NCBI GenBank assembly: GCA_021846285.1
Contig: JAJZCB010000016.1
Span: forward strand, 1-48,709
Direction: 5' to 3'
Source: Bacillota bacterium
Lineage (GTDB): Bacteria > Bacillota > Bacilli > Alicyclobacillales > SLC66
DNA: 48,709 nucleotides
This document shows, piece after piece, positions 1-48,709 of this stretch; positions within the stretch are counted from its first letter, which is position 1; each line of letters opens with the position of its first letter. Below the pieces are notes generated by a model. That model did not search any database. It had not been told where the DNA came from and saw only the letters and a program-made list of their open reading frames with translations. The position numbers were made by a program, and so were the translations under genes.

Positions 1-119
1 CCATGGGAATGATGATGTTGCCGCCGGTGCTGATCTCCCTACCGTTTAAATTGCTGCTGTTTGTCATGGTTGACGGATGGTATCTGGTCGTCAAGTCACT
101 GTTGGCCGGCTTTCACTAA
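1..119 (+). CDS. fliP: Flagellar export gate protein FliP, C-terminal end only
   Basis: The window opens inside this gene; the reading frame runs from base 3 to the TAA at 117-119 and gives 38 residues. FliP is a membrane subunit of the flagellar type III export gate, where it assembles with FliQ and FliR. The visible tail has the family's C-terminal pattern: a Met-rich [14 protein letters not shown] stretch followed by a final hydrophobic helix containing [11 protein letters not shown]. fliQ begins 48 bases downstream and fliR follows, the usual Bacilli order. The N-terminal part lies outside the window, so completeness cannot be judged. Confidence 0.9.
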
Positions 120-167
120 CGGGGGCCCTCCTCGCCTGGAACACGCAGCTAACGAAGGAGAATGGAT

Positions 168-437
168 ATGAACGGCAACTTTGTGATTGGACTTGGGCAA
201 AGTGTCATGCTTCTGGTGCTTGAACTGGCGGGACCTCTGTTGTTGGCGGGCTTGCTTGTTGGTCTGATCATAAGTGTTTTTCAGGCTACAACACAGATCC
301 AGGAACAAACACTGTCGTTTATCCCGAAAATTGTTGTTGTTGGAATCATCCTTGCATTGACAGGCCCCTGGATGCTTCAACAGATCATGGCATTTACGGT
401 CAACATTCTGGGCAACTTGCAGAATTTCATCCGTTAG
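168..437 (+). CDS. fliQ: Flagellar export gate protein FliQ
   Basis: An 89-residue protein with two hydrophobic helices, the standard FliQ size. FliQ packs around the FliP/FliR core of the flagellar type III export gate in the cytoplasmic membrane. The inter-helix segment ATTQIQEQTLSFIPK is the family signature. I chose the ATG at 168 rather than the in-frame ATG at 162, because AAGGAG at 155-160 is 7 bases from 168 but only 1 base from 162, and because 89 residues matches the B. subtilis protein. It ends 3 bases before fliR, so the two are co-translated. Confidence 0.93.
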   Translation: MNGNFVIGLGQSVMLLVLELAGPLLLAGLLVGLIISVFQATTQIQEQTLSFIPKIVVVGIILALTGPWMLQQIMAFTVNILGNLQNFIR

Positions 438-440
438 GCC

Positions 441-1229
441 ATGACAATCACGCCTGCCCTGTTAGTATTTTTGCTTGTGTTTGTGCGCTGTCTTGGTGTC
501 ATCTCTACGGCGCCTCTCTTTGGAAACTCGCAGGTGCCAGCTCTGTTTAAGATTGGGTTGGGGTTCTACCTGGCGCTTGTCGTTTATTCGGCCTCACCGT
601 TGGCGGAACTGACCGGGCGTCATGTCACTGTCTCGCTTGGATGGTTTGTCACCCACTTGGTGATCGAATCGCTGACGGGAATAGCCATTGGTCTCATCGC
701 CGGTTTCGTTTTTGCGGCCGTTCAGTTTGCAGGGGGGATGCTGGACTTGCAAATCGGCTACTCCGTAGCATCGATCGTGAATCCGGGGTTCGGGGCCCCG
801 GTAGGGTTGATCTCTAACTTTTGGTATACCTTATTCGCTCTGTTCTTTTTAAATTTGGGTGGTCAATACAGCATTTTACTTGCCGTGCTCCAAAGCTATC
901 ACTATGTGCCTATCGGCGCGGCTGTTTTTGGCGGTTCTGTGGCTGACGTGTTTTTAAGAGCGCTGGTGACAGTGTTTGTCCTTGGTGTTCAATTGGCGGC
1001 GCCGATAACCATGGCCGTATTTCTGACCAACGTTGCGCTTGCCATCGCTTCTCGCGCTGTGCCGCAGATGAATGTGTTTGTAGTCGGGCTGCCCGTGACT
1101 CTCCTGGTAGGCATCGTGTTGCTCGGCTTCCTGATGCCGGAATTGGTCTCAGTCATGCGCGATCTTGTCAACACCATGAACCAGCAACTGGGCAATCTGC
1201 TCGCAGCAATGGGAGGCGCTCCGCTGTGA
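441..1229 (+). CDS. fliR: Flagellar export gate protein FliR
   Basis: A 262-residue polytopic membrane protein with about six hydrophobic segments, the normal size for FliR. It completes the FliP/Q/R export gate of the flagellar basal body. Family-like sequence includes the N-terminal VRCLGVISTAPLFG, the central MLDLQIGYSVASIVNPGFG and the AVPQMNVFVVGLPVT stretch near the C-terminus. No strong Shine-Dalgarno sequence precedes the ATG, which lies 3 bases after the fliQ stop, so translational coupling is likely. Its TGA at 1227-1229 overlaps the start of flhB. Confidence 0.95.
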   Translation: MTITPALLVFLLVFVRCLGVISTAPLFGNSQVPALFKIGLGFYLALVVYSASPLAELTGRHVTVSLGWFVTHLVIESLTGIAIGLIAGFVFAAVQFAGGMLDLQIGYSVASIVNPGFGAPVGLISNFWYTLFALFFLNLGGQYSILLAVLQSYHYVPIGAAVFGGSVADVFLRALVTVFVLGVQLAAPITMAVFLTNVALAIASRAVPQMNVFVVGLPVTLLVGIVLLGFLMPELVSVMRDLVNTMNQQLGNLLAAMGGAPL

Positions 1230-2302
1230 TGAAAGTCAACTTGCAACTGTTTGCGGAGAAAACAGAACGGGCGACTCCGAGACACCGGACGGAAGCCCGC
1301 AAGGATGGTCGGATAGCCCGCAGTTCGGATGTGACAACCGCAGCGAGCCTGTTAGCGGCGGTCGTGGCCCTGCACTTTTTTGGGGGTCGTCTTTATAGCG
1401 CTCTGTGGCAGTCAACGGCGCTATTGCTGTCGCAAGGAACTACAGGCTCAGAGTCACTGTCGCTGCAACTGCCGCTGCTTATGAGCATTGGCGGTATGAT
1501 TCTGTCCAGTGTCATACCTATCCTTGCAGTATCTTTGCTGATTGGACTGGGTGTGGCATTCGCCCAAGTGGGGCCCCTGTTCACTGTGAAAACCCTGCTT
1601 CCTGATTTCGGGCGAATCAACGTCCTTTCAGGAGTTGGCCGTCTGTTCAGTGCGAGGTCAATGGTTGAATTAGTGAAATCGGCCGTAAAGCTGTTGCTGA
1701 TTGGCGCCGCGTCCTACATGGCTGTTGCGGGAGCGGCCGCACAAATGGTCATGCTTGACAGGGCTGATCCCATTTTGATATTTGCCCTGATCGCTCAGGC
1801 GGCGGGAACGATTTTGCTGTATGTGGCGCTGCTGTATATCGCGCTGGCGATTGCAGATTTCTTTTTTCAGAGATTCGAATTTGAACGTAGTCTTCGTATG
1901 TCAAAGAATGACGTGCGCGATGAGTCCAAACGCTTTGAGGGGAACCCCCTGATCAAGCGCAAGATCCGGGAACGCGGGAGAGCGATCGCACGGAGGCGAA
2001 TGATGCAGCTCGTGCCTCAGGCCGATGTGGTGATTACAAACCCTACTCATTACGCAGTCGCGCTGAAATATGACGCGAAGACCATGCACTCGCCTCAGGT
2101 TGTGGCCAAAGGCGTCGATGACACCGCTCGCAGAATTCGCGAGGTCGCGGTCGCCCACGATGTGCCGATCGTGGAAAATAAACCTCTGGCGCGCTCCCTG
2201 TATCAATTGGTCCAACTGGACGACTATGTGCCGGCCCAACTGTTCGGAGCGGTCGCCGAGGTGCTGGCGTACGTGTATCGACTGCGCAATCGGGCCTTGT
2301 AA
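1226..2302 (+). CDS. flhB: Flagellar export switch protein FlhB
   Basis: A 358-residue protein with four N-terminal transmembrane segments and a soluble C-terminal domain. FlhB controls the substrate-specificity switch of the flagellar export apparatus by cleaving itself within an Asn-Pro-Thr-His motif. That motif is intact near residue 271 (ITNPTHYAVALKYD), so the switch should work. The N-terminus (KTERATPRHRTEARKDGRIARS) is typical; it is given here in part only as evidence of family. The start is either GTG 1226 or ATG 1229; GGGAGG at 1211-1216 can serve both. The start overlaps the fliR stop. FlhB is a separate protein here, not fused to FliR. Confidence 0.95.
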   Translation: MMKVNLQLFAEKTERATPRHRTEARKDGRIARSSDVTTAASLLAAVVALHFFGGRLYSALWQSTALLLSQGTTGSESLSLQLPLLMSIGGMILSSVIPILAVSLLIGLGVAFAQVGPLFTVKTLLPDFGRINVLSGVGRLFSARSMVELVKSAVKLLLIGAASYMAVAGAAAQMVMLDRADPILIFALIAQAAGTILLYVALLYIALAIADFFFQRFEFERSLRMSKNDVRDESKRFEGNPLIKRKIRERGRAIARRRMMQLVPQADVVITNPTHYAVALKYDAKTMHSPQVVAKGVDDTARRIREVAVAHDVPIVENKPLARSLYQLVQLDDYVPAQLFGAVAEVLAYVYRLRNRAL

Positions 2303-2347
2303 ATACCAGCGGCGCACGATGTTCTTGATAGGGGGTAATACAGCGTT

Positions 2348-4381
2348 ATGAGAAGCTTGAGTCTCCTGCCGGTTGTTGGGGTGATTTCCATCATCGCCAT
2401 GCTGGTCATTCCCATATCGCCTGTCCTGCTCAGTCTACTTCTTATCATCAATTTGGCGACGTCGCTGACGGTGCTGCTGGTTGCCATGACGACAAAAGAA
2501 CCGCTGCAATTCTCTGTGTTTCCATCTCTTTTGCTCATCACGACGCTGTTTCGCCTCGCCCTCAATATCTCTTCCACACGATTGATTCTGACGCAGGGAT
2601 ACGCAGGGCAAGTGATCGAAACATTTGGCAGTTTCGTGATCGGAAGCAATGCGGTGGTCGGGATGATCGTATTTATCATACTGGTCATCATCCAGTTTAT
2701 TGTGATCACGAAAGGCGCCGAACGGGTGGCCGAAGTAGCGGCGCGCTTCACGCTGGACGCGATGCCGGGGAAACAGATCAGCATCGATGCGGATCTCAAC
2801 TCGGGACTGATCACGGAAGCGGAGGCGAGGGCGAGACGGCGCGCCATTGAACAGGAAGCCGATTTTTATGGGGCCATGGACGGAGCCAGCAAGTTCGTGA
2901 AAGGCGACGCGATTGCAGCCATGATCATCGTCGCGGTGAACATCGTCGGCGGGTTCGTGATCGGCATGGTGCAGCAGGGCATGGGATTTCAGACGGCGCT
3001 GTCCACGTATACCCTGCTGTCGGTAGGCGATGGGCTGGTGAGCCAGATTCCCGCGCTGCTGCTGTCGACTGCCACGGGTCTGATCGTGACGCGTTCTGGA
3101 GGGAGCCAGGATTTCGGGTCTGACATGCTGGATCAGTTGCTATCCTACCCGGCGACTCTGTACATAGTGGCAGGTGTACTGACGGTGCTCGGATTGTTCT
3201 CGCCCATCGGCATACTCATCACGGGTCCCGTAGCGTTGTTGCTCGCCTACTCCGCATACAGAATGTCAAAACGGCGTTCCAGCATGGAAGCAAGGGATCG
3301 TCAACAGGCTGAACAGGAACAGGCGAAAACCACAAAGAGTCCAGAGAGCATGTACAGACTCATTCAGATCGAACCCATTGAGTTTGAGTTTGGCTATGCG
3401 ATTGTACCGCTCGCCGATGCGAGCCAGGGCGGCGATCTGCTGGAGCGTGTGGCTTTGATTCGACGGCAGGTTGCGCTGGATCTGGGGATCGTCGTTCCGA
3501 TGATTCGTTTTCGCGACAATATCCAACTGCGCCCGAACGAATATGTCATCCGCATCCGCGGCACCGAAGCGGCGCGTTATGAGCTTTTGCCGGGTCACTA
3601 TCTGGCCATGGCTGGAGCCGTTGCCGACCCGAACGTCGTTGGCGTCTCCACCAAGGAACCTGCTTTTGGACTTCCCGCAGAGTGGATTGGTGAATCCGTT
3701 CGTGAACGCGCACTGATGTCGGGATACACAGTGGTGGATCCACCTTCGTTAATCGCCACACATCTTACAGAACTGATTAAACGATTCGCCGGCAACCTGC
3801 TTGGTCGTCAGGAGGTCAGAGCGCTTCTCGACGCTGTCAAAGAGAGACAGCCCGTGTTGGTGGAAGAACTTGTTCCACAGTTGCTGACGGTTGGAGAAGT
3901 CCAGAAAGTGCTCGGGAACCTGCTGGATGAGCGAGTGTCTATCAGGGATTTGCCTTCGATTCTGGAAGCTCTGTCCGATCAGGTTCGCTTTACCAAGGAT
4001 GTGGATCTGCTGACCGAGTACGTCCGGCAGCGGCTCAGCAGACAGATCACGGCGCAGATCCGGGCTGGCACGGTGCCCATTACAGCCATTACGCTGAGCC
4101 AGGCAACGGAACGGCGAATTGAAGAACACCTGTCGCAAACTGATCAGGGAACATATCTGGCGCTGGATCCGCGCGTGGCGCAGCAGTTGCTAAAGAGCAT
4201 TGCTGATCACATGGGGAGATTGGCGGCGCTGGGCAAGTCTGCGGTGCTTCTTGTGTCGCCCAACATTCGTGCGCATGTACGCAAATTGTTGCAGCGCTCG
4301 CTGCCGGATGTGTTCGTGCTCTCTTATGCGGAACTTGACCCGGATGCGCCGATTGAGAGTGGAGGGGTGGTGAATGTCTAA
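2348..4381 (+). CDS. flhA: Flagellar export protein FlhA
   Basis: A 677-residue protein with an N-terminal membrane domain of about eight helices (residues 1-310) and a large cytoplasmic domain that docks chaperone-substrate complexes at the flagellar export gate. The FHIPEP-family signature is present at about residues 125-145 (ARFTLDAMPGKQISIDADL). Length is normal for the family. The ATG lies 11 bases after a GGGGGT at 2331-2336. The stop TAA (4379-4381) shares its last base with the ATG of flhF, so the two genes are translationally coupled. Confidence 0.96.
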   Translation: MRSLSLLPVVGVISIIAMLVIPISPVLLSLLLIINLATSLTVLLVAMTTKEPLQFSVFPSLLLITTLFRLALNISSTRLILTQGYAGQVIETFGSFVIGSNAVVGMIVFIILVIIQFIVITKGAERVAEVAARFTLDAMPGKQISIDADLNSGLITEAEARARRRAIEQEADFYGAMDGASKFVKGDAIAAMIIVAVNIVGGFVIGMVQQGMGFQTALSTYTLLSVGDGLVSQIPALLLSTATGLIVTRSGGSQDFGSDMLDQLLSYPATLYIVAGVLTVLGLFSPIGILITGPVALLLAYSAYRMSKRRSSMEARDRQQAEQEQAKTTKSPESMYRLIQIEPIEFEFGYAIVPLADASQGGDLLERVALIRRQVALDLGIVVPMIRFRDNIQLRPNEYVIRIRGTEAARYELLPGHYLAMAGAVADPNVVGVSTKEPAFGLPAEWIGESVRERALMSGYTVVDPPSLIATHLTELIKRFAGNLLGRQEVRALLDAVKERQPVLVEELVPQLLTVGEVQKVLGNLLDERVSIRDLPSILEALSDQVRFTKDVDLLTEYVRQRLSRQITAQIRAGTVPITAITLSQATERRIEEHLSQTDQGTYLALDPRVAQQLLKSIADHMGRLAALGKSAVLLVSPNIRAHVRKLLQRSLPDVFVLSYAELDPDAPIESGGVVNV

Positions 4382-5670
4382 TGTTCATTAAGCGTTACGT
4401 CGCCAAGTCCCTGCCTCAGGTACTAAGCGTGATCAAAGCGGAGTTGGGATCTGAGGCGGTCATTCTGTCCAAGCGTAAAATCCGTGCAGGCGGCTGGTCG
4501 GGACTGTTCGGATTAAAGGTGTACGAAGTTGTGGCGGGGCGAGAGCGTGATGATCATCCTCAGCAAGCGCCTGCTGAAACTCCGAATTTGACGCCGGGGG
4601 TCAAGGCGATGGAGGTGGGGGATCGAGAATCCTCAGCGGCTCCCCCGCAACCCAAGTTGGCAGTCCGAGACTCTTCACCGTACTCTGAGTCGGCCCGCAG
4701 TGTCGAAAACGCCGCAGACGCCGTGTCCAAAGCGCGTTATACGGTCGAACGGGCTGTGGATTTAGCGCCTGGCATAAAGAATGCCGCCGATTCCGCAGTC
4801 GAACGTGAACTGCGTGATCTGCGAGGCCTGCTCACTGCGATGTTCGGTCCGGGCGGCGGTCTGCCTGGATTGGACCGAACAGCGCTCGGGCGCGTGGTCG
4901 AGCGGCTCATGCACGCGCAGTTGCCCGCGCCGCTTCTGCAGCGATTCATCATGACTGAGGCGGCGCATGCAGACATACGCGATGCGAGGGCGGTGGACGC
5001 TGCCCTGACCCAGTTTGCGCGGACCCTGCTGAAGGAAACGGAACCTGTCAGAACGATTGGCGACAGCGATCGAGTCGTGGCGTTCTTCGGACCTACCGGG
5101 GTGGGCAAGACAACGACGATCGCCAAATTGGCGGCGCGGGCCAAACTGCATGATGGACGATCGGTTGGGTTACTGACAGTGGACACGTTTCGCGTGGCGG
5201 CCGTGGAACAACTCAAGACGTATGCTGACATTCTCAATATACCGTTTGCCGTGGCACGTTCGGCTGCAGAAGTGAGGGAACGCCTGCAAAGCATGTCAAC
5301 GCTCGATATCGTATTTGTTGACACAACGGGCAGAGCGTTTCTTGATTCGGCGCAAGCTGAGGAAGTGGAGGCGTTGTTGCGAGGCGTAGCCATTGATCTC
5401 AAATACCTGGTGCTCAGTCTGTCGTCACGTTGGCTGGAAGCCCAGGAAGTCGCCGAAGCGCTCGCTCGGGTTGGCTATGATGCGCTGCTGTTTACGAAAC
5501 TCGACGAGACTGTCCTGCCAGCGCTTTGTTTGGCTGCAGCTCACACCTTGGGCAAACCGCTGTCGTATCTGACAACCGGCCAGCGTGTACCTGACGACAT
5601 CATGGTCGCCGATTTCGATTTTCTCTCCTCATGCTTCGCGGGAGGTGAATGGCATGCCCGATCAGGCTGA
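4381..5670 (+). CDS. flhF: Flagellar placement SRP-type GTPase FlhF
   Basis: A 429-residue SRP-family GTPase. FlhF helps set the site and number of flagella and forms GTP-dependent dimers at the membrane. The order is a basic N-terminal segment, a variable acidic/Pro-rich linker (about residues 60-140), and the NG domain. Visible motifs are the P-loop GPTGVGKTTTIAKLAARAK near residue 237, DTFRVAAVEQLKTYA, DTTGR and TKLDE. The last 17 bases overlap the start of flhG, whose product stimulates FlhF GTPase activity in B. subtilis. Start is ATG 4381, inside the flhA stop. Confidence 0.94.
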   Translation: MFIKRYVAKSLPQVLSVIKAELGSEAVILSKRKIRAGGWSGLFGLKVYEVVAGRERDDHPQQAPAETPNLTPGVKAMEVGDRESSAAPPQPKLAVRDSSPYSESARSVENAADAVSKARYTVERAVDLAPGIKNAADSAVERELRDLRGLLTAMFGPGGGLPGLDRTALGRVVERLMHAQLPAPLLQRFIMTEAAHADIRDARAVDAALTQFARTLLKETEPVRTIGDSDRVVAFFGPTGVGKTTTIAKLAARAKLHDGRSVGLLTVDTFRVAAVEQLKTYADILNIPFAVARSAAEVRERLQSMSTLDIVFVDTTGRAFLDSAQAEEVEALLRGVAIDLKYLVLSLSSRWLEAQEVAEALARVGYDALLFTKLDETVLPALCLAAAHTLGKPLSYLTTGQRVPDDIMVADFDFLSSCFAGGEWHARSG

Positions 5671-6523
5671 ACCTTTGCGGCAGTTGGTCAGAGCATCCGT
5701 TGACGACCAGATTGTGGGGAACACAAGGCTGATCGCCGTCGCCAGCGGTAAAGGAGGCGTTGGCAAGTCCAATATTGTGCTGAATCTCGCCTTGACGTTG
5801 GCTGACCGCGGAAGTCGAGTTGCGATTATTGATGGGGATCTGGGGTTTTCCAATTTGGATATCCTGTTGGGATTGCGTCCACAGTACAGTTTACAGGACG
5901 TTTTGGACAACAGGATAGGATTGGCGGATGCTCTGACCGAGGGCCCGCGGGGCATATGGTTTGTGTCTGGCGGCGGCGGCGAGACGCTTATGGAGGACCA
6001 GTCCAATTGGCAGTTGCGGCGACTGGTCGAACAACTGGCAGAGATCTCCGGTCGGTTCGACCGCGTCTACATTGATTTCGGAGCGGGCTTTGGAAGACAT
6101 ACGGCTGAACTCATGGGCCTCTGTGATGAACTGTTGCTGGTGACGACGCCAGAACCTACCGCGCTGGCTGATGCTTACGCGCTGTTAAAATTGGTGCTGC
6201 AGGCTGGGGGTGCGCCCAGGACGCGTCTGTTGGTCAACAGAGCCGCCACCGTATCCGCCGGAATGGATGCCAGCCGCAAGTTGCAGCTCATTGTCCGACA
6301 GTTTCTGCGGCTGGACATGGATTTGCTTGGATACTTGCTGGAGGACGCTGCTGTGCAGCGGGCCGTGGCAAGACAGCAGCCGTTTGTGCTGTCTGAACCG
6401 CAGTCACTCGCAACTCGCTGCCTGGCGCAGATCGCCAAGAATGCGTTGTGCGATCAACCCATGGAGCCTAGTGAACGCCAGGGCATCAAGGCTCTGCTGC
6501 GCCGCTTTATCTCCTGGCGCTAA
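5654..6523 (+). CDS. flhG: Flagellar number ATPase FlhG (YlxH, MinD-like)
   Basis: A 289-residue MinD/ParA-type ATPase. It has the deviant Walker A motif ASGKGGVGKSNIVLN at about residues 33-47, and IIDGDLGFSNLDILLG as the switch I/Walker B-side motif. An earlier in-frame start exists at 5585, but ATG 5654 is preferred for two reasons: GGAGGTG at 5641-5647 lies 6 bases upstream, and it puts DQAEPLR three residues from the N-terminus. FlhG proteins carry a DQAxxLR activator helix at that place, which stimulates FlhF. The gene overlaps flhF by 17 bases. In B. subtilis cheB follows; here a CheW-like gene follows. Confidence 0.92.
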   Translation: MPDQAEPLRQLVRASVDDQIVGNTRLIAVASGKGGVGKSNIVLNLALTLADRGSRVAIIDGDLGFSNLDILLGLRPQYSLQDVLDNRIGLADALTEGPRGIWFVSGGGGETLMEDQSNWQLRRLVEQLAEISGRFDRVYIDFGAGFGRHTAELMGLCDELLLVTTPEPTALADAYALLKLVLQAGGAPRTRLLVNRAATVSAGMDASRKLQLIVRQFLRLDMDLLGYLLEDAAVQRAVARQQPFVLSEPQSLATRCLAQIAKNALCDQPMEPSERQGIKALLRRFISWR

Positions 6524-6545
6524 CGCTTCATAGAAGGAGGGAACT

Positions 6546-7001
6546 CTGATCAAAGCGCTCCTGTTTCGAATCGGATCTGAGGAGTACGCTGTCGACGCGG
6601 CGCAGGTGCAATCAGTGCTGCGGTTGCCCCCGGCCTGGGCGTCTGTCTCCACATCGGCTGGAGCAGACGGCGTCGCAGAAGTGAATGGAACGGCGATACA
6701 TGTGTTTGTTCCGTGGGAGTTGCTGGACGACCAGCCAGCGACGGTGACGTCTCAAACCCGCCTCATCGTAATGAGCGGCACAACGGGGCCAAAGGGGTTT
6801 GTCGCGAACGGAGTGGACAGTGTGGCGACGATCGATGATTCCGACGTCCAACCTCTGCCAACGGTCATTGCGGGGGAAACATCGCAGTGGTTGCAAGGGG
6901 TGATTACGCTCGAGGACAGAGTGCTGTTCATCCTTGATTTGTGTCAATATGTCGCCTGGAGGGAGTTACAGGTTGACCATGGCGGGGAGGTGATGCCGTG
7001 A
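6546..7001 (+). CDS. CheW-like chemotaxis coupling protein (apparent CTG start)
   Basis: A 151-residue protein with a CheW-type N-terminus, KALLFRIGSEEYAVDAAQVQ. A CheW domain couples receptors to the CheA kinase. The only conventional start in frame is GTG 6606, which would remove the first 20 residues and break the domain. Reading upstream, the frame stays open to a TAG at 6531, and GAAGGAGGG at 6533-6541 sits 5 bases before CTG 6546 (8 before ATC 6549). I therefore place the start at CTG 6546. The C-terminal half is weakly conserved. It lies between flhG and cheC and overlaps cheC by 4 bases. No cheA is present nearby. The family call is good; calling it the main CheW is less certain. Confidence 0.75.
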   Translation: MIKALLFRIGSEEYAVDAAQVQSVLRLPPAWASVSTSAGADGVAEVNGTAIHVFVPWELLDDQPATVTSQTRLIVMSGTTGPKGFVANGVDSVATIDDSDVQPLPTVIAGETSQWLQGVITLEDRVLFILDLCQYVAWRELQVDHGGEVMP

Positions 7002-7618
7002 CGCACCGCCTATACATGGAGGAGAGAATTGCCGACGCGCTTCGCGAACTTGGCAACATCGGGGCGGGCCATGCCGCTGCCGCATTTTCTGAATTCGTCG
7101 GCGAACCCGTGACCATGCGGGTGCCGTTAGTTGAATTGGTAGCGTTTGACGACGTTACGGAGGCATTGGGAGGACCTGAGGCGCCTGTCGCTGTTACGTA
7201 TGTCAGGGTTTCGGGAGACGTGGCGGGGCACCTGTTTGTGATTCAGCCGCTGGACGGCGCACGGCGGTTGTTGTCATCGCTGGCGCCCGCGACGGGAGAG
7301 GAGTGGCCGCTTAGCGCCATGGAAGAATCTGTGCTAGAGGAACTTGGGAACATCATGGCGGCCCACTATCTGTCTTCTCTTGCCGATTTCACGCGACTTA
7401 CGATGCGTCCATCCGTGCCGTCCGTCGCAGTCGACATGGCACAGGCGATCCTGGCTATGGGAATGTTGGAGGAGAATCCGTTGGGTGACTTCGCCCTGGT
7501 GATTCACACTGCCATCAATGTTCCGGAGGAGCAGGGGAGAGCGCACGTCTTTCTGTTTCCTTCACCAGGAACGGAACGCGTGTTGCTGAGGTCCTTGGGC
7601 ATCGGAGACAGCGTATGA
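6998..7618 (+). CDS. cheC: CheY-P phosphatase CheC
   Basis: A 206-residue CheC-family protein, which removes phosphate from CheY-P and binds CheD in the B. subtilis-type adaptation system. Both pseudo-symmetric active-site helices are visible: RELGNIGAGHAAAAFSEF, with Glu17 and Asn20, and near residue 115 ESVLEELGNIMAAHYLSSL, again with the Glu/Asn pair. Start is GTG 6998 inside the stop of the CheW-like gene, preceded by GGGGAGGTG. It overlaps cheD by 4 bases, so the pair should be made together. Confidence 0.93.
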   Translation: MTHRLYMEERIADALRELGNIGAGHAAAAFSEFVGEPVTMRVPLVELVAFDDVTEALGGPEAPVAVTYVRVSGDVAGHLFVIQPLDGARRLLSSLAPATGEEWPLSAMEESVLEELGNIMAAHYLSSLADFTRLTMRPSVPSVAVDMAQAILAMGMLEENPLGDFALVIHTAINVPEEQGRAHVFLFPSPGTERVLLRSLGIGDSV

Positions 7619-8091
7619 TTCATCATGTCGGAATGGCCGAACTGAAGATCGCGACGGAAGAGCACGCGTTGCGGACGTTTGGCCTTGGTTCATGCGTTGG
7701 CCTGGCTCTGTACGATGAGGCGGCGCATATCGCAGGTTTGGCGCACATCATGCTTCCGGCGTCGCCCAACGAAGCGCCTCAACATGTCGCCAAATACGTC
7801 AATACGGCGGTGCCCCGACTAGTGTCTCTGATGATGGAACAGGGTGCTGCAAAAAGGAGGATGCGCGCAAAGCTTGCGGGTGGGGCGCAAATGTTTGCGA
7901 CCTTGAGCGGGATTGATCTGATGCGGGTAGGCCCTCGCAATGTGGAAGCGACACTAGAGGCGCTGCGGAGTCTTGGTGTTCCCCTGGTTGCGTCTGATGT
8001 AGGGGGGAGCTACGGACGAACCATTACGCTGGAGTGCCTGACTGGGAAACTGTGGATCCGTTCTGTTCAGCATGGGGAGTACGGCATCTAA
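7615..8091 (+). CDS. cheD: Chemoreceptor glutamine deamidase CheD
   Basis: A 158-residue CheD. It deamidates glutamines on methyl-accepting chemotaxis proteins and partners with CheC. The catalytic set is complete: Thr21 (RTFGLGSC), Cys27 (GLGSCVGLALYD) and His44 (GLAHIMLP), which match in number the residues known for the Thermotoga CheD. Start is ATG 7615, overlapping the cheC stop. In B. subtilis sigD follows cheD; here the next gene is a FapA-like protein whose probable ATG overlaps the cheD stop (TAATG). Confidence 0.94.
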   Translation: MIHHVGMAELKIATEEHALRTFGLGSCVGLALYDEAAHIAGLAHIMLPASPNEAPQHVAKYVNTAVPRLVSLMMEQGAAKRRMRAKLAGGAQMFATLSGIDLMRVGPRNVEATLEALRSLGVPLVASDVGGSYGRTITLECLTGKLWIRSVQHGEYGI

Positions 8092-9509
8092 TGGAGGTGG
8101 ATAATGGAGTGGACACTCACATCCCTGACTCCGATTTGTTTACAAATCGCTTGAAACTATCAGTGAGCGTGGACGCCATGGTTGTGACGGCCGTTCCCGT
8201 TTCACCGCTCGCGCAGGAGGAAATTTCGACTTTACGTGGCTGGCTGAACCAGCAGGGGATTGTGCATGGATTGCTCGCAGACGCAGAGTTGTGCAATTTG
8301 CTGGGCGACGCTTCCTTGATGAGTACAGTGATCGTTCTTGCTCGTGGAGATCAGCCCAGCAATTCGGTCGATGAAACACTTGTCTTTCTGTTTGACACCG
8401 ATCGTAAACCGGCGCCTCTACTGCGTGACGATGATACGGTTGACTATCGGGAACTGGGAATTTTGCAGGACGTCGTTCTGGGGCAGGTGGTCGCGTACCG
8501 GACCCCTGGGGAGATGGGCCGCTCTGGTCGTGATGTGTATGGCCGCGAAGTCCTTGCGGTTCCCCCCGTGCAGGTGACGTTGCCAAAGGGCGTGGGTACG
8601 GTTGTCAGTGAGGACGGCATGTCTCTATGTGCGGGCGCGGCGGGTCAGGTCGTAGTTGATAAACAGCAAAACGTATCGGTGCTTCCTGTATATCATGTTC
8701 ATCACGATGTGGATTTCGGCACAGGCAATATCGATTTTGTCGGCAGTGTTCGAATCGACGGCAGTGTGCGGTCTGGCTTTACAGTAAAGGCCAAAGGCAA
8801 TATTGAGGTGCGGGGCATCGTGGAAACCGCCACGCTGGAGGCTTCGGGAAGCATTATCATCCGGGGCGGCGTTCAGGGGAATCAAAGAGGCAGGATCGTG
8901 GCGGGCGCGTCTGTAAAAGCGCAGTACCTGCAAAATTCGACAGTCGAAGCAGAGGGGAATGTAATTGTGTCAGACAGTATTATGCACAGCACCGTCTCAG
9001 GAGACGCCGTTCTCCTGACAGGCAGGAGGGGGCTCCTGGTTGGCGGCGTCACTCAGGCAAAGACGCGCATCTCTGTGCGCACGGCTGGCTCGCATCTGTC
9101 CGTTCCAACCCGTCTTGAACTCTGGCCCGACGGAGAACTGCACGCGAAAGTGTACAGGTACTCCGAACGGCTGAAGGAGGGGCTCGACACATTGACGAAA
9201 ATCGGAGAGGTGCTGGTTCGGTTGCAGGTCTTGGAGCGCCAGTTGGGAACACTGCCCTCTGAACAGAGCATCCTGAAGGAACGTCTGGAAGCCACTTATA
9301 CGCAGTTGCAAATGGAGAATGAGCGCTTGCGAAGGGAAAGGGATCGCGCGGCGCAGGAGGCTGTCCTGCAATCTCCCACAGTCGAGGTTGGGGAAGTTGC
9401 ATATCCTGGTGTTCATCTGGTCGCAGGCCATATAGAACATCCATTGCAAGAGGCCGTTTACAGTTGTACGTTTGTTATCACGGAGAATGGTTGGACGAAA
9501 CGGTCGTAG
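8091..9509 (+). CDS. FapA/DUF342-family protein with right-handed beta-helix and coiled coil
   Basis: A protein of about 472 residues. The C-terminal two thirds look like the FapA/DUF342 family: a stack of short Gly/Val repeats (VGSVRIDGSVRSGFTVKAKG, IEVRGIVETATLEASGSIII) typical of a beta-helix, followed by a heptad-rich helix at about residues 370-430. Family members lie in flagellar operons of many Firmicutes and are inferred to act in polar or flagellar assembly; the reaction, if any, is unknown. The start may be ATG 8091, which shares a base with the cheD stop, or GTG 8109, which has a perfect GGAGGTG 9 bases upstream. The longer in-frame start at 8034 lies inside cheD and is unlikely. 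It occupies the place of sigD. Confidence 0.75.
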   Translation: MEVDNGVDTHIPDSDLFTNRLKLSVSVDAMVVTAVPVSPLAQEEISTLRGWLNQQGIVHGLLADAELCNLLGDASLMSTVIVLARGDQPSNSVDETLVFLFDTDRKPAPLLRDDDTVDYRELGILQDVVLGQVVAYRTPGEMGRSGRDVYGREVLAVPPVQVTLPKGVGTVVSEDGMSLCAGAAGQVVVDKQQNVSVLPVYHVHHDVDFGTGNIDFVGSVRIDGSVRSGFTVKAKGNIEVRGIVETATLEASGSIIIRGGVQGNQRGRIVAGASVKAQYLQNSTVEAEGNVIVSDSIMHSTVSGDAVLLTGRRGLLVGGVTQAKTRISVRTAGSHLSVPTRLELWPDGELHAKVYRYSERLKEGLDTLTKIGEVLVRLQVLERQLGTLPSEQSILKERLEATYTQLQMENERLRRERDRAAQEAVLQSPTVEVGEVAYPGVHLVAGHIEHPLQEAVYSCTFVITENGWTKRS

Positions 9510-9563
9510 AGTCAACATGGATGTCCTGGGAACCCTAAAAATTGAATTCTAGGGGTGATACGG

Positions 9564-10043
9564 TTGTACGTGGGTCTGTTGATTGGCGCCGGTGTCCTGT
9601 TCATCGCGTACTCATTTATGGCTGCTGCAAAACGGGGCCGCACAAGGGAACAGGCCGATGTCGTGGAAGCTATGGAGACGTTTGTGCGACACATGGAGGC
9701 CGAGAACGATCGGGTTATCGAATTAATAGCGTCTTTGCGGCACAAATTTGACAACCAGCAACTCTTGGCAGGACGTGCGCTGCAGTCCATGGACGATGCG
9801 GTGATGGAGTTGGCGGACAGGGTGACGCGTCTTGAGACAGCCAGTGCTTCCTCGTCAGCGCGGGGCGGCGGATGGAAATCAGCAACGCGAGCGCCGGAGA
9901 TTTTGTCCGGTAAGTATCGCGAAGTGGCCGTTAGACTGCTGGATGGTCAAGAACCCGATCAAATCATGCGGGATATGGACATCGGTCAGGGGGAGATTGA
10001 ACTGGTGACGCGCGTGCTGGAGAATGGGAGCGCTCTCTCGTGA
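9564..10043 (+). CDS. SwrB/DUF6115-like single-pass membrane protein
   Basis: A protein of about 159 residues with one N-terminal membrane helix (VGLLIGAGVLFIAYSFM), a long charged coiled-coil-like stretch (about residues 25-90), a Ser/Gly linker, and a C-terminal small helical domain (VAVRLLDGQEPDQIMRDMDI) resembling a helix-turn-helix. This layout and position between che genes and rpsB match the SwrB/YlxL and DUF6115 proteins of Bacilli; SwrB promotes flagellar export activation in B. subtilis. I place the start at TTG 9564, with AGGGGTG at 9551-9557 six bases upstream; an in-frame GTG at 9555 lies inside that site. Assignment to SwrB is by layout and context, not strong sequence identity. 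Confidence 0.65.
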   Translation: MYVGLLIGAGVLFIAYSFMAAAKRGRTREQADVVEAMETFVRHMEAENDRVIELIASLRHKFDNQQLLAGRALQSMDDAVMELADRVTRLETASASSSARGGGWKSATRAPEILSGKYREVAVRLLDGQEPDQIMRDMDIGQGEIELVTRVLENGSALS

Positions 10044-10474
10044 GACAGCAGTTTATGGCTGGTCTTGGCGTCGGATTGCTGCTCGCGGCCCTTCTATATG
10101 GAGTAATGAACGCAGGCCGGACGCGATCGCAACCGGAGCATCCGAGCCCAATAACCGTGTCCGGCGCCACCTCGACGGAGGCCAGAGCGCCGCGATCTGA
10201 TCTGGCCGCGACACGCGGCGGAACACACCCGTCTGTTCCGGTTACGCGTACCAAGACTCCCGTCGCCGGCGTGAAGACGTCCGTGCGCGTCGTCATCGTT
10301 CCAGGCCTGTCGGTGCAGGCGATCGCGGATCAACTGGTTAGGGCGGGAGTGCTACAGAGCGGCGGCGCCTTTGTCGCCATGGCCAAGAGAGAACCGTTTT
10401 TGCGTGCAGGCGCTTATGAACTTCGCCGCAATGAACCGTTGCCAGAATTGCTCTTTGCGCTGACAGCTTCTTAG
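10040..10474 (+). CDS. Membrane-anchored MltG/YceG N-domain-like protein (no catalytic domain)
   Basis: A 144-residue protein with one N-terminal membrane helix (FMAGLGVGLLLAALLYGVM), a Pro/Thr/Ser-rich linker, and a C-terminal domain of about 65 residues with the LysM-like pattern found at the N-terminus of MltG transglycosylases: VVIVPGLSVQAIADQLVRAG, then FLRAGAYELRRNEPLPELL. The MltG catalytic domain with its key Glu is absent, so cutting of glycan strands is not expected. A role in binding peptidoglycan near the flagellum is only inference. Start is GTG 10040, overlapping the previous stop by 4 bases. It is the last gene before the rpsB promoter. Confidence 0.65.
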   Translation: MRQQFMAGLGVGLLLAALLYGVMNAGRTRSQPEHPSPITVSGATSTEARAPRSDLAATRGGTHPSVPVTRTKTPVAGVKTSVRVVIVPGLSVQAIADQLVRAGVLQSGGAFVAMAKREPFLRAGAYELRRNEPLPELLFALTAS

Positions 10475-10502
10475 TGGAAAGTTCTGGCAGGCGACCTCTT
10501 GC

Positions 10503-10532
10503 TTGCCGGTAGCCGCAATTTAGTGGTATACT
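10503..10532 (+). promoter_or_regulatory. Probable sigma-A promoter for rpsB
   Basis: TTGCCG (10503-10508), an 18-base spacer and TATACT (10527-10532). The -10 matches 5 of 6 and the -35 matches 4 of 6 consensus bases. It lies just after the last flagellar-operon gene and about 108 bases before rpsB, leaving an untranslated leader of roughly 100 bases. Confidence 0.6.
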
Positions 10533-10640
10533 CTTGCAGGTGAAAATTCGCACGTTCGCGGAGAAAGGTCAAGTCTGTGCGTAACAGGGGCCGGTTCGGT
10601 GAAGCGAGCGGAGGACAAACTTGAAGGGGGATTGACATAA

Positions 10641-11342
10641 ATGGCTGTCATTTCAATGAAACAATTGCTGGAGGCCGGTGTGCACTTTGGTCACCAGACG
10701 AGGCGCTGGAATCCGAAAATGGATCGCTTCATTTTCACGGAGCGCAACGGAATTTACATCATCGACTTGCAAAAGACAGTGAAGAAAGTGGAAGAGGCGT
10801 ACAATTTCGTTCGACAAATCGCTTCCGAAGGAAAAACTGTCCTGTTTGTGGGAACAAAAAAGCAGGCCCAGGAGTCGGTGCGTGATGAGGCGCGCCGCTG
10901 TGGTGGATATTTCGTGAATCAACGGTGGCTGGGCGGAACTCTGACCAACTTTAGCACCATCCAAAAACGGATTGAGCGACTTCGGGCGCTTGAAACCATG
11001 GAGATGGACGGAACCTTTGAAGTCTTGCCCAAGAAAGAAGTTATCCTGCTGCGCAAGGAACAGGAGAGACTGGAGAAATTTCTCGGCGGGATCAAGGACA
11101 TGAAGAAGCTCCCTGGCGCATTGTTCATCATCGATCCGCGCAAAGAACGTATTGCGGTGGCGGAGGCGCGCAAACTGGGCATTCCCATCGTGGCGATTGT
11201 GGACACAAACTGCGATCCGGACGAGATCGATTATGTGATTCCGGGCAACGATGATGCGATTCGCGCAGTGAAGCTGCTGTGCAACAAAATGGCGGATGCA
11301 GTGGTCGAAGGCAGCCAGGGCGGGGAAGAGACTGCGTCATAG
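10641..11342 (+). CDS. rpsB: 30S ribosomal protein S2
   Basis: A 233-residue S2 of normal bacterial length. It binds the 30S subunit near the head-body junction and is needed for S1 or mRNA docking. Characteristic segments are the N-terminal [47 protein letters not shown] and [27 protein letters not shown] precedes ATG 10641 by about 10 bases. It has its own promoter upstream and a hairpin with a U-run downstream, before tsf, which may set the S2 to EF-Ts ratio. Confidence 0.97.
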
Positions 11343-11373
11343 AGCAGGATGGCGCTATAGTGTAGGCATAACA

Positions 11374-11415
11374 TGGTGGAGTCAAGTGGCTGTCGCCTTG
11401 CTTCACCATATTTTT
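11374..11415 (+). terminator. Intrinsic terminator or attenuator between rpsB and tsf
   Basis: A hairpin whose arms are TGGTGGAG(T)CAAG and CTTGCTTCACCA, with one G-T pair, one bulged T and a 10-base loop, followed by TATTTTT (11409-11415). Read on the plus strand it fits an intrinsic terminator. I see no good sigma-A promoter between it and tsf, so partial read-through is likely. Confidence 0.6.
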
Positions 11416-11484
11416 GAACGGACGACAAGTGGATGGCCGCTTTGGTAGACAGATACATAGGAACAGCGTGAGGAGCGGATAGAC

Positions 11485-12138
11485 ATGGCTACAGTAACGG
11501 CAGACGCGGTAAAGCAGTTGCGCGAGAAAACAGGGGCCGGGATGCTTGACTGCAAGAAGGCATTAACGGAGACCAATGGCGACATGGATAAAGCCGTCGA
11601 ATTTCTGAGGGAGCAGGGCTTGGCGTCAGCGGCGAAAAAAGCCGGCAGAGTGGCCGCCGAGGGCGTTGTAGAGTCATATATTCACGGGGGCGGACGGATC
11701 GGTGTGCTGGTTGAGGTCAATTGCGAGACGGACTTTGTGGCGAAAACCGATGAATTTCGCGCATTGTGCCGTGACATTGCCATGCATATTGCCGCAACCA
11801 AACCAGAGTACTTGCGTCGTGAAGATGTTGCGGACGATGTTGTGCAACGCGAAACCGAGATTTTTCGACAGCAAACGCTGAATGAGGGCAAACCGGCGCA
11901 GATTGTGGATAAGATCGTCGCGGGCAAGGTTGACAAATTTCTGCGCGAGCAATGCTTGCTTGATCAACCGTTCGTTAAGGATCCTTCCGTCACGGTAGCC
12001 ACTCACGTTGCCTCCAAGATCAGCAAGATTGGAGAAAACATTTCCATTCGTCGCTTTGTCCGTTACGAGATGGGTGAGGGGATCGAACGGCGGCAAGATG
12101 ATTTTGTTGCCGAAGTGATGGCGCAGATTAAAAAGTGA
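11485..12138 (+). CDS. tsf: Translation elongation factor Ts, short form
   Basis: A 217-residue EF-Ts, the nucleotide exchange factor of EF-Tu. The N-terminal UBA-like domain and the Tu-contact motif are present ([20 protein letters not shown]), followed by [20 protein letters not shown] of the core. It is clearly shorter than the B. subtilis protein (about 290 residues), which has a fuller second core half; short forms are known in several lineages such as Thermus. No frameshift is seen and the C-terminus ([11 protein letters not shown]) looks natural. GAGGAG precedes the ATG. A hairpin with a T-run follows the stop. Confidence 0.95.
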
Positions 12139-12144
12139 CATTCG

Positions 12145-12169
12145 GGGAGCACGAAATGTGTTCCCTTTT
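12145..12169 (+). terminator. Weak intrinsic terminator after tsf
   Basis: GGGAGCAC (12145-12152), loop GAAAT, GTGTTCCC (12158-12165), then TTTT. The 8-bp stem contains one G-T pair. The short T-run suggests partial termination before pyrH. Confidence 0.5.
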
Positions 12170-12198
12170 CGCATCGGACATGGTCATGGGGGGACTTT

Positions 12199-12924
12199 AT
12201 GAGCGCGACCAAGTATAAACGCGTGGTGTTGAAGTTGAGCGGCGAAGCATTGGCGGGCTCTGATGATTTCGGCATCTCATCGGAGGTGCTTCATTCGGTG
12301 GCGCAGCAGATTCGCGATGTGACCGCTTTGGGAGTCCAAATGGCTGTTGTCGTTGGGGGAGGGAACATCTGGAGGGGGGCCACTGCCAGCGCCGAAGGGA
12401 TGGATCGCGCACACGCAGATTATATGGGCATGCTCGCCACTGTTCTGAACGCCCTGGCCCTCCAGGACGCGCTGGAGAGAGCGGGTGTCGTAACGCGGGT
12501 GCAAACGTCCATTGAGATGCGCCAGGTGGCGGAGCCGTATATCCGTCGCAGGGCCATTCGCCACCTGGAAAAGGGTCGCGTCGTCATCTTTGCCGGCGGC
12601 ACGGGCAACCCCTTTTTCACCACCGATACCACCGCCGCGCTGCGCGCGGCCGAGATTGAAGCGGATGTCATCCTCATGGCAAAGAGTGGTGTAGACGGGG
12701 TCTATTCGGCGGATCCGCAAAAGGTTCCGACTGCAACCAAGTATGAAACGCTCAATTTTATGACTGTTTTGAGTCTGGGGCTCGGCGTCATGGACTCGAC
12801 TGCGACATCGTTGTGCATGGATAATAATATCCCTATTCTTGTGTTTTCTATTACGGAGGCCGGTAACATTCGCCGCGCCGTTTTAGGTGAAGCAATCGGC
12901 ACGATCGTGCGGAGGGATGAATAG
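12199..12924 (+). CDS. pyrH: UMP kinase
   Basis: A 241-residue bacterial UMP kinase of the amino acid kinase fold; it phosphorylates UMP to UDP for RNA, DNA and cell-wall precursor synthesis. Seen are the N-terminal [14 protein letters not shown], the [10 protein letters not shown] loop, [20 protein letters not shown], and VDGVYSADP. Length is typical. GGGGGG lies 6 bases before the ATG. The stop TAG (12922-12924) shares its G with the GTG start of frr. Confidence 0.97.
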
Positions 12925-13481
12925 TGAGCGCAGACTATATCAAGACTGCGGAAGAGAGAATGGAGAAATGTCTGTCTTCGTTAAAAAAAGATTTTGCGAC
13001 GATACGGGCTGGCCGCGCAACACCAGCGCTGCTTGACAAGATTACCGTTGACTATTATGGCTCTCTGATGCCCGTCAATCAGATGGCTAATATCACAGCC
13101 CCGGAACCTCGCCTCATCGTAATCCAGCCTTGGGATAAGGGAACACTCGCTGACATTGAACGGGCGATTCAAAAGTCTGACCTTGGCCTGACGCCGACAA
13201 ATGACGGCATCGTGATTCGTTTGGCCATTCCCCAACTCACTGAACAGCGGCGGGTGGAGTTGACAAAGGTGATCAAGAAAATCGCAGAAGAGTCGCGAGT
13301 CGCGGTGCGCAATGTCAGACGCGACACCAATGAAGACATCAAGAAGGCTGAGAAACAGGCTGTACTGCCCGAGGACGAGAGTCATCGACTGCAGGAGCGA
13401 ATCCAGAATGCCACAGATCACGCGGTCGCTGAGATCGACCGCCTGCTGGCGCAAAAGGAACGTGAACTCCTGGAAGTGTAA
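12924..13481 (+). CDS. frr: Ribosome recycling factor
   Basis: A 185-residue RRF. With EF-G it splits post-termination ribosomes. Family hallmarks are FATIRAGRATPALLDKITVDYYG, QMANITAPEPRLIVIQPWDK and VRNVRRDTNEDIKKAEK. Full length. GTG 12924 overlaps the pyrH stop, so the two are coupled. A weak promoter-like pair lies in the 99 bases before uppS. Confidence 0.97.
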   Translation: MSADYIKTAEERMEKCLSSLKKDFATIRAGRATPALLDKITVDYYGSLMPVNQMANITAPEPRLIVIQPWDKGTLADIERAIQKSDLGLTPTNDGIVIRLAIPQLTEQRRVELTKVIKKIAEESRVAVRNVRRDTNEDIKKAEKQAVLPEDESHRLQERIQNATDHAVAEIDRLLAQKERELLEV

Positions 13482-13511
13482 GGCCTGAGCAAGCAAAGCA
13501 GCGCGGAGTTT

Positions 13512-13541
13512 TTGCCACTTCACAAACCACCGGGTTAAGAT
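13512..13541 (+). promoter_or_regulatory. Possible promoter for uppS-cdsA-dxr-rseP
   Basis: TTGCCA (13512-13517), 18 bases, TAAGAT (13536-13541), about 40 bases before the uppS start. The -35 matches 5 of 6; the -10 only 4 of 6. This may allow lipid genes to be driven independently of frr. Confidence 0.35.
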
Positions 13542-13580
13542 GAAAGTTTTTGGGGTGTGTGTGATGGGGGAGAGGCGAGT

Positions 13581-14351
13581 ATGGGAGTCTGGATCACCCT
13601 GTTCCGTAAGTTTAGAGGTAGGCGTTCCTACGATGAGTCGTTTCTCGCAGAGCACATTCCTGCGCACATTGCGATCATTATGGATGGTAACGGACGTTGG
13701 GCGCGACGTCGAGGATTACCTCGCGCGGCGGGCCATCATGCCGGTATGCTCGCCATGCGTGAGGTGATACGCGCCGCCGACGACTGGGGCGTAAAAGTGC
13801 TGACCCTTTACTCGTTTTCCACTGAAAACTGGAAGCGACCCCGTCAGGAAATCGACTATTTGTGGCAATTAGTCGATGAGTTTTTCCAATTGGATATTGA
13901 AGAATTAGTGGAACGCAACGTATGTATCAAAATAATCGGCGATGAGGGACAACTGCCTGAGGTCACACAAGCAACGATACAAAAGGCGCGGAACCAGACG
14001 ATCGCGAACACGGGTTTGATTGTGCAGTTCGCCCTGAACTATGGTAGTCGCAGTGAGATTGTCAAGGCTGTTCAAACGGTGGCCCGCCGCGTGGAGAGAA
14101 ACGAACTGCGGGCGTCCGACATCACGGAAGGCGCAATCGCAGCAGCTCTTGAGACAGCGGACGTTCCGGATCCGGATCTGCTCATTCGCACGGCGGGCGA
14201 TCAGCGGGTCAGCAACTTTCTCCTATGGCAAATTGCATATACGGAATTTGTGTTTGTCGACGAGACGTGGCCGGAGTTTACCCGTACTCACTTTGAAGAG
14301 TCGATCAAGACGTATTTGACAAGGGAACGCAGGTTTGGCGGATTGAAGTGA
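13581..14351 (+). CDS. uppS: Undecaprenyl diphosphate synthase (isoprenyl transferase)
   Basis: A 256-residue cis-prenyltransferase that builds the C55 lipid carrier for cell-wall synthesis. The catalytic loop IAIIMDGNGRWARRRG carries Asp35, and the C-terminal motif is RTAGDQRVSNFLLWQ, where most family members have TSGEQRLSNF. I prefer ATG 13581 over the in-frame GTG 13557, because GGGGGAGAGG at 13566-13575 lies directly before it. It precedes cdsA by 9 bases. Confidence 0.95.
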   Translation: MGVWITLFRKFRGRRSYDESFLAEHIPAHIAIIMDGNGRWARRRGLPRAAGHHAGMLAMREVIRAADDWGVKVLTLYSFSTENWKRPRQEIDYLWQLVDEFFQLDIEELVERNVCIKIIGDEGQLPEVTQATIQKARNQTIANTGLIVQFALNYGSRSEIVKAVQTVARRVERNELRASDITEGAIAAALETADVPDPDLLIRTAGDQRVSNFLLWQIAYTEFVFVDETWPEFTRTHFEESIKTYLTRERRFGGLK

Positions 14352-14360
14352 GGTGTATGC

Positions 14361-15146
14361 ATGCTGCGTCAGCGAGTGGTGACGGCGATTTTGGGCGCCA
14401 TTTTGGTGGTGGGGGCTACGCTCCTCGGGGGAGTGTGGACCGCCCTGCTATTTGCCGCGATCGCTGTGATCAGTACCCTCGAGATTGGCGCCATGATGAA
14501 GGTGCGCGCGGCGAGCGCGGAAAATATCATCGCTGTAGCCTTTACGATTCTGATGGTGATGTGGGTGCCTTTCGAGCAGTTCTGGTACGTCCTGTTCTAC
14601 GCGTTGCTCATCGTGACCATACTTAGACGGGAGCAGTTTTCATTTTCTGGAGCGGGCGTTCTGTTTGCGGCGGCTCTTTATTCGAGTTACGCGTTTCGCA
14701 TGATGCTGGACCTGCGCTCGTTGCCGGATGGTATTGGTTGGGTATTGATCGTATTTGTGGGGATCTGGTCGACGGATACGGGAGCGTTTTTTGTCGGCCG
14801 GGCTTTAGGTGGTCGAAAGCTCCTCCCTGAGGTGAGCCCGAAAAAGACAGTGTCCGGGGCTTTGGGGGGGTTTACCTTTGCGACGGCAATGACTCCGTTG
14901 GCTGGTTCGATGATGATCCACGGGGGGATGCACCGATTACTGGCGTTGGCGTTTCTGGGTGCGATGATCTCCATTGCGGGACAACTCGGCGATTTGGTCG
15001 AATCGGCGCTCAAACGCCATTATGCGGTCAAGGATTCGGGATGGCTGTTGCCTGGGCATGGGGGTATTCTGGACCGCTTCGACAGCTTGCTCTTGGCCGC
15101 TCCCATCGCATATCATTTAATTACATGGTTATTTCCGCATGCGTGA
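14361..15146 (+). CDS. cdsA: Phosphatidate cytidylyltransferase
   Basis: A 261-residue polytopic membrane enzyme that makes CDP-diacylglycerol from phosphatidate and CTP, the branch point of phospholipid synthesis. The family signature is complete near the C-terminus: KDSGWLLPGHGGILDRFDSL. A second conserved stretch, STDTGAFFVGRALGGRKL followed by SPKKTVSG, lies before it. About seven hydrophobic helices can be seen. ATG 14361 lies 9 bases after the uppS stop. Confidence 0.96.
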   Translation: MLRQRVVTAILGAILVVGATLLGGVWTALLFAAIAVISTLEIGAMMKVRAASAENIIAVAFTILMVMWVPFEQFWYVLFYALLIVTILRREQFSFSGAGVLFAAALYSSYAFRMMLDLRSLPDGIGWVLIVFVGIWSTDTGAFFVGRALGGRKLLPEVSPKKTVSGALGGFTFATAMTPLAGSMMIHGGMHRLLALAFLGAMISIAGQLGDLVESALKRHYAVKDSGWLLPGHGGILDRFDSLLLAAPIAYHLITWLFPHA

Positions 15147-15162
15147 GAAGGAGTTGGAGGCC

Positions 15163-16329
15163 GTGGTTCGTGGGTTGGCGATCCTTGGCGCCACAGGGTC
15201 CATTGGGCGGCAAACGCTGGACGTGGTGCGGGCGCATCCGGAACGCTTGCGAGTAGAGGTTGTTTCCGCTCACAGCGATGTCAATGCACTCTTGGCTATT
15301 GCCAAAGAGTTTTCCGTTCGTCGCGTCGCAGTGCGCGATGGACAGCAGGCGGAGATCGTACGAGACGCTCTCCCGGCCGCTCAAGTAATGTGGGGCGACG
15401 GTGCGTTGGCGGAGGCTGCTCTGTCGCCCGGCGTCGATCTGGTTGTCAACGCGGTGGTTGGCTCTGCGGGAATCCGGCCCACCCTTGCGGCTTTGGACGC
15501 AGGAGTGGATGTAGCCCTCGCCAACAAAGAAACAGTGGTCGCTGCGGGCCAACTGGTGGTCACTGCCGCGCGCCGTTCAGGCGCCCGCATCATACCGGTT
15601 GACTCTGAGCATTCGGCCATTGCGCAGTGTCTGAAGGGGTACAGTCCTGATGACGTCGCCAGCCTGCTTCTTACCGCGTCGGGAGGACCGTTTCGGACAG
15701 CGTCCGCCGATCGGCTGCGCACGGTTACCGTGTCCGATGCCCTGGCCCATCCCACTTGGCGAATGGGCGCCAAAAACACGATAGACTCCGCCACATTGAT
15801 GAATAAAGGACTTGAAGTCATCGAGGCGCATTTTCTATTTTCTATACCGTATCATAACATTGATGTGGTGGTGCACCCCCAGAGTATCATTCACTCTTTG
15901 GTCGCGTTTCGAGATGGTTCCATGCTGGCGCAACTGAGCGTGCCTGACATGCGATTGCCGATCCAGTATGCCATTTTCGAAAGCGATGGACGAGTGGAGG
16001 CGCCGTGGGAGCGCCTTGATCTGACCCAGGTGGCAAAACTCACATTCGAAGCGCCCGACACGGCCCGTTTTCCCGCCCTGAACTTGGCCTATCGTTGCGG
16101 AGAGGCGGGAGGAAGTTACCCGGCGGTCATGAATGCGGCCAATGAAGTCGCTGCGATGGCGTTTATGGCGGGGCAACTGGACTTCCTTGGTATTGCGGGC
16201 ATTGTGGAACGGGTGATCGACAGTCATGATTCCGTGACTCCGCTGACTCTCGATGATGTGTTGGCTGTGGATCACTGGGCAAGGGTTCGGGCGCGCGCAC
16301 TGATTACAGAGAGGGGGCGGAGCGTCTGA
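15163..16329 (+). CDS. dxr: 1-deoxy-D-xylulose 5-phosphate reductoisomerase
   Basis: A protein of 388 residues and the second enzyme of the MEP isoprenoid pathway; it converts DXP to MEP with NADPH. The Rossmann loop LAILGATGSIGRQTLDV is at the N-terminus; ANKETVVAAG, DSEHSAIAQCL and NKGLEVIEAHFLF follow. A longer frame begins at ATG 15139 inside cdsA but has no ribosome-binding site; GTG 15163 has AAGGAG (15148-15153) 9 bases upstream and gives the usual short N-terminus, so I chose it. Its TGA overlaps the apparent CTG start of rseP. Confidence 0.94.
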   Translation: MVRGLAILGATGSIGRQTLDVVRAHPERLRVEVVSAHSDVNALLAIAKEFSVRRVAVRDGQQAEIVRDALPAAQVMWGDGALAEAALSPGVDLVVNAVVGSAGIRPTLAALDAGVDVALANKETVVAAGQLVVTAARRSGARIIPVDSEHSAIAQCLKGYSPDDVASLLLTASGGPFRTASADRLRTVTVSDALAHPTWRMGAKNTIDSATLMNKGLEVIEAHFLFSIPYHNIDVVVHPQSIIHSLVAFRDGSMLAQLSVPDMRLPIQYAIFESDGRVEAPWERLDLTQVAKLTFEAPDTARFPALNLAYRCGEAGGSYPAVMNAANEVAAMAFMAGQLDFLGIAGIVERVIDSHDSVTPLTLDDVLAVDHWARVRARALITERGRSV

Positions 16330-17588
16330 TCGGATCAATTCTCGCGGGCGGGCTGCAGTCTGTCGTCGGTGTTGTGGTTGTGTTTCTTGTTCTTGTGACC
16401 ATTCACGAGTTTGGCCACTTTATCGTTGCCAAAAAAGCGGGCGTGTTGGTGCCGAAGTTTGCCATTGGATTTGGGCCTCCCATTTTTCGCTGGGGGAAGG
16501 GAGAAACAGAATACTCGCTGCGGATTTTCCCTCTGGGCGGCTATGTGCAACTGGCGGGCGACATGCCGCAGGACAATTTTTTCCGGGTGGGAGAACCATT
16601 GACCGTCCGGGTTGATGAACAGAATCAGGTTACAGAGTTGGGCGATGAAAAGGACATTTCCGGCGGCGTCACAGGAACGCTTGTTCGCGTGGATACTGTG
16701 CGGGCGTACAAGATTGCACTTGATACCGACAATGGCGTCCATGAGTTTCCGATTGCCAGGCGCGCCTTTCTGATCAATGGCAAGGAACGGATCGCCCTCG
16801 CGCCGCCTGACCGTCAGATGGCGCGAAAACCTCTGTTGGCCCGCATGCTGATCATTCTGGCGGGTCCCTTGATGAATGTGTTCCTGACCATCGTGCTGTT
16901 TGCGATCGTGATTGGATCCATAGGCGTGGTGGCGTCACCGCCGCAAGTCGCGACTGTCTTACCTGCTTCGCCGGCCTTCACCGCCGGGATGCGGTCAGGC
17001 GACGTGATCCAGGCTGTCGATGGTCGGTCGATCAGTAACTGGATGCAATTCGTCGCGGTCATCGAAGGACATCCGCTGGATCGTCTGACTGTGACTGTGG
17101 AACGCAGACAACTCCAGCAGACTCTGCACATTACGCCGAGGAAACGCAAGGATGGAGTCGGTTTTATCGGCGTCACTCCCACGGTGACGCACGGCGCAAT
17201 ACCGGCGATCACAGGCGGATTTCAGCAAACGGTTTCCTATACGCAACTGATCTATGGCAGTTTTGGGCAACTGTTCACTCATAAGAACGCGTTTGTCAAA
17301 GACTCGGCCGGACCCGTGAAGATCGTGGCTATTATCAGTCAGCAAGCGCGGCTTGGACTGCTCAATTTGATCAATCTGACGGCGCTTTTGAGCCTCAATC
17401 TGGCGATCCTGAATCTGCTTCCGATTCCGCCCCTTGATGGGAGTCGGCTGTTGTTCCTGATCGTCGAGTTGATTCGCGGCCGACCGATTGATCCGCGCAA
17501 GGAGTACCTCGTTCACGCGATCGGCTTTGTGTTGATCATTGCGCTGACCGTGTTTCGAACTTACCTGGACGTTACTCAACTGTTTTAG
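16326..17588 (+). CDS. rseP: Site-2 membrane metalloprotease RseP/RasP (apparent CTG start)
   Basis: A protein of about 420 residues. It cuts transmembrane segments of anti-sigma factors and signal-peptide remnants. The zinc motif HEFGH (His27, Glu28, His31) lies in the first membrane helix, a PDZ domain follows at about residues 190-280, and the C-terminal NLLPIPPLDGSRL supplies the third metal ligand. The first conventional start, GTG 16374, would leave only ten residues before HEFGH, too few for the first helix. CTG 16326 gives 26, has AGGGGG (16312-16317) 8 bases upstream, overlaps the dxr stop by 4 bases, and gives the B. subtilis length. proS does not follow as in B. subtilis. Confidence 0.9.
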   Translation: MIGSILAGGLQSVVGVVVVFLVLVTIHEFGHFIVAKKAGVLVPKFAIGFGPPIFRWGKGETEYSLRIFPLGGYVQLAGDMPQDNFFRVGEPLTVRVDEQNQVTELGDEKDISGGVTGTLVRVDTVRAYKIALDTDNGVHEFPIARRAFLINGKERIALAPPDRQMARKPLLARMLIILAGPLMNVFLTIVLFAIVIGSIGVVASPPQVATVLPASPAFTAGMRSGDVIQAVDGRSISNWMQFVAVIEGHPLDRLTVTVERRQLQQTLHITPRKRKDGVGFIGVTPTVTHGAIPAITGGFQQTVSYTQLIYGSFGQLFTHKNAFVKDSAGPVKIVAIISQQARLGLLNLINLTALLSLNLAILNLLPIPPLDGSRLLFLIVELIRGRPIDPRKEYLVHAIGFVLIIALTVFRTYLDVTQLF

Positions 17589-17632
17589 TTCACAGCGAAG
17601 AAGATTGCTTACGGGAGAGGGCGTAGTGTCAA

Positions 17633-20600
17633 GTGTATCCGGGGATTGATGACGCAAGAGCGGGAACACACGGCGAAGGTTTTCCGAACTCTATCGGGGA
17701 GCCCGAGAACCCGGTTCCGCTATTCGATTCTGGCATGTCCCCGATCGGATGCGACCATGCAGTCTTTGCGTCTCTTCATCGACATGGTCTCGTCGCAAGG
17801 CTGGGAGAGCGTACCCGAACGATCCGCCTGAACGTCGAAGGCACAGTCGGCGAACTGGGACCAGAACAGTTGGCGGGCGCGCTCCGCTGGCTGGAATTGC
17901 AACTGCCGGACGTGCAGATTGCGTTCGTCCGTCCTGCGGATGAGCGGCTCAGGGCGCGTGGGGCGGATCGGAATGCGTTGCTCGCGCGTTATCTGTCAGC
18001 CGCCGCATGGCTGCTCATGGAACGTGAACCCGCACTGCGCGGAGATCTGCAGACGGCGCTGTGGACATTGGCGGAGGACCGTCGACTCGAGGTGCACATC
18101 GCGACTTCTGTGGAGATGCTCGCTTCTCGACAGGTGGAAAGGCGACTCTACACGCTTCTGACCACGTTGTCAGGAGAATGGCCGTGGCCCTGCAAAATTG
18201 TGGAGAGGACGGGACGCGCTCATCTGTTTCAGGCGTTTCGTGATGAAGTCATGAAAGAGGCGGCTGATGCGGGTCGCCAACAAATGCAGGCGCCGGAAGC
18301 TGCCGACGCCTCTTTAGAGCCTGCGAACCATCTGGAACTGGGCCAGTTTTTCACGGACGCCGCGACACCCCTCGCGGTGATTCAGGATGAGATGCGACGA
18401 GTGTGCGTGGCCGGTCGTCTATTTGGCGTTGAGGTGAGGGAACTGTCGAGCGGCAGGCAGTTATGCCAATTCCACATCTCTGACGGCACAGACTCGATCA
18501 CGTGCAAACTGTTCTCAAAACCGGGGAAACGCGAGGCAGCGGTGCCCGCTCTGTCGGATGGCATGCATCTGCGCGTGCGGGGAGCTGTGCAATACGACAC
18601 CTACGCCAAGGAATTGGTGCTGCAGGTCACGGATCTTCATTCCTTTGCCGCAGTCGCTCGCCGCGATGACGAACCGATAAAACGCGTTGAACTGCACGCC
18701 CATACGCAGATGAGCGCACTCGACGGCGTCGTGTCGGCGGGTGACCTCGTCCGCCGCGCTAAAGAATTTGGCCATCCCGCTGTAGCGATCACGGACCATG
18801 GGGTCGTGCAGGCGTATCCCGATGCCTACGCCGCTGGAAAGAAGCACGGGATCAAGGTTTTGTATGGCGTAGAGGCCAACGTGGTGGACGCCGGGCTTAC
18901 CATCGTTTATCAACCACAGGACGTGGCGCTGGATTCCGACACGCTGTATGTGGTTTTTGACACAGAGACGACGGGACTGTCTGCGGCGGAGCACGAGCTG
19001 ATTGAGATCGCCGGCGTCAAGATGCGGCGCGGAGAGATTGTGGACACGTTTGCCGAACTGATCCGGCCGGACCATGCGATTTCCGCGAAGATCACTGAGA
19101 TTACCCATATCACCAATGAGATGGTGGCGGACAAGCCTGCCGTCGGCGCTGTCTTGCCGCGGTTTCGCGAGTTTTGCGAGGGGGCCGTGCTCGTCGCGCA
19201 TAATGCCGAATTTGACATGGGGTTCCTGACAGTACAGGCTGCGCGGCATGGTGTCGAGCGATTCTCGCGACCCGTCATCGACACGCTGGCATTGGCGCGC
19301 GCTCTATTTCCCGGCGACCGGAATCACCGCCTGAAGACGCTGACACAAAAATACAGTGTGACCCTGACACAGCATCATCGCGCACTGGCTGACGCAGAGG
19401 CGACAGGCAGAGTGTTTTACAAGTTGCTGGAGGATCTGTCCAGGGAAATGTCGGTCGCTACTCTCGCTGATCTGGCGACTTTTGGGTTGCGGGCGGCTGA
19501 CTTTGCAAAGAACCGGTCACATCACGCTACGGTTCTTGTCCGTTCGAAAATCGGACTGAAAAATCTCTATCGGCTCGTGTCCTATTCACATATCGAAGCG
19601 TATTATCGAGAGCCGCGGATACCGCGATCACTGTTGCGCGAATACCGAGAGGGATTGCTGATCGGTTCAGGGTGCAGGGCCGGCGAACTGTTTCAGGCGG
19701 TGCTGCGGGGGAAGACGCACGATGAGTTGCGGGCAATCATAGAGTTTTACGATTTTATAGAACTGCAACCGATAGATCACTACGAACCGCTTGTCGAATC
19801 GGGTGACATAAGCAGCGTTGATGCTGTGGTCGGTTATCACAGGCAACTGCTGCAGTTGGCCGATGAGGCGGGTAAACCCGTGGTGGCGACAGGCGATGTT
19901 CATTTTCTGGACGCTGATGACGGCGTGTTCCGGGAGATCATCCTGCACAGCGCCAATAGCCGCAAGGAAGCGGGGCGTACATTTCTCCAGCCTGCCCTGA
20001 CACTGCGGACAACGACTGAGATGCTTGCCGCATTTGCGCATCTGGGCGAGCGCGCATGGGAAGTTGTGGTCGACAACCCGCGCGCCATTGCCGACCAGAT
20101 CGAGTCCATCAGTCCGGTTCCCGATCGAGTATATCCGCCCATCATGGAGGGCGCCGACGAACAGGTGCGAGTGCTCTCCATGCAGCGGGCGCACCAACTC
20201 TACGGGGCGACGCTGCCGCCTGTCGTTGCGGATCGACTGCAAAAGGAACTGCACAGCATTATCACGCACGGATTCGCCGTCAACTACCTGATTGCCCATA
20301 AACTCGTGACAAAGTCGCTGGACGATGGGTACATCGTCGGCTCGCGCGGTTCGGTTGGCTCGTCGCTGGTGGCGACCATGCTAGACATTACGGAGGTCAA
20401 TCCGCTGGCGCCTCACTATCTGTGCGGGGGCTGCCAGTACTCCGAATTTGTGCTCGACGGCTCGATCGGGTCGGGCTTTGATTTGCCCGATAAGCTCTGC
20501 CCGCGCTGCGGACGGGAATGTAAAAAGGACGGTCAGGACATTCCATTTGAAACGTTTCTCGGGTTTGAGGGCGACAAGGTGCCTGACATCGATCTGAATT

Positions 20601-22003
20601 TTTCAGGAGAGTACCAGGCTCGCGCCCACAAGTATACGGAAGAGTTGTTTGGATCCGATTACGTCTATCGTGCGGGCACGATCTCGACGATCGCTGAAAA
20701 GACCGCGTTTGGTTACGTGCGCAAATGGGCGGACGATCACGGAAAGCATCTTCGCAACGCCGAGATTGCACGTCTGGTTGCGGGTTGCACGGGCATCAAG
20801 CGCACCACCGGCCAACACCCCGGCGGCCTGATCATCGTGCCGAGCGACCACGACATCTACGATTTTTGCCCGATCCAACATCCGGCGGACGATCGCAACT
20901 CAGACACGCGCACCACGCATTTTGATTTTCACGCCATCCACGACAATCTGCTCAAGCTCGACATTCTCGGTCACGACGACCCGACTGTGCTAAGGATGCT
21001 GCAGGACATCACGGGTGTGGATGTGCGCCAGGTTGCGGTTGACGACCCCCAGGTGTACGCTCTCTTTCGCGGCACCGATCCGCTCGGGGTCGCTCCGGCC
21101 GATATCCGCTCTCAAACCGGCACCTATGGAATTCCTGAATTTGGGACTAAATTTGTGCGTCAGATGCTGGAGGATACGAAGCCGGGTTCATTTGCCGATC
21201 TCGTCCGGATCTCCGGGCTCTCGCACGGCACCGATGTGTGGCTCAACAACGCACAGGAGCTGATTCGGCAACACGTTGCTCCGCTTCAGGAGGTGATCTG
21301 CTGTCGCGACGACATCATGGTCTATCTCATTTACCGGGGTCTGGAGCCCGCGCGCGCTTTCAAGATCATGGAATCGGTGCGCAGGGGCAAAGGGCTTACG
21401 GAAGCTGACGAAGAGTACATGGCGTCGTTTGGAGTGCCGGACTGGTACCTGGAATCCTGCCGCAGGATCAAGTACATGTTCCCAAAGGCGCACGCCGCCG
21501 CCTATGTGCTAAACGCGGTGCGCATCGCCTACTTCAAGGTGCATCACCCGCTTTCGTTCTATGCCGCGTACTTTACGGTGCGCGCCGAGGACTTTGATCT
21601 CGCGCTCATGGAGCGCGGGGCAGACGCCATCGCCATGCGCATCGAAGAGATTGAAGGAAAGGGCGTGACGGCGTCGCCAAAGGAGAAGTCACTCCAGACC
21701 GTACTGGAGTTGGCTCTGGAAATGACTCGCCGCGGATTCGCGTTTGAGACTCTGGATCTGTATCGGTCGGACGCCACCCGGTTTCTCGTCAAGGACGGGA
21801 GTTTGCTGCCCCCGTTTGCGGCTGCGGCGGGGATCGGCGACGCGGCTGCGCGCAATATCGTGGCTGCGCGCGACACGGCGCAATTTCTCTCCGTGGAGGA
21901 TCTGCAGGAGCGCGCCCGTTTGACCAAAACCGTCATCGAACTGTTAGGCGGCTACGGGTGTCTCGCGGGTTTGCCGGCGTCTAATCAACTGAGTCTGTTC
22001 TAA
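17633..22003 (+). CDS. polC: DNA polymerase III PolC-type alpha subunit
   Basis: A 1456-residue Gram-positive replicase with built-in proofreading. Order by residue: N-terminal and OB-fold region (1-340); PHP domain first half (about 350-435, ELHAHTQMSALDG); DEDDh exonuclease (about 439-600, YVVFDTETTGLSAAEHELIE, later HRALADAEATG); PHP second half; Cys4 zinc site (CGGC near 930, CPRC near 956); palm with KVPDIDLNFSGEYQ near 982; HPGGLIIVP near 1062; FPKAHAAAYV near 1283. Length is close to B. subtilis PolC. GTG 17633 follows GGGAGAGGG; ATG 17735 is possible but has no ribosome-binding site. Confidence 0.97.
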   Translation: MYPGIDDARAGTHGEGFPNSIGEPENPVPLFDSGMSPIGCDHAVFASLHRHGLVARLGERTRTIRLNVEGTVGELGPEQLAGALRWLELQLPDVQIAFVRPADERLRARGADRNALLARYLSAAAWLLMEREPALRGDLQTALWTLAEDRRLEVHIATSVEMLASRQVERRLYTLLTTLSGEWPWPCKIVERTGRAHLFQAFRDEVMKEAADAGRQQMQAPEAADASLEPANHLELGQFFTDAATPLAVIQDEMRRVCVAGRLFGVEVRELSSGRQLCQFHISDGTDSITCKLFSKPGKREAAVPALSDGMHLRVRGAVQYDTYAKELVLQVTDLHSFAAVARRDDEPIKRVELHAHTQMSALDGVVSAGDLVRRAKEFGHPAVAITDHGVVQAYPDAYAAGKKHGIKVLYGVEANVVDAGLTIVYQPQDVALDSDTLYVVFDTETTGLSAAEHELIEIAGVKMRRGEIVDTFAELIRPDHAISAKITEITHITNEMVADKPAVGAVLPRFREFCEGAVLVAHNAEFDMGFLTVQAARHGVERFSRPVIDTLALARALFPGDRNHRLKTLTQKYSVTLTQHHRALADAEATGRVFYKLLEDLSREMSVATLADLATFGLRAADFAKNRSHHATVLVRSKIGLKNLYRLVSYSHIEAYYREPRIPRSLLREYREGLLIGSGCRAGELFQAVLRGKTHDELRAIIEFYDFIELQPIDHYEPLVESGDISSVDAVVGYHRQLLQLADEAGKPVVATGDVHFLDADDGVFREIILHSANSRKEAGRTFLQPALTLRTTTEMLAAFAHLGERAWEVVVDNPRAIADQIESISPVPDRVYPPIMEGADEQVRVLSMQRAHQLYGATLPPVVADRLQKELHSIITHGFAVNYLIAHKLVTKSLDDGYIVGSRGSVGSSLVATMLDITEVNPLAPHYLCGGCQYSEFVLDGSIGSGFDLPDKLCPRCGRECKKDGQDIPFETFLGFEGDKVPDIDLNFSGEYQARAHKYTEELFGSDYVYRAGTISTIAEKTAFGYVRKWADDHGKHLRNAEIARLVAGCTGIKRTTGQHPGGLIIVPSDHDIYDFCPIQHPADDRNSDTRTTHFDFHAIHDNLLKLDILGHDDPTVLRMLQDITGVDVRQVAVDDPQVYALFRGTDPLGVAPADIRSQTGTYGIPEFGTKFVRQMLEDTKPGSFADLVRISGLSHGTDVWLNNAQELIRQHVAPLQEVICCRDDIMVYLIYRGLEPARAFKIMESVRRGKGLTEADEEYMASFGVPDWYLESCRRIKYMFPKAHAAAYVLNAVRIAYFKVHHPLSFYAAYFTVRAEDFDLALMERGADAIAMRIEEIEGKGVTASPKEKSLQTVLELALEMTRRGFAFETLDLYRSDATRFLVKDGSLLPPFAAAAGIGDAAARNIVAARDTAQFLSVEDLQERARLTKTVIELLGGYGCLAGLPASNQLSLF

Positions 22004-22035
22004 ACGGATGTCTGACTGCAAACCGCTGGATGTCA

Positions 22036-22064
22036 TTGCAAATCAGGATTGCGCATGATATACT
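22036..22064 (+). promoter_or_regulatory. Strong sigma-A promoter of the rimP-nusA-infB operon
   Basis: TTGCAA (22036-22041), 17-base spacer, TATACT (22059-22064), with an extended -10 TG at 22056-22057. It lies 33 bases after polC and about 185 bases before rimP, so a long untranslated leader is predicted. This is among the best promoter matches in the window. Confidence 0.75.
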
Positions 22065-22142
22065 GCCAGTAATGGAACGCGACGTATCTCGTACGTGTCA
22101 AGTGCGTATTCAGACGGGAACAGGATCGGAACTGCGCTGTCG

Positions 22143-22200
22143 GTTCAGATATTCCTTCTGAACAACCTCTACAAGAGTGGGGTTTCCCCACTCTTTCGTT
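22143..22200 (+). promoter_or_regulatory. Structured leader of rimP operon with terminator-like hairpin
   Basis: Two hairpins occur in the leader. The first is GTTCAGA (22143-22149) with TCTGAAC (22157-22163), 7 bp, loop of 7. The second is AAGAGTGGGG (22173-22182), loop TTT, CCCCACTCTT (22186-22195), a perfect 10 bp, followed by a weak U-run (TCGTTTG). It ends about 50 bases before rimP. It could be an attenuator; no tRNA gene is found here, unlike the E. coli metY-rimP leader. Confidence 0.5.
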
Positions 22201-22248
22201 TGTATGATTTGTACGACCCCTGTGAAGTAGGGTTTCAGGAGGGTGTTT

Positions 22249-22716
22249 ATGGCCGCAAAGCAAAGGGTGACCGATCTCGTCGCCGAGATGGTGGCGCCTG
22301 TTTTGCAGGAAGCAGGGCTGGAACTGGTTGAGGTTGAGTATAAGAAAGAAGGCGCCAACTGGATTTTGCGCGTCTTTATTGATCGTCCTTTGGGGGCTGT
22401 CGACCTCGACGACTGCGCGCATGTGAGCGAATCTCTTTCGGTCGCTCTGGACGAAGCAGATCCGATTACGAGCGCTTATTTTCTCGAGGTGTCTTCGGCT
22501 GGGGCGGAACGTCCGCTCAGAACCGAACGGGACTTCGAACGCGCGGTTGGAAAACGTGTGCTGGTTTCGTTTTATGAGCCTTTTAGGGAACACAAAACAC
22601 TGGAAGGTACACTGTTAGGTTATGCCGACGGGTTGTTGGACATGGAGATTGACGCTGACAAGGTGCAAGTGCCGCGAGACAAGGTGGCGGCCGCCCGGCT
22701 GGCCATTGTCTGGTGA
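22249..22716 (+). CDS. rimP: Ribosome maturation factor RimP
   Basis: A 155-residue RimP, needed for 30S maturation. It has the family's N-terminal pattern (VAPVLQEAGLELVEVEYKKE), FIDRPLGAVDLDDCAHVS and YFLEVSSAGAERPLRTERDF. An in-frame GTG at 22243 is possible, but ATG 22249 is 6 bases after AGGAGG (22237-22242) and gives the usual length. It starts the operon with nusA, rnpM, the L7Ae-family gene and infB, the standard Bacilli order. Confidence 0.95.
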   Translation: MAAKQRVTDLVAEMVAPVLQEAGLELVEVEYKKEGANWILRVFIDRPLGAVDLDDCAHVSESLSVALDEADPITSAYFLEVSSAGAERPLRTERDFERAVGKRVLVSFYEPFREHKTLEGTLLGYADGLLDMEIDADKVQVPRDKVAAARLAIVW

Positions 22717-22760
22717 GATCCGCACGGAGTGCCAATTTTGAAAGGGGGTAATCGATCCAT

Positions 22761-23846
22761 ATGAATGCCGACTTTATCGAGGCGCTGGACCAGCTCGAAC
22801 GGGAACGCGGCATCAGCAGCGGGGTGCTGATTGAGGCGATTGAGGCAGCGCTTATCTCGGCGTACAAGCGAAATTTCAGTTCTGCGCAAAATGTTCGTGT
22901 TGAAGTCGACAGACTGTCAGGGAACATTCTCGTGTACGCCCGCAAGACCGTGGTTGAGAATCCTCAGGATCCACGCTTGGAGCTATCGTTGGACGCCGCC
23001 ATGGAAATGAATCCAAACTATCGCCTGGGCGATATCGTGGAACTGGAGGTCACACCGCGTGAGTTTGGCCGTATTGCGGCTCAGACTGCCAAGCAGGTGG
23101 TGACGCAGCGCATTAGAGAAGCAGAACGGGGTATCATTTACACGGCCTACGCGGATTTGGAAGAGGATATTGTGTCTGGCGTGATCGCTCGACAGGACGG
23201 ACGCTACTCGTACGTGGATCTGGAGCGCACTGAAGGGCTGCTGCCGCTGTCGGAACAGATCCCTGGAGAACGCCTGCAGATGGGGGACCGTATCCGCGCC
23301 TTCATCTTGCGCGTGGAAAAGACGACGAAGGGACCGCAGATTCTTCTGTCGCGCATTCACCCAGGCCTGTTGCGACGCCTGCTGGAACTTGAGGTGCCCG
23401 AGATTTATGAAGGAGTTGTCGAGGTCAAATCGGTTGCGCGTGAGGCGGGCGCCCGCTCAAAGGTCGCCGTATTTTCCCGCAACCGCGACGTGGACCCAAT
23501 CGGCGCCTGCGTGGGACCAAAAGGCATGCGGATTCAGTCTATCGTGGCCGAATTGCAGGGTGAAAAAATCGATGTCATCGAATGGAGCAACGATCCGGCT
23601 ATTTACGTGGCGAGTGCTTTATCACCGGCAAAGGTAGTCGATGTGGAGGTGTTTGAGGGCGAGAAAATGGCGCGTGTGGTAGTGCCTGACCACCAATTGT
23701 CGCTCGCCATCGGCAAAGAGGGACAAAATGCCCGTCTGGCCGCCAAACTCACAGGCTGGAAGATTGACATCAAGAGCGAGAGTCAAATGGGTCGGACATC
23801 CTCCGTGTTTGCGGATCTTAACCGCGCCGCCTTTTTTGATGATTAG
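22761..23846 (+). CDS. nusA: Transcription termination/antitermination factor NusA
   Basis: A 361-residue NusA of the short Gram-positive form, without the acidic C-terminal repeats of E. coli. The order is an RNA polymerase-binding N-terminal domain ([17 protein letters not shown]), the S1 domain (about 135-200, [18 protein letters not shown]), and two KH domains ([17 protein letters not shown] and [19 protein letters not shown]). It modulates pausing and intrinsic termination and may act on the hairpin leader upstream of its own operon. AAAGGGGGT precedes ATG 22761 by 11 bases. Confidence 0.97.
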
Positions 23847-23963
23847 ATCCGCATGATTGTCGGTCGACCCATCGCAAGCATCTCATGAGTATCCGATTCG
23901 ATCGGAACAGCGATCATGCGACACGGCGAACCAGCTCGGATTTACACGGTAGGGGGATGAGCG

Positions 23964-24239
23964 ATGGTCAGAAAAATTCCGGAGCGCCAATGCGTGGGTT
24001 GTCAAGAACAAAAGCCTAAGCGTAGTATGTTACGCGTTGTGTTGACGCCAACGGGTGAAGTGGTGATTGACCCCACCGGAAAACGCGCCGGCAGAGGTGC
24101 GTATATCTGCAATTCGCGCGCCTGCTTTGACCAAGCGCGCAAACGCAAGGCGCTGGAACGCGGTTTGAAGACCCAGCTTGCTCCTGAAGTGTACGACGAA
24201 TTGGCGAAGCTCGTTGAGGCGGGTGTCGAACATGGCTAA
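23964..24239 (+). CDS. rnpM: RNase P modulator RnpM (YlxR family)
   Basis: A 91-residue YlxR-family protein. B. subtilis YlxR has been renamed RnpM because it binds RNase P RNA and lowers its activity. The family motif RQCVGCQEQKPKRSMLRVV is at the N-terminus and GRGAYICNSRACFDQARKRK follows. TAGGGGGATGA precedes ATG 23964. The stop overlaps the start of the next gene (ATGGCTAA). The 117 bases before it hold an inverted repeat, CGCATGAT (23850-23857) and ATCATGCG (23913-23920), of unknown use. Confidence 0.93.
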   Translation: MVRKIPERQCVGCQEQKPKRSMLRVVLTPTGEVVIDPTGKRAGRGAYICNSRACFDQARKRKALERGLKTQLAPEVYDELAKLVEAGVEHG

Positions 24240-24552
24240 CCTGGATGGACTACTGGGTCTTGCGGCGCGGGCGCGCGCGCTGGTATCGGGAGATGACGCC
24301 TGTATGCGCGCGATTAGGACTCGCAAGGCCGCGTTAGTGATTGTCGCCCAGGACGCGGGTGCAAACGGCATGAAAAAGCTGCGGGACAAATGTCTCTACT
24401 ACGAGATTCCGATGGTGAGCACATTGACAAAGGGTCAGTTAGGGAGGGCTTTAGGAAAGGACGAGCGGGCGGTTGTTGCCGTAACGAACCCGCGCTTTGC
24501 GGCGCAGATTGCCCAGATTGTGAAAGACAGTGTCGGGGGTGAAGATATTTGA
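24232..24552 (+). CDS. L7Ae-family K-turn RNA-binding protein (YlxQ-like)
   Basis: A 106-residue member of the L7Ae/L30e family, whose members bind kink-turn RNA. Visible are [36 protein letters not shown] and [20 protein letters not shown], which match the ribosomal-protein-like gene found between rnpM and infB in Bacilli. The frame is open further upstream to 24178, but those codons lie inside rnpM; ATG 24232 follows GAGGCGGGTG and is preferred. The stop overlaps the TTG of infB. Confidence 0.9.
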
Positions 24553-27500
24553 CCAAATTGCGTGTGTATGAGTACGCAAAGCAACTCAATATGTCCAGTA
24601 AGGAAATCATTACAATATTGAGCCGCTTGAATATTCCGGTGAATAATCACATGAGCGTGATGGAACCGCCTATGGTACAGGCGGTGGAGGGTTTTTTTTC
24701 CGATGTCAAGGCTCGTGCGGCCGCCCGCACTGCGGCCATGCAGGAGCGTAAGATGGAGCGCGATCCAGATCGCTGGACAGGCACGCGGACAGCGGTTGCC
24801 AATGAGGGAGAGGGAACGATTACGGGGCATACGTTAGATGGCAATGTAACGCAGACGGAGGCGCGACCGCCGTCGGAACACGGGGCAGAGGGGAGATCGG
24901 AGCCCATTCACAGCGTTGAGCGGGAGTCGCCTCTGACAGTTCCCAATCCGCTCTCGGCCGCCAACGGCGAGGAAGGCGCATCGCAGATTACGGGCGCGCG
25001 TCCATCGCAATCGTACCCTGCGCGCACAGGGTCACCGCATCAACGGCGACCCTATTCGGGCGGCAATCGGACGGAGGGCGCATCACATCAGGGTGGGCGC
25101 AACGACCGTCCGTTCAGGGAACGCACTCCCGGATCGTCCGAGGGCGACAGGACGGGTCAAGGCGCCGGCGTCCAGAGTCGGTCCGGATATTCTGAGCGGC
25201 CGACAGGAGAAGGTGCGCCCCGACAGTCGCGACCGTATGAAGGCGCAACGGGAGGTGCAGATCGGAGACCAGGCCAGTACCCGACACGCCAGGGAGCGCC
25301 AAACCGGACGAACCAGGGTGGATATGGTCAACGACCTGCGTCTGCGACTGGGTACGACCGTCGTCCGGCGCAGCAGTCGAGTGACGGCAGTCGGCCGCCA
25401 TCGACAGGCAGTAGACCACCATCTGCCGGTGGTCGTCCACAATCAACTGGCGCTCGTCCACCATCAAACAATCGTCCGCAATTCGGCGGCAGTCGTCCAC
25501 CATCAGGCGGCAATGGCGGACCGCGCGGCGGCTATCAGGGTGCTGGGGCTCGACCGGCGCAGACGGCCTCGTATGGCGGTGCAGCGCCTGCGCGCTCTGG
25601 GGACAACAGACGCGGACCGCAAGGAGGAGCGCGTCCTTCGCGTCACGCAGGAGAATCGGGGAGTAGCTTTGCCAGTGCGCCGCCGCGCTTTGAGGCGTCG
25701 TCTGATGCGGCGCGCGGTGGACAATCAGGCGGTCAGCAGCGTCGACGCGGCGGAGACAGAGGCGGCAACGGCCGTTCGAGTCTGGCCGAGAAGCGCGAGA
25801 ATAACCGCAAACTGCAGCCTCCGCGTTCGCGCTCGCAGGGGCGGACAATGGTCGTAAAGGCGCCGGAAGGTCCGAAACAGGTTCGCGTCGACGCCCCCAT
25901 GACCGTCAGTGAGTTTGCCCACTATATTCGCCGCGAGGCGTCAGAGGTCATCAAGAAACTGCTGTTTCTCGGCATGCCTGTGACAATCAATCAGGAACTG
26001 GACACCGACGCGATGGCGCTGGTGGGAGCGGAGTTTGGCACTGAGGTCATCGTGGAGGCGCCGCGCGATCTCGAAGCCGAGGAGATGCTTCATGAAGACA
26101 TCGACGAGACTACTCTTGAGCACAGGCCGCCTGTTGTAACGATCATGGGGCACGTCGATCACGGCAAAACCACACTGCTCGACGCTATTCGCGAGACCAA
26201 TGTGACGGCCTCCGAGGCGGGCGGCATAACACAGCACATTGGCGCCTACCAAGTCGAGATTAATCAAAAGCGAATCACATTCCTCGACACGCCCGGTCAC
26301 GCCGCGTTTACTACCATGCGCGCGCGCGGCGCTCAGGTTACCGATATTACAGTTCTGGTCGTAGCGGCGGACGATGGTGTAATGCCGCAAACCGTAGAAG
26401 CGATCAACCATGCCAAAGCGGCCAACGTACCGATTATCGTGGCTGTAAACAAAATGGATAAACCCGGAGCGAACCCTGAGCGCATCAAGCAGGAACTGAC
26501 TGAGCACGGTCTTGTCGCCGAGGAGTGGGGCGGCGATACAATCTTCGTGCCACTGTCCGCGTTGCAAAAGCAGGGAATCGAAGAATTGCTGGAAATGATC
26601 CTGCTCGTTGCAGAGGTAGCGGATCTGAAGGCCAGTTTGTCGATGCGTGCGCGGGGTACGGTCATCGAGGCTCAGTTGGATAAAGGACGGGGCCCGGTTG
26701 CGACCATCCTGGTTCAAAACGGCACTCTGCGCGTTGGCGATGTGGTGGTCGCAGGCAACACCTTTGGCAAGGTAAGGGCCATGGTGAATGACCGTGGGCG
26801 GAGGGTCAAGGACGCGCAACCGTCCATGCCAATCGAGATTGTGGGTCTGTCAGACGTGCCCAGCGCCGGTGACCTGTTTGTGGTGTATGACGACGAACGC
26901 CAGGGACGGTTGGTGGCAGAACGCCGTTCGATGCGGCAACGCGCGGAAGAACTTGGAACGACGTCAAGAGTCACGCTCGACGACCTGTACAAGCAGATTC
27001 AGGAGGGCGAAGTCAAAGACCTCAACCTGATCCTGAAGGCAGACGTTCACGGTTCCGCTGAGGCAGTGCTGGGTGCTCTTCAGAAGATCGAAGTGAGCGG
27101 TGTGCGCATCCGCGTTATCCACAATGGCGTGGGCGCCATTACGGAGTCTGACATCCTGCTCGCCTCCGCATCGAACGCCATCGTGATCGGATTCAACGTG
27201 AGGCCAGAGGCAAACGCGGTCAAAATGGCCGAGTCCGAGAAGGTGGATATCCGACTCTATCGGGTTATCTACAACCTGATCGAAGAGATTGAAGCCGCGC
27301 TAAGAGGCATGCTCGATCCGGTGTACAAAGAAGTCGTGTTGGGTCGCGCGGAAGTTCGGCAGTTGTTCAAGGTATCGAAAGTCGGAACGATTGCAGGCGG
27401 CATGGTGCAGGACGGAAAATTGGTCCGTGACGCCGATGTTCGCGTCATTCGCGGCGGGGTAGTCGTGCATGAGGGGAAACTGGATTCCTTAAAGCGCTTT

Positions 27501-27623
27501 AAAGACGACGCGCGTGAGGTAGCTTCCGGGTATGAGTGTGGGTTTACGCTTGAGCGGTTCAATGACATCAAAGAAGGCGACATCATTGAGGCGTTCAAGA
27601 TGGAGGCCCTTAAAGCGGAGTAA
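24549..27623 (+). CDS. infB: Translation initiation factor IF-2 with long disordered N-terminal region
   Basis: A 1024-residue IF-2, much longer than B. subtilis IF-2 (about 716). It places initiator tRNA on the ribosome using GTP. Residues 1-50 form the N-terminal IF2N helix domain ([20 protein letters not shown]). About residues 60-440 are low-complexity Gly/Arg/Ser/Pro-rich sequence with repeats such as GSRPPS. A second IF2N domain follows ([19 protein letters not shown]), then the G domain ([13 protein letters not shown] near 533, [17 protein letters not shown]) and domains II-IV. Start is TTG 24549, overlapping the previous stop. No frameshift is needed to join the parts. Confidence 0.97.
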
Positions 27624-27712
27624 GTCCGCGCATTGTATGGCGAGTCAGGCGAGCGTGCAGATGATGAGGCAGACAAAGGCAGACAACCATCTCGTATTTG
27701 GTAGGTGAACAC

Positions 27713-28081
27713 GTGAAAGTCCGTAATGAACGAATTGCGCTGCAGATCCAACGAGAGACTAGCGACGTCATTCATCAGCACGTCAAAGATCCGGGAATCG
27801 GTTTTGTCACGGTTACGGGCGTAGAAGTCAGTAACGATGTGGCGCATGCAAAAATTTTCGTGTCCATCATGGGATCCGAAGAACAAAAACAGGCCAGCAT
27901 GCTTGCCCTGGAGCGCGCCAAGGGGTTTATCCGCAGCGAGATTGGCGGACGAATACGGTTGCGCATAACTCCGGAACTGCACTTCAAACTGGACGAATCA
28001 ATGGACTACAGCGCGAAAATCGGTCGGGTGCTCAGCGAGATTATATCGGCCGAAGACAAAGGGGAGCGCGGGGATGGCTAG
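27713..28081 (+). CDS. rbfA: Ribosome-binding factor A
   Basis: A 122-residue RbfA, a KH-fold factor for 30S maturation and 16S 5'-end processing. Seen are VRNERIALQIQRETSDVIHQ, DPGIGFVTVTGVEVSNDVAH and LRITPELHFKLDESMDYSAK. I chose GTG 27713, five bases after TAGGTGA, rather than the in-frame TTG 27698, which would add five unsupported residues. ylxP, which precedes rbfA in B. subtilis, is absent. It overlaps nrnA by 8 bases. Confidence 0.95.
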   Translation: MKVRNERIALQIQRETSDVIHQHVKDPGIGFVTVTGVEVSNDVAHAKIFVSIMGSEEQKQASMLALERAKGFIRSEIGGRIRLRITPELHFKLDESMDYSAKIGRVLSEIISAEDKGERGDG

Positions 28082-29087
28082 TGGCGCCTATGCAAACGTA
28101 CTGGAGGCACTTGACGATATTGCAGATCCGCTTCTGATCGTTTGCCACATCAGTCCCGATGGAGACGCGATCGGCGCTGCCTTGGCAGTAGCGTATTACT
28201 GTGATAGCATCGGTCGTTCCTATACGCTGGTCAATGACGATCCCATACCGTCCCGGTATGATTTTTTGCCGGGAACGGACCGCTTTGTGCTCACAGATTC
28301 CCTTTCCGACCCGTTTTCCGTAGTGGTTGCGCTGGACTGCGCGGATGTCAGGAGGATGGGTAAAAGTCGCGGACTGGTTGCAACAGACGCCCGACTGATC
28401 AACATCGATCACCATGAAACCAATGACGGGTTTGGCTCTCTCAATCTCGTGCAGCCAGAGGCGGCAGCCACTTGTCTCGTGCTCTATCGACTGTTTCGCG
28501 CAGGCGATACGGCCATCAGCAAGTCCATCGCACTGGCGCTGTATACGGGCATCGTGTTTGATACTGGCGGTTTCCGTTATAACAACACGACTCCGGAAAT
28601 CCATCTGGCCGCGGCGGATCTGTTGTCGCGGGGCATTGAGCCATTTCTGGTTGCCGACAGGGTGCTGGAAGCGATGACCCGCGAACAGGCTGAACTTGTC
28701 CGTTTGGGATTGGCGACATTGACAGTTCATGACAGCGGGCGGATCGCCTACGTGGCTGTCGATCAGGAGATGCTTGCCGCATCCGGGGCGACTGAAGGGG
28801 ATGTGGAGGTGCTCCTTCCGTATACCAGGTCGCTGTCTGGAATTGAGGTTGGACTTCTCTTTAGGGAGCGGGCCGACGGCTCGATCAAGGTAAGTTTACG
28901 GTCTCGCGAATTCGTCGATGTATCCTCGATTGCGGTCCGTTTTGGGGGCGGCGGGCATGTTCGCGCTGCCGGCTGTGAACATGACGGCCCGCTGGCGGCG
29001 GCGATTGACGATCTTGTGAGTCGCGTGGAACAGGCGGTGGACGAGGCATTTGCAACTCACGGACAGCGGCATTCTCATCTTAAATAA
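28074..29087 (+). CDS. nrnA: Bifunctional oligoribonuclease and PAP phosphatase NrnA
   Basis: A 337-residue DHH-family phosphoesterase. NrnA degrades nano-RNA of a few nucleotides and dephosphorylates 3'-phosphoadenosine 5'-phosphate. DHH-domain motifs are CHISPDGDAIGAAL, VALDCADVRRMG, NIDHHETNDGFG and YTGIVFDTGGFRYNNT; the C-terminal DHHA1 domain ends with GGGGHVRAAGCEH. All metal-binding Asp/His residues seem present. Start is ATG 28074 inside rbfA. It sits between rbfA and truB, an arrangement common outside Bacillus itself, and its end overlaps truB by 38 bases. Confidence 0.93.
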   Translation: MASGAYANVLEALDDIADPLLIVCHISPDGDAIGAALAVAYYCDSIGRSYTLVNDDPIPSRYDFLPGTDRFVLTDSLSDPFSVVVALDCADVRRMGKSRGLVATDARLINIDHHETNDGFGSLNLVQPEAAATCLVLYRLFRAGDTAISKSIALALYTGIVFDTGGFRYNNTTPEIHLAAADLLSRGIEPFLVADRVLEAMTREQAELVRLGLATLTVHDSGRIAYVAVDQEMLAASGATEGDVEVLLPYTRSLSGIEVGLLFRERADGSIKVSLRSREFVDVSSIAVRFGGGGHVRAAGCEHDGPLAAAIDDLVSRVEQAVDEAFATHGQRHSHLK

Positions 29088-30054
29088 GGCTTCTGGCATG
29101 ACATCGCAACACGCGGTGACGGCGGTCAAACGATTGCTGGGGGTCAAAAAAGCTGGGCATTCCGGCATCCTGGATCCACAGGTGACCGGTGTGTTGCCTA
29201 TCTTTCTCGGCAGCGCCACTCGCCTCGCTGAGTATGTGTCGGATCGTCGCAAGTGTTATGAAGCGGTGCTGGAGTTTGGAACAGCCACTGATACGCAGGA
29301 TGCCACGGGAGATGTGGTCGCGCGGGCGGATCCTGCTGGTCTGGATGCGACCTCCGTAAGGAACGCGTTTTCGCGCTTTCACGGTGTACTGCTGCAAAAA
29401 CCGCCTGCGTATTCGGCTCTGAAGATAGCCGGTAAACGGGCGTATGATCTGGCCCGGGCTGGACAGGCTGTGGATTTGCAGCCGCGCCCCATAACCGTAT
29501 TTGAGCTGTCTATAAAAGACATGCATTTATACCCCGGAAACTATTTTGTGCGCTTTTCCATTGAGTGTGGGAAGGGCACCTATATACGCACCATCTGTCA
29601 CGATGTTGGTACGGCAGTCGGCGTACCCGCCCACATGCGCAGTCTTGTGCGAACATGCTCCGGGCCGTTTTCGCTTGCTGAGGCACATTCTCTTGAAGAG
29701 GTGGCGCGCGAAGGATGGAACCTGGTTCTGGCGCCAGACGCGGCCCTAATGCATTGGCCAGCGTTGCATTTGACTGAGGAGCAAATGGCGGCGGTCCAAC
29801 ACGGTCGGTCGGTGAGTTGTCTTGTGGAGGATCTTGATCTTGTGGGTGATGGCAGGGAGGAGAGGACTGCCTTCGCCAAGGCGGTTCTGGAGCCGGACCG
29901 AGACAGCAGAACCCGAGCGGACCTGGACGCGCTGGGTCAACTGGTGCGCATGTATGCGCCGACTGGCTATCTGTGCGCTCTTTACGAGATTGTTGAAGGG
30001 CGCGAGGACAGGCTGCTACTGCGGGCGAAAAAAGTATTTTGTGATGCGGGGTGA
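29050..30054 (+). CDS. truB: tRNA pseudouridine(55) synthase TruB
   Basis: A 334-residue TruB, which makes pseudouridine 55 in the T loop of tRNA. Start is TTG 29050 inside nrnA; GGACGAGG upstream can serve as its binding site. The N-terminal KASGMTSQHAVTAVKRLLG and the catalytic loop GHSGILDPQVTGVLP are seen; the nucleophile Asp42 is kept, but the usual GTLDPxATG reads GILDPQVTG. YSALKIAGKRAYDLARAG and FSIECGKGTYIRTICHD also match. The C-terminal part is less conserved. ribF follows with a few bases overlap or contact. Confidence 0.94.
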   Translation: MQLTDSGILILNKASGMTSQHAVTAVKRLLGVKKAGHSGILDPQVTGVLPIFLGSATRLAEYVSDRRKCYEAVLEFGTATDTQDATGDVVARADPAGLDATSVRNAFSRFHGVLLQKPPAYSALKIAGKRAYDLARAGQAVDLQPRPITVFELSIKDMHLYPGNYFVRFSIECGKGTYIRTICHDVGTAVGVPAHMRSLVRTCSGPFSLAEAHSLEEVAREGWNLVLAPDAALMHWPALHLTEEQMAAVQHGRSVSCLVEDLDLVGDGREERTAFAKAVLEPDRDSRTRADLDALGQLVRMYAPTGYLCALYEIVEGREDRLLLRAKKVFCDAG

Positions 30055-30058
30055 GCTC

Positions 30059-31027
30059 ATGAGTTTGGACGGAACGTACCATTTGCTGTCTCGACCTCCT
30101 GACGCGGATCTCGGCGTACGCAGGCGGGTGTTTGCGATTGGCAAGTTTGACGGACTGCACATTGCCCATCAGGCTGTGCTGGGACGAGCTGTTTCCGTCG
30201 CGGAGGGCACGGGCGCAGATCCGTGCCTGTTCACTTTTACACCCCATCCGACGTGGGCGCTGAGCGGCGACCCCGCCTACGAACGACTGTTGACGCCACT
30301 CGGCGAGAGAGCGCGCGCGGCGCGCGCCTATGGGATGAGAGACGTGTTTGTCGCTCAATTTGATGAGATTTTTCGCCAGCAGACTGCAGAGGAGTTTGTC
30401 GAGACCTATCTGCTCCCGCTGAGAGCGAGCCATCTGGTCGTGGGGTATGACTTTCGCTTCGGTCGACGCGGGGCGTACGGTCCTGACGATTTGACCCGCA
30501 TCGGCCATGAACTGGGCATCACAGTGGACACCATCGCGCATGTGGACTTTGCCGATGCGCCTGTTAGCAGTTCAGCGATTCGCAGTCATCTTGCCGCCGG
30601 ACAGGTGGCGTCCGCCACAGCGATGCTTGGGCGACCCTACCGATTGCGCGGGAACGTCGTTGAAGGGGATGGGCGCGGGAGAATGATCGACTTTCCCACC
30701 GCCAACCTTGTGTTGACAGACCCGTTTGTCCTTCCTCGACTGGGAGTGTACGCGGTGCAGTGCGGCGTACGGGGTGCGAGCGTACGCGCCATGATGAATG
30801 TCGGTCGTCGACCAACCGTGTACTCGAGCGGCGATCTGACTATCGAGGCGCACCTGCTGAACTTCGCAGAAGACCTCTATGGTTGTGAAATGACGGTGGA
30901 CCTGCTGAGTTATATCCGCGAGGAACGCAGATTTTCCGATCTTGACGCACTGAGGGCGCAGCTGTTCAAGGACCGCGCGACGGCGGCGCGGTGGCCGGCG
31001 CCTCCCGAACAGGATCACAAAAAATGA
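30059..31027 (+). CDS. ribF: Bifunctional riboflavin kinase / FAD synthetase
   Basis: A 322-residue enzyme that phosphorylates riboflavin to FMN (C-terminal domain) and adenylates FMN to FAD (N-terminal domain). The nucleotidyltransferase loop is FAIGKFDGLHIAHQAVL and TFTPHPTW follows; the kinase domain begins near residue 185 with GNVVEGDGRGRMIDFPTANL. The kinase motif has Asp where most homologues have Gly (GFPTAN). The frame is open upstream through truB; I chose ATG 30059, five bases after GGGGTGAG, over ATG 30044. Confidence 0.94.
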   Translation: MSLDGTYHLLSRPPDADLGVRRRVFAIGKFDGLHIAHQAVLGRAVSVAEGTGADPCLFTFTPHPTWALSGDPAYERLLTPLGERARAARAYGMRDVFVAQFDEIFRQQTAEEFVETYLLPLRASHLVVGYDFRFGRRGAYGPDDLTRIGHELGITVDTIAHVDFADAPVSSSAIRSHLAAGQVASATAMLGRPYRLRGNVVEGDGRGRMIDFPTANLVLTDPFVLPRLGVYAVQCGVRGASVRAMMNVGRRPTVYSSGDLTIEAHLLNFAEDLYGCEMTVDLLSYIREERRFSDLDALRAQLFKDRATAARWPAPPEQDHKK

Positions 31028-31037
31028 GGCCAATTTC

Positions 31038-31066
31038 TTTACTACTGCGTGCGTCGTGTGTATACT
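31038..31066 (+). promoter_or_regulatory. Probable sigma-A promoter for rpsO
   Basis: TTTACT (31038-31043), 17 bases, TATACT (31061-31066). The -10 matches 5 of 6, the -35 matches 4 of 6. It lies just after ribF and about 160 bases before rpsO, giving a long leader. Confidence 0.55.
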
Positions 31067-31119
31067 GATAACGATTGTGCCATACTGAACTTAGGTTGCG
31101 CATGATGCTGTACGAATTT

Positions 31120-31200
31120 GCCCGAGCTTGCACTCTTATGCAAGTGTAGCTACAGCCTGGTGTTCCGGTGCTCCGCCGAACACTGCGCTGCCAGCGATGG
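31120..31200 (+). promoter_or_regulatory. Folded leader upstream of rpsO, possible S15 autoregulatory site
   Basis: Hairpins: CTTGCA (31127-31132) with TGCAAG (31139-31144); then CTGG (31157-31160) with CCAG (31191-31194) closing a larger fold that includes GTGTTC (31160-31165) with GAACAC (31178-31183) and CGG/CCG inside it. S15 represses its own mRNA by leader folds in several bacteria, including Geobacillus. That this is such a site is inference; I cannot match it to a specific known fold. Confidence 0.4.
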
Positions 31201-31225
31201 CTAGGGACATTATGGAGGGAATCAC

Positions 31226-31495
31226 ATGGCGCTGACGCCGGAACGCAAGCAGGAACTCATCGAATCATTCGCAGTACACGAGGGAGACACTGGGTCTCCG
31301 GAGGTGCAGGTTGCGCTTTTGACGGAGCGGATCAATTACCTCAACCAGCATTTCCGTACCCATAAGAAGGATCATCACTCTCGGCGAGGGCTGTTCAAGA
31401 TGGTGTACAAACGCGCGCATCTATTGCGTTACCTGCGCGAACACGATATCAATCGTTATCGAGCCTTAATCACTCGGTTAGGACTTCGCCACTAG
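31226..31495 (+). CDS. rpsO: 30S ribosomal protein S15
   Basis: An 89-residue S15, the exact usual length. It binds the three-way junction of 16S rRNA early in 30S assembly. The core sequence is intact: [19 protein letters not shown], then [18 protein letters not shown] and [20 protein letters not shown] precedes ATG 31226. A perfect hairpin starts within the stop codon, before pnp. The rpsO-pnp pairing is conserved across bacteria. Confidence 0.98.
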
Positions 31496-31525
31496 AAGGA
31501 GCGGGGCAACCCGCTCCTTCTTTAC
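31494..31525 (+). terminator. Intercistronic hairpin between rpsO and pnp
   Basis: A perfect 12-bp stem (31494-31505 with 31510-31521) with loop GCAA, a stable GNRA-type tetraloop, followed by TTACT. The 5' arm begins in the rpsO stop codon. The following T-run is short, so it may act as a processing or RNA-protecting hairpin or a leaky terminator. Confidence 0.65.
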
Positions 31526-31608
31526 TACTTCCCTTTACATAACTTGAGCAACGTTGGGCGGGGCATGCGACAAGAGGTTCCCCGTTTCTGAGAGGAGGGT
31601 TCTGACGC

Positions 31609-33873
31609 TTGATTCACGAACAGGACATGATGCTGGGCGGTCGACGCCTGCGGTTTGAAACGGGGCGTTTGGCCAAGCAGGCCAACGGAGCGGTGCTTGT
31701 CCAGTACGGGGAAACCGTCGTGCTGGCCACAGTAACAGCATCGTCTGAGCCAAAACCGCTAGACTTTTTTCCACTCACGGTGAACTATGAGGAGCGACTC
31801 TATGCCGTTGGCAAGATCCCTGGCGGATTCATTAAACGCGAGGGCAGGCCAAGCGAGAAGGCGATTCTCGCAAGCCGATTGATCGACAGGCCGATTCGAC
31901 CGCTGTTTGCGGAGGGATTTCGCAACGACGTTCAGGTTGTTGTTTTGGTCATGTCTGTGGACCAGGACTGCGCGCCGGAAATCGCAGGCATGATTGGCGT
32001 TTCCGCAGCGCTCAGCGTGTCAGATGTGCCGTTTAACGGCCCCATTGCAGGGGTTATTGTCGGACGCGTGGACGGACAGTTTGTCATTAATCCAACAGCG
32101 GCGCAAGCGGAGCAGAGTGACATGCATCTGGTCGTGGCTGGCACGCGGGACGCCATCATGATGGTTGAAGCGGGCGCCAGGGAAGTGCCTGAGGTAGTCA
32201 TGCTTGAGGCGATTATGTTTGGCCACGAAGAAATCAAGAGAGTCATTGCGAATCTCGATCTCCTGGTGGACCAGGCTGGGAAACCGAAGATGGAAGTCAC
32301 GCTGCACGCACCGGATGTGGCTATTGCCGGGAGCGTTCGCACGTATGCGACGGACAAGCTTCGGGCGGCGGTGCAAACTGAGGAGAAACAGGCTCGGGAA
32401 GCGGCGATGGAAGCGGTTATCGTGGAAACGCAGGGCGCATTGGCCGCAGACTTCCCCGAGGGTTCGGCGGATATCGCTGAAGTGTTGCACGACATCATAA
32501 AAGAAGAAGTGCGTAAAGCGATTGTCCTGCATGGGCAACGACCCGATGGACGGGCTCTTGACGAGATACGCCCGATTAGCGTTGAAGCGGGCGTATTGCC
32601 GCGCACACACGGTTCAGGGCTGTTCACTCGCGGGCAGACACAGGCTCTCTCTGTGTGCACATTGGGCGCGTTAGGCGATGTTCAGATTCTGGACGGCATC
32701 AGTCCGGAAGAAAGCAAGCGGTTCATGCATCACTATAACTTCCCGCCTTTTTCAACGGGCGAGGCGCGTCCGCTTCGTCCCCCCAGCCGCAGAGACATCG
32801 GACACGGCGCTTTAGGCGAACGGGCTATTGAACCGATCATCCCGAATGAGGAAAGCTTCCCCTATACAATTCGCCTCGTCGCGGAAGTGCTCGAGTCAAA
32901 CGGAAGCACATCGCAGGCGTCAATCTGCGCATCTGTACTGGCGCTGATGGATGCCGGGGTTCCCATCAAGGCTCCGGTGGCAGGCGTTGCCATGGGTCTT
33001 GTGAAGGAAGGTGATCGCGTAGCTGTGCTTACCGACATCCAGGGTATGGAAGATCACCTCGGCGACATGGACTTCAAGGTAGCCGGTACTGCGGACGGTG
33101 TAACGGCATTGCAAATGGACATAAAAATTGGCGGCATTGATCGCTCTATTCTGGAGACGGCCCTCGCGAAGGCCCATGTGGGACGCATGTTCATCCTCAA
33201 CAAAATGCTCGCGGTGATCGATCGTCCACGCGCCGAATTGTCGAGGTTCGCACCCCGCATCATCACCTTGCGCATAAATCCCGACAAGATTCGCGAGGTG
33301 ATTGGGCCAGGGGGCCGAGTGATCAACAAGATTATCGAGGACACAGGTGTCAAGATCGACATTGAACAGGACGGCCGCGTCTTCATATCCGCGTCGGATG
33401 TCACGGCTGGGGAGATGGCCAAGAGCATCATCGAGGGCATTGTACGCGAGGTGGAAGTCGGGCAGACGTACGAGGGCAAAGTGATGCGAGTGGAGAGTTA
33501 CGGCGCCTTCGTCGAGGTTCTGCCTGGGAAGGAAGGACTCGTGCACGTGTCGCAGCTTGGAGCGGACCGGGTCAAGCGAACAGAGGACGTCGTCAAAGTC
33601 GGCGATTCCCTGCGCGTGAAGGTTACCGAGGTGGATGCACAAGGCCGTCTCAACCTGTCTCATCGCGAAGTGCTCCGGGATGAAGGAGTTCCCATCGTTG
33701 ATTTGCCGCCCCGCCCCGAGGGCGATCGCAACAAGCCTCCGTTTCGCGGCGGGCGCGGAGGGGATCGCCCTGACCGGGGAGACAGACCACGATCCGATCG
33801 TGGCGATCGCGGCAGCCAGGGATCCCGTCCGAGGGAATTTGCGCAACGCAAGGCGCCGTCCGACCCATCGTGA
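31609..33873 (+). CDS. pnp: Polynucleotide phosphorylase
   Basis: A 754-residue 3'-5' phosphorolytic exonuclease, the main RNA-decay exonuclease of Bacilli. Order: first RNase PH domain (residues 1-140), linker helices, second RNase PH domain (about 310-540, [39 protein letters not shown]), KH domain ([20 protein letters not shown]) and S1 domain ([20 protein letters not shown]). It is about 50 residues longer than the B. subtilis enzyme because of an Arg/Gly/Asp-rich C-terminal tail ([17 protein letters not shown]). Start is TTG 31609, about 10 bases after GGAGG. Confidence 0.97.
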
Positions 33874-33943
33874 TTGACCGGAAAACTGGTTCGCAGGAAA
33901 CAAGCAGAGCGCCATGGAACTGACAAACATGTGTGAGGAATGT

Positions 33944-34002
33944 CTCCACGGATCGCTCGATCCCGTGGAGTGGAAGGGCGGCGAAGAGAGTCGCCCTTTT
34001 TT
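33944..34002 (+). terminator. Double hairpin with intrinsic terminator after pnp
   Basis: First hairpin 33944-33970 (CTCCACGG with CCGTGGAG, extended inside by ATCG/CGAT with one bulge). Second hairpin: arm AAGGGCGGC (33974-33982), loop GAAGAGA, arm GTCGCCCTT (33990-33998), then TTTT to 34002. The second is a standard intrinsic terminator. The rest of the 291-base gap between pnp and the next gene (33874-34164) shows no gene and no clear promoter. Confidence 0.8.
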
Positions 34003-34164
34003 CGATTTGGTGTGAGAGTGAAGTGAGGATTGGATCGGTCTTTGGACCTGTTTGACTTCAGGGAGTTTTAAATGATGACGGGTGTGCATACTCTTGTCCA
34101 CGAGGGCGCCATCCGACGCTTTGCATGGAAGCGTCGGACTGCGCACAGATGGAGGGGTGAACGC

Positions 34165-35217
34165 ATGGCGCGCAAACGATCCAGGTGGTATGTAATGACG
34201 ATTTCCCGGGAAGCAGCCATCATTGTCCTGTGCGTGGGGGGTGTGCTGTTGCTGTCTCAGCTTCAGCCTTCAGTGCGCGCTCTTGAGACTGTGTGGGCCA
34301 ATCTGTCCCATGTGGCGCCCGAAATATCCGCGGTGCACCTGAGTACCGACGGACAAGCGCCAATGTTGGAGGAAACTGTGTACGCGCAGTTGCGGGAGGT
34401 AGCCAAACGATACAACGCACCGCCCATTGACGCTCGCGTCGATGCGGTGTGGAAACTGATCCCTGGATTAAACGGAGTCCGCTTAAATATCCCGGATACG
34501 GCGAAAAGGATAGCGACCGAGGGTTCTCAGGCGCCGCTCGTGTTTGAACAGATTCCTCCCGGCATTACGGGAAGGGATTTTGTTGCGCAACCTATTTATC
34601 GAGGCAATCCGCAAAAGCGCCAGATGGCGCTCATGGTCAATGTGGCGTGGGGCACGGAGTACGTGCCGAAGATTCTGAAGATATTCGAACGTCTTCATGT
34701 GCGCGCGACTTTCTTCCTCGACGGCAGTTGGGCGGCCAAGAGCGGCCCGATGGTCAAAATGATCGCGGCTGCGGGCATGGAGTTGGGAAACCATGCGTAC
34801 ACGCATCCACAAATGAGCAGACTGACGCGCGTTCAGATGGTCAGTCAAATTGAGCGTACCAACGCGGCGATTTGGAGGACGACAGGAGTGAAGGCAGACT
34901 TGTTTGCCCCCCCGTCCGGCGACTTCAGCAATATGGTGGTTCGCGTCGCCGCAGGTCTGGGCATGAAGACCATTTTGTGGACGATTGACACGATTGACTG
35001 GCGCAAGCCAAGCCCGACACTCATCGTTTCCCGAGTGGCGGGAAAAAGGACGCCGGGAGCGCTTGTGCTGATGCACCCGACCGCGCCGACAGTGGCGGCT
35101 TTGCCGGAACTGATCGGGATCCTGCAACGGGATGGGTACAGCCTGGTCACGGTTTCTCAACTGCTGAGTCCGGTTCGACCCGTGCCTGCGACCATCAAGG
35201 ATGCGTTGCACAGTTGA
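34165..35217 (+). CDS. YlxY-type polysaccharide deacetylase-like protein
   Basis: A 350-residue protein with one N-terminal membrane helix (about residues 15-35) and an extracytoplasmic NodB-type domain at about 145-340. It lies between pnp and mlpA, exactly where B. subtilis has ylxY. The metal-binding motif GNHAYTHPQMSRL is present near residue 209, but the first NodB motif, usually TFDDGP, reads NVAWGTEYVP, so the catalytic Asp and one metal ligand are missing. Either activity is lost or it differs from deacetylation; a role in the spore or cell envelope is inferred. ATG 34165 follows GGAGGGGTGA and is preferred over upstream in-frame ATGs at 34072 and 34075. Confidence 0.85.
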   Translation: MARKRSRWYVMTISREAAIIVLCVGGVLLLSQLQPSVRALETVWANLSHVAPEISAVHLSTDGQAPMLEETVYAQLREVAKRYNAPPIDARVDAVWKLIPGLNGVRLNIPDTAKRIATEGSQAPLVFEQIPPGITGRDFVAQPIYRGNPQKRQMALMVNVAWGTEYVPKILKIFERLHVRATFFLDGSWAAKSGPMVKMIAAAGMELGNHAYTHPQMSRLTRVQMVSQIERTNAAIWRTTGVKADLFAPPSGDFSNMVVRVAAGLGMKTILWTIDTIDWRKPSPTLIVSRVAGKRTPGALVLMHPTAPTVAALPELIGILQRDGYSLVTVSQLLSPVRPVPATIKDALHS

Positions 35218-35243
35218 GAGGGCGCACCGTATTCTGATATAGT
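35214..35243 (+). promoter_or_regulatory. Probable sigma-A promoter for mlpA-dut
   Basis: TTGAGA (35214-35219), 18 bases, TATAGT (35238-35243), with an extended -10 TG at 35235-35236. Both hexamers match 5 of 6. The -35 overlaps the stop codon of the preceding gene. The start of mlpA lies about 50 bases downstream. Confidence 0.65.
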
Positions 35244-35295
35244 GGGGTCAGTTTGAGTGGACGATGGAAGCGGCAGTTCACAAAGGAGGCACTCT

Positions 35296-36549
35296 TTGAT
35301 TTACCGACATACATTTAGCAATGGACTGCGCGTTGTCATCGAAGAGATTCCCTTCGTTCGCTCTGTGAGCCTGGGGGTATGGGTCGGAACCGGGTCAAGG
35401 GATGAGCCGTCACATCTGTGCGGCATTTCGCATTTCCTCGAACATATGTTTTTTAAGGGTACGGCGACGCGATCTGCGCGACAACTGGCGGAAGTGTTTG
35501 ATAACATAGGCGGGCAGGTGAACGCGTTCACCGCCAAAGAGTACACCTGTTTTCACGCGAAGGTGCTGGACGAACATGTGAGTCTGGCCCTGGAGACGAT
35601 CGCCGACATGCTGTTTGCCTCTGTGTTTGCAAAAGAGGACATGGAACTGGAAAAGGGCGTTGTTATCGAAGAAATCAAGATGTACGAGGATAATCCTGAG
35701 GAGTCCGTGCATGATGCGATTCTTGAGGAGACGTTTTCCGGTCACCCGCTGGGCGCGAATATTCTCGGTACGGAGGCGCATTTGCGGAGTTTTACCAAAA
35801 CCGATCTGCTCAGTTACATCGATGCGCGCTATACGCAGGACAATATGGTCATTTCTCTGTCTGGCCGGGTGGATGCGCAGGCCGTCCTGAGTGTGATTGA
35901 GCCGTTGTTTGGCTCCTTTTCGCGACAGGGACAGGAATATGTAAAGGAATCGCCCGTTTTTACCGGAGCCGATGTCTATCAGATCAAACCAATCGAACAG
36001 GTGCATGTGTGCCTGGCTGTGAAAGGCTTCTCCTTTGCCGATGAGCACAGCTATCCACTTGTGCTTCTGAACAACATACTGGGTTCGAGTTCGAGTTCGC
36101 GACTCTTCCAGGAGATTCGCGAGGAGCGCGGCATGGCCTATAATGTCTTCTCCTATCATACATCGTTTAGGGATACAGGACTTTTCACCATTTATTTTGG
36201 GTCGTCGCCTGCGAAAGCGGAGGGTGTGCTTGAACTGGTGGGCGGAATCGTCCGCGAGTGTCTCGAATCGGGTGTGTCGGAGGCGGAACTGGAGAAGGCC
36301 AAAAATCAGGTCAAAGGGTCTCTGTTGCTGAGCCTCGAAAGCACCTCAAGCCGGATGACTCGCATCGGCAAAAATGAATTGTTGTTGGGGCGCCAGATTG
36401 AATTGGATGAGACGATAGCCGGTATTGACGGCGTGACCGCGCAGGATATCGAGACGACCACGGAATCGGTGCTTGCGGGGCCGTTTTCGTTTGTCGCGAT
36501 GGGCCCGCAAACGCATACGCTCCATCTTGCAAGCGGTGTAATCCGATGA
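35296..36549 (+). CDS. mlpA: M16-family zinc protease MlpA/YmxG
   Basis: A 417-residue M16 peptidase (pitrilysin/processing-peptidase family). The inverted zinc motif HFLEH has His46, Glu49 and His50, and the downstream Glu lies in VVIEEIKMYEDNPEE, so the active site is complete. A second, inactive M16 half follows (about residues 200-400, with RLFQEIREERGMAYNVFSY). I chose TTG 35296, which is 6-7 bases after AAAGGAGG, over an upstream start at 35257. In B. subtilis the homologue sits between ylxY and ymxH and is reported to affect exoprotease production. The end overlaps dut by 4 bases. Confidence 0.92.
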   Translation: MIYRHTFSNGLRVVIEEIPFVRSVSLGVWVGTGSRDEPSHLCGISHFLEHMFFKGTATRSARQLAEVFDNIGGQVNAFTAKEYTCFHAKVLDEHVSLALETIADMLFASVFAKEDMELEKGVVIEEIKMYEDNPEESVHDAILEETFSGHPLGANILGTEAHLRSFTKTDLLSYIDARYTQDNMVISLSGRVDAQAVLSVIEPLFGSFSRQGQEYVKESPVFTGADVYQIKPIEQVHVCLAVKGFSFADEHSYPLVLLNNILGSSSSSRLFQEIREERGMAYNVFSYHTSFRDTGLFTIYFGSSPAKAEGVLELVGGIVRECLESGVSEAELEKAKNQVKGSLLLSLESTSSRMTRIGKNELLLGRQIELDETIAGIDGVTAQDIETTTESVLAGPFSFVAMGPQTHTLHLASGVIR

Positions 36550-36989
36550 GACGATTTGAGTGGATACCGGGGGTTGACCATGCCGGGTTAGTCCTCCCGG
36601 CCAGGCAGACGGCGGGATCGGCTGGCTATGATCTTTGCGCAATCGAGGATGCGGAGATTGCTTCTGACGCCATCGAGCTTGTGGGAACGGGTCTGCGCAT
36701 GATGTTGCCTGACGGCGAATTTCTGGCCATTTGCGCGCGCAGCAGTTTGGCTGTCAAACGTCGCCTGATGCTGGCGAACAGTGTCGGTGTGATTGACGCT
36801 GACTATTTCGGAAATCCCGGCAACGATGGTCATATTATGATTCCACTCTGGAATTTTGGATCGCATCCGGTGATGGTGATGCGCGGCGAACGGATAGCGC
36901 AAGGAATTATCCTGAGAGCGGGTATCACCGACGACGACGGCCCGGCGCTCCTCTCTCGACAGGGCGGTTTCGGATCGACGGGGATGTGA
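36546..36989 (+). CDS. dut: dUTP diphosphatase
   Basis: A 147-residue trimeric-type dUTPase that hydrolyses dUTP to dUMP and keeps uracil out of DNA. All five motifs can be traced: AGSAGYDLCA, ARSSLAVK, GVIDADYFGNPGNDGHI with the key Asp, RGERIAQGII and the C-terminal GGFGSTGM. The third motif resembles the Bacillus YncF/phage-type enzymes rather than E. coli Dut. ATG 36546 overlaps the mlpA stop. In B. subtilis ymxH occupies this place between mlpA and dpaA, so the gene content differs here. Confidence 0.93.
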   Translation: MRRFEWIPGVDHAGLVLPARQTAGSAGYDLCAIEDAEIASDAIELVGTGLRMMLPDGEFLAICARSSLAVKRRLMLANSVGVIDADYFGNPGNDGHIMIPLWNFGSHPVMVMRGERIAQGIILRAGITDDDGPALLSRQGGFGSTGM

Positions 36990-37136
36990 AGCGATGCCCC
37001 TTTCGCCATCTCACCATGGGCGACGCGTTCGCATATGATGCTACAGTCCAAGACTCAGTAGGCTTTGTGTCATGAACTGGGCGCCTTGTAATTTTCGCGT
37101 CTTGGCGTAATAATGGTGGAAAGGGGTACCCGGGAG

Positions 37137-38033
37137 ATGCTTACGGGGATCAGGATGGCGTTTATCGGTGGCGACGCGCGCATTGGAGAAGTCGTGCGCT
37201 ATGTCAGCGACCTGGACGCATCGGCGTATCTGTTTGGTTTTGAGCGGCTGCCTGTCTCGTTTCCGGATACGCGTAAACTCGAATTGACGCCGGAAGCGCT
37301 TAGCGGTATGGATGTTGTCGTGTTGCCGATCGCCGGAATGGATGATGAAGGGTTGGTGGATGCGACATTTGCGCAAACGCCCTTGCGCCTTTGCGATGAG
37401 CATTTTGCGGCTATCGCAAAGACCACTCCGATATTTTCCGGGATCGCGCGGCAGGGATTGCGGTCCATGGCAGCCAAGCATGGTCTGAATCTCATCCGTT
37501 TGATGGAACTCGACGAAGTGGCAATACTCAACTCCATACCGACGGCAGAAGGAGCTATCGCTTTGGCGATGGAAAAGACGGACATCACACTGCATGGGTC
37601 CGCCTGCGCCGTCCTGGGTATGGGCAGGTGCGGCGCGTCACTGGCCCGGATGCTCGCGGGCATCGGAGCAAAGGTCCGGGTGTGCGCGCGTAAACCGGCC
37701 GATTTGGCGCGAATTCAAGAAATGGGATTGCTGGCGTATCCGCTCACTGAACTTGAACGCGCCCTCGTCGATGCTGACGTTGTCTTCAATACGGTTCCGG
37801 CGCCCATATTGACTTCGGATGTACTCGCGGGTGTTCCGCGGTCGTGTGTGATCATCGACATTGCATCGGCGCCCGGCGGAACAGACTTTCGCTACGCTGA
37901 GAAACGCGGGATCAAGGCGCTGCTGGCGCCAAGCCTACCAGGGATCGTGGCGCCCAAAACGGCGGGACGCATCATCGCACAGACCATTGTGCGGCTGATG
38001 CGGAATCAGGCCGTAAACCCTGGAGGAATGTGA
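37137..38033 (+). CDS. dpaA: Dipicolinate synthase subunit A
   Basis: A 298-residue subunit A of dipicolinate synthase, made in the mother cell during sporulation; it converts a lysine-pathway intermediate to the spore-core solute dipicolinate. The N-terminal IRMAFIGGDARIGEVVRYVS and the central Rossmann loop AVLGMGRCGASLARMLAG are typical. An in-frame ATG at 37113 exists, but ATG 37137 gives the family start (MLTGIRMAFIGGD), the usual length, and GGAAAGGGG about 10 bases upstream. It is followed by dpaB after one base. Confidence 0.94.
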   Translation: MLTGIRMAFIGGDARIGEVVRYVSDLDASAYLFGFERLPVSFPDTRKLELTPEALSGMDVVVLPIAGMDDEGLVDATFAQTPLRLCDEHFAAIAKTTPIFSGIARQGLRSMAAKHGLNLIRLMELDEVAILNSIPTAEGAIALAMEKTDITLHGSACAVLGMGRCGASLARMLAGIGAKVRVCARKPADLARIQEMGLLAYPLTELERALVDADVVFNTVPAPILTSDVLAGVPRSCVIIDIASAPGGTDFRYAEKRGIKALLAPSLPGIVAPKTAGRIIAQTIVRLMRNQAVNPGGM

Positions 38034-38034
38034 T

Positions 38035-38634
38035 GTGGACATCAAGGGTAAGACGATTGGTTTTGCTGTTACCGGATCGCATTGCACCTACGCCGAAGTG
38101 TTTCCGGAAATTGAACGATTAATTTATGCAGAAGCTCGCGTTGTGCCGATCTTTTCCCATACGATGACGAGCACATCTACCCGGTTTGGGGAAGCGGGCG
38201 AATGGGCTTTGCGCATCGAGACCCTCACGGGCGAACGGGCGATCACCACGGTTCCCGAGGCAGAACCACTCGGCCCGTCGCACCTGCTTGACTGTCTGGT
38301 GATTGCGCCGTGTACTGGCAGCAGCCTCAGCCGCCTGGCGAACGCACAGACAGATTCGTCGGTGCTGATGGCGGCCAAGGCGACGATGCGCAACGACAGA
38401 CCAGTTGTTTTGGCAATTTCCACTAACGATGGGTTGGGGTTCAACGCCGCCAATATCGCGCGTCTGCTGGTCGCGAAGAATATATTTTTTGTTCCCTTCG
38501 GCCAGGATGACCCCTTTGCAAAAATGAATTCACTCGTTGCCAAGATGGATCTCATTACGCCGACAGTCGCGGCGGCTTTAGAAAAGAGGCAGGTCCAGCC
38601 GCTGCTGATCGAGCGGTACAGGCGGACTTCCTGA
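38035..38634 (+). CDS. dpaB: Dipicolinate synthase subunit B (flavoprotein family)
   Basis: A 199-residue member of the HFCD flavoprotein family and partner of DpaA. Typical stretches are IGFAVTGSHCTYAEVFPEIE, HLLDCLVIAPCTGSSLSRLA, RPVVLAISTNDGLGFNAANI and KNIFFVPFGQDDP. Start is GTG 38035 after TGGAGGA. dpaA and dpaB with asd, dapG and dapA downstream place both the supply and the use of dihydrodipicolinate in one cluster, as in B. subtilis. Confidence 0.94.
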   Translation: MDIKGKTIGFAVTGSHCTYAEVFPEIERLIYAEARVVPIFSHTMTSTSTRFGEAGEWALRIETLTGERAITTVPEAEPLGPSHLLDCLVIAPCTGSSLSRLANAQTDSSVLMAAKATMRNDRPVVLAISTNDGLGFNAANIARLLVAKNIFFVPFGQDDPFAKMNSLVAKMDLITPTVAAALEKRQVQPLLIERYRRTS

Positions 38635-38663
38635 TACAGGATTGGCGGGAGGATGGTCGGATC

Positions 38664-39707
38664 GTGGTTCAAGGGGCGCGTGTTGCCGTCGTCGGCGCTA
38701 CGGGCGCGGTTGGTCAGGCAATGATCGACACGCTGATGCGCAGGGAGTTTCCTTTACAGTCATTAAAGCTGCTCGCCTCGAAACGTTCGGCAGGAACTGA
38801 TGTAACAGTCCGCGGTATCGTGCACAGGGTGGAGGAGGCGACTCCAGAGTCCTTTACTGACATCGACATTGCGCTTTTTAGCGCAGGGGGCGATGTATCA
38901 CTGGCGCTCGCACCTGAAGCGGTGGCCAGAGGCGCGCTCGTGATTGACAATACAAGCGCCTTTCGCATGCACGACGACGTTCCGCTTGTTGTGCCAGAGG
39001 TCAATCCGCAGGAGATTGCGAAGCACCGCGGCATCATTGCCAATCCGAACTGCTCGACGATTCAGATGGTCGTGGCTCTGAACCCTATCTATCGCGAGTA
39101 CGGCGTCAGACGCATCGTAGTGTCGACGTATCAGGCTGCGTCGGGAGCGGGCCAGCGGGCTATTGACGAGTTGAAGTACAGCGCGGCGGCCATGTTGGCA
39201 GGTGAAGAACCGAATCCTCAGTTACTGCCAGTGGCGCGACTGGAGCGTCATTATCCACTTGCGTTTAATGTGTTGCCGCAAATCGATGTGTTTGAAGAGA
39301 ACGGATTCAGCCGCGAGGAAATGAAAATGGTGCGGGAGACGCATAAAATTTTCAGCGATGACCGCATTCAGATCACGCCTACCGCTGTTCGCGTACCGGT
39401 TGTGTACGGACATGCCGAAGCGGTGTATGTCGAGACGGAGCGACCGTTTGCCATCGCTGACGTGCGCCAGTTATTGGCTCAGGCGCCTGGCGTCGTCCTG
39501 GAGGACGATCCGCAGCGACAGATCTACCCTCATCCGTTGCGCGCCGCGGGACAGTTTCCTGTCTTTGTTGGACGCCTTCGGGAGGATCTGTTTGTGCGAA
39601 ACGGCTTGTCTCTTTGGATTGTGGCGGACAACATCCTGAAGGGCGCTGCTCTAAACGCTGTACAGATCGCAGAATTATGGCTCCATCAGGAGGACAGCGG
39701 GCAATGA
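38664..39707 (+). CDS. asd: Aspartate-semialdehyde dehydrogenase
   Basis: A 347-residue enzyme that reduces aspartyl phosphate to aspartate semialdehyde, a step shared by lysine, methionine and threonine synthesis. The NADP-binding loop VAVVGATGAVGQAMI is at the N-terminus and the catalytic Cys130 lies in NPNCSTIQMV. GQRAIDELKYSAAAML and the C-terminal GRLREDL also fit. Start is GTG 38664 with GGGAGG 11 bases upstream. The stop overlaps the ATG of dapG by 4 bases. Confidence 0.96.
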   Translation: MVQGARVAVVGATGAVGQAMIDTLMRREFPLQSLKLLASKRSAGTDVTVRGIVHRVEEATPESFTDIDIALFSAGGDVSLALAPEAVARGALVIDNTSAFRMHDDVPLVVPEVNPQEIAKHRGIIANPNCSTIQMVVALNPIYREYGVRRIVVSTYQAASGAGQRAIDELKYSAAAMLAGEEPNPQLLPVARLERHYPLAFNVLPQIDVFEENGFSREEMKMVRETHKIFSDDRIQITPTAVRVPVVYGHAEAVYVETERPFAIADVRQLLAQAPGVVLEDDPQRQIYPHPLRAAGQFPVFVGRLREDLFVRNGLSLWIVADNILKGAALNAVQIAELWLHQEDSGQ

Positions 39708-40930
39708 AGGTCATCATTCAGAAATTTGGCGGAACGTCCGTGTCCAGCCGTTCCGTCAGGCAACTGGCGATGGAGCATATAGAGCAGGCGCTCGTCGACG
39801 GGTATGCGGTTGTTGTCGTGGTTTCCGCGATGGGGCGATCCGGAGAACCATATGCTACCGATACTTTGCTGTCGCTCATCAGTGGAGAAGATGCGGTTGT
39901 GGCGCGCGACAGGGATCTGCTGTTGTCTTGCGGAGAGACGATCTCCGCAGTCATTTTTGCGGGGATGCTGCGCAGTCGCGGTCATCAGGTCAGTGTGCTG
40001 ACCGGGGCGCAGGCAGGCATTCGAACCACCGCAGACTTTGGCAACGCCCGGATTGAGGAGATCAGTCCGGAACGCATATTCGCAGAACTTCAGGAGGAAC
40101 GTATCGTGGTGGTGACCGGCTTTCAGGGGGTCACCGCCGCCGGAGAGACGACGACGCTTGGACGAGGCGGCAGCGACACCTCCGCGACGGCGCTGGGCAT
40201 TGCGCTCGATGCTGAACTCATCGACATCTTTACGGACGTGGATGGCATCATGACGGCGGATCCCCGCATCATTGACGACGCTACTCGATTGACCCGCGTG
40301 ACCTATGCGGAGATGTGCAATTTCGCTTCTCAGGGAGCGAAAGTGATCCATCCGAGGGCGGTGGAACTGGCTATGCAGAAGAACATCCCTATTCGCGTGC
40401 GCAGCACACACTCCAAGGATCCCGGCACCTTGGTCACTAACGGTGCGCACTTTCTTGAAACGCGCCCCGCCAATGACCGTATACTCACTGGTGTGACGCA
40501 CAGTTCACAGCTCACGCAGATTCGGGTGCGGCCTGCCAGAGAACACACCGGGTTTCAGCCTCTGGTCTTCAAGGCTATGGCGAGGATCGGGATTTCGGTG
40601 GATTTTTTCAATGTAACTCCGGATGAAGTCGTATACACGGTGCCGACGGTTCAAGTTGAACGGGCCGTGAGTACGCTTCAAGATCTGGATTTCACCGTAA
40701 CCACTGTGCCGGATGTGGCGAAAATTGCTGCGGTCGGAGCCGGTATTCACGGTGTGCCAGGTGTGATGGCTCGCATCGTGGAAGCACTCTCTGATGTGGG
40801 TGTAGAAATCCTGCAGTCTGCGGATTCCAACACCACGATCTGGTGTCTTGTGCACGAACGCGAGATGGTGCGCGCGATGAGGGCCATTCACAACAAGTTC
40901 GATTTGCACTCGATGGGAGGCGCAGACTGA
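39704..40930 (+). CDS. dapG: Aspartokinase, DapG type
   Basis: A 408-residue aspartokinase. It phosphorylates aspartate in the first step of the pathway. The N-terminal MKVIIQKFGGTSV, TLGRGGSDTSATALG and FTDVDGIMTADPRI form the kinase domain; two ACT domains at about 265-408 bind an effector (VEILQSADSNTTIWCLV). In B. subtilis the homologue in this cluster is DapG, inhibited by meso-diaminopimelate; that effector is assumed here. The frame is open to 39614 within asd; ATG 39704 follows AGGAGGA and overlaps the asd stop. No lysine riboswitch is seen nearby. Confidence 0.94.
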   Translation: MKVIIQKFGGTSVSSRSVRQLAMEHIEQALVDGYAVVVVVSAMGRSGEPYATDTLLSLISGEDAVVARDRDLLLSCGETISAVIFAGMLRSRGHQVSVLTGAQAGIRTTADFGNARIEEISPERIFAELQEERIVVVTGFQGVTAAGETTTLGRGGSDTSATALGIALDAELIDIFTDVDGIMTADPRIIDDATRLTRVTYAEMCNFASQGAKVIHPRAVELAMQKNIPIRVRSTHSKDPGTLVTNGAHFLETRPANDRILTGVTHSSQLTQIRVRPAREHTGFQPLVFKAMARIGISVDFFNVTPDEVVYTVPTVQVERAVSTLQDLDFTVTTVPDVAKIAAVGAGIHGVPGVMARIVEALSDVGVEILQSADSNTTIWCLVHEREMVRAMRAIHNKFDLHSMGGAD

Positions 40931-41817
40931 TGTTTGGTCATCTGCTTACAGCGATGGTGACGCCTTTTGATTCATCGCTGCAACTGGATCTCGAAAGACT
41001 GCCGCGACTGATTGACCACCTGATTGCTACGGGCACGACTGGCCTGGTGGTATGCGGCACGACGGGAGAATCACCGACACTGTCCCACCGGGAAAAATTG
41101 CTGTTGATCGAAGAGACAGCCCGTCTCTGCGCCGGTCGCGTTCCCGTCATTGCCGGAACGGGCGCCAATGACACTGCCGCCACAGTAGAATTTACGCGCG
41201 AGGCGGAGCAGTTGCTCGTTGACGGGTTTCTGGTAGTGGCGCCTTACTACAATAAACCATCACAGGAAGGGTTGTACCAGCATTACTGCGCTGTCGCCGA
41301 CGCCGTGCAAAAACCGGTGATAGTGTATAATATTCCCGGCCGTACAGCCGTCAACATTCAGCCGGAGACACTCTGCCGACTGGCCCAGGTGGAGCAGATT
41401 GTCGGCGTCAAGGAATCGTCCGGAGACTTCACGCAGATTTCACGAGTCATCGGGGAAACGCCGGAGGACTTCTATGTGTACAGCGGGGACGACAAATATA
41501 CACTGCCGATGCTGGCATTGGGCGCAGTGGGCGTCGTGAGCGTGGCTTCGCACATTGTCGGCGATCAGATGGCCGGCATGCTGCAGGCATTTTTTGAAGG
41601 CGACCTCGCCGAAGCGCGCCGGATCCATCATCGCCTGATGCCGCTCTTTGAAGGTCTGTTTAAAACATCGAGTCCCGTACTCACGAAGGCGGCTCTTGAG
41701 ATGCTTGACGTACCTGTCGGTGAAGTGCGACTGCCGCTGGCGCAAGCCACACCCGAGGAACGAAGGGAACTGCGCCGCACGCTTGGCGGCATAGTCGAAT
41801 TGGCCCCGGTGCACTGA
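40930..41817 (+). CDS. dapA: 4-hydroxy-tetrahydrodipicolinate synthase
   Basis: A 295-residue TIM-barrel aldolase. It condenses pyruvate with aspartate semialdehyde. The Schiff-base lysine is Lys161 (GVKESSGDF), the proton-relay tyrosine Tyr133 (YNIPGRTAVN) and the substrate loop GTTGESPTL is seen, with numbering equal to the E. coli enzyme. ATG 40930 shares a base with the dapG stop; GGGAGG is 9 bases upstream. The in-frame upstream extension to 40843 lies in dapG and is rejected. Confidence 0.96.
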   Translation: MFGHLLTAMVTPFDSSLQLDLERLPRLIDHLIATGTTGLVVCGTTGESPTLSHREKLLLIEETARLCAGRVPVIAGTGANDTAATVEFTREAEQLLVDGFLVVAPYYNKPSQEGLYQHYCAVADAVQKPVIVYNIPGRTAVNIQPETLCRLAQVEQIVGVKESSGDFTQISRVIGETPEDFYVYSGDDKYTLPMLALGAVGVVSVASHIVGDQMAGMLQAFFEGDLAEARRIHHRLMPLFEGLFKTSSPVLTKAALEMLDVPVGEVRLPLAQATPEERRELRRTLGGIVELAPVH

Positions 41818-41848
41818 GATCAGTCAGTTCGGAACGGACGGGGCATTC

Positions 41849-41878
41849 TTGTGAACGCACCTTGCGGTCATGTATAAT
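41849..41878 (+). promoter_or_regulatory. Probable sigma-A promoter for rnjB
   Basis: TTGTGA (41849-41854), 18 bases and a perfect TATAAT (41873-41878), about 68 bases before the rnjB start. The -35 matches 4 of 6. Confidence 0.65.
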
Positions 41879-41945
41879 CGGACTACCAGACGGGTGCGGC
41901 CAGGTAATGCCCTCTTTTTGATCGGAAAATTGTGGAGGTGTACCG

Positions 41946-43616
41946 TTGAACAGGAATTACACACATAAGTTGTTGATCATCCCTCTCGGCGGATTGGGAG
42001 AGATCGGTAAAAACATGACCGCGTACGTCTATGGCAATGACATGATAGTCGTTGACGCGGGTCTGAAATTCCCGGAAGAAGAAATGCTGGGCATCGATAT
42101 TGTCATCCCTGATATTACGTTCCTGGTGGAGAATAAGCAAAAGTTTCGCGGGTTGTTTTTGACCCACGGACACGAGGATCACATTGGCGGATTGGCGTAC
42201 GTGTTAAAGAGCCTGCAGGTGCCTGTGTATGCAACGAGGCTCACTTTGGGGCTGGTTGAGGGCAAACTGCGTGAACACGGAATACTGGATCAGGCCAAAT
42301 TGATCCCGATTACCAATGAGAGTGAGATCCGGCTGGGTAACTTCACGGTGAGTTGTTTTTATGTGAACCACAGCATCCCGGACGCGGTCGGATTTGCCAT
42401 TGACACCCCAGAGGGCGTGGTCGTGCAGACCGGCGACTTCAAGTTTGACCAGACGCCAGTCGATGGACGCCACGCCGATTATGCGAAAATGACAGGACTC
42501 GGCGCGCGCGGTGTGTTGGCGTTGCTCTCGGACAGCACGAACGCGGAACGCGCCGGGTTTACGATGTCCGAGCGCACGGTGGGCGCAACAATTGACGATG
42601 TGTTTCGGGCCGCTGCAGGACGAGTCATTCTGGCCACGTTCGCGTCCAACATCCATCGCCTTCAGCAGGTGATCAACGCAGCAGAGCGGACAGGCCGTAA
42701 AGTGGCTGTCGTGGGCCGCAGTATGGTCAACAACATCACGGTGGCCAAGGACTTGGGGTACTTGCAAGTGGCGCCGTCCACGCTCATTGAACCGGATGAC
42801 CTGTCACGGTACGATGCCAGAGAAGTGGCGTTACTGACGACGGGCTCGCAGGGAGAACCGATGTCGGCGTTGACGCGGATGGCCCGCGCTACGCACCGGA
42901 AGGTGGAAATTCATCCTGGCGACACGGTGATCATCGCTTCTTCGCCCATTCCCGGCAATGAAAAATCAATTTCCCGAACCATTGACCAGCTGTTCCGAAT
43001 CGGAGCTCACGTCATCTATCAGTCTGTGTCGGGCGTTCACGTGTCGGGTCACGGCAGCCAGGAAGAATTGAAACTGATGCTGAATTTTATCCGACCCAAA
43101 TATTTCGTGCCAGTCCACGGGGAGTTTCGGATGCAGAATCGGCATGCGCAACTGGCTGAGGCGACTGGCGTAAACCCCGACAACATCTTTATCATGGATA
43201 TTGGCGATGTGCTTGAGTTTCAGGGGGGTGTCGCGCGTCTGGGCGGAAAAGTCCAGGCAGGCGCCGTCATGATTGATGGACTTGGCGTGGGTGACGTGGG
43301 CAATATCGTGCTGCGCGACCGCAAGCTGCTGTCGCAGGACGGAATACTGGTTGTTGTAGTAACGCTGTCGAAACAGACGCGCAGTGTACTTTCTGGACCT
43401 GATATCATCTCCAGGGGATTCGTGTACGTCCGCGAGTCAGAGGAGCTGCTCGATGAAGCAAGCCGGATTGTTTCCGCCACTTTGCAGCGGCTAATGACAG
43501 ACAATGTCAGTGACTGGTCTGGATTAAAGACGGGTGTCAGGGACGCCCTGAGTCGCTATTTGTACGAACAGACACGCCGGCGGCCCATGGTTCTCCCGAT
43601 CATCATGGAAGTATAG
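41946..43616 (+). CDS. rnjB: Ribonuclease J (RnjB position)
   Basis: A 556-residue metallo-beta-lactamase/beta-CASP ribonuclease with 5'-3' exo- and endonuclease activity. The zinc motif THGHEDHIGG is near residue 74; the beta-CASP part carries SDSTNAERAGFT, FASNIHRLQQVI, SSPIPGNEKSISRTI and the C-terminal-side HVSGHGSQEELKLML and VPVHGEFR. Length equals RNase J1 and J2 of B. subtilis; the location between dapA and tepA is that of rnjB. J1 or J2 cannot be told from sequence alone. Start is TTG 41946 after GGAGGTGT. Confidence 0.92.
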   Translation: MNRNYTHKLLIIPLGGLGEIGKNMTAYVYGNDMIVVDAGLKFPEEEMLGIDIVIPDITFLVENKQKFRGLFLTHGHEDHIGGLAYVLKSLQVPVYATRLTLGLVEGKLREHGILDQAKLIPITNESEIRLGNFTVSCFYVNHSIPDAVGFAIDTPEGVVVQTGDFKFDQTPVDGRHADYAKMTGLGARGVLALLSDSTNAERAGFTMSERTVGATIDDVFRAAAGRVILATFASNIHRLQQVINAAERTGRKVAVVGRSMVNNITVAKDLGYLQVAPSTLIEPDDLSRYDAREVALLTTGSQGEPMSALTRMARATHRKVEIHPGDTVIIASSPIPGNEKSISRTIDQLFRIGAHVIYQSVSGVHVSGHGSQEELKLMLNFIRPKYFVPVHGEFRMQNRHAQLAEATGVNPDNIFIMDIGDVLEFQGGVARLGGKVQAGAVMIDGLGVGDVGNIVLRDRKLLSQDGILVVVVTLSKQTRSVLSGPDIISRGFVYVRESEELLDEASRIVSATLQRLMTDNVSDWSGLKTGVRDALSRYLYEQTRRRPMVLPIIMEV

Positions 43617-43648
43617 ATCGATGCGTGGACAGACGCCCATGCCGCTTC

Positions 43649-43785
43649 GCGCCGCCATCAGTGGAATGGAAAACCCGCTCGGCCGGAATCGTATGCTGTG
43701 CCGAGGCGAGTTCGGCGCAGCCGTGTTTGAGAAGCGGCGCAGCATACGATTCCGGCGGGCAGACATGATCGTTTTTCAGGATGGA
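43649..43785 (+). repeat. Structured tandem repeat, copy 1
   Basis: First copy of an element of about 137 bases in the 396-base gap between rnjB and tepA (43617-44012). It has a conserved lead-in (ATCAGTGGA, then AAAACCCGCTCG), a 21-bp stem (43682-43702 pairs with 43736-43756, all Watson-Crick except one G-T), a 33-base loop holding GCGAGTTCGGCG and AGCCGTGT, and a tail ending TTTCAGGAT. It is not followed by a T-run at the stem, so it is not a standard terminator. Strand shown is arbitrary. Confidence 0.85.
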
Positions 43786-43795
43786 CTTTCATGCC

Positions 43796-43819
43796 TGAGT
43801 TTTGCGAAGCAAAATCTCA
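43796..43819 (+). other. Small hairpin between the two repeat copies
   Basis: TGAG and TTTTGC pair with GCAAAA and CTCA around loop GAA, with one bulged T at 43815. About 10 bp. It lies in the 37-base spacer between repeat copies and is not part of either. Purpose unknown. Confidence 0.5.
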
Positions 43820-43822
43820 CTT

Positions 43823-43960
43823 GCGCCACCATCAGTGGACTGAAAAACCCGCTCGTCAGGATTCATATGCTGTGCCCGTCGCGAGTTCGGCGTAGCCGTG
43901 TCTGAGCAGGGGCACAGCATATGAATCCGGTCGGCAGGGATGACCGTGTTTCAGGATAGG
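43823..43960 (+). repeat. Structured tandem repeat, copy 2
   Basis: Second copy, offset by 174-175 bases from the first. It has a perfect 19-bp stem (43859-43877 with 43910-43928) and a 32-base loop with GCGAGTTCGGCG and AGCCGTGT. Compared with copy 1, both arms change together at two stem positions (A-T to T-A and G-C to A-T), and copy 1's G-T pair becomes A-T. The remaining bases up to tepA (43961-44012) show no further copy and hold the tepA ribosome-binding site TAGGAGTGA. Confidence 0.85.
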
Positions 43961-44012
43961 TCCTCATCGTTGCGACATACTACCAGTGAGACATAGGTAG
44001 GAGTGACGCGAC

Positions 44013-44801
44013 ATGAGCCGTACCGTTTTGCCACCTGGTATCGGACAGGCCAAGGAATTCCTGAATCAGCAACTGCCGGAACGCGATCGGCCCGATGCGC
44101 TCACTGAACCCCCGCAGACACAGAATACCATTGCGGACAATATCGAGCGACTCGGTCAGACGAATCCTGTGACGGATGAGTCGAACATCTACTGTTTGAC
44201 CATTGTTGGTCAGGTTGAAGGGCACATCGTATTGCCGCCGCAAAACAAGACGACCAAATATGAGCATATCATTCCGCAGTTGGTGGCGGCTGAACAGAGT
44301 GACAAGATTGAGGGCGTGCTGATTATCCTCAATACCGTTGGCGGCGATGTCGAAGCGGGCCTGGCGATCGCAGAAATGATCGCCTCCATGTCAAAACCGA
44401 CGGTTACACTGGTGTTGGGCGGGGGGCACTCGATCGGGGTGCCGATCGCTGTCGCGAGCAACTACTCGTTGATCGCCGAGAGTGCAACGATGACCATTCA
44501 TCCCATCCGGCTAAACGGTCTAGTCATAGGTGTGCCGCAGAGTTTTGAGTATCTGGAGAAGATGCAGGAGCGAGTGACCAAGTTTATCACGGCTCATTCG
44601 CGCATCTCTGAAGAGGACCTGCGACATCTTATGATGACTACGGGGGAACTGGCCCGCGACATCGGCACCACCGTTGTCGGTCGGGACGCCGTTTTGCATG
44701 GGTTGATCGATGCCATCGGCGGGCTCGGGGCGGCCATGCATCAACTCCGTCAGATGATCGACGACTATCGGTCACAGCGACCGCGAGGGGTGGTCCAATG
44801 A
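44013..44801 (+). CDS. tepA: ClpP-family serine protease TepA
   Basis: A 262-residue ClpP-like protein. The Ser nucleophile is Ser140 ([11 protein letters not shown]) and the catalytic His is His163 (TMTIHPIRL); [19 protein letters not shown] forms the oxyanion-side strand. The N-terminal 50 residues are a family-specific extension. In B. subtilis TepA was linked to protein export and sporulation, and lies between rnjB and ylzJ-spoIIIE as here. TAGGAGTGA precedes ATG 44013. It overlaps the next gene by 4 bases. Confidence 0.92.
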
Positions 44802-45016
44802 TTTTGTGGTCCGTTGTGCCTGAGGAGACGGTGTTTGCAGGATTTGGCGAACCAGGAAGTCTGCCGCAACTGCAGACCATTGAACGGGACGGCGTCACCA
44901 TGGTTGTGGAGTGGCTGGGGCCGGCCCAGGCTCGCCTTCATCGACTTATCTCCCCGCGTGCGATCGATTATCTGCGTCCGGAATGGGCGCCGGGACAGAT
45001 GATCACATTCACCTGA
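44798..45016 (+). CDS. YlzJ-like small protein
   Basis: A 72-residue protein of the YlzJ family, function unknown. The N-terminal [15 protein letters not shown], the middle [21 protein letters not shown] and the C-terminal [12 protein letters not shown] correspond in order to B. subtilis YlzJ, which also lies between tepA and spoIIIE. ATG 44798 overlaps the tepA stop by 4 bases. An intrinsic terminator follows 53 bases after its stop. Confidence 0.85.
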
Positions 45017-45068
45017 ACGGTTGCGTTCGGGTATGTTTCGGAGACCAACGATATCGCACAGAGTCAGG

Positions 45069-45097
45069 CGGATCCTCCTTGCGGCGGATCCGTTTTT
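45069..45097 (+). terminator. Intrinsic terminator after ylzJ-like gene
   Basis: CGGATCC (45069-45075) pairs with GGATCCG (45086-45092), extended inside by CC/GG past one mismatch, with a TTGC loop, followed by TTTTT (45093-45097). It separates tepA-ylzJ from spoIIIE. The remaining bases up to 45223 show no clear promoter. Confidence 0.75.
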
Positions 45098-45223
45098 GCG
45101 AGTTGGCAGCAGGATAAACCGCCAAACGAGGCGAACTTGTAGAGCAAGAGGGATCGCTGCGGAGTTTGAGACACGCGCGGCGCCCGTGCGCTTTGGAGTT
45201 TGTATCTGGAGGCTTTAGGCGAT

Positions 45224-47830
45224 ATGGCTAAGTTAGACCACGCAAAACGCGTGTTGCAGTATGAAATTCTGGGGTTGCTCTTGATGGCCCTGAGTCTGGT
45301 GACGCTCGGCGATCTGGGGGCGGTCGGCCAGGCGTTCGATGACTTGTGTATCATGCTGGCAGGCAACTGGCACTTTGTCGTGCCGATCTATCTGATGTGG
45401 ATGGCTGTCATCACGATGGTGCGCCGAAACAGATTTCGGTACACGAGTTTTCAGATAGGTATTGTACTGCTTCTGTTCGCGTTGCTGGTGTGGAGTGAGC
45501 TCGATCTGTATTCGGAGGGCGTCATCCAATATGGAACACAGCATCCCGATTTGCTGCATCTTACGCAAGTAGGGATTACCTCGTTGAGCCAGTCCCTGCG
45601 CGTGTTGGTCATCTCCCGTTCAAGCGTATTGCCCCCGGCAAACGCCGGCGGAGGCATGATTGGCTATGCCCTTTTCGCAGGCTTAAGATATTTGTTCGCG
45701 GTCTCTGGAACACTGTTGATTCTCATCGTAACTGTGCTGATCGCTCTGGTTCTGATGACACGGAAGTCGTTGGTGGGTACTATCGAGAAAGGGTCGCAGT
45801 TCTTCGAAACGCGCTTTGAACGCGGCTGGGCGCGGACCATGCGCGTCGCGGCCCGCGCACTTGCGGGATCCTCGACACACTCGCCTGATAGGCGTTTGGG
45901 CAAATCCGTGACGGGACGGCGCAAGAACAGTGGCTCAGATCAGGAATCTGTTGGCGAGGATGAATCTGTTGAGTTTTTGGTCGATGGTGATGACGGCGGC
46001 GCTGACCAACCGGTCGTAAAGGGGCGCCGGCGACGCCGGAGGGGGCGTCATACGAAACAGGACGATGAGGCTGTTCCGGAGCCGCGCCAGGCAGTGAGCC
46101 TGGCGGATGTGAACGCCTCCAGCGCGGATTCGTTTCCCTTTCCAGACTTCAGTGTGCCATACACGGATGATCCCCCGTTTGAAGAGTTTCTGGTGGGTGG
46201 TTCTGTGCAGCCCACATTACCTCTTGACGAAGAGGCGGCGGATCGCAAGAACCGCTCGGGCGTCACGGTGGATCCGGCGCAGGCTCGGGTCACAGTCCGT
46301 CTCTCTGAGCCGATACTGCCCCCGATCGCGCCGGATCCGCCGCCGCGACAGACAGGAACGGAACAGGGGACGGCCACAGGAACTGCGGGAGAGGGGATCA
46401 AGCCTTATCGTCTGCCCGATTCCCGACTGCTGGATCGGTCTGGCGCAAAGCGCGGCGATGGCGCTGCCGCGACCAGAGATCTGCAATCTCACGCAAAGAA
46501 GCTGGGGGACACATTTTCCAGTTTTGGCGTCGAGGTCCGAGTGCTGGGGTACAGCCGCGGGCCCACGGTGACGCGATACGAGATCCAGCCAGCCGTTGGT
46601 GTGAAGGTAGCGCGGATTTTAAGTCTGGCGGACGATTTGGCCCTGGCTCTAGCCGCCCGCGATATCCGTATTGAAGCGCCGATACCTGGTAAATCCGCGA
46701 TTGGCATCGAGGTGCCCAATAAGGAGATTTCGGTCGTGGCTTTTCGCGAGGTCGTGGAAACAGACACGTTTACGAATGCCAAAAGTCTGCTCTCCTTTGC
46801 GCTCGGCAAAGACATCGCAGGCCATACTGTCGTTGGCGATCTGGCGAAGATGCCACACGTTCTTGTCGCGGGAGCAACCGGTTCGGGGAAGAGTGTATGC
46901 ATCAACGGCATCATCGCGAGCATTCTCTTTCGGGCAAAACCAGATGAAGTGAAATTCATCCTGATCGATCCGAAAATGGTGGAACTCGGCGTCTACAATG
47001 GGATTCCGCATTTATTCTCTCCGGTGGTGACAGAGGCTCGCAGGGCGGCTGCGGCGCTGCGCAAGGTCATTGTCGAGATGGAGCACAGATATGAACTGTT
47101 CAGCCAGGCCAAGGTGCGTGATCTGGAACGCTACAACGCCTATGCGGAGAAACAGGGAAAACGCCTGTTGCCGCTGATCGTGGTCATCATCGATGAACTG
47201 GCGGACTTGATGATGGTGGCGCCCGGCGATGTGGAGGATGCCATCTGCCGTCTGGCGCAGATGGCCCGCGCGTCTGGGATTCACTTGGTTGTGGCCACAC
47301 AGCGTCCTTCAGTCGATGTCATCACGGGCTTGATCAAGGCGAATATTCCTTCACGGATCGCATTTTCCGTTTCTTCCGGCGTAGACTCCCGGACCATCCT
47401 TGACAGCACGGGAGCGGAGAAGCTTCTGGGGCGCGGCGACATGCTGTATTTGCCTGTCGGCGCCTCCAAACCCGTCCGCCTGCAGGGAGCTTTTTTGTCC
47501 GAACCTGAAGTAGAGCGGCTGGTCGATTTTGCGCGCCGTCAACAGGAAGCGGAGTATGTGGACGATTTCAGTGCGCTCGCCGATGAACGGTCGGCTGCCG
47601 TCGATGATATGGATCCATTGTTTGAAGAGGCAGTGCGACTGGTTGTTGAATCTGAGCAGGCGTCGGTATCGTATCTGCAACGCAAACTGAAAGTGGGATA
47701 TGCCCGCGCCGCCAGACTGGTGGATTCGTTAGAACAGCTCGGTATTGTGGGTCCGTTTGAAAACAGCAAACCGCGAGAAGTATTGATGACCAGAGAAGAG
47801 TGGTTAGCGCGCCAGACGCCGCTTGGCTAA
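45224..47830 (+). CDS. spoIIIE: DNA translocase FtsK/SpoIIIE
   Basis: An 868-residue DNA pump. Order: about four membrane helices (residues 1-190), a charged Pro/Asp-rich linker (about 210-400) with an RRRRRGRH patch, the alpha/beta motor (Walker [15 protein letters not shown] near 550, LIDPKMVEL, Walker [13 protein letters not shown] near 654, [19 protein letters not shown]), and a C-terminal winged-helix gamma domain ([20 protein letters not shown]). SpoIIIE moves the chromosome into the forespore. Name follows location next to tepA/ylzJ; a vegetative FtsK role cannot be excluded. ATG 45224 lies 11 bases after GGAGG; the upstream in-frame start at 45200 is less likely. Confidence 0.94.
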
Positions 47831-47907
47831 TGATTCGGACATGATCTCTCCTTTGCCGCGTAAGATGAAAAGAGGACAACCTCAACATCGGCGAGGGGTG
47901 TTTAGTG

Positions 47908-48555
47908 ATGAACCGGCATGCGCGGTTTCGCAGCGGGGCGAGAAATTCGGGATCGAGACGGTTTTTGGCGTTGTGGGCCGGAACGGTCGCGCTGGCGATT
48001 GCAGTTGCGTGGGTGCAAGAGCATGGACTGTTGGTCGCGCGGGGGGGGAAGCACAGCGCTTTACCGCTTGCGGTTCGAGCAGGCGCACCACCTTCTGTGG
48101 GGCCATCCCCGTCTGCTCTTGTGAACGATCAGTATGCCGCGCAAGCGGTCAGCAACAGTCAGGAGCGGGAGATAGCGCGTGCGCTTACAACGGCAGTGCC
48201 CGGATTGGAAGAGGTGTACGTGCAGGGGCTCGCCACGGGAGGAGTTGCGATTGTAGCAACAGCCACGCTGCGAGGGTTTCCGCATATTTACGCGGTGGCC
48301 GCAGACGCGTCAAGCCGATTTTTGTTGACTGCCTATCGACTCCCTGGGATCAAAGTGGATTTTGCGGCGCTTTACACTGAGGAACAGGGGAGGTATGTCA
48401 TGGCCGTGGGGCTCGGCGCCAAAGAGGCGCAGGCGCTTTCCCTGGAAACTTTTGCACCGGATGAAGGTCTTGCGCTCACGCGGGATTTACAGCGCATCAA
48501 CCGTTTCACAGCCCCGTATTCGACGCAGGCATTTGCGCAGTATCAAGGACTGTAA
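47908..48555 (+). CDS. Unrecognised membrane-anchored protein
   Basis: A 215-residue protein that I do not recognise. It has a basic N-terminus (RHARFRSGARN), one hydrophobic helix (about residues 20-36, FLALWAGTVALAIAVAW), a Pro/Ser-rich linker, and a soluble domain from about residue 70. The part SQEREIARALTTAVPGLEEV followed by VAIVATATLRG recalls the ferredoxin-like folds of YhcN/YlaJ spore proteins, but this is only a resemblance by eye. It follows spoIIIE by 77 bases, where B. subtilis has ymfC. ATG 47908 has GAGGGGTG 7 bases upstream; GTG 47905 is possible. Confidence 0.8.
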   Translation: MNRHARFRSGARNSGSRRFLALWAGTVALAIAVAWVQEHGLLVARGGKHSALPLAVRAGAPPSVGPSPSALVNDQYAAQAVSNSQEREIARALTTAVPGLEEVYVQGLATGGVAIVATATLRGFPHIYAVAADASSRFLLTAYRLPGIKVDFAALYTEEQGRYVMAVGLGAKEAQALSLETFAPDEGLALTRDLQRINRFTAPYSTQAFAQYQGL

Positions 48556-48572
48556 ACGCATCTGGAGCGGTT

Positions 48573-48709
48573 TTGAAAACTGTCTGTCATGCCCTAAGGT
48601 TTGCGGCGGCCGGCTCCGGAAATATAGGCTTGGGTAAAACCGATGCCCTCTTTACGAATCCGTTTTATCAACTGTCGCAAAATGGCCTCGTGTCCCGTTT
48701 GCAAAAGGG
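48573..48709 (+). CDS. Start of a further gene, cut by the window end
   Basis: An open frame from TTG 48573, with GGAG (48564-48567) 5 bases upstream, runs without stop to the window end and gives about 45 residues (KTVCHALRFAAAGSGNIGLG, later TNPFYQLSQNGLVSRLQ). It starts 17 bases after the preceding stop, as expected for the next gene of the run. The fragment is too short for a family call. Confidence 0.4.
   Translation, partial: MKTVCHALRFAAAGSGNIGLGKTDALFTNPFYQLSQNGLVSRLQK

Follow-up and report, generated by a model that had tools for sequence, protein, structure and literature searches.

A dispersed family of hairpin repeats with a constant internal loop and a sense-strand bias in acid-mine Bacillota

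The rnjB-tepA gap and the family of its hairpins

The window, which is the whole 48,709-nucleotide stretch of DNA analysed here, holds two long hairpins in tandem between rnjB and tepA, and these raise the question of whether a folded element is kept at this locus for the neighbouring gene, is selected as RNA or as a DNA hairpin, or is a palindrome copied by a transposase. The original prediction of two copies with a spacing of 174/175 bases is borne out, the copies being 136-138 bases long at 43649-43784 and 43823-43960; the repeated unit runs beyond these coordinates, with flanking modules that are repeated as well. By open reading frames the gap spans 43617-44012 (396 nt), and its description as the only gap over 300 bases stands for the genes as called here; a second apparent gap between gene calls, 29527-29953, falls within a 334-aa open reading frame (29050-30054). 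The features of the locus are as follows.

41946-43616, + strand: upstream gene, an open reading frame for an RNase J-like protein; the name rnjB was given in the original prediction and fits the translation
43649-43784, + strand: copy 1, subfamily A, with flanking modules; spacing of 174-175 to copy 2
43682-43703, + strand: left stem arm of copy 1, 22 nt, 95% complementary to the right arm
43706-43731, + strand: kernel of copy 1, with GCGAGTT, apical hairpin CGGC-GCA-GCCG and TGTTTGAG
43735-43756, + strand: right stem arm of copy 1, 22 nt
43796-43819, + strand: short accessory hairpin module TGAGTTTTGCGAAGCAAAATCTCA between the two copies, repeated in the genome and sense-oriented
43823-43960, + strand: copy 2, subfamily B, with flanking modules; absent from the same site in the genus mate G001
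43854-43877, + strand: left stem arm of copy 2, 24 nt, 92% complementary to the right arm
43881-43907, + strand: kernel of copy 2, with GCGAGTT, apical hairpin CGGC-GTA-GCCG and TGTCTGAGC
43910-43933, + strand: right stem arm of copy 2, 24 nt
44013-44801, + strand: downstream gene tepA, an open reading frame for a ClpP-like protease; the G001 protein is 99% identical

The paired differences between the copies are real: an A-T pair becomes T-A (GGA-A-TC/GA-T-TCC to GGA-T-TC/GA-A-TCC), a G-C pair becomes A-T (TC-G-TATG/CATA-C-GA to TC-A-TATG/CATA-T-GA), and the G-T to A-T change is a T.G to T-A change within GCTGTGCC/GGCRCAGC. Both copies fold far better than shuffled sequence (z of -5.8 and -5.7, with 0 of 200 shuffles as good), and their loop motif, for which 0.00 matches are expected by chance, has no further match in the window.

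Outside the window, the search of the genome and its relatives that had been proposed returned copies genome-wide. The window's own genome, G000, an acid-mine Bacillota (3.9 Mb, 164 contigs, 98% complete), contains at least 130 matches to a covariance model of the kernel, and its genus mates G001 and G002, which with it form genus g1, contain at least 133 and at least 149; G010 and G005, from two other genera of the same family, contain 36 and 12, and 13 other genomes of that taxonomic family contain none; the three g1 figures are lower bounds, as scoring covered no more than 150 candidates in each genome. Presence is patchy even within a genus, as two genomes of the genus of G005 are without the repeat. 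All genomes compared are metagenome-assembled, and since copies were found by the kernel expression degenerate ones are missed, two of which (L009 and L090) were seen. A BLASTN search of G000 with copy 1 finds about 45 full copies, mainly of one subfamily, and copy 2 finds others; the loop pattern with up to three mismatches gives 119 matches in G000 against 6 for a control pattern. Given that copies are spread over the whole genome, a regulator specific to tepA is rejected, and the suggestion that copies might always lie 5' of tepA is wrong.

A stem-rich model, run on 399 genomes of the class, matched only members of the taxonomic family, and outside it the kernel pattern found only isolated, stemless matches among 398 genomes of the phylum. 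The window's copy has no plasmid or phage match in PLSDB or INPHARED, and a literature search on repeats in this bacterial group found nothing relevant. No Rfam covariance model matches the hairpin repeat at gathering score, so that the statement that no named family fits holds against Rfam; at a relaxed E-value only generic hairpin miRNA and snoRNA models match, far under their cut-offs. (Elsewhere, L101:5008-5170 reaches the gathering score of RF00557, the leader of ribosomal protein L10, and is ordinary.) The original prediction had named a lack of other copies, a lack of covariation and a match to a known family as outcomes that would count against it; other copies and covariation were both found, and no such match was. 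Both hairpins belong to a dispersed repeat family that has had no name and that, its palindromes being intergenic, high in copy number and arranged in mosaic clusters, is REP/BIME-like in the broad sense.

Covariation, the kernel and the strand that folds

In each unit a stem of 19-30 bp carries an internal-loop kernel (GC-GAGUU / UGUYUGA-GC), which is capped by a short apical hairpin that can be exchanged. Stems differ between subfamilies A, B and C and those of G002, G005 and G010, and among 28 diverse copies 16 of the 17 outer pairs, and 18 of 25 pairs overall, carry double-sided changes. The same copies score 0.568 for covariation, where shuffles score 0.162 and slid versions of the alignment at most 0.146, and 94.1% of paired cells are complementary against 72.4% in shuffles. 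Covariation of this kind, in excess of both the shuffled and the slid controls, is what is looked for in a structured RNA, and the selection on folding first proposed from two copies is strongly supported across many.

The kernel, in contrast to the stems, is constant across copies: its left side, GCGAGUU, and its right side, UGUYUGAGC, provide a GC/GC closure followed by GA facing GA, which allows tandem G.A pairs, presumably of sheared geometry. Above it the apical hairpins are swapped within a constant frame (CGGC-GCA-GCCG, CGCGGC-GCA-GCCGCG, GUGC-GAA-GCGC and GCGGCC-UUUA-GGCCGC). Given that the stems are freely replaced and one small loop is kept, the loop is marked as the recognised part. 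Clusters combine copies with short hairpin modules, namely TGAGTTTTGCGAAGCAAAATCTCA and GAAAAA-GCGCC-UGC-GGCG-UUUUUC; the TGAGTTTTGCGAAGCAAAATCTCA module also occurs in L008, L018, L151 and L158, sometimes in tandem and adjoining long hairpins.

The original prediction left it open whether the fold acts as RNA or as a DNA hairpin, and here the sense strand is now favoured, by orientation (below) and by the kind of mismatch that is tolerated. Over 16 outer pairs in 142 distinct copies, the sense strand has 80 G.T against 24 A.C mismatches, an excess that fits RNA, in which G.U is a pair. Single-stranded DNA of the sense strand or strand-biased mutation are weaker alternatives, and a strand-biased mutation pattern could account for part of the excess. 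That the sense strand is read as protein is highly improbable: subfamily A can be read from ATG to TAG through the hairpin, with the open frame MKNPLGRNRMLCRGEFGAAVFEKRRSIRFRRAETIDFPG in some copies, but subfamily B is one base longer and ends early, the frame is lost in B and C, the apical hairpins vary in length by non-multiples of three, and the changes are paired across the stem.

The kernel recurs in phages. A scan of viral contigs gave more than 120 matches to the kernel, nearly all stemless, and most of these are rejected as chance matches. One related phage group, with a GC content of 0.42-0.45 (L330, L333, L369, L412, L413 and L417), contains several hairpins in which the kernel sits on unrelated stems of 11-22 bp, some of them in inverted pairs between phage genes (L330:2530-2740 and 6028-6094; L333:4338-4523 and 7433-7617); the terminase of the group is similar to that of phages found in human faecal samples. 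A second type of hairpin in these phages, GCCGAGUUUU-AAAUC-GUAA-GAUUU-AUUGUCUGAGGC, lies outside the search pattern and keeps the same loop. At two phage sites close relatives are without the hairpin or pair, with partial remnants left. As the kernel pattern was what selected these contigs, independent evidence comes only from the stems and the second type; the phage and bacterial kernels may be alike through homology or through convergence. A broader proposal, offered tentatively and with doubt, is that the constant internal loop is a motif not described before, perhaps an RNA turn to which a protein binds, with freely exchangeable stems; in gut phages as in the chromosomes of acidophilic Bacillota, it would move as a sense-strand RNA or single-stranded DNA hairpin, with no known transposase involved.

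Orientation, turnover and the search for a mover

The copies follow the direction of the genes around them, as called by a simple script written for this analysis. Over the pooled loci, 63 copies between co-directional genes lie in sense and 7 in antisense; in G000, with one copy counted per gap, 39 of 44 co-directional sites are in sense (p=1.4e-7). The same count gives 33/37 in G001, 9/9 in G002, 4/4 in G005 and 4/5 in G010, but most sites are common to G000 and G001 by descent, so that these counts are not independent and the G000 figure is the one to quote. In divergent gaps, 8 of 9 copies are nearer the start of the gene into which they read. No single role is singled out by position within the gap, with 31 copies nearer a stop and 31 nearer a start. 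The antisense copies are few but intact, as exemplified by L156:6376, which scores 94 bits and is kept in its G001 orthologue, indicating that an antisense position is tolerated.

It is possible that the bias follows replication. However, this is unsupported for two reasons: first, beside genes on the minority strand of a contig, 7 copies are in sense and 1 in antisense; second, convergent gaps have 5 copies on the majority and 10 on the minority strand, with no preference for the leading strand. Orientation tracks the gene, not the replication strand, and, since a bare palindrome has no strand, a reader of the sense sequence must be involved in the bias. The explanation preferred here, held with about even confidence, is that the repeat, of the same general kind as REP, BIME and BOX elements, is maintained because its sense transcript folds, or at any rate where it does. 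The units would be carried in untranslated regions of mRNA, at the 5' end, at the 3' end and between cistrons, and the RNA hairpin of the sense strand would be what selection sees. The inverted pairs in the phages speak against an RNA reading, as one hairpin of each pair must be antisense.

Copies are also gained, lost and exchanged. At tepA itself, G001 has copy 1, and a short module takes the place of copy 2. Of 27 sites surveyed in G000, chosen regardless of the relatives, 24 were resolved in G001 and 5 of these are without a copy there (sites 4, 13, 16, 23 and 25); site 2 is counted among the 24 although its gap as called in G000 is also without a copy. Of the 16 sites resolved in G002, no fewer than 8 are without a copy. 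Resolution is best at site 25, where G000 and G001 differ cleanly by 148 nt between two 14-bp ATTTTCCGGGATAG repeats. At several orthologous sites subfamily A in G000 is replaced by subfamily B in G001 within identical flanks, which suggests conversion between copies. In L024 and L100 a tandem repeat of 21-22 nt, GGAAGAAAAACCYGCTTGTCA, lies directly upstream of a copy, and its units are more numerous in G001 than in G000. Local recombination is thus shown. At site 16 (L252 and L161:7391-8183), the long hairpin of G000 has as its counterpart in G001 a perfect hairpin of unrelated sequence, GGGAGAGAACACG...CGTGTTCTCTCCC.

Such turnover, together with genome-wide dispersal and a patchy presence that includes G005 and not its two congeners, is what a purely selfish DNA palindrome of the REP, REPIN or MITE kind would produce, its kernel and stem recognised as single-stranded DNA by a transposase and its orientation set by bias in insertion or survival, with no function as RNA; the inverted pairs in phage contigs, at sites empty in close relatives, point the same way. 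This explanation is unlikely, though a serious contender, given what was found of a mover. The RAYT model NF047646 is over cut-off in 0 of 13 family genomes and the Y1 transposases present are IS200/IS605-type TnpA genes or fragments, leaving copying by a REP-type Y1 transposase unsupported. The stem arms of copy 1 occur in their own genome, by BLASTN, only as partner arms within full copies, and hence no insertion sequence with such ends is seen. No clean target duplication was found at 12 sites that lack the copy in a relative, the difference at site 25 is explained by recombination between its 14-bp repeats, and replication-directed insertion should track the replication strand, which is not observed. 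As a separate observation, IS200-type transposase genes are broken in G000 (C93:11770-12124, C58:46234-46588 and C73:7174-7317) and intact in its genus mates.

Dispersal by reverse transcriptase has been proposed for msDNA-like repeats, and a sense transcript that was copied and inserted in this way would by itself give a sense bias and would accord with the RNA-like wobble pattern. This is very improbable: the reverse transcriptase family PF00078 has no match in G000 (98% complete) or G010, both of which carry the repeat, and the matches in other family genomes do not track its presence.

The hairpins could instead act on transcription, as terminators, attenuators or processive antiterminators in leaders and operons, and their sense orientation in untranslated gaps, convergent gaps included, would suit this. 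In G005, moreover, the halves of the kernel can pair with flanks, AACACGC upstream and TGCTCAAA downstream, giving two folds, and the upstream partner, as AACYCGC, is also found in g1. The element in G005 is about 240 bp with conserved flanks (L214, L217 and L220, around 1500-1600); its upstream AACACGCTACGGGC can pair over 14 bp with the loop sequence GCCCGTAGCGTGTT, and TTTGAGCA pairs with the downstream TGCTCAAA, which excludes the former fold. On the strength of these predicted pairings a switching role may be retained for G005. Nevertheless, an action on transcription is improbable for the family: g1 is without the downstream partner; neither copy in the window has a T-run, the reason for which simple terminators had been set aside from the outset, nor was a terminator-like or promoter-like site found at either; and many copies are found immediately upstream of a start codon, with both neighbouring genes in the same direction, a position in which a terminator would shut off the following gene.

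Related repeats and what the family may do

The repeat resembles REPs, BIMEs and REPINs with their RAYTs in its more than 100 intergenic palindromes per genome, its mosaic clusters of modules, its inverted pairs (here in phage contigs) and a dispersal that is unknown or indirect. However, REPs measure 20-40 bp in all (PMC3733652), whereas here the stem is 19-30 bp; there is no RAYT at cut-off, the conserved internal loop lies high in the hairpin, and orientation tracks transcription. As judged by reading the copies and the alignment, no constant GTAG is apparent at the foot of the stem and CGTC occurs only in the loop of subfamily B. The CGTC-tagged REPs are dispersed palindromes without a dedicated transposase and have a stem of 8-9 bp (PMC3733652); the present repeat shares the dispersal without such a transposase and, in subfamily B, the CGTC, but there the CGTC is inside the loop, subfamily A has none, and the stem is far longer.

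The pneumococcal BOX and RUP elements, like the present units modular and high in copy number, are transcribed as untranslated regions, with an effect on transcript stability proposed, and lie about 61% on the leading strand (PMC3049150); here 89% are in sense relative to genes, and sequence and fold are different. ERIC/IRU and Correia (NEMIS) elements are long hairpins co-transcribed in operons, the effect of ERIC being orientation-dependent and involving an RNase E site and that of NEMIS involving RNase III (PMC2229807). The present repeat is likewise a long hairpin, probably co-transcribed in operons, but its stem varies and its internal loop is constant. The stems and kernels described above are, to our knowledge, without sequence relation to ERIC/IRU or Correia elements.

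By analogy with ERIC, NEMIS and the proposal made for BOX, the most likely action of a folded sense transcript would be on mRNA decay or processing: the stem may block exonucleases or be cut by a double-strand RNase, the kernel may be bound by a protein, and the copies may multiply and turn over as the repeated modules recombine or allow a switch of template from one to another.

Two questions are open for REP-like repeats, how they spread and whether cells use them, and this family separates them. Given that a palindrome alone has no strand, the roughly 9:1 sense bias and the strand-specific wobble point to the transcript. The kernel loop offers a direct target for a protein pull-down, and more than 100 copies per genome, at sites some of which are occupied and some empty in a relative of about 95% identity, provide a natural experiment on the stability of operon mRNA.
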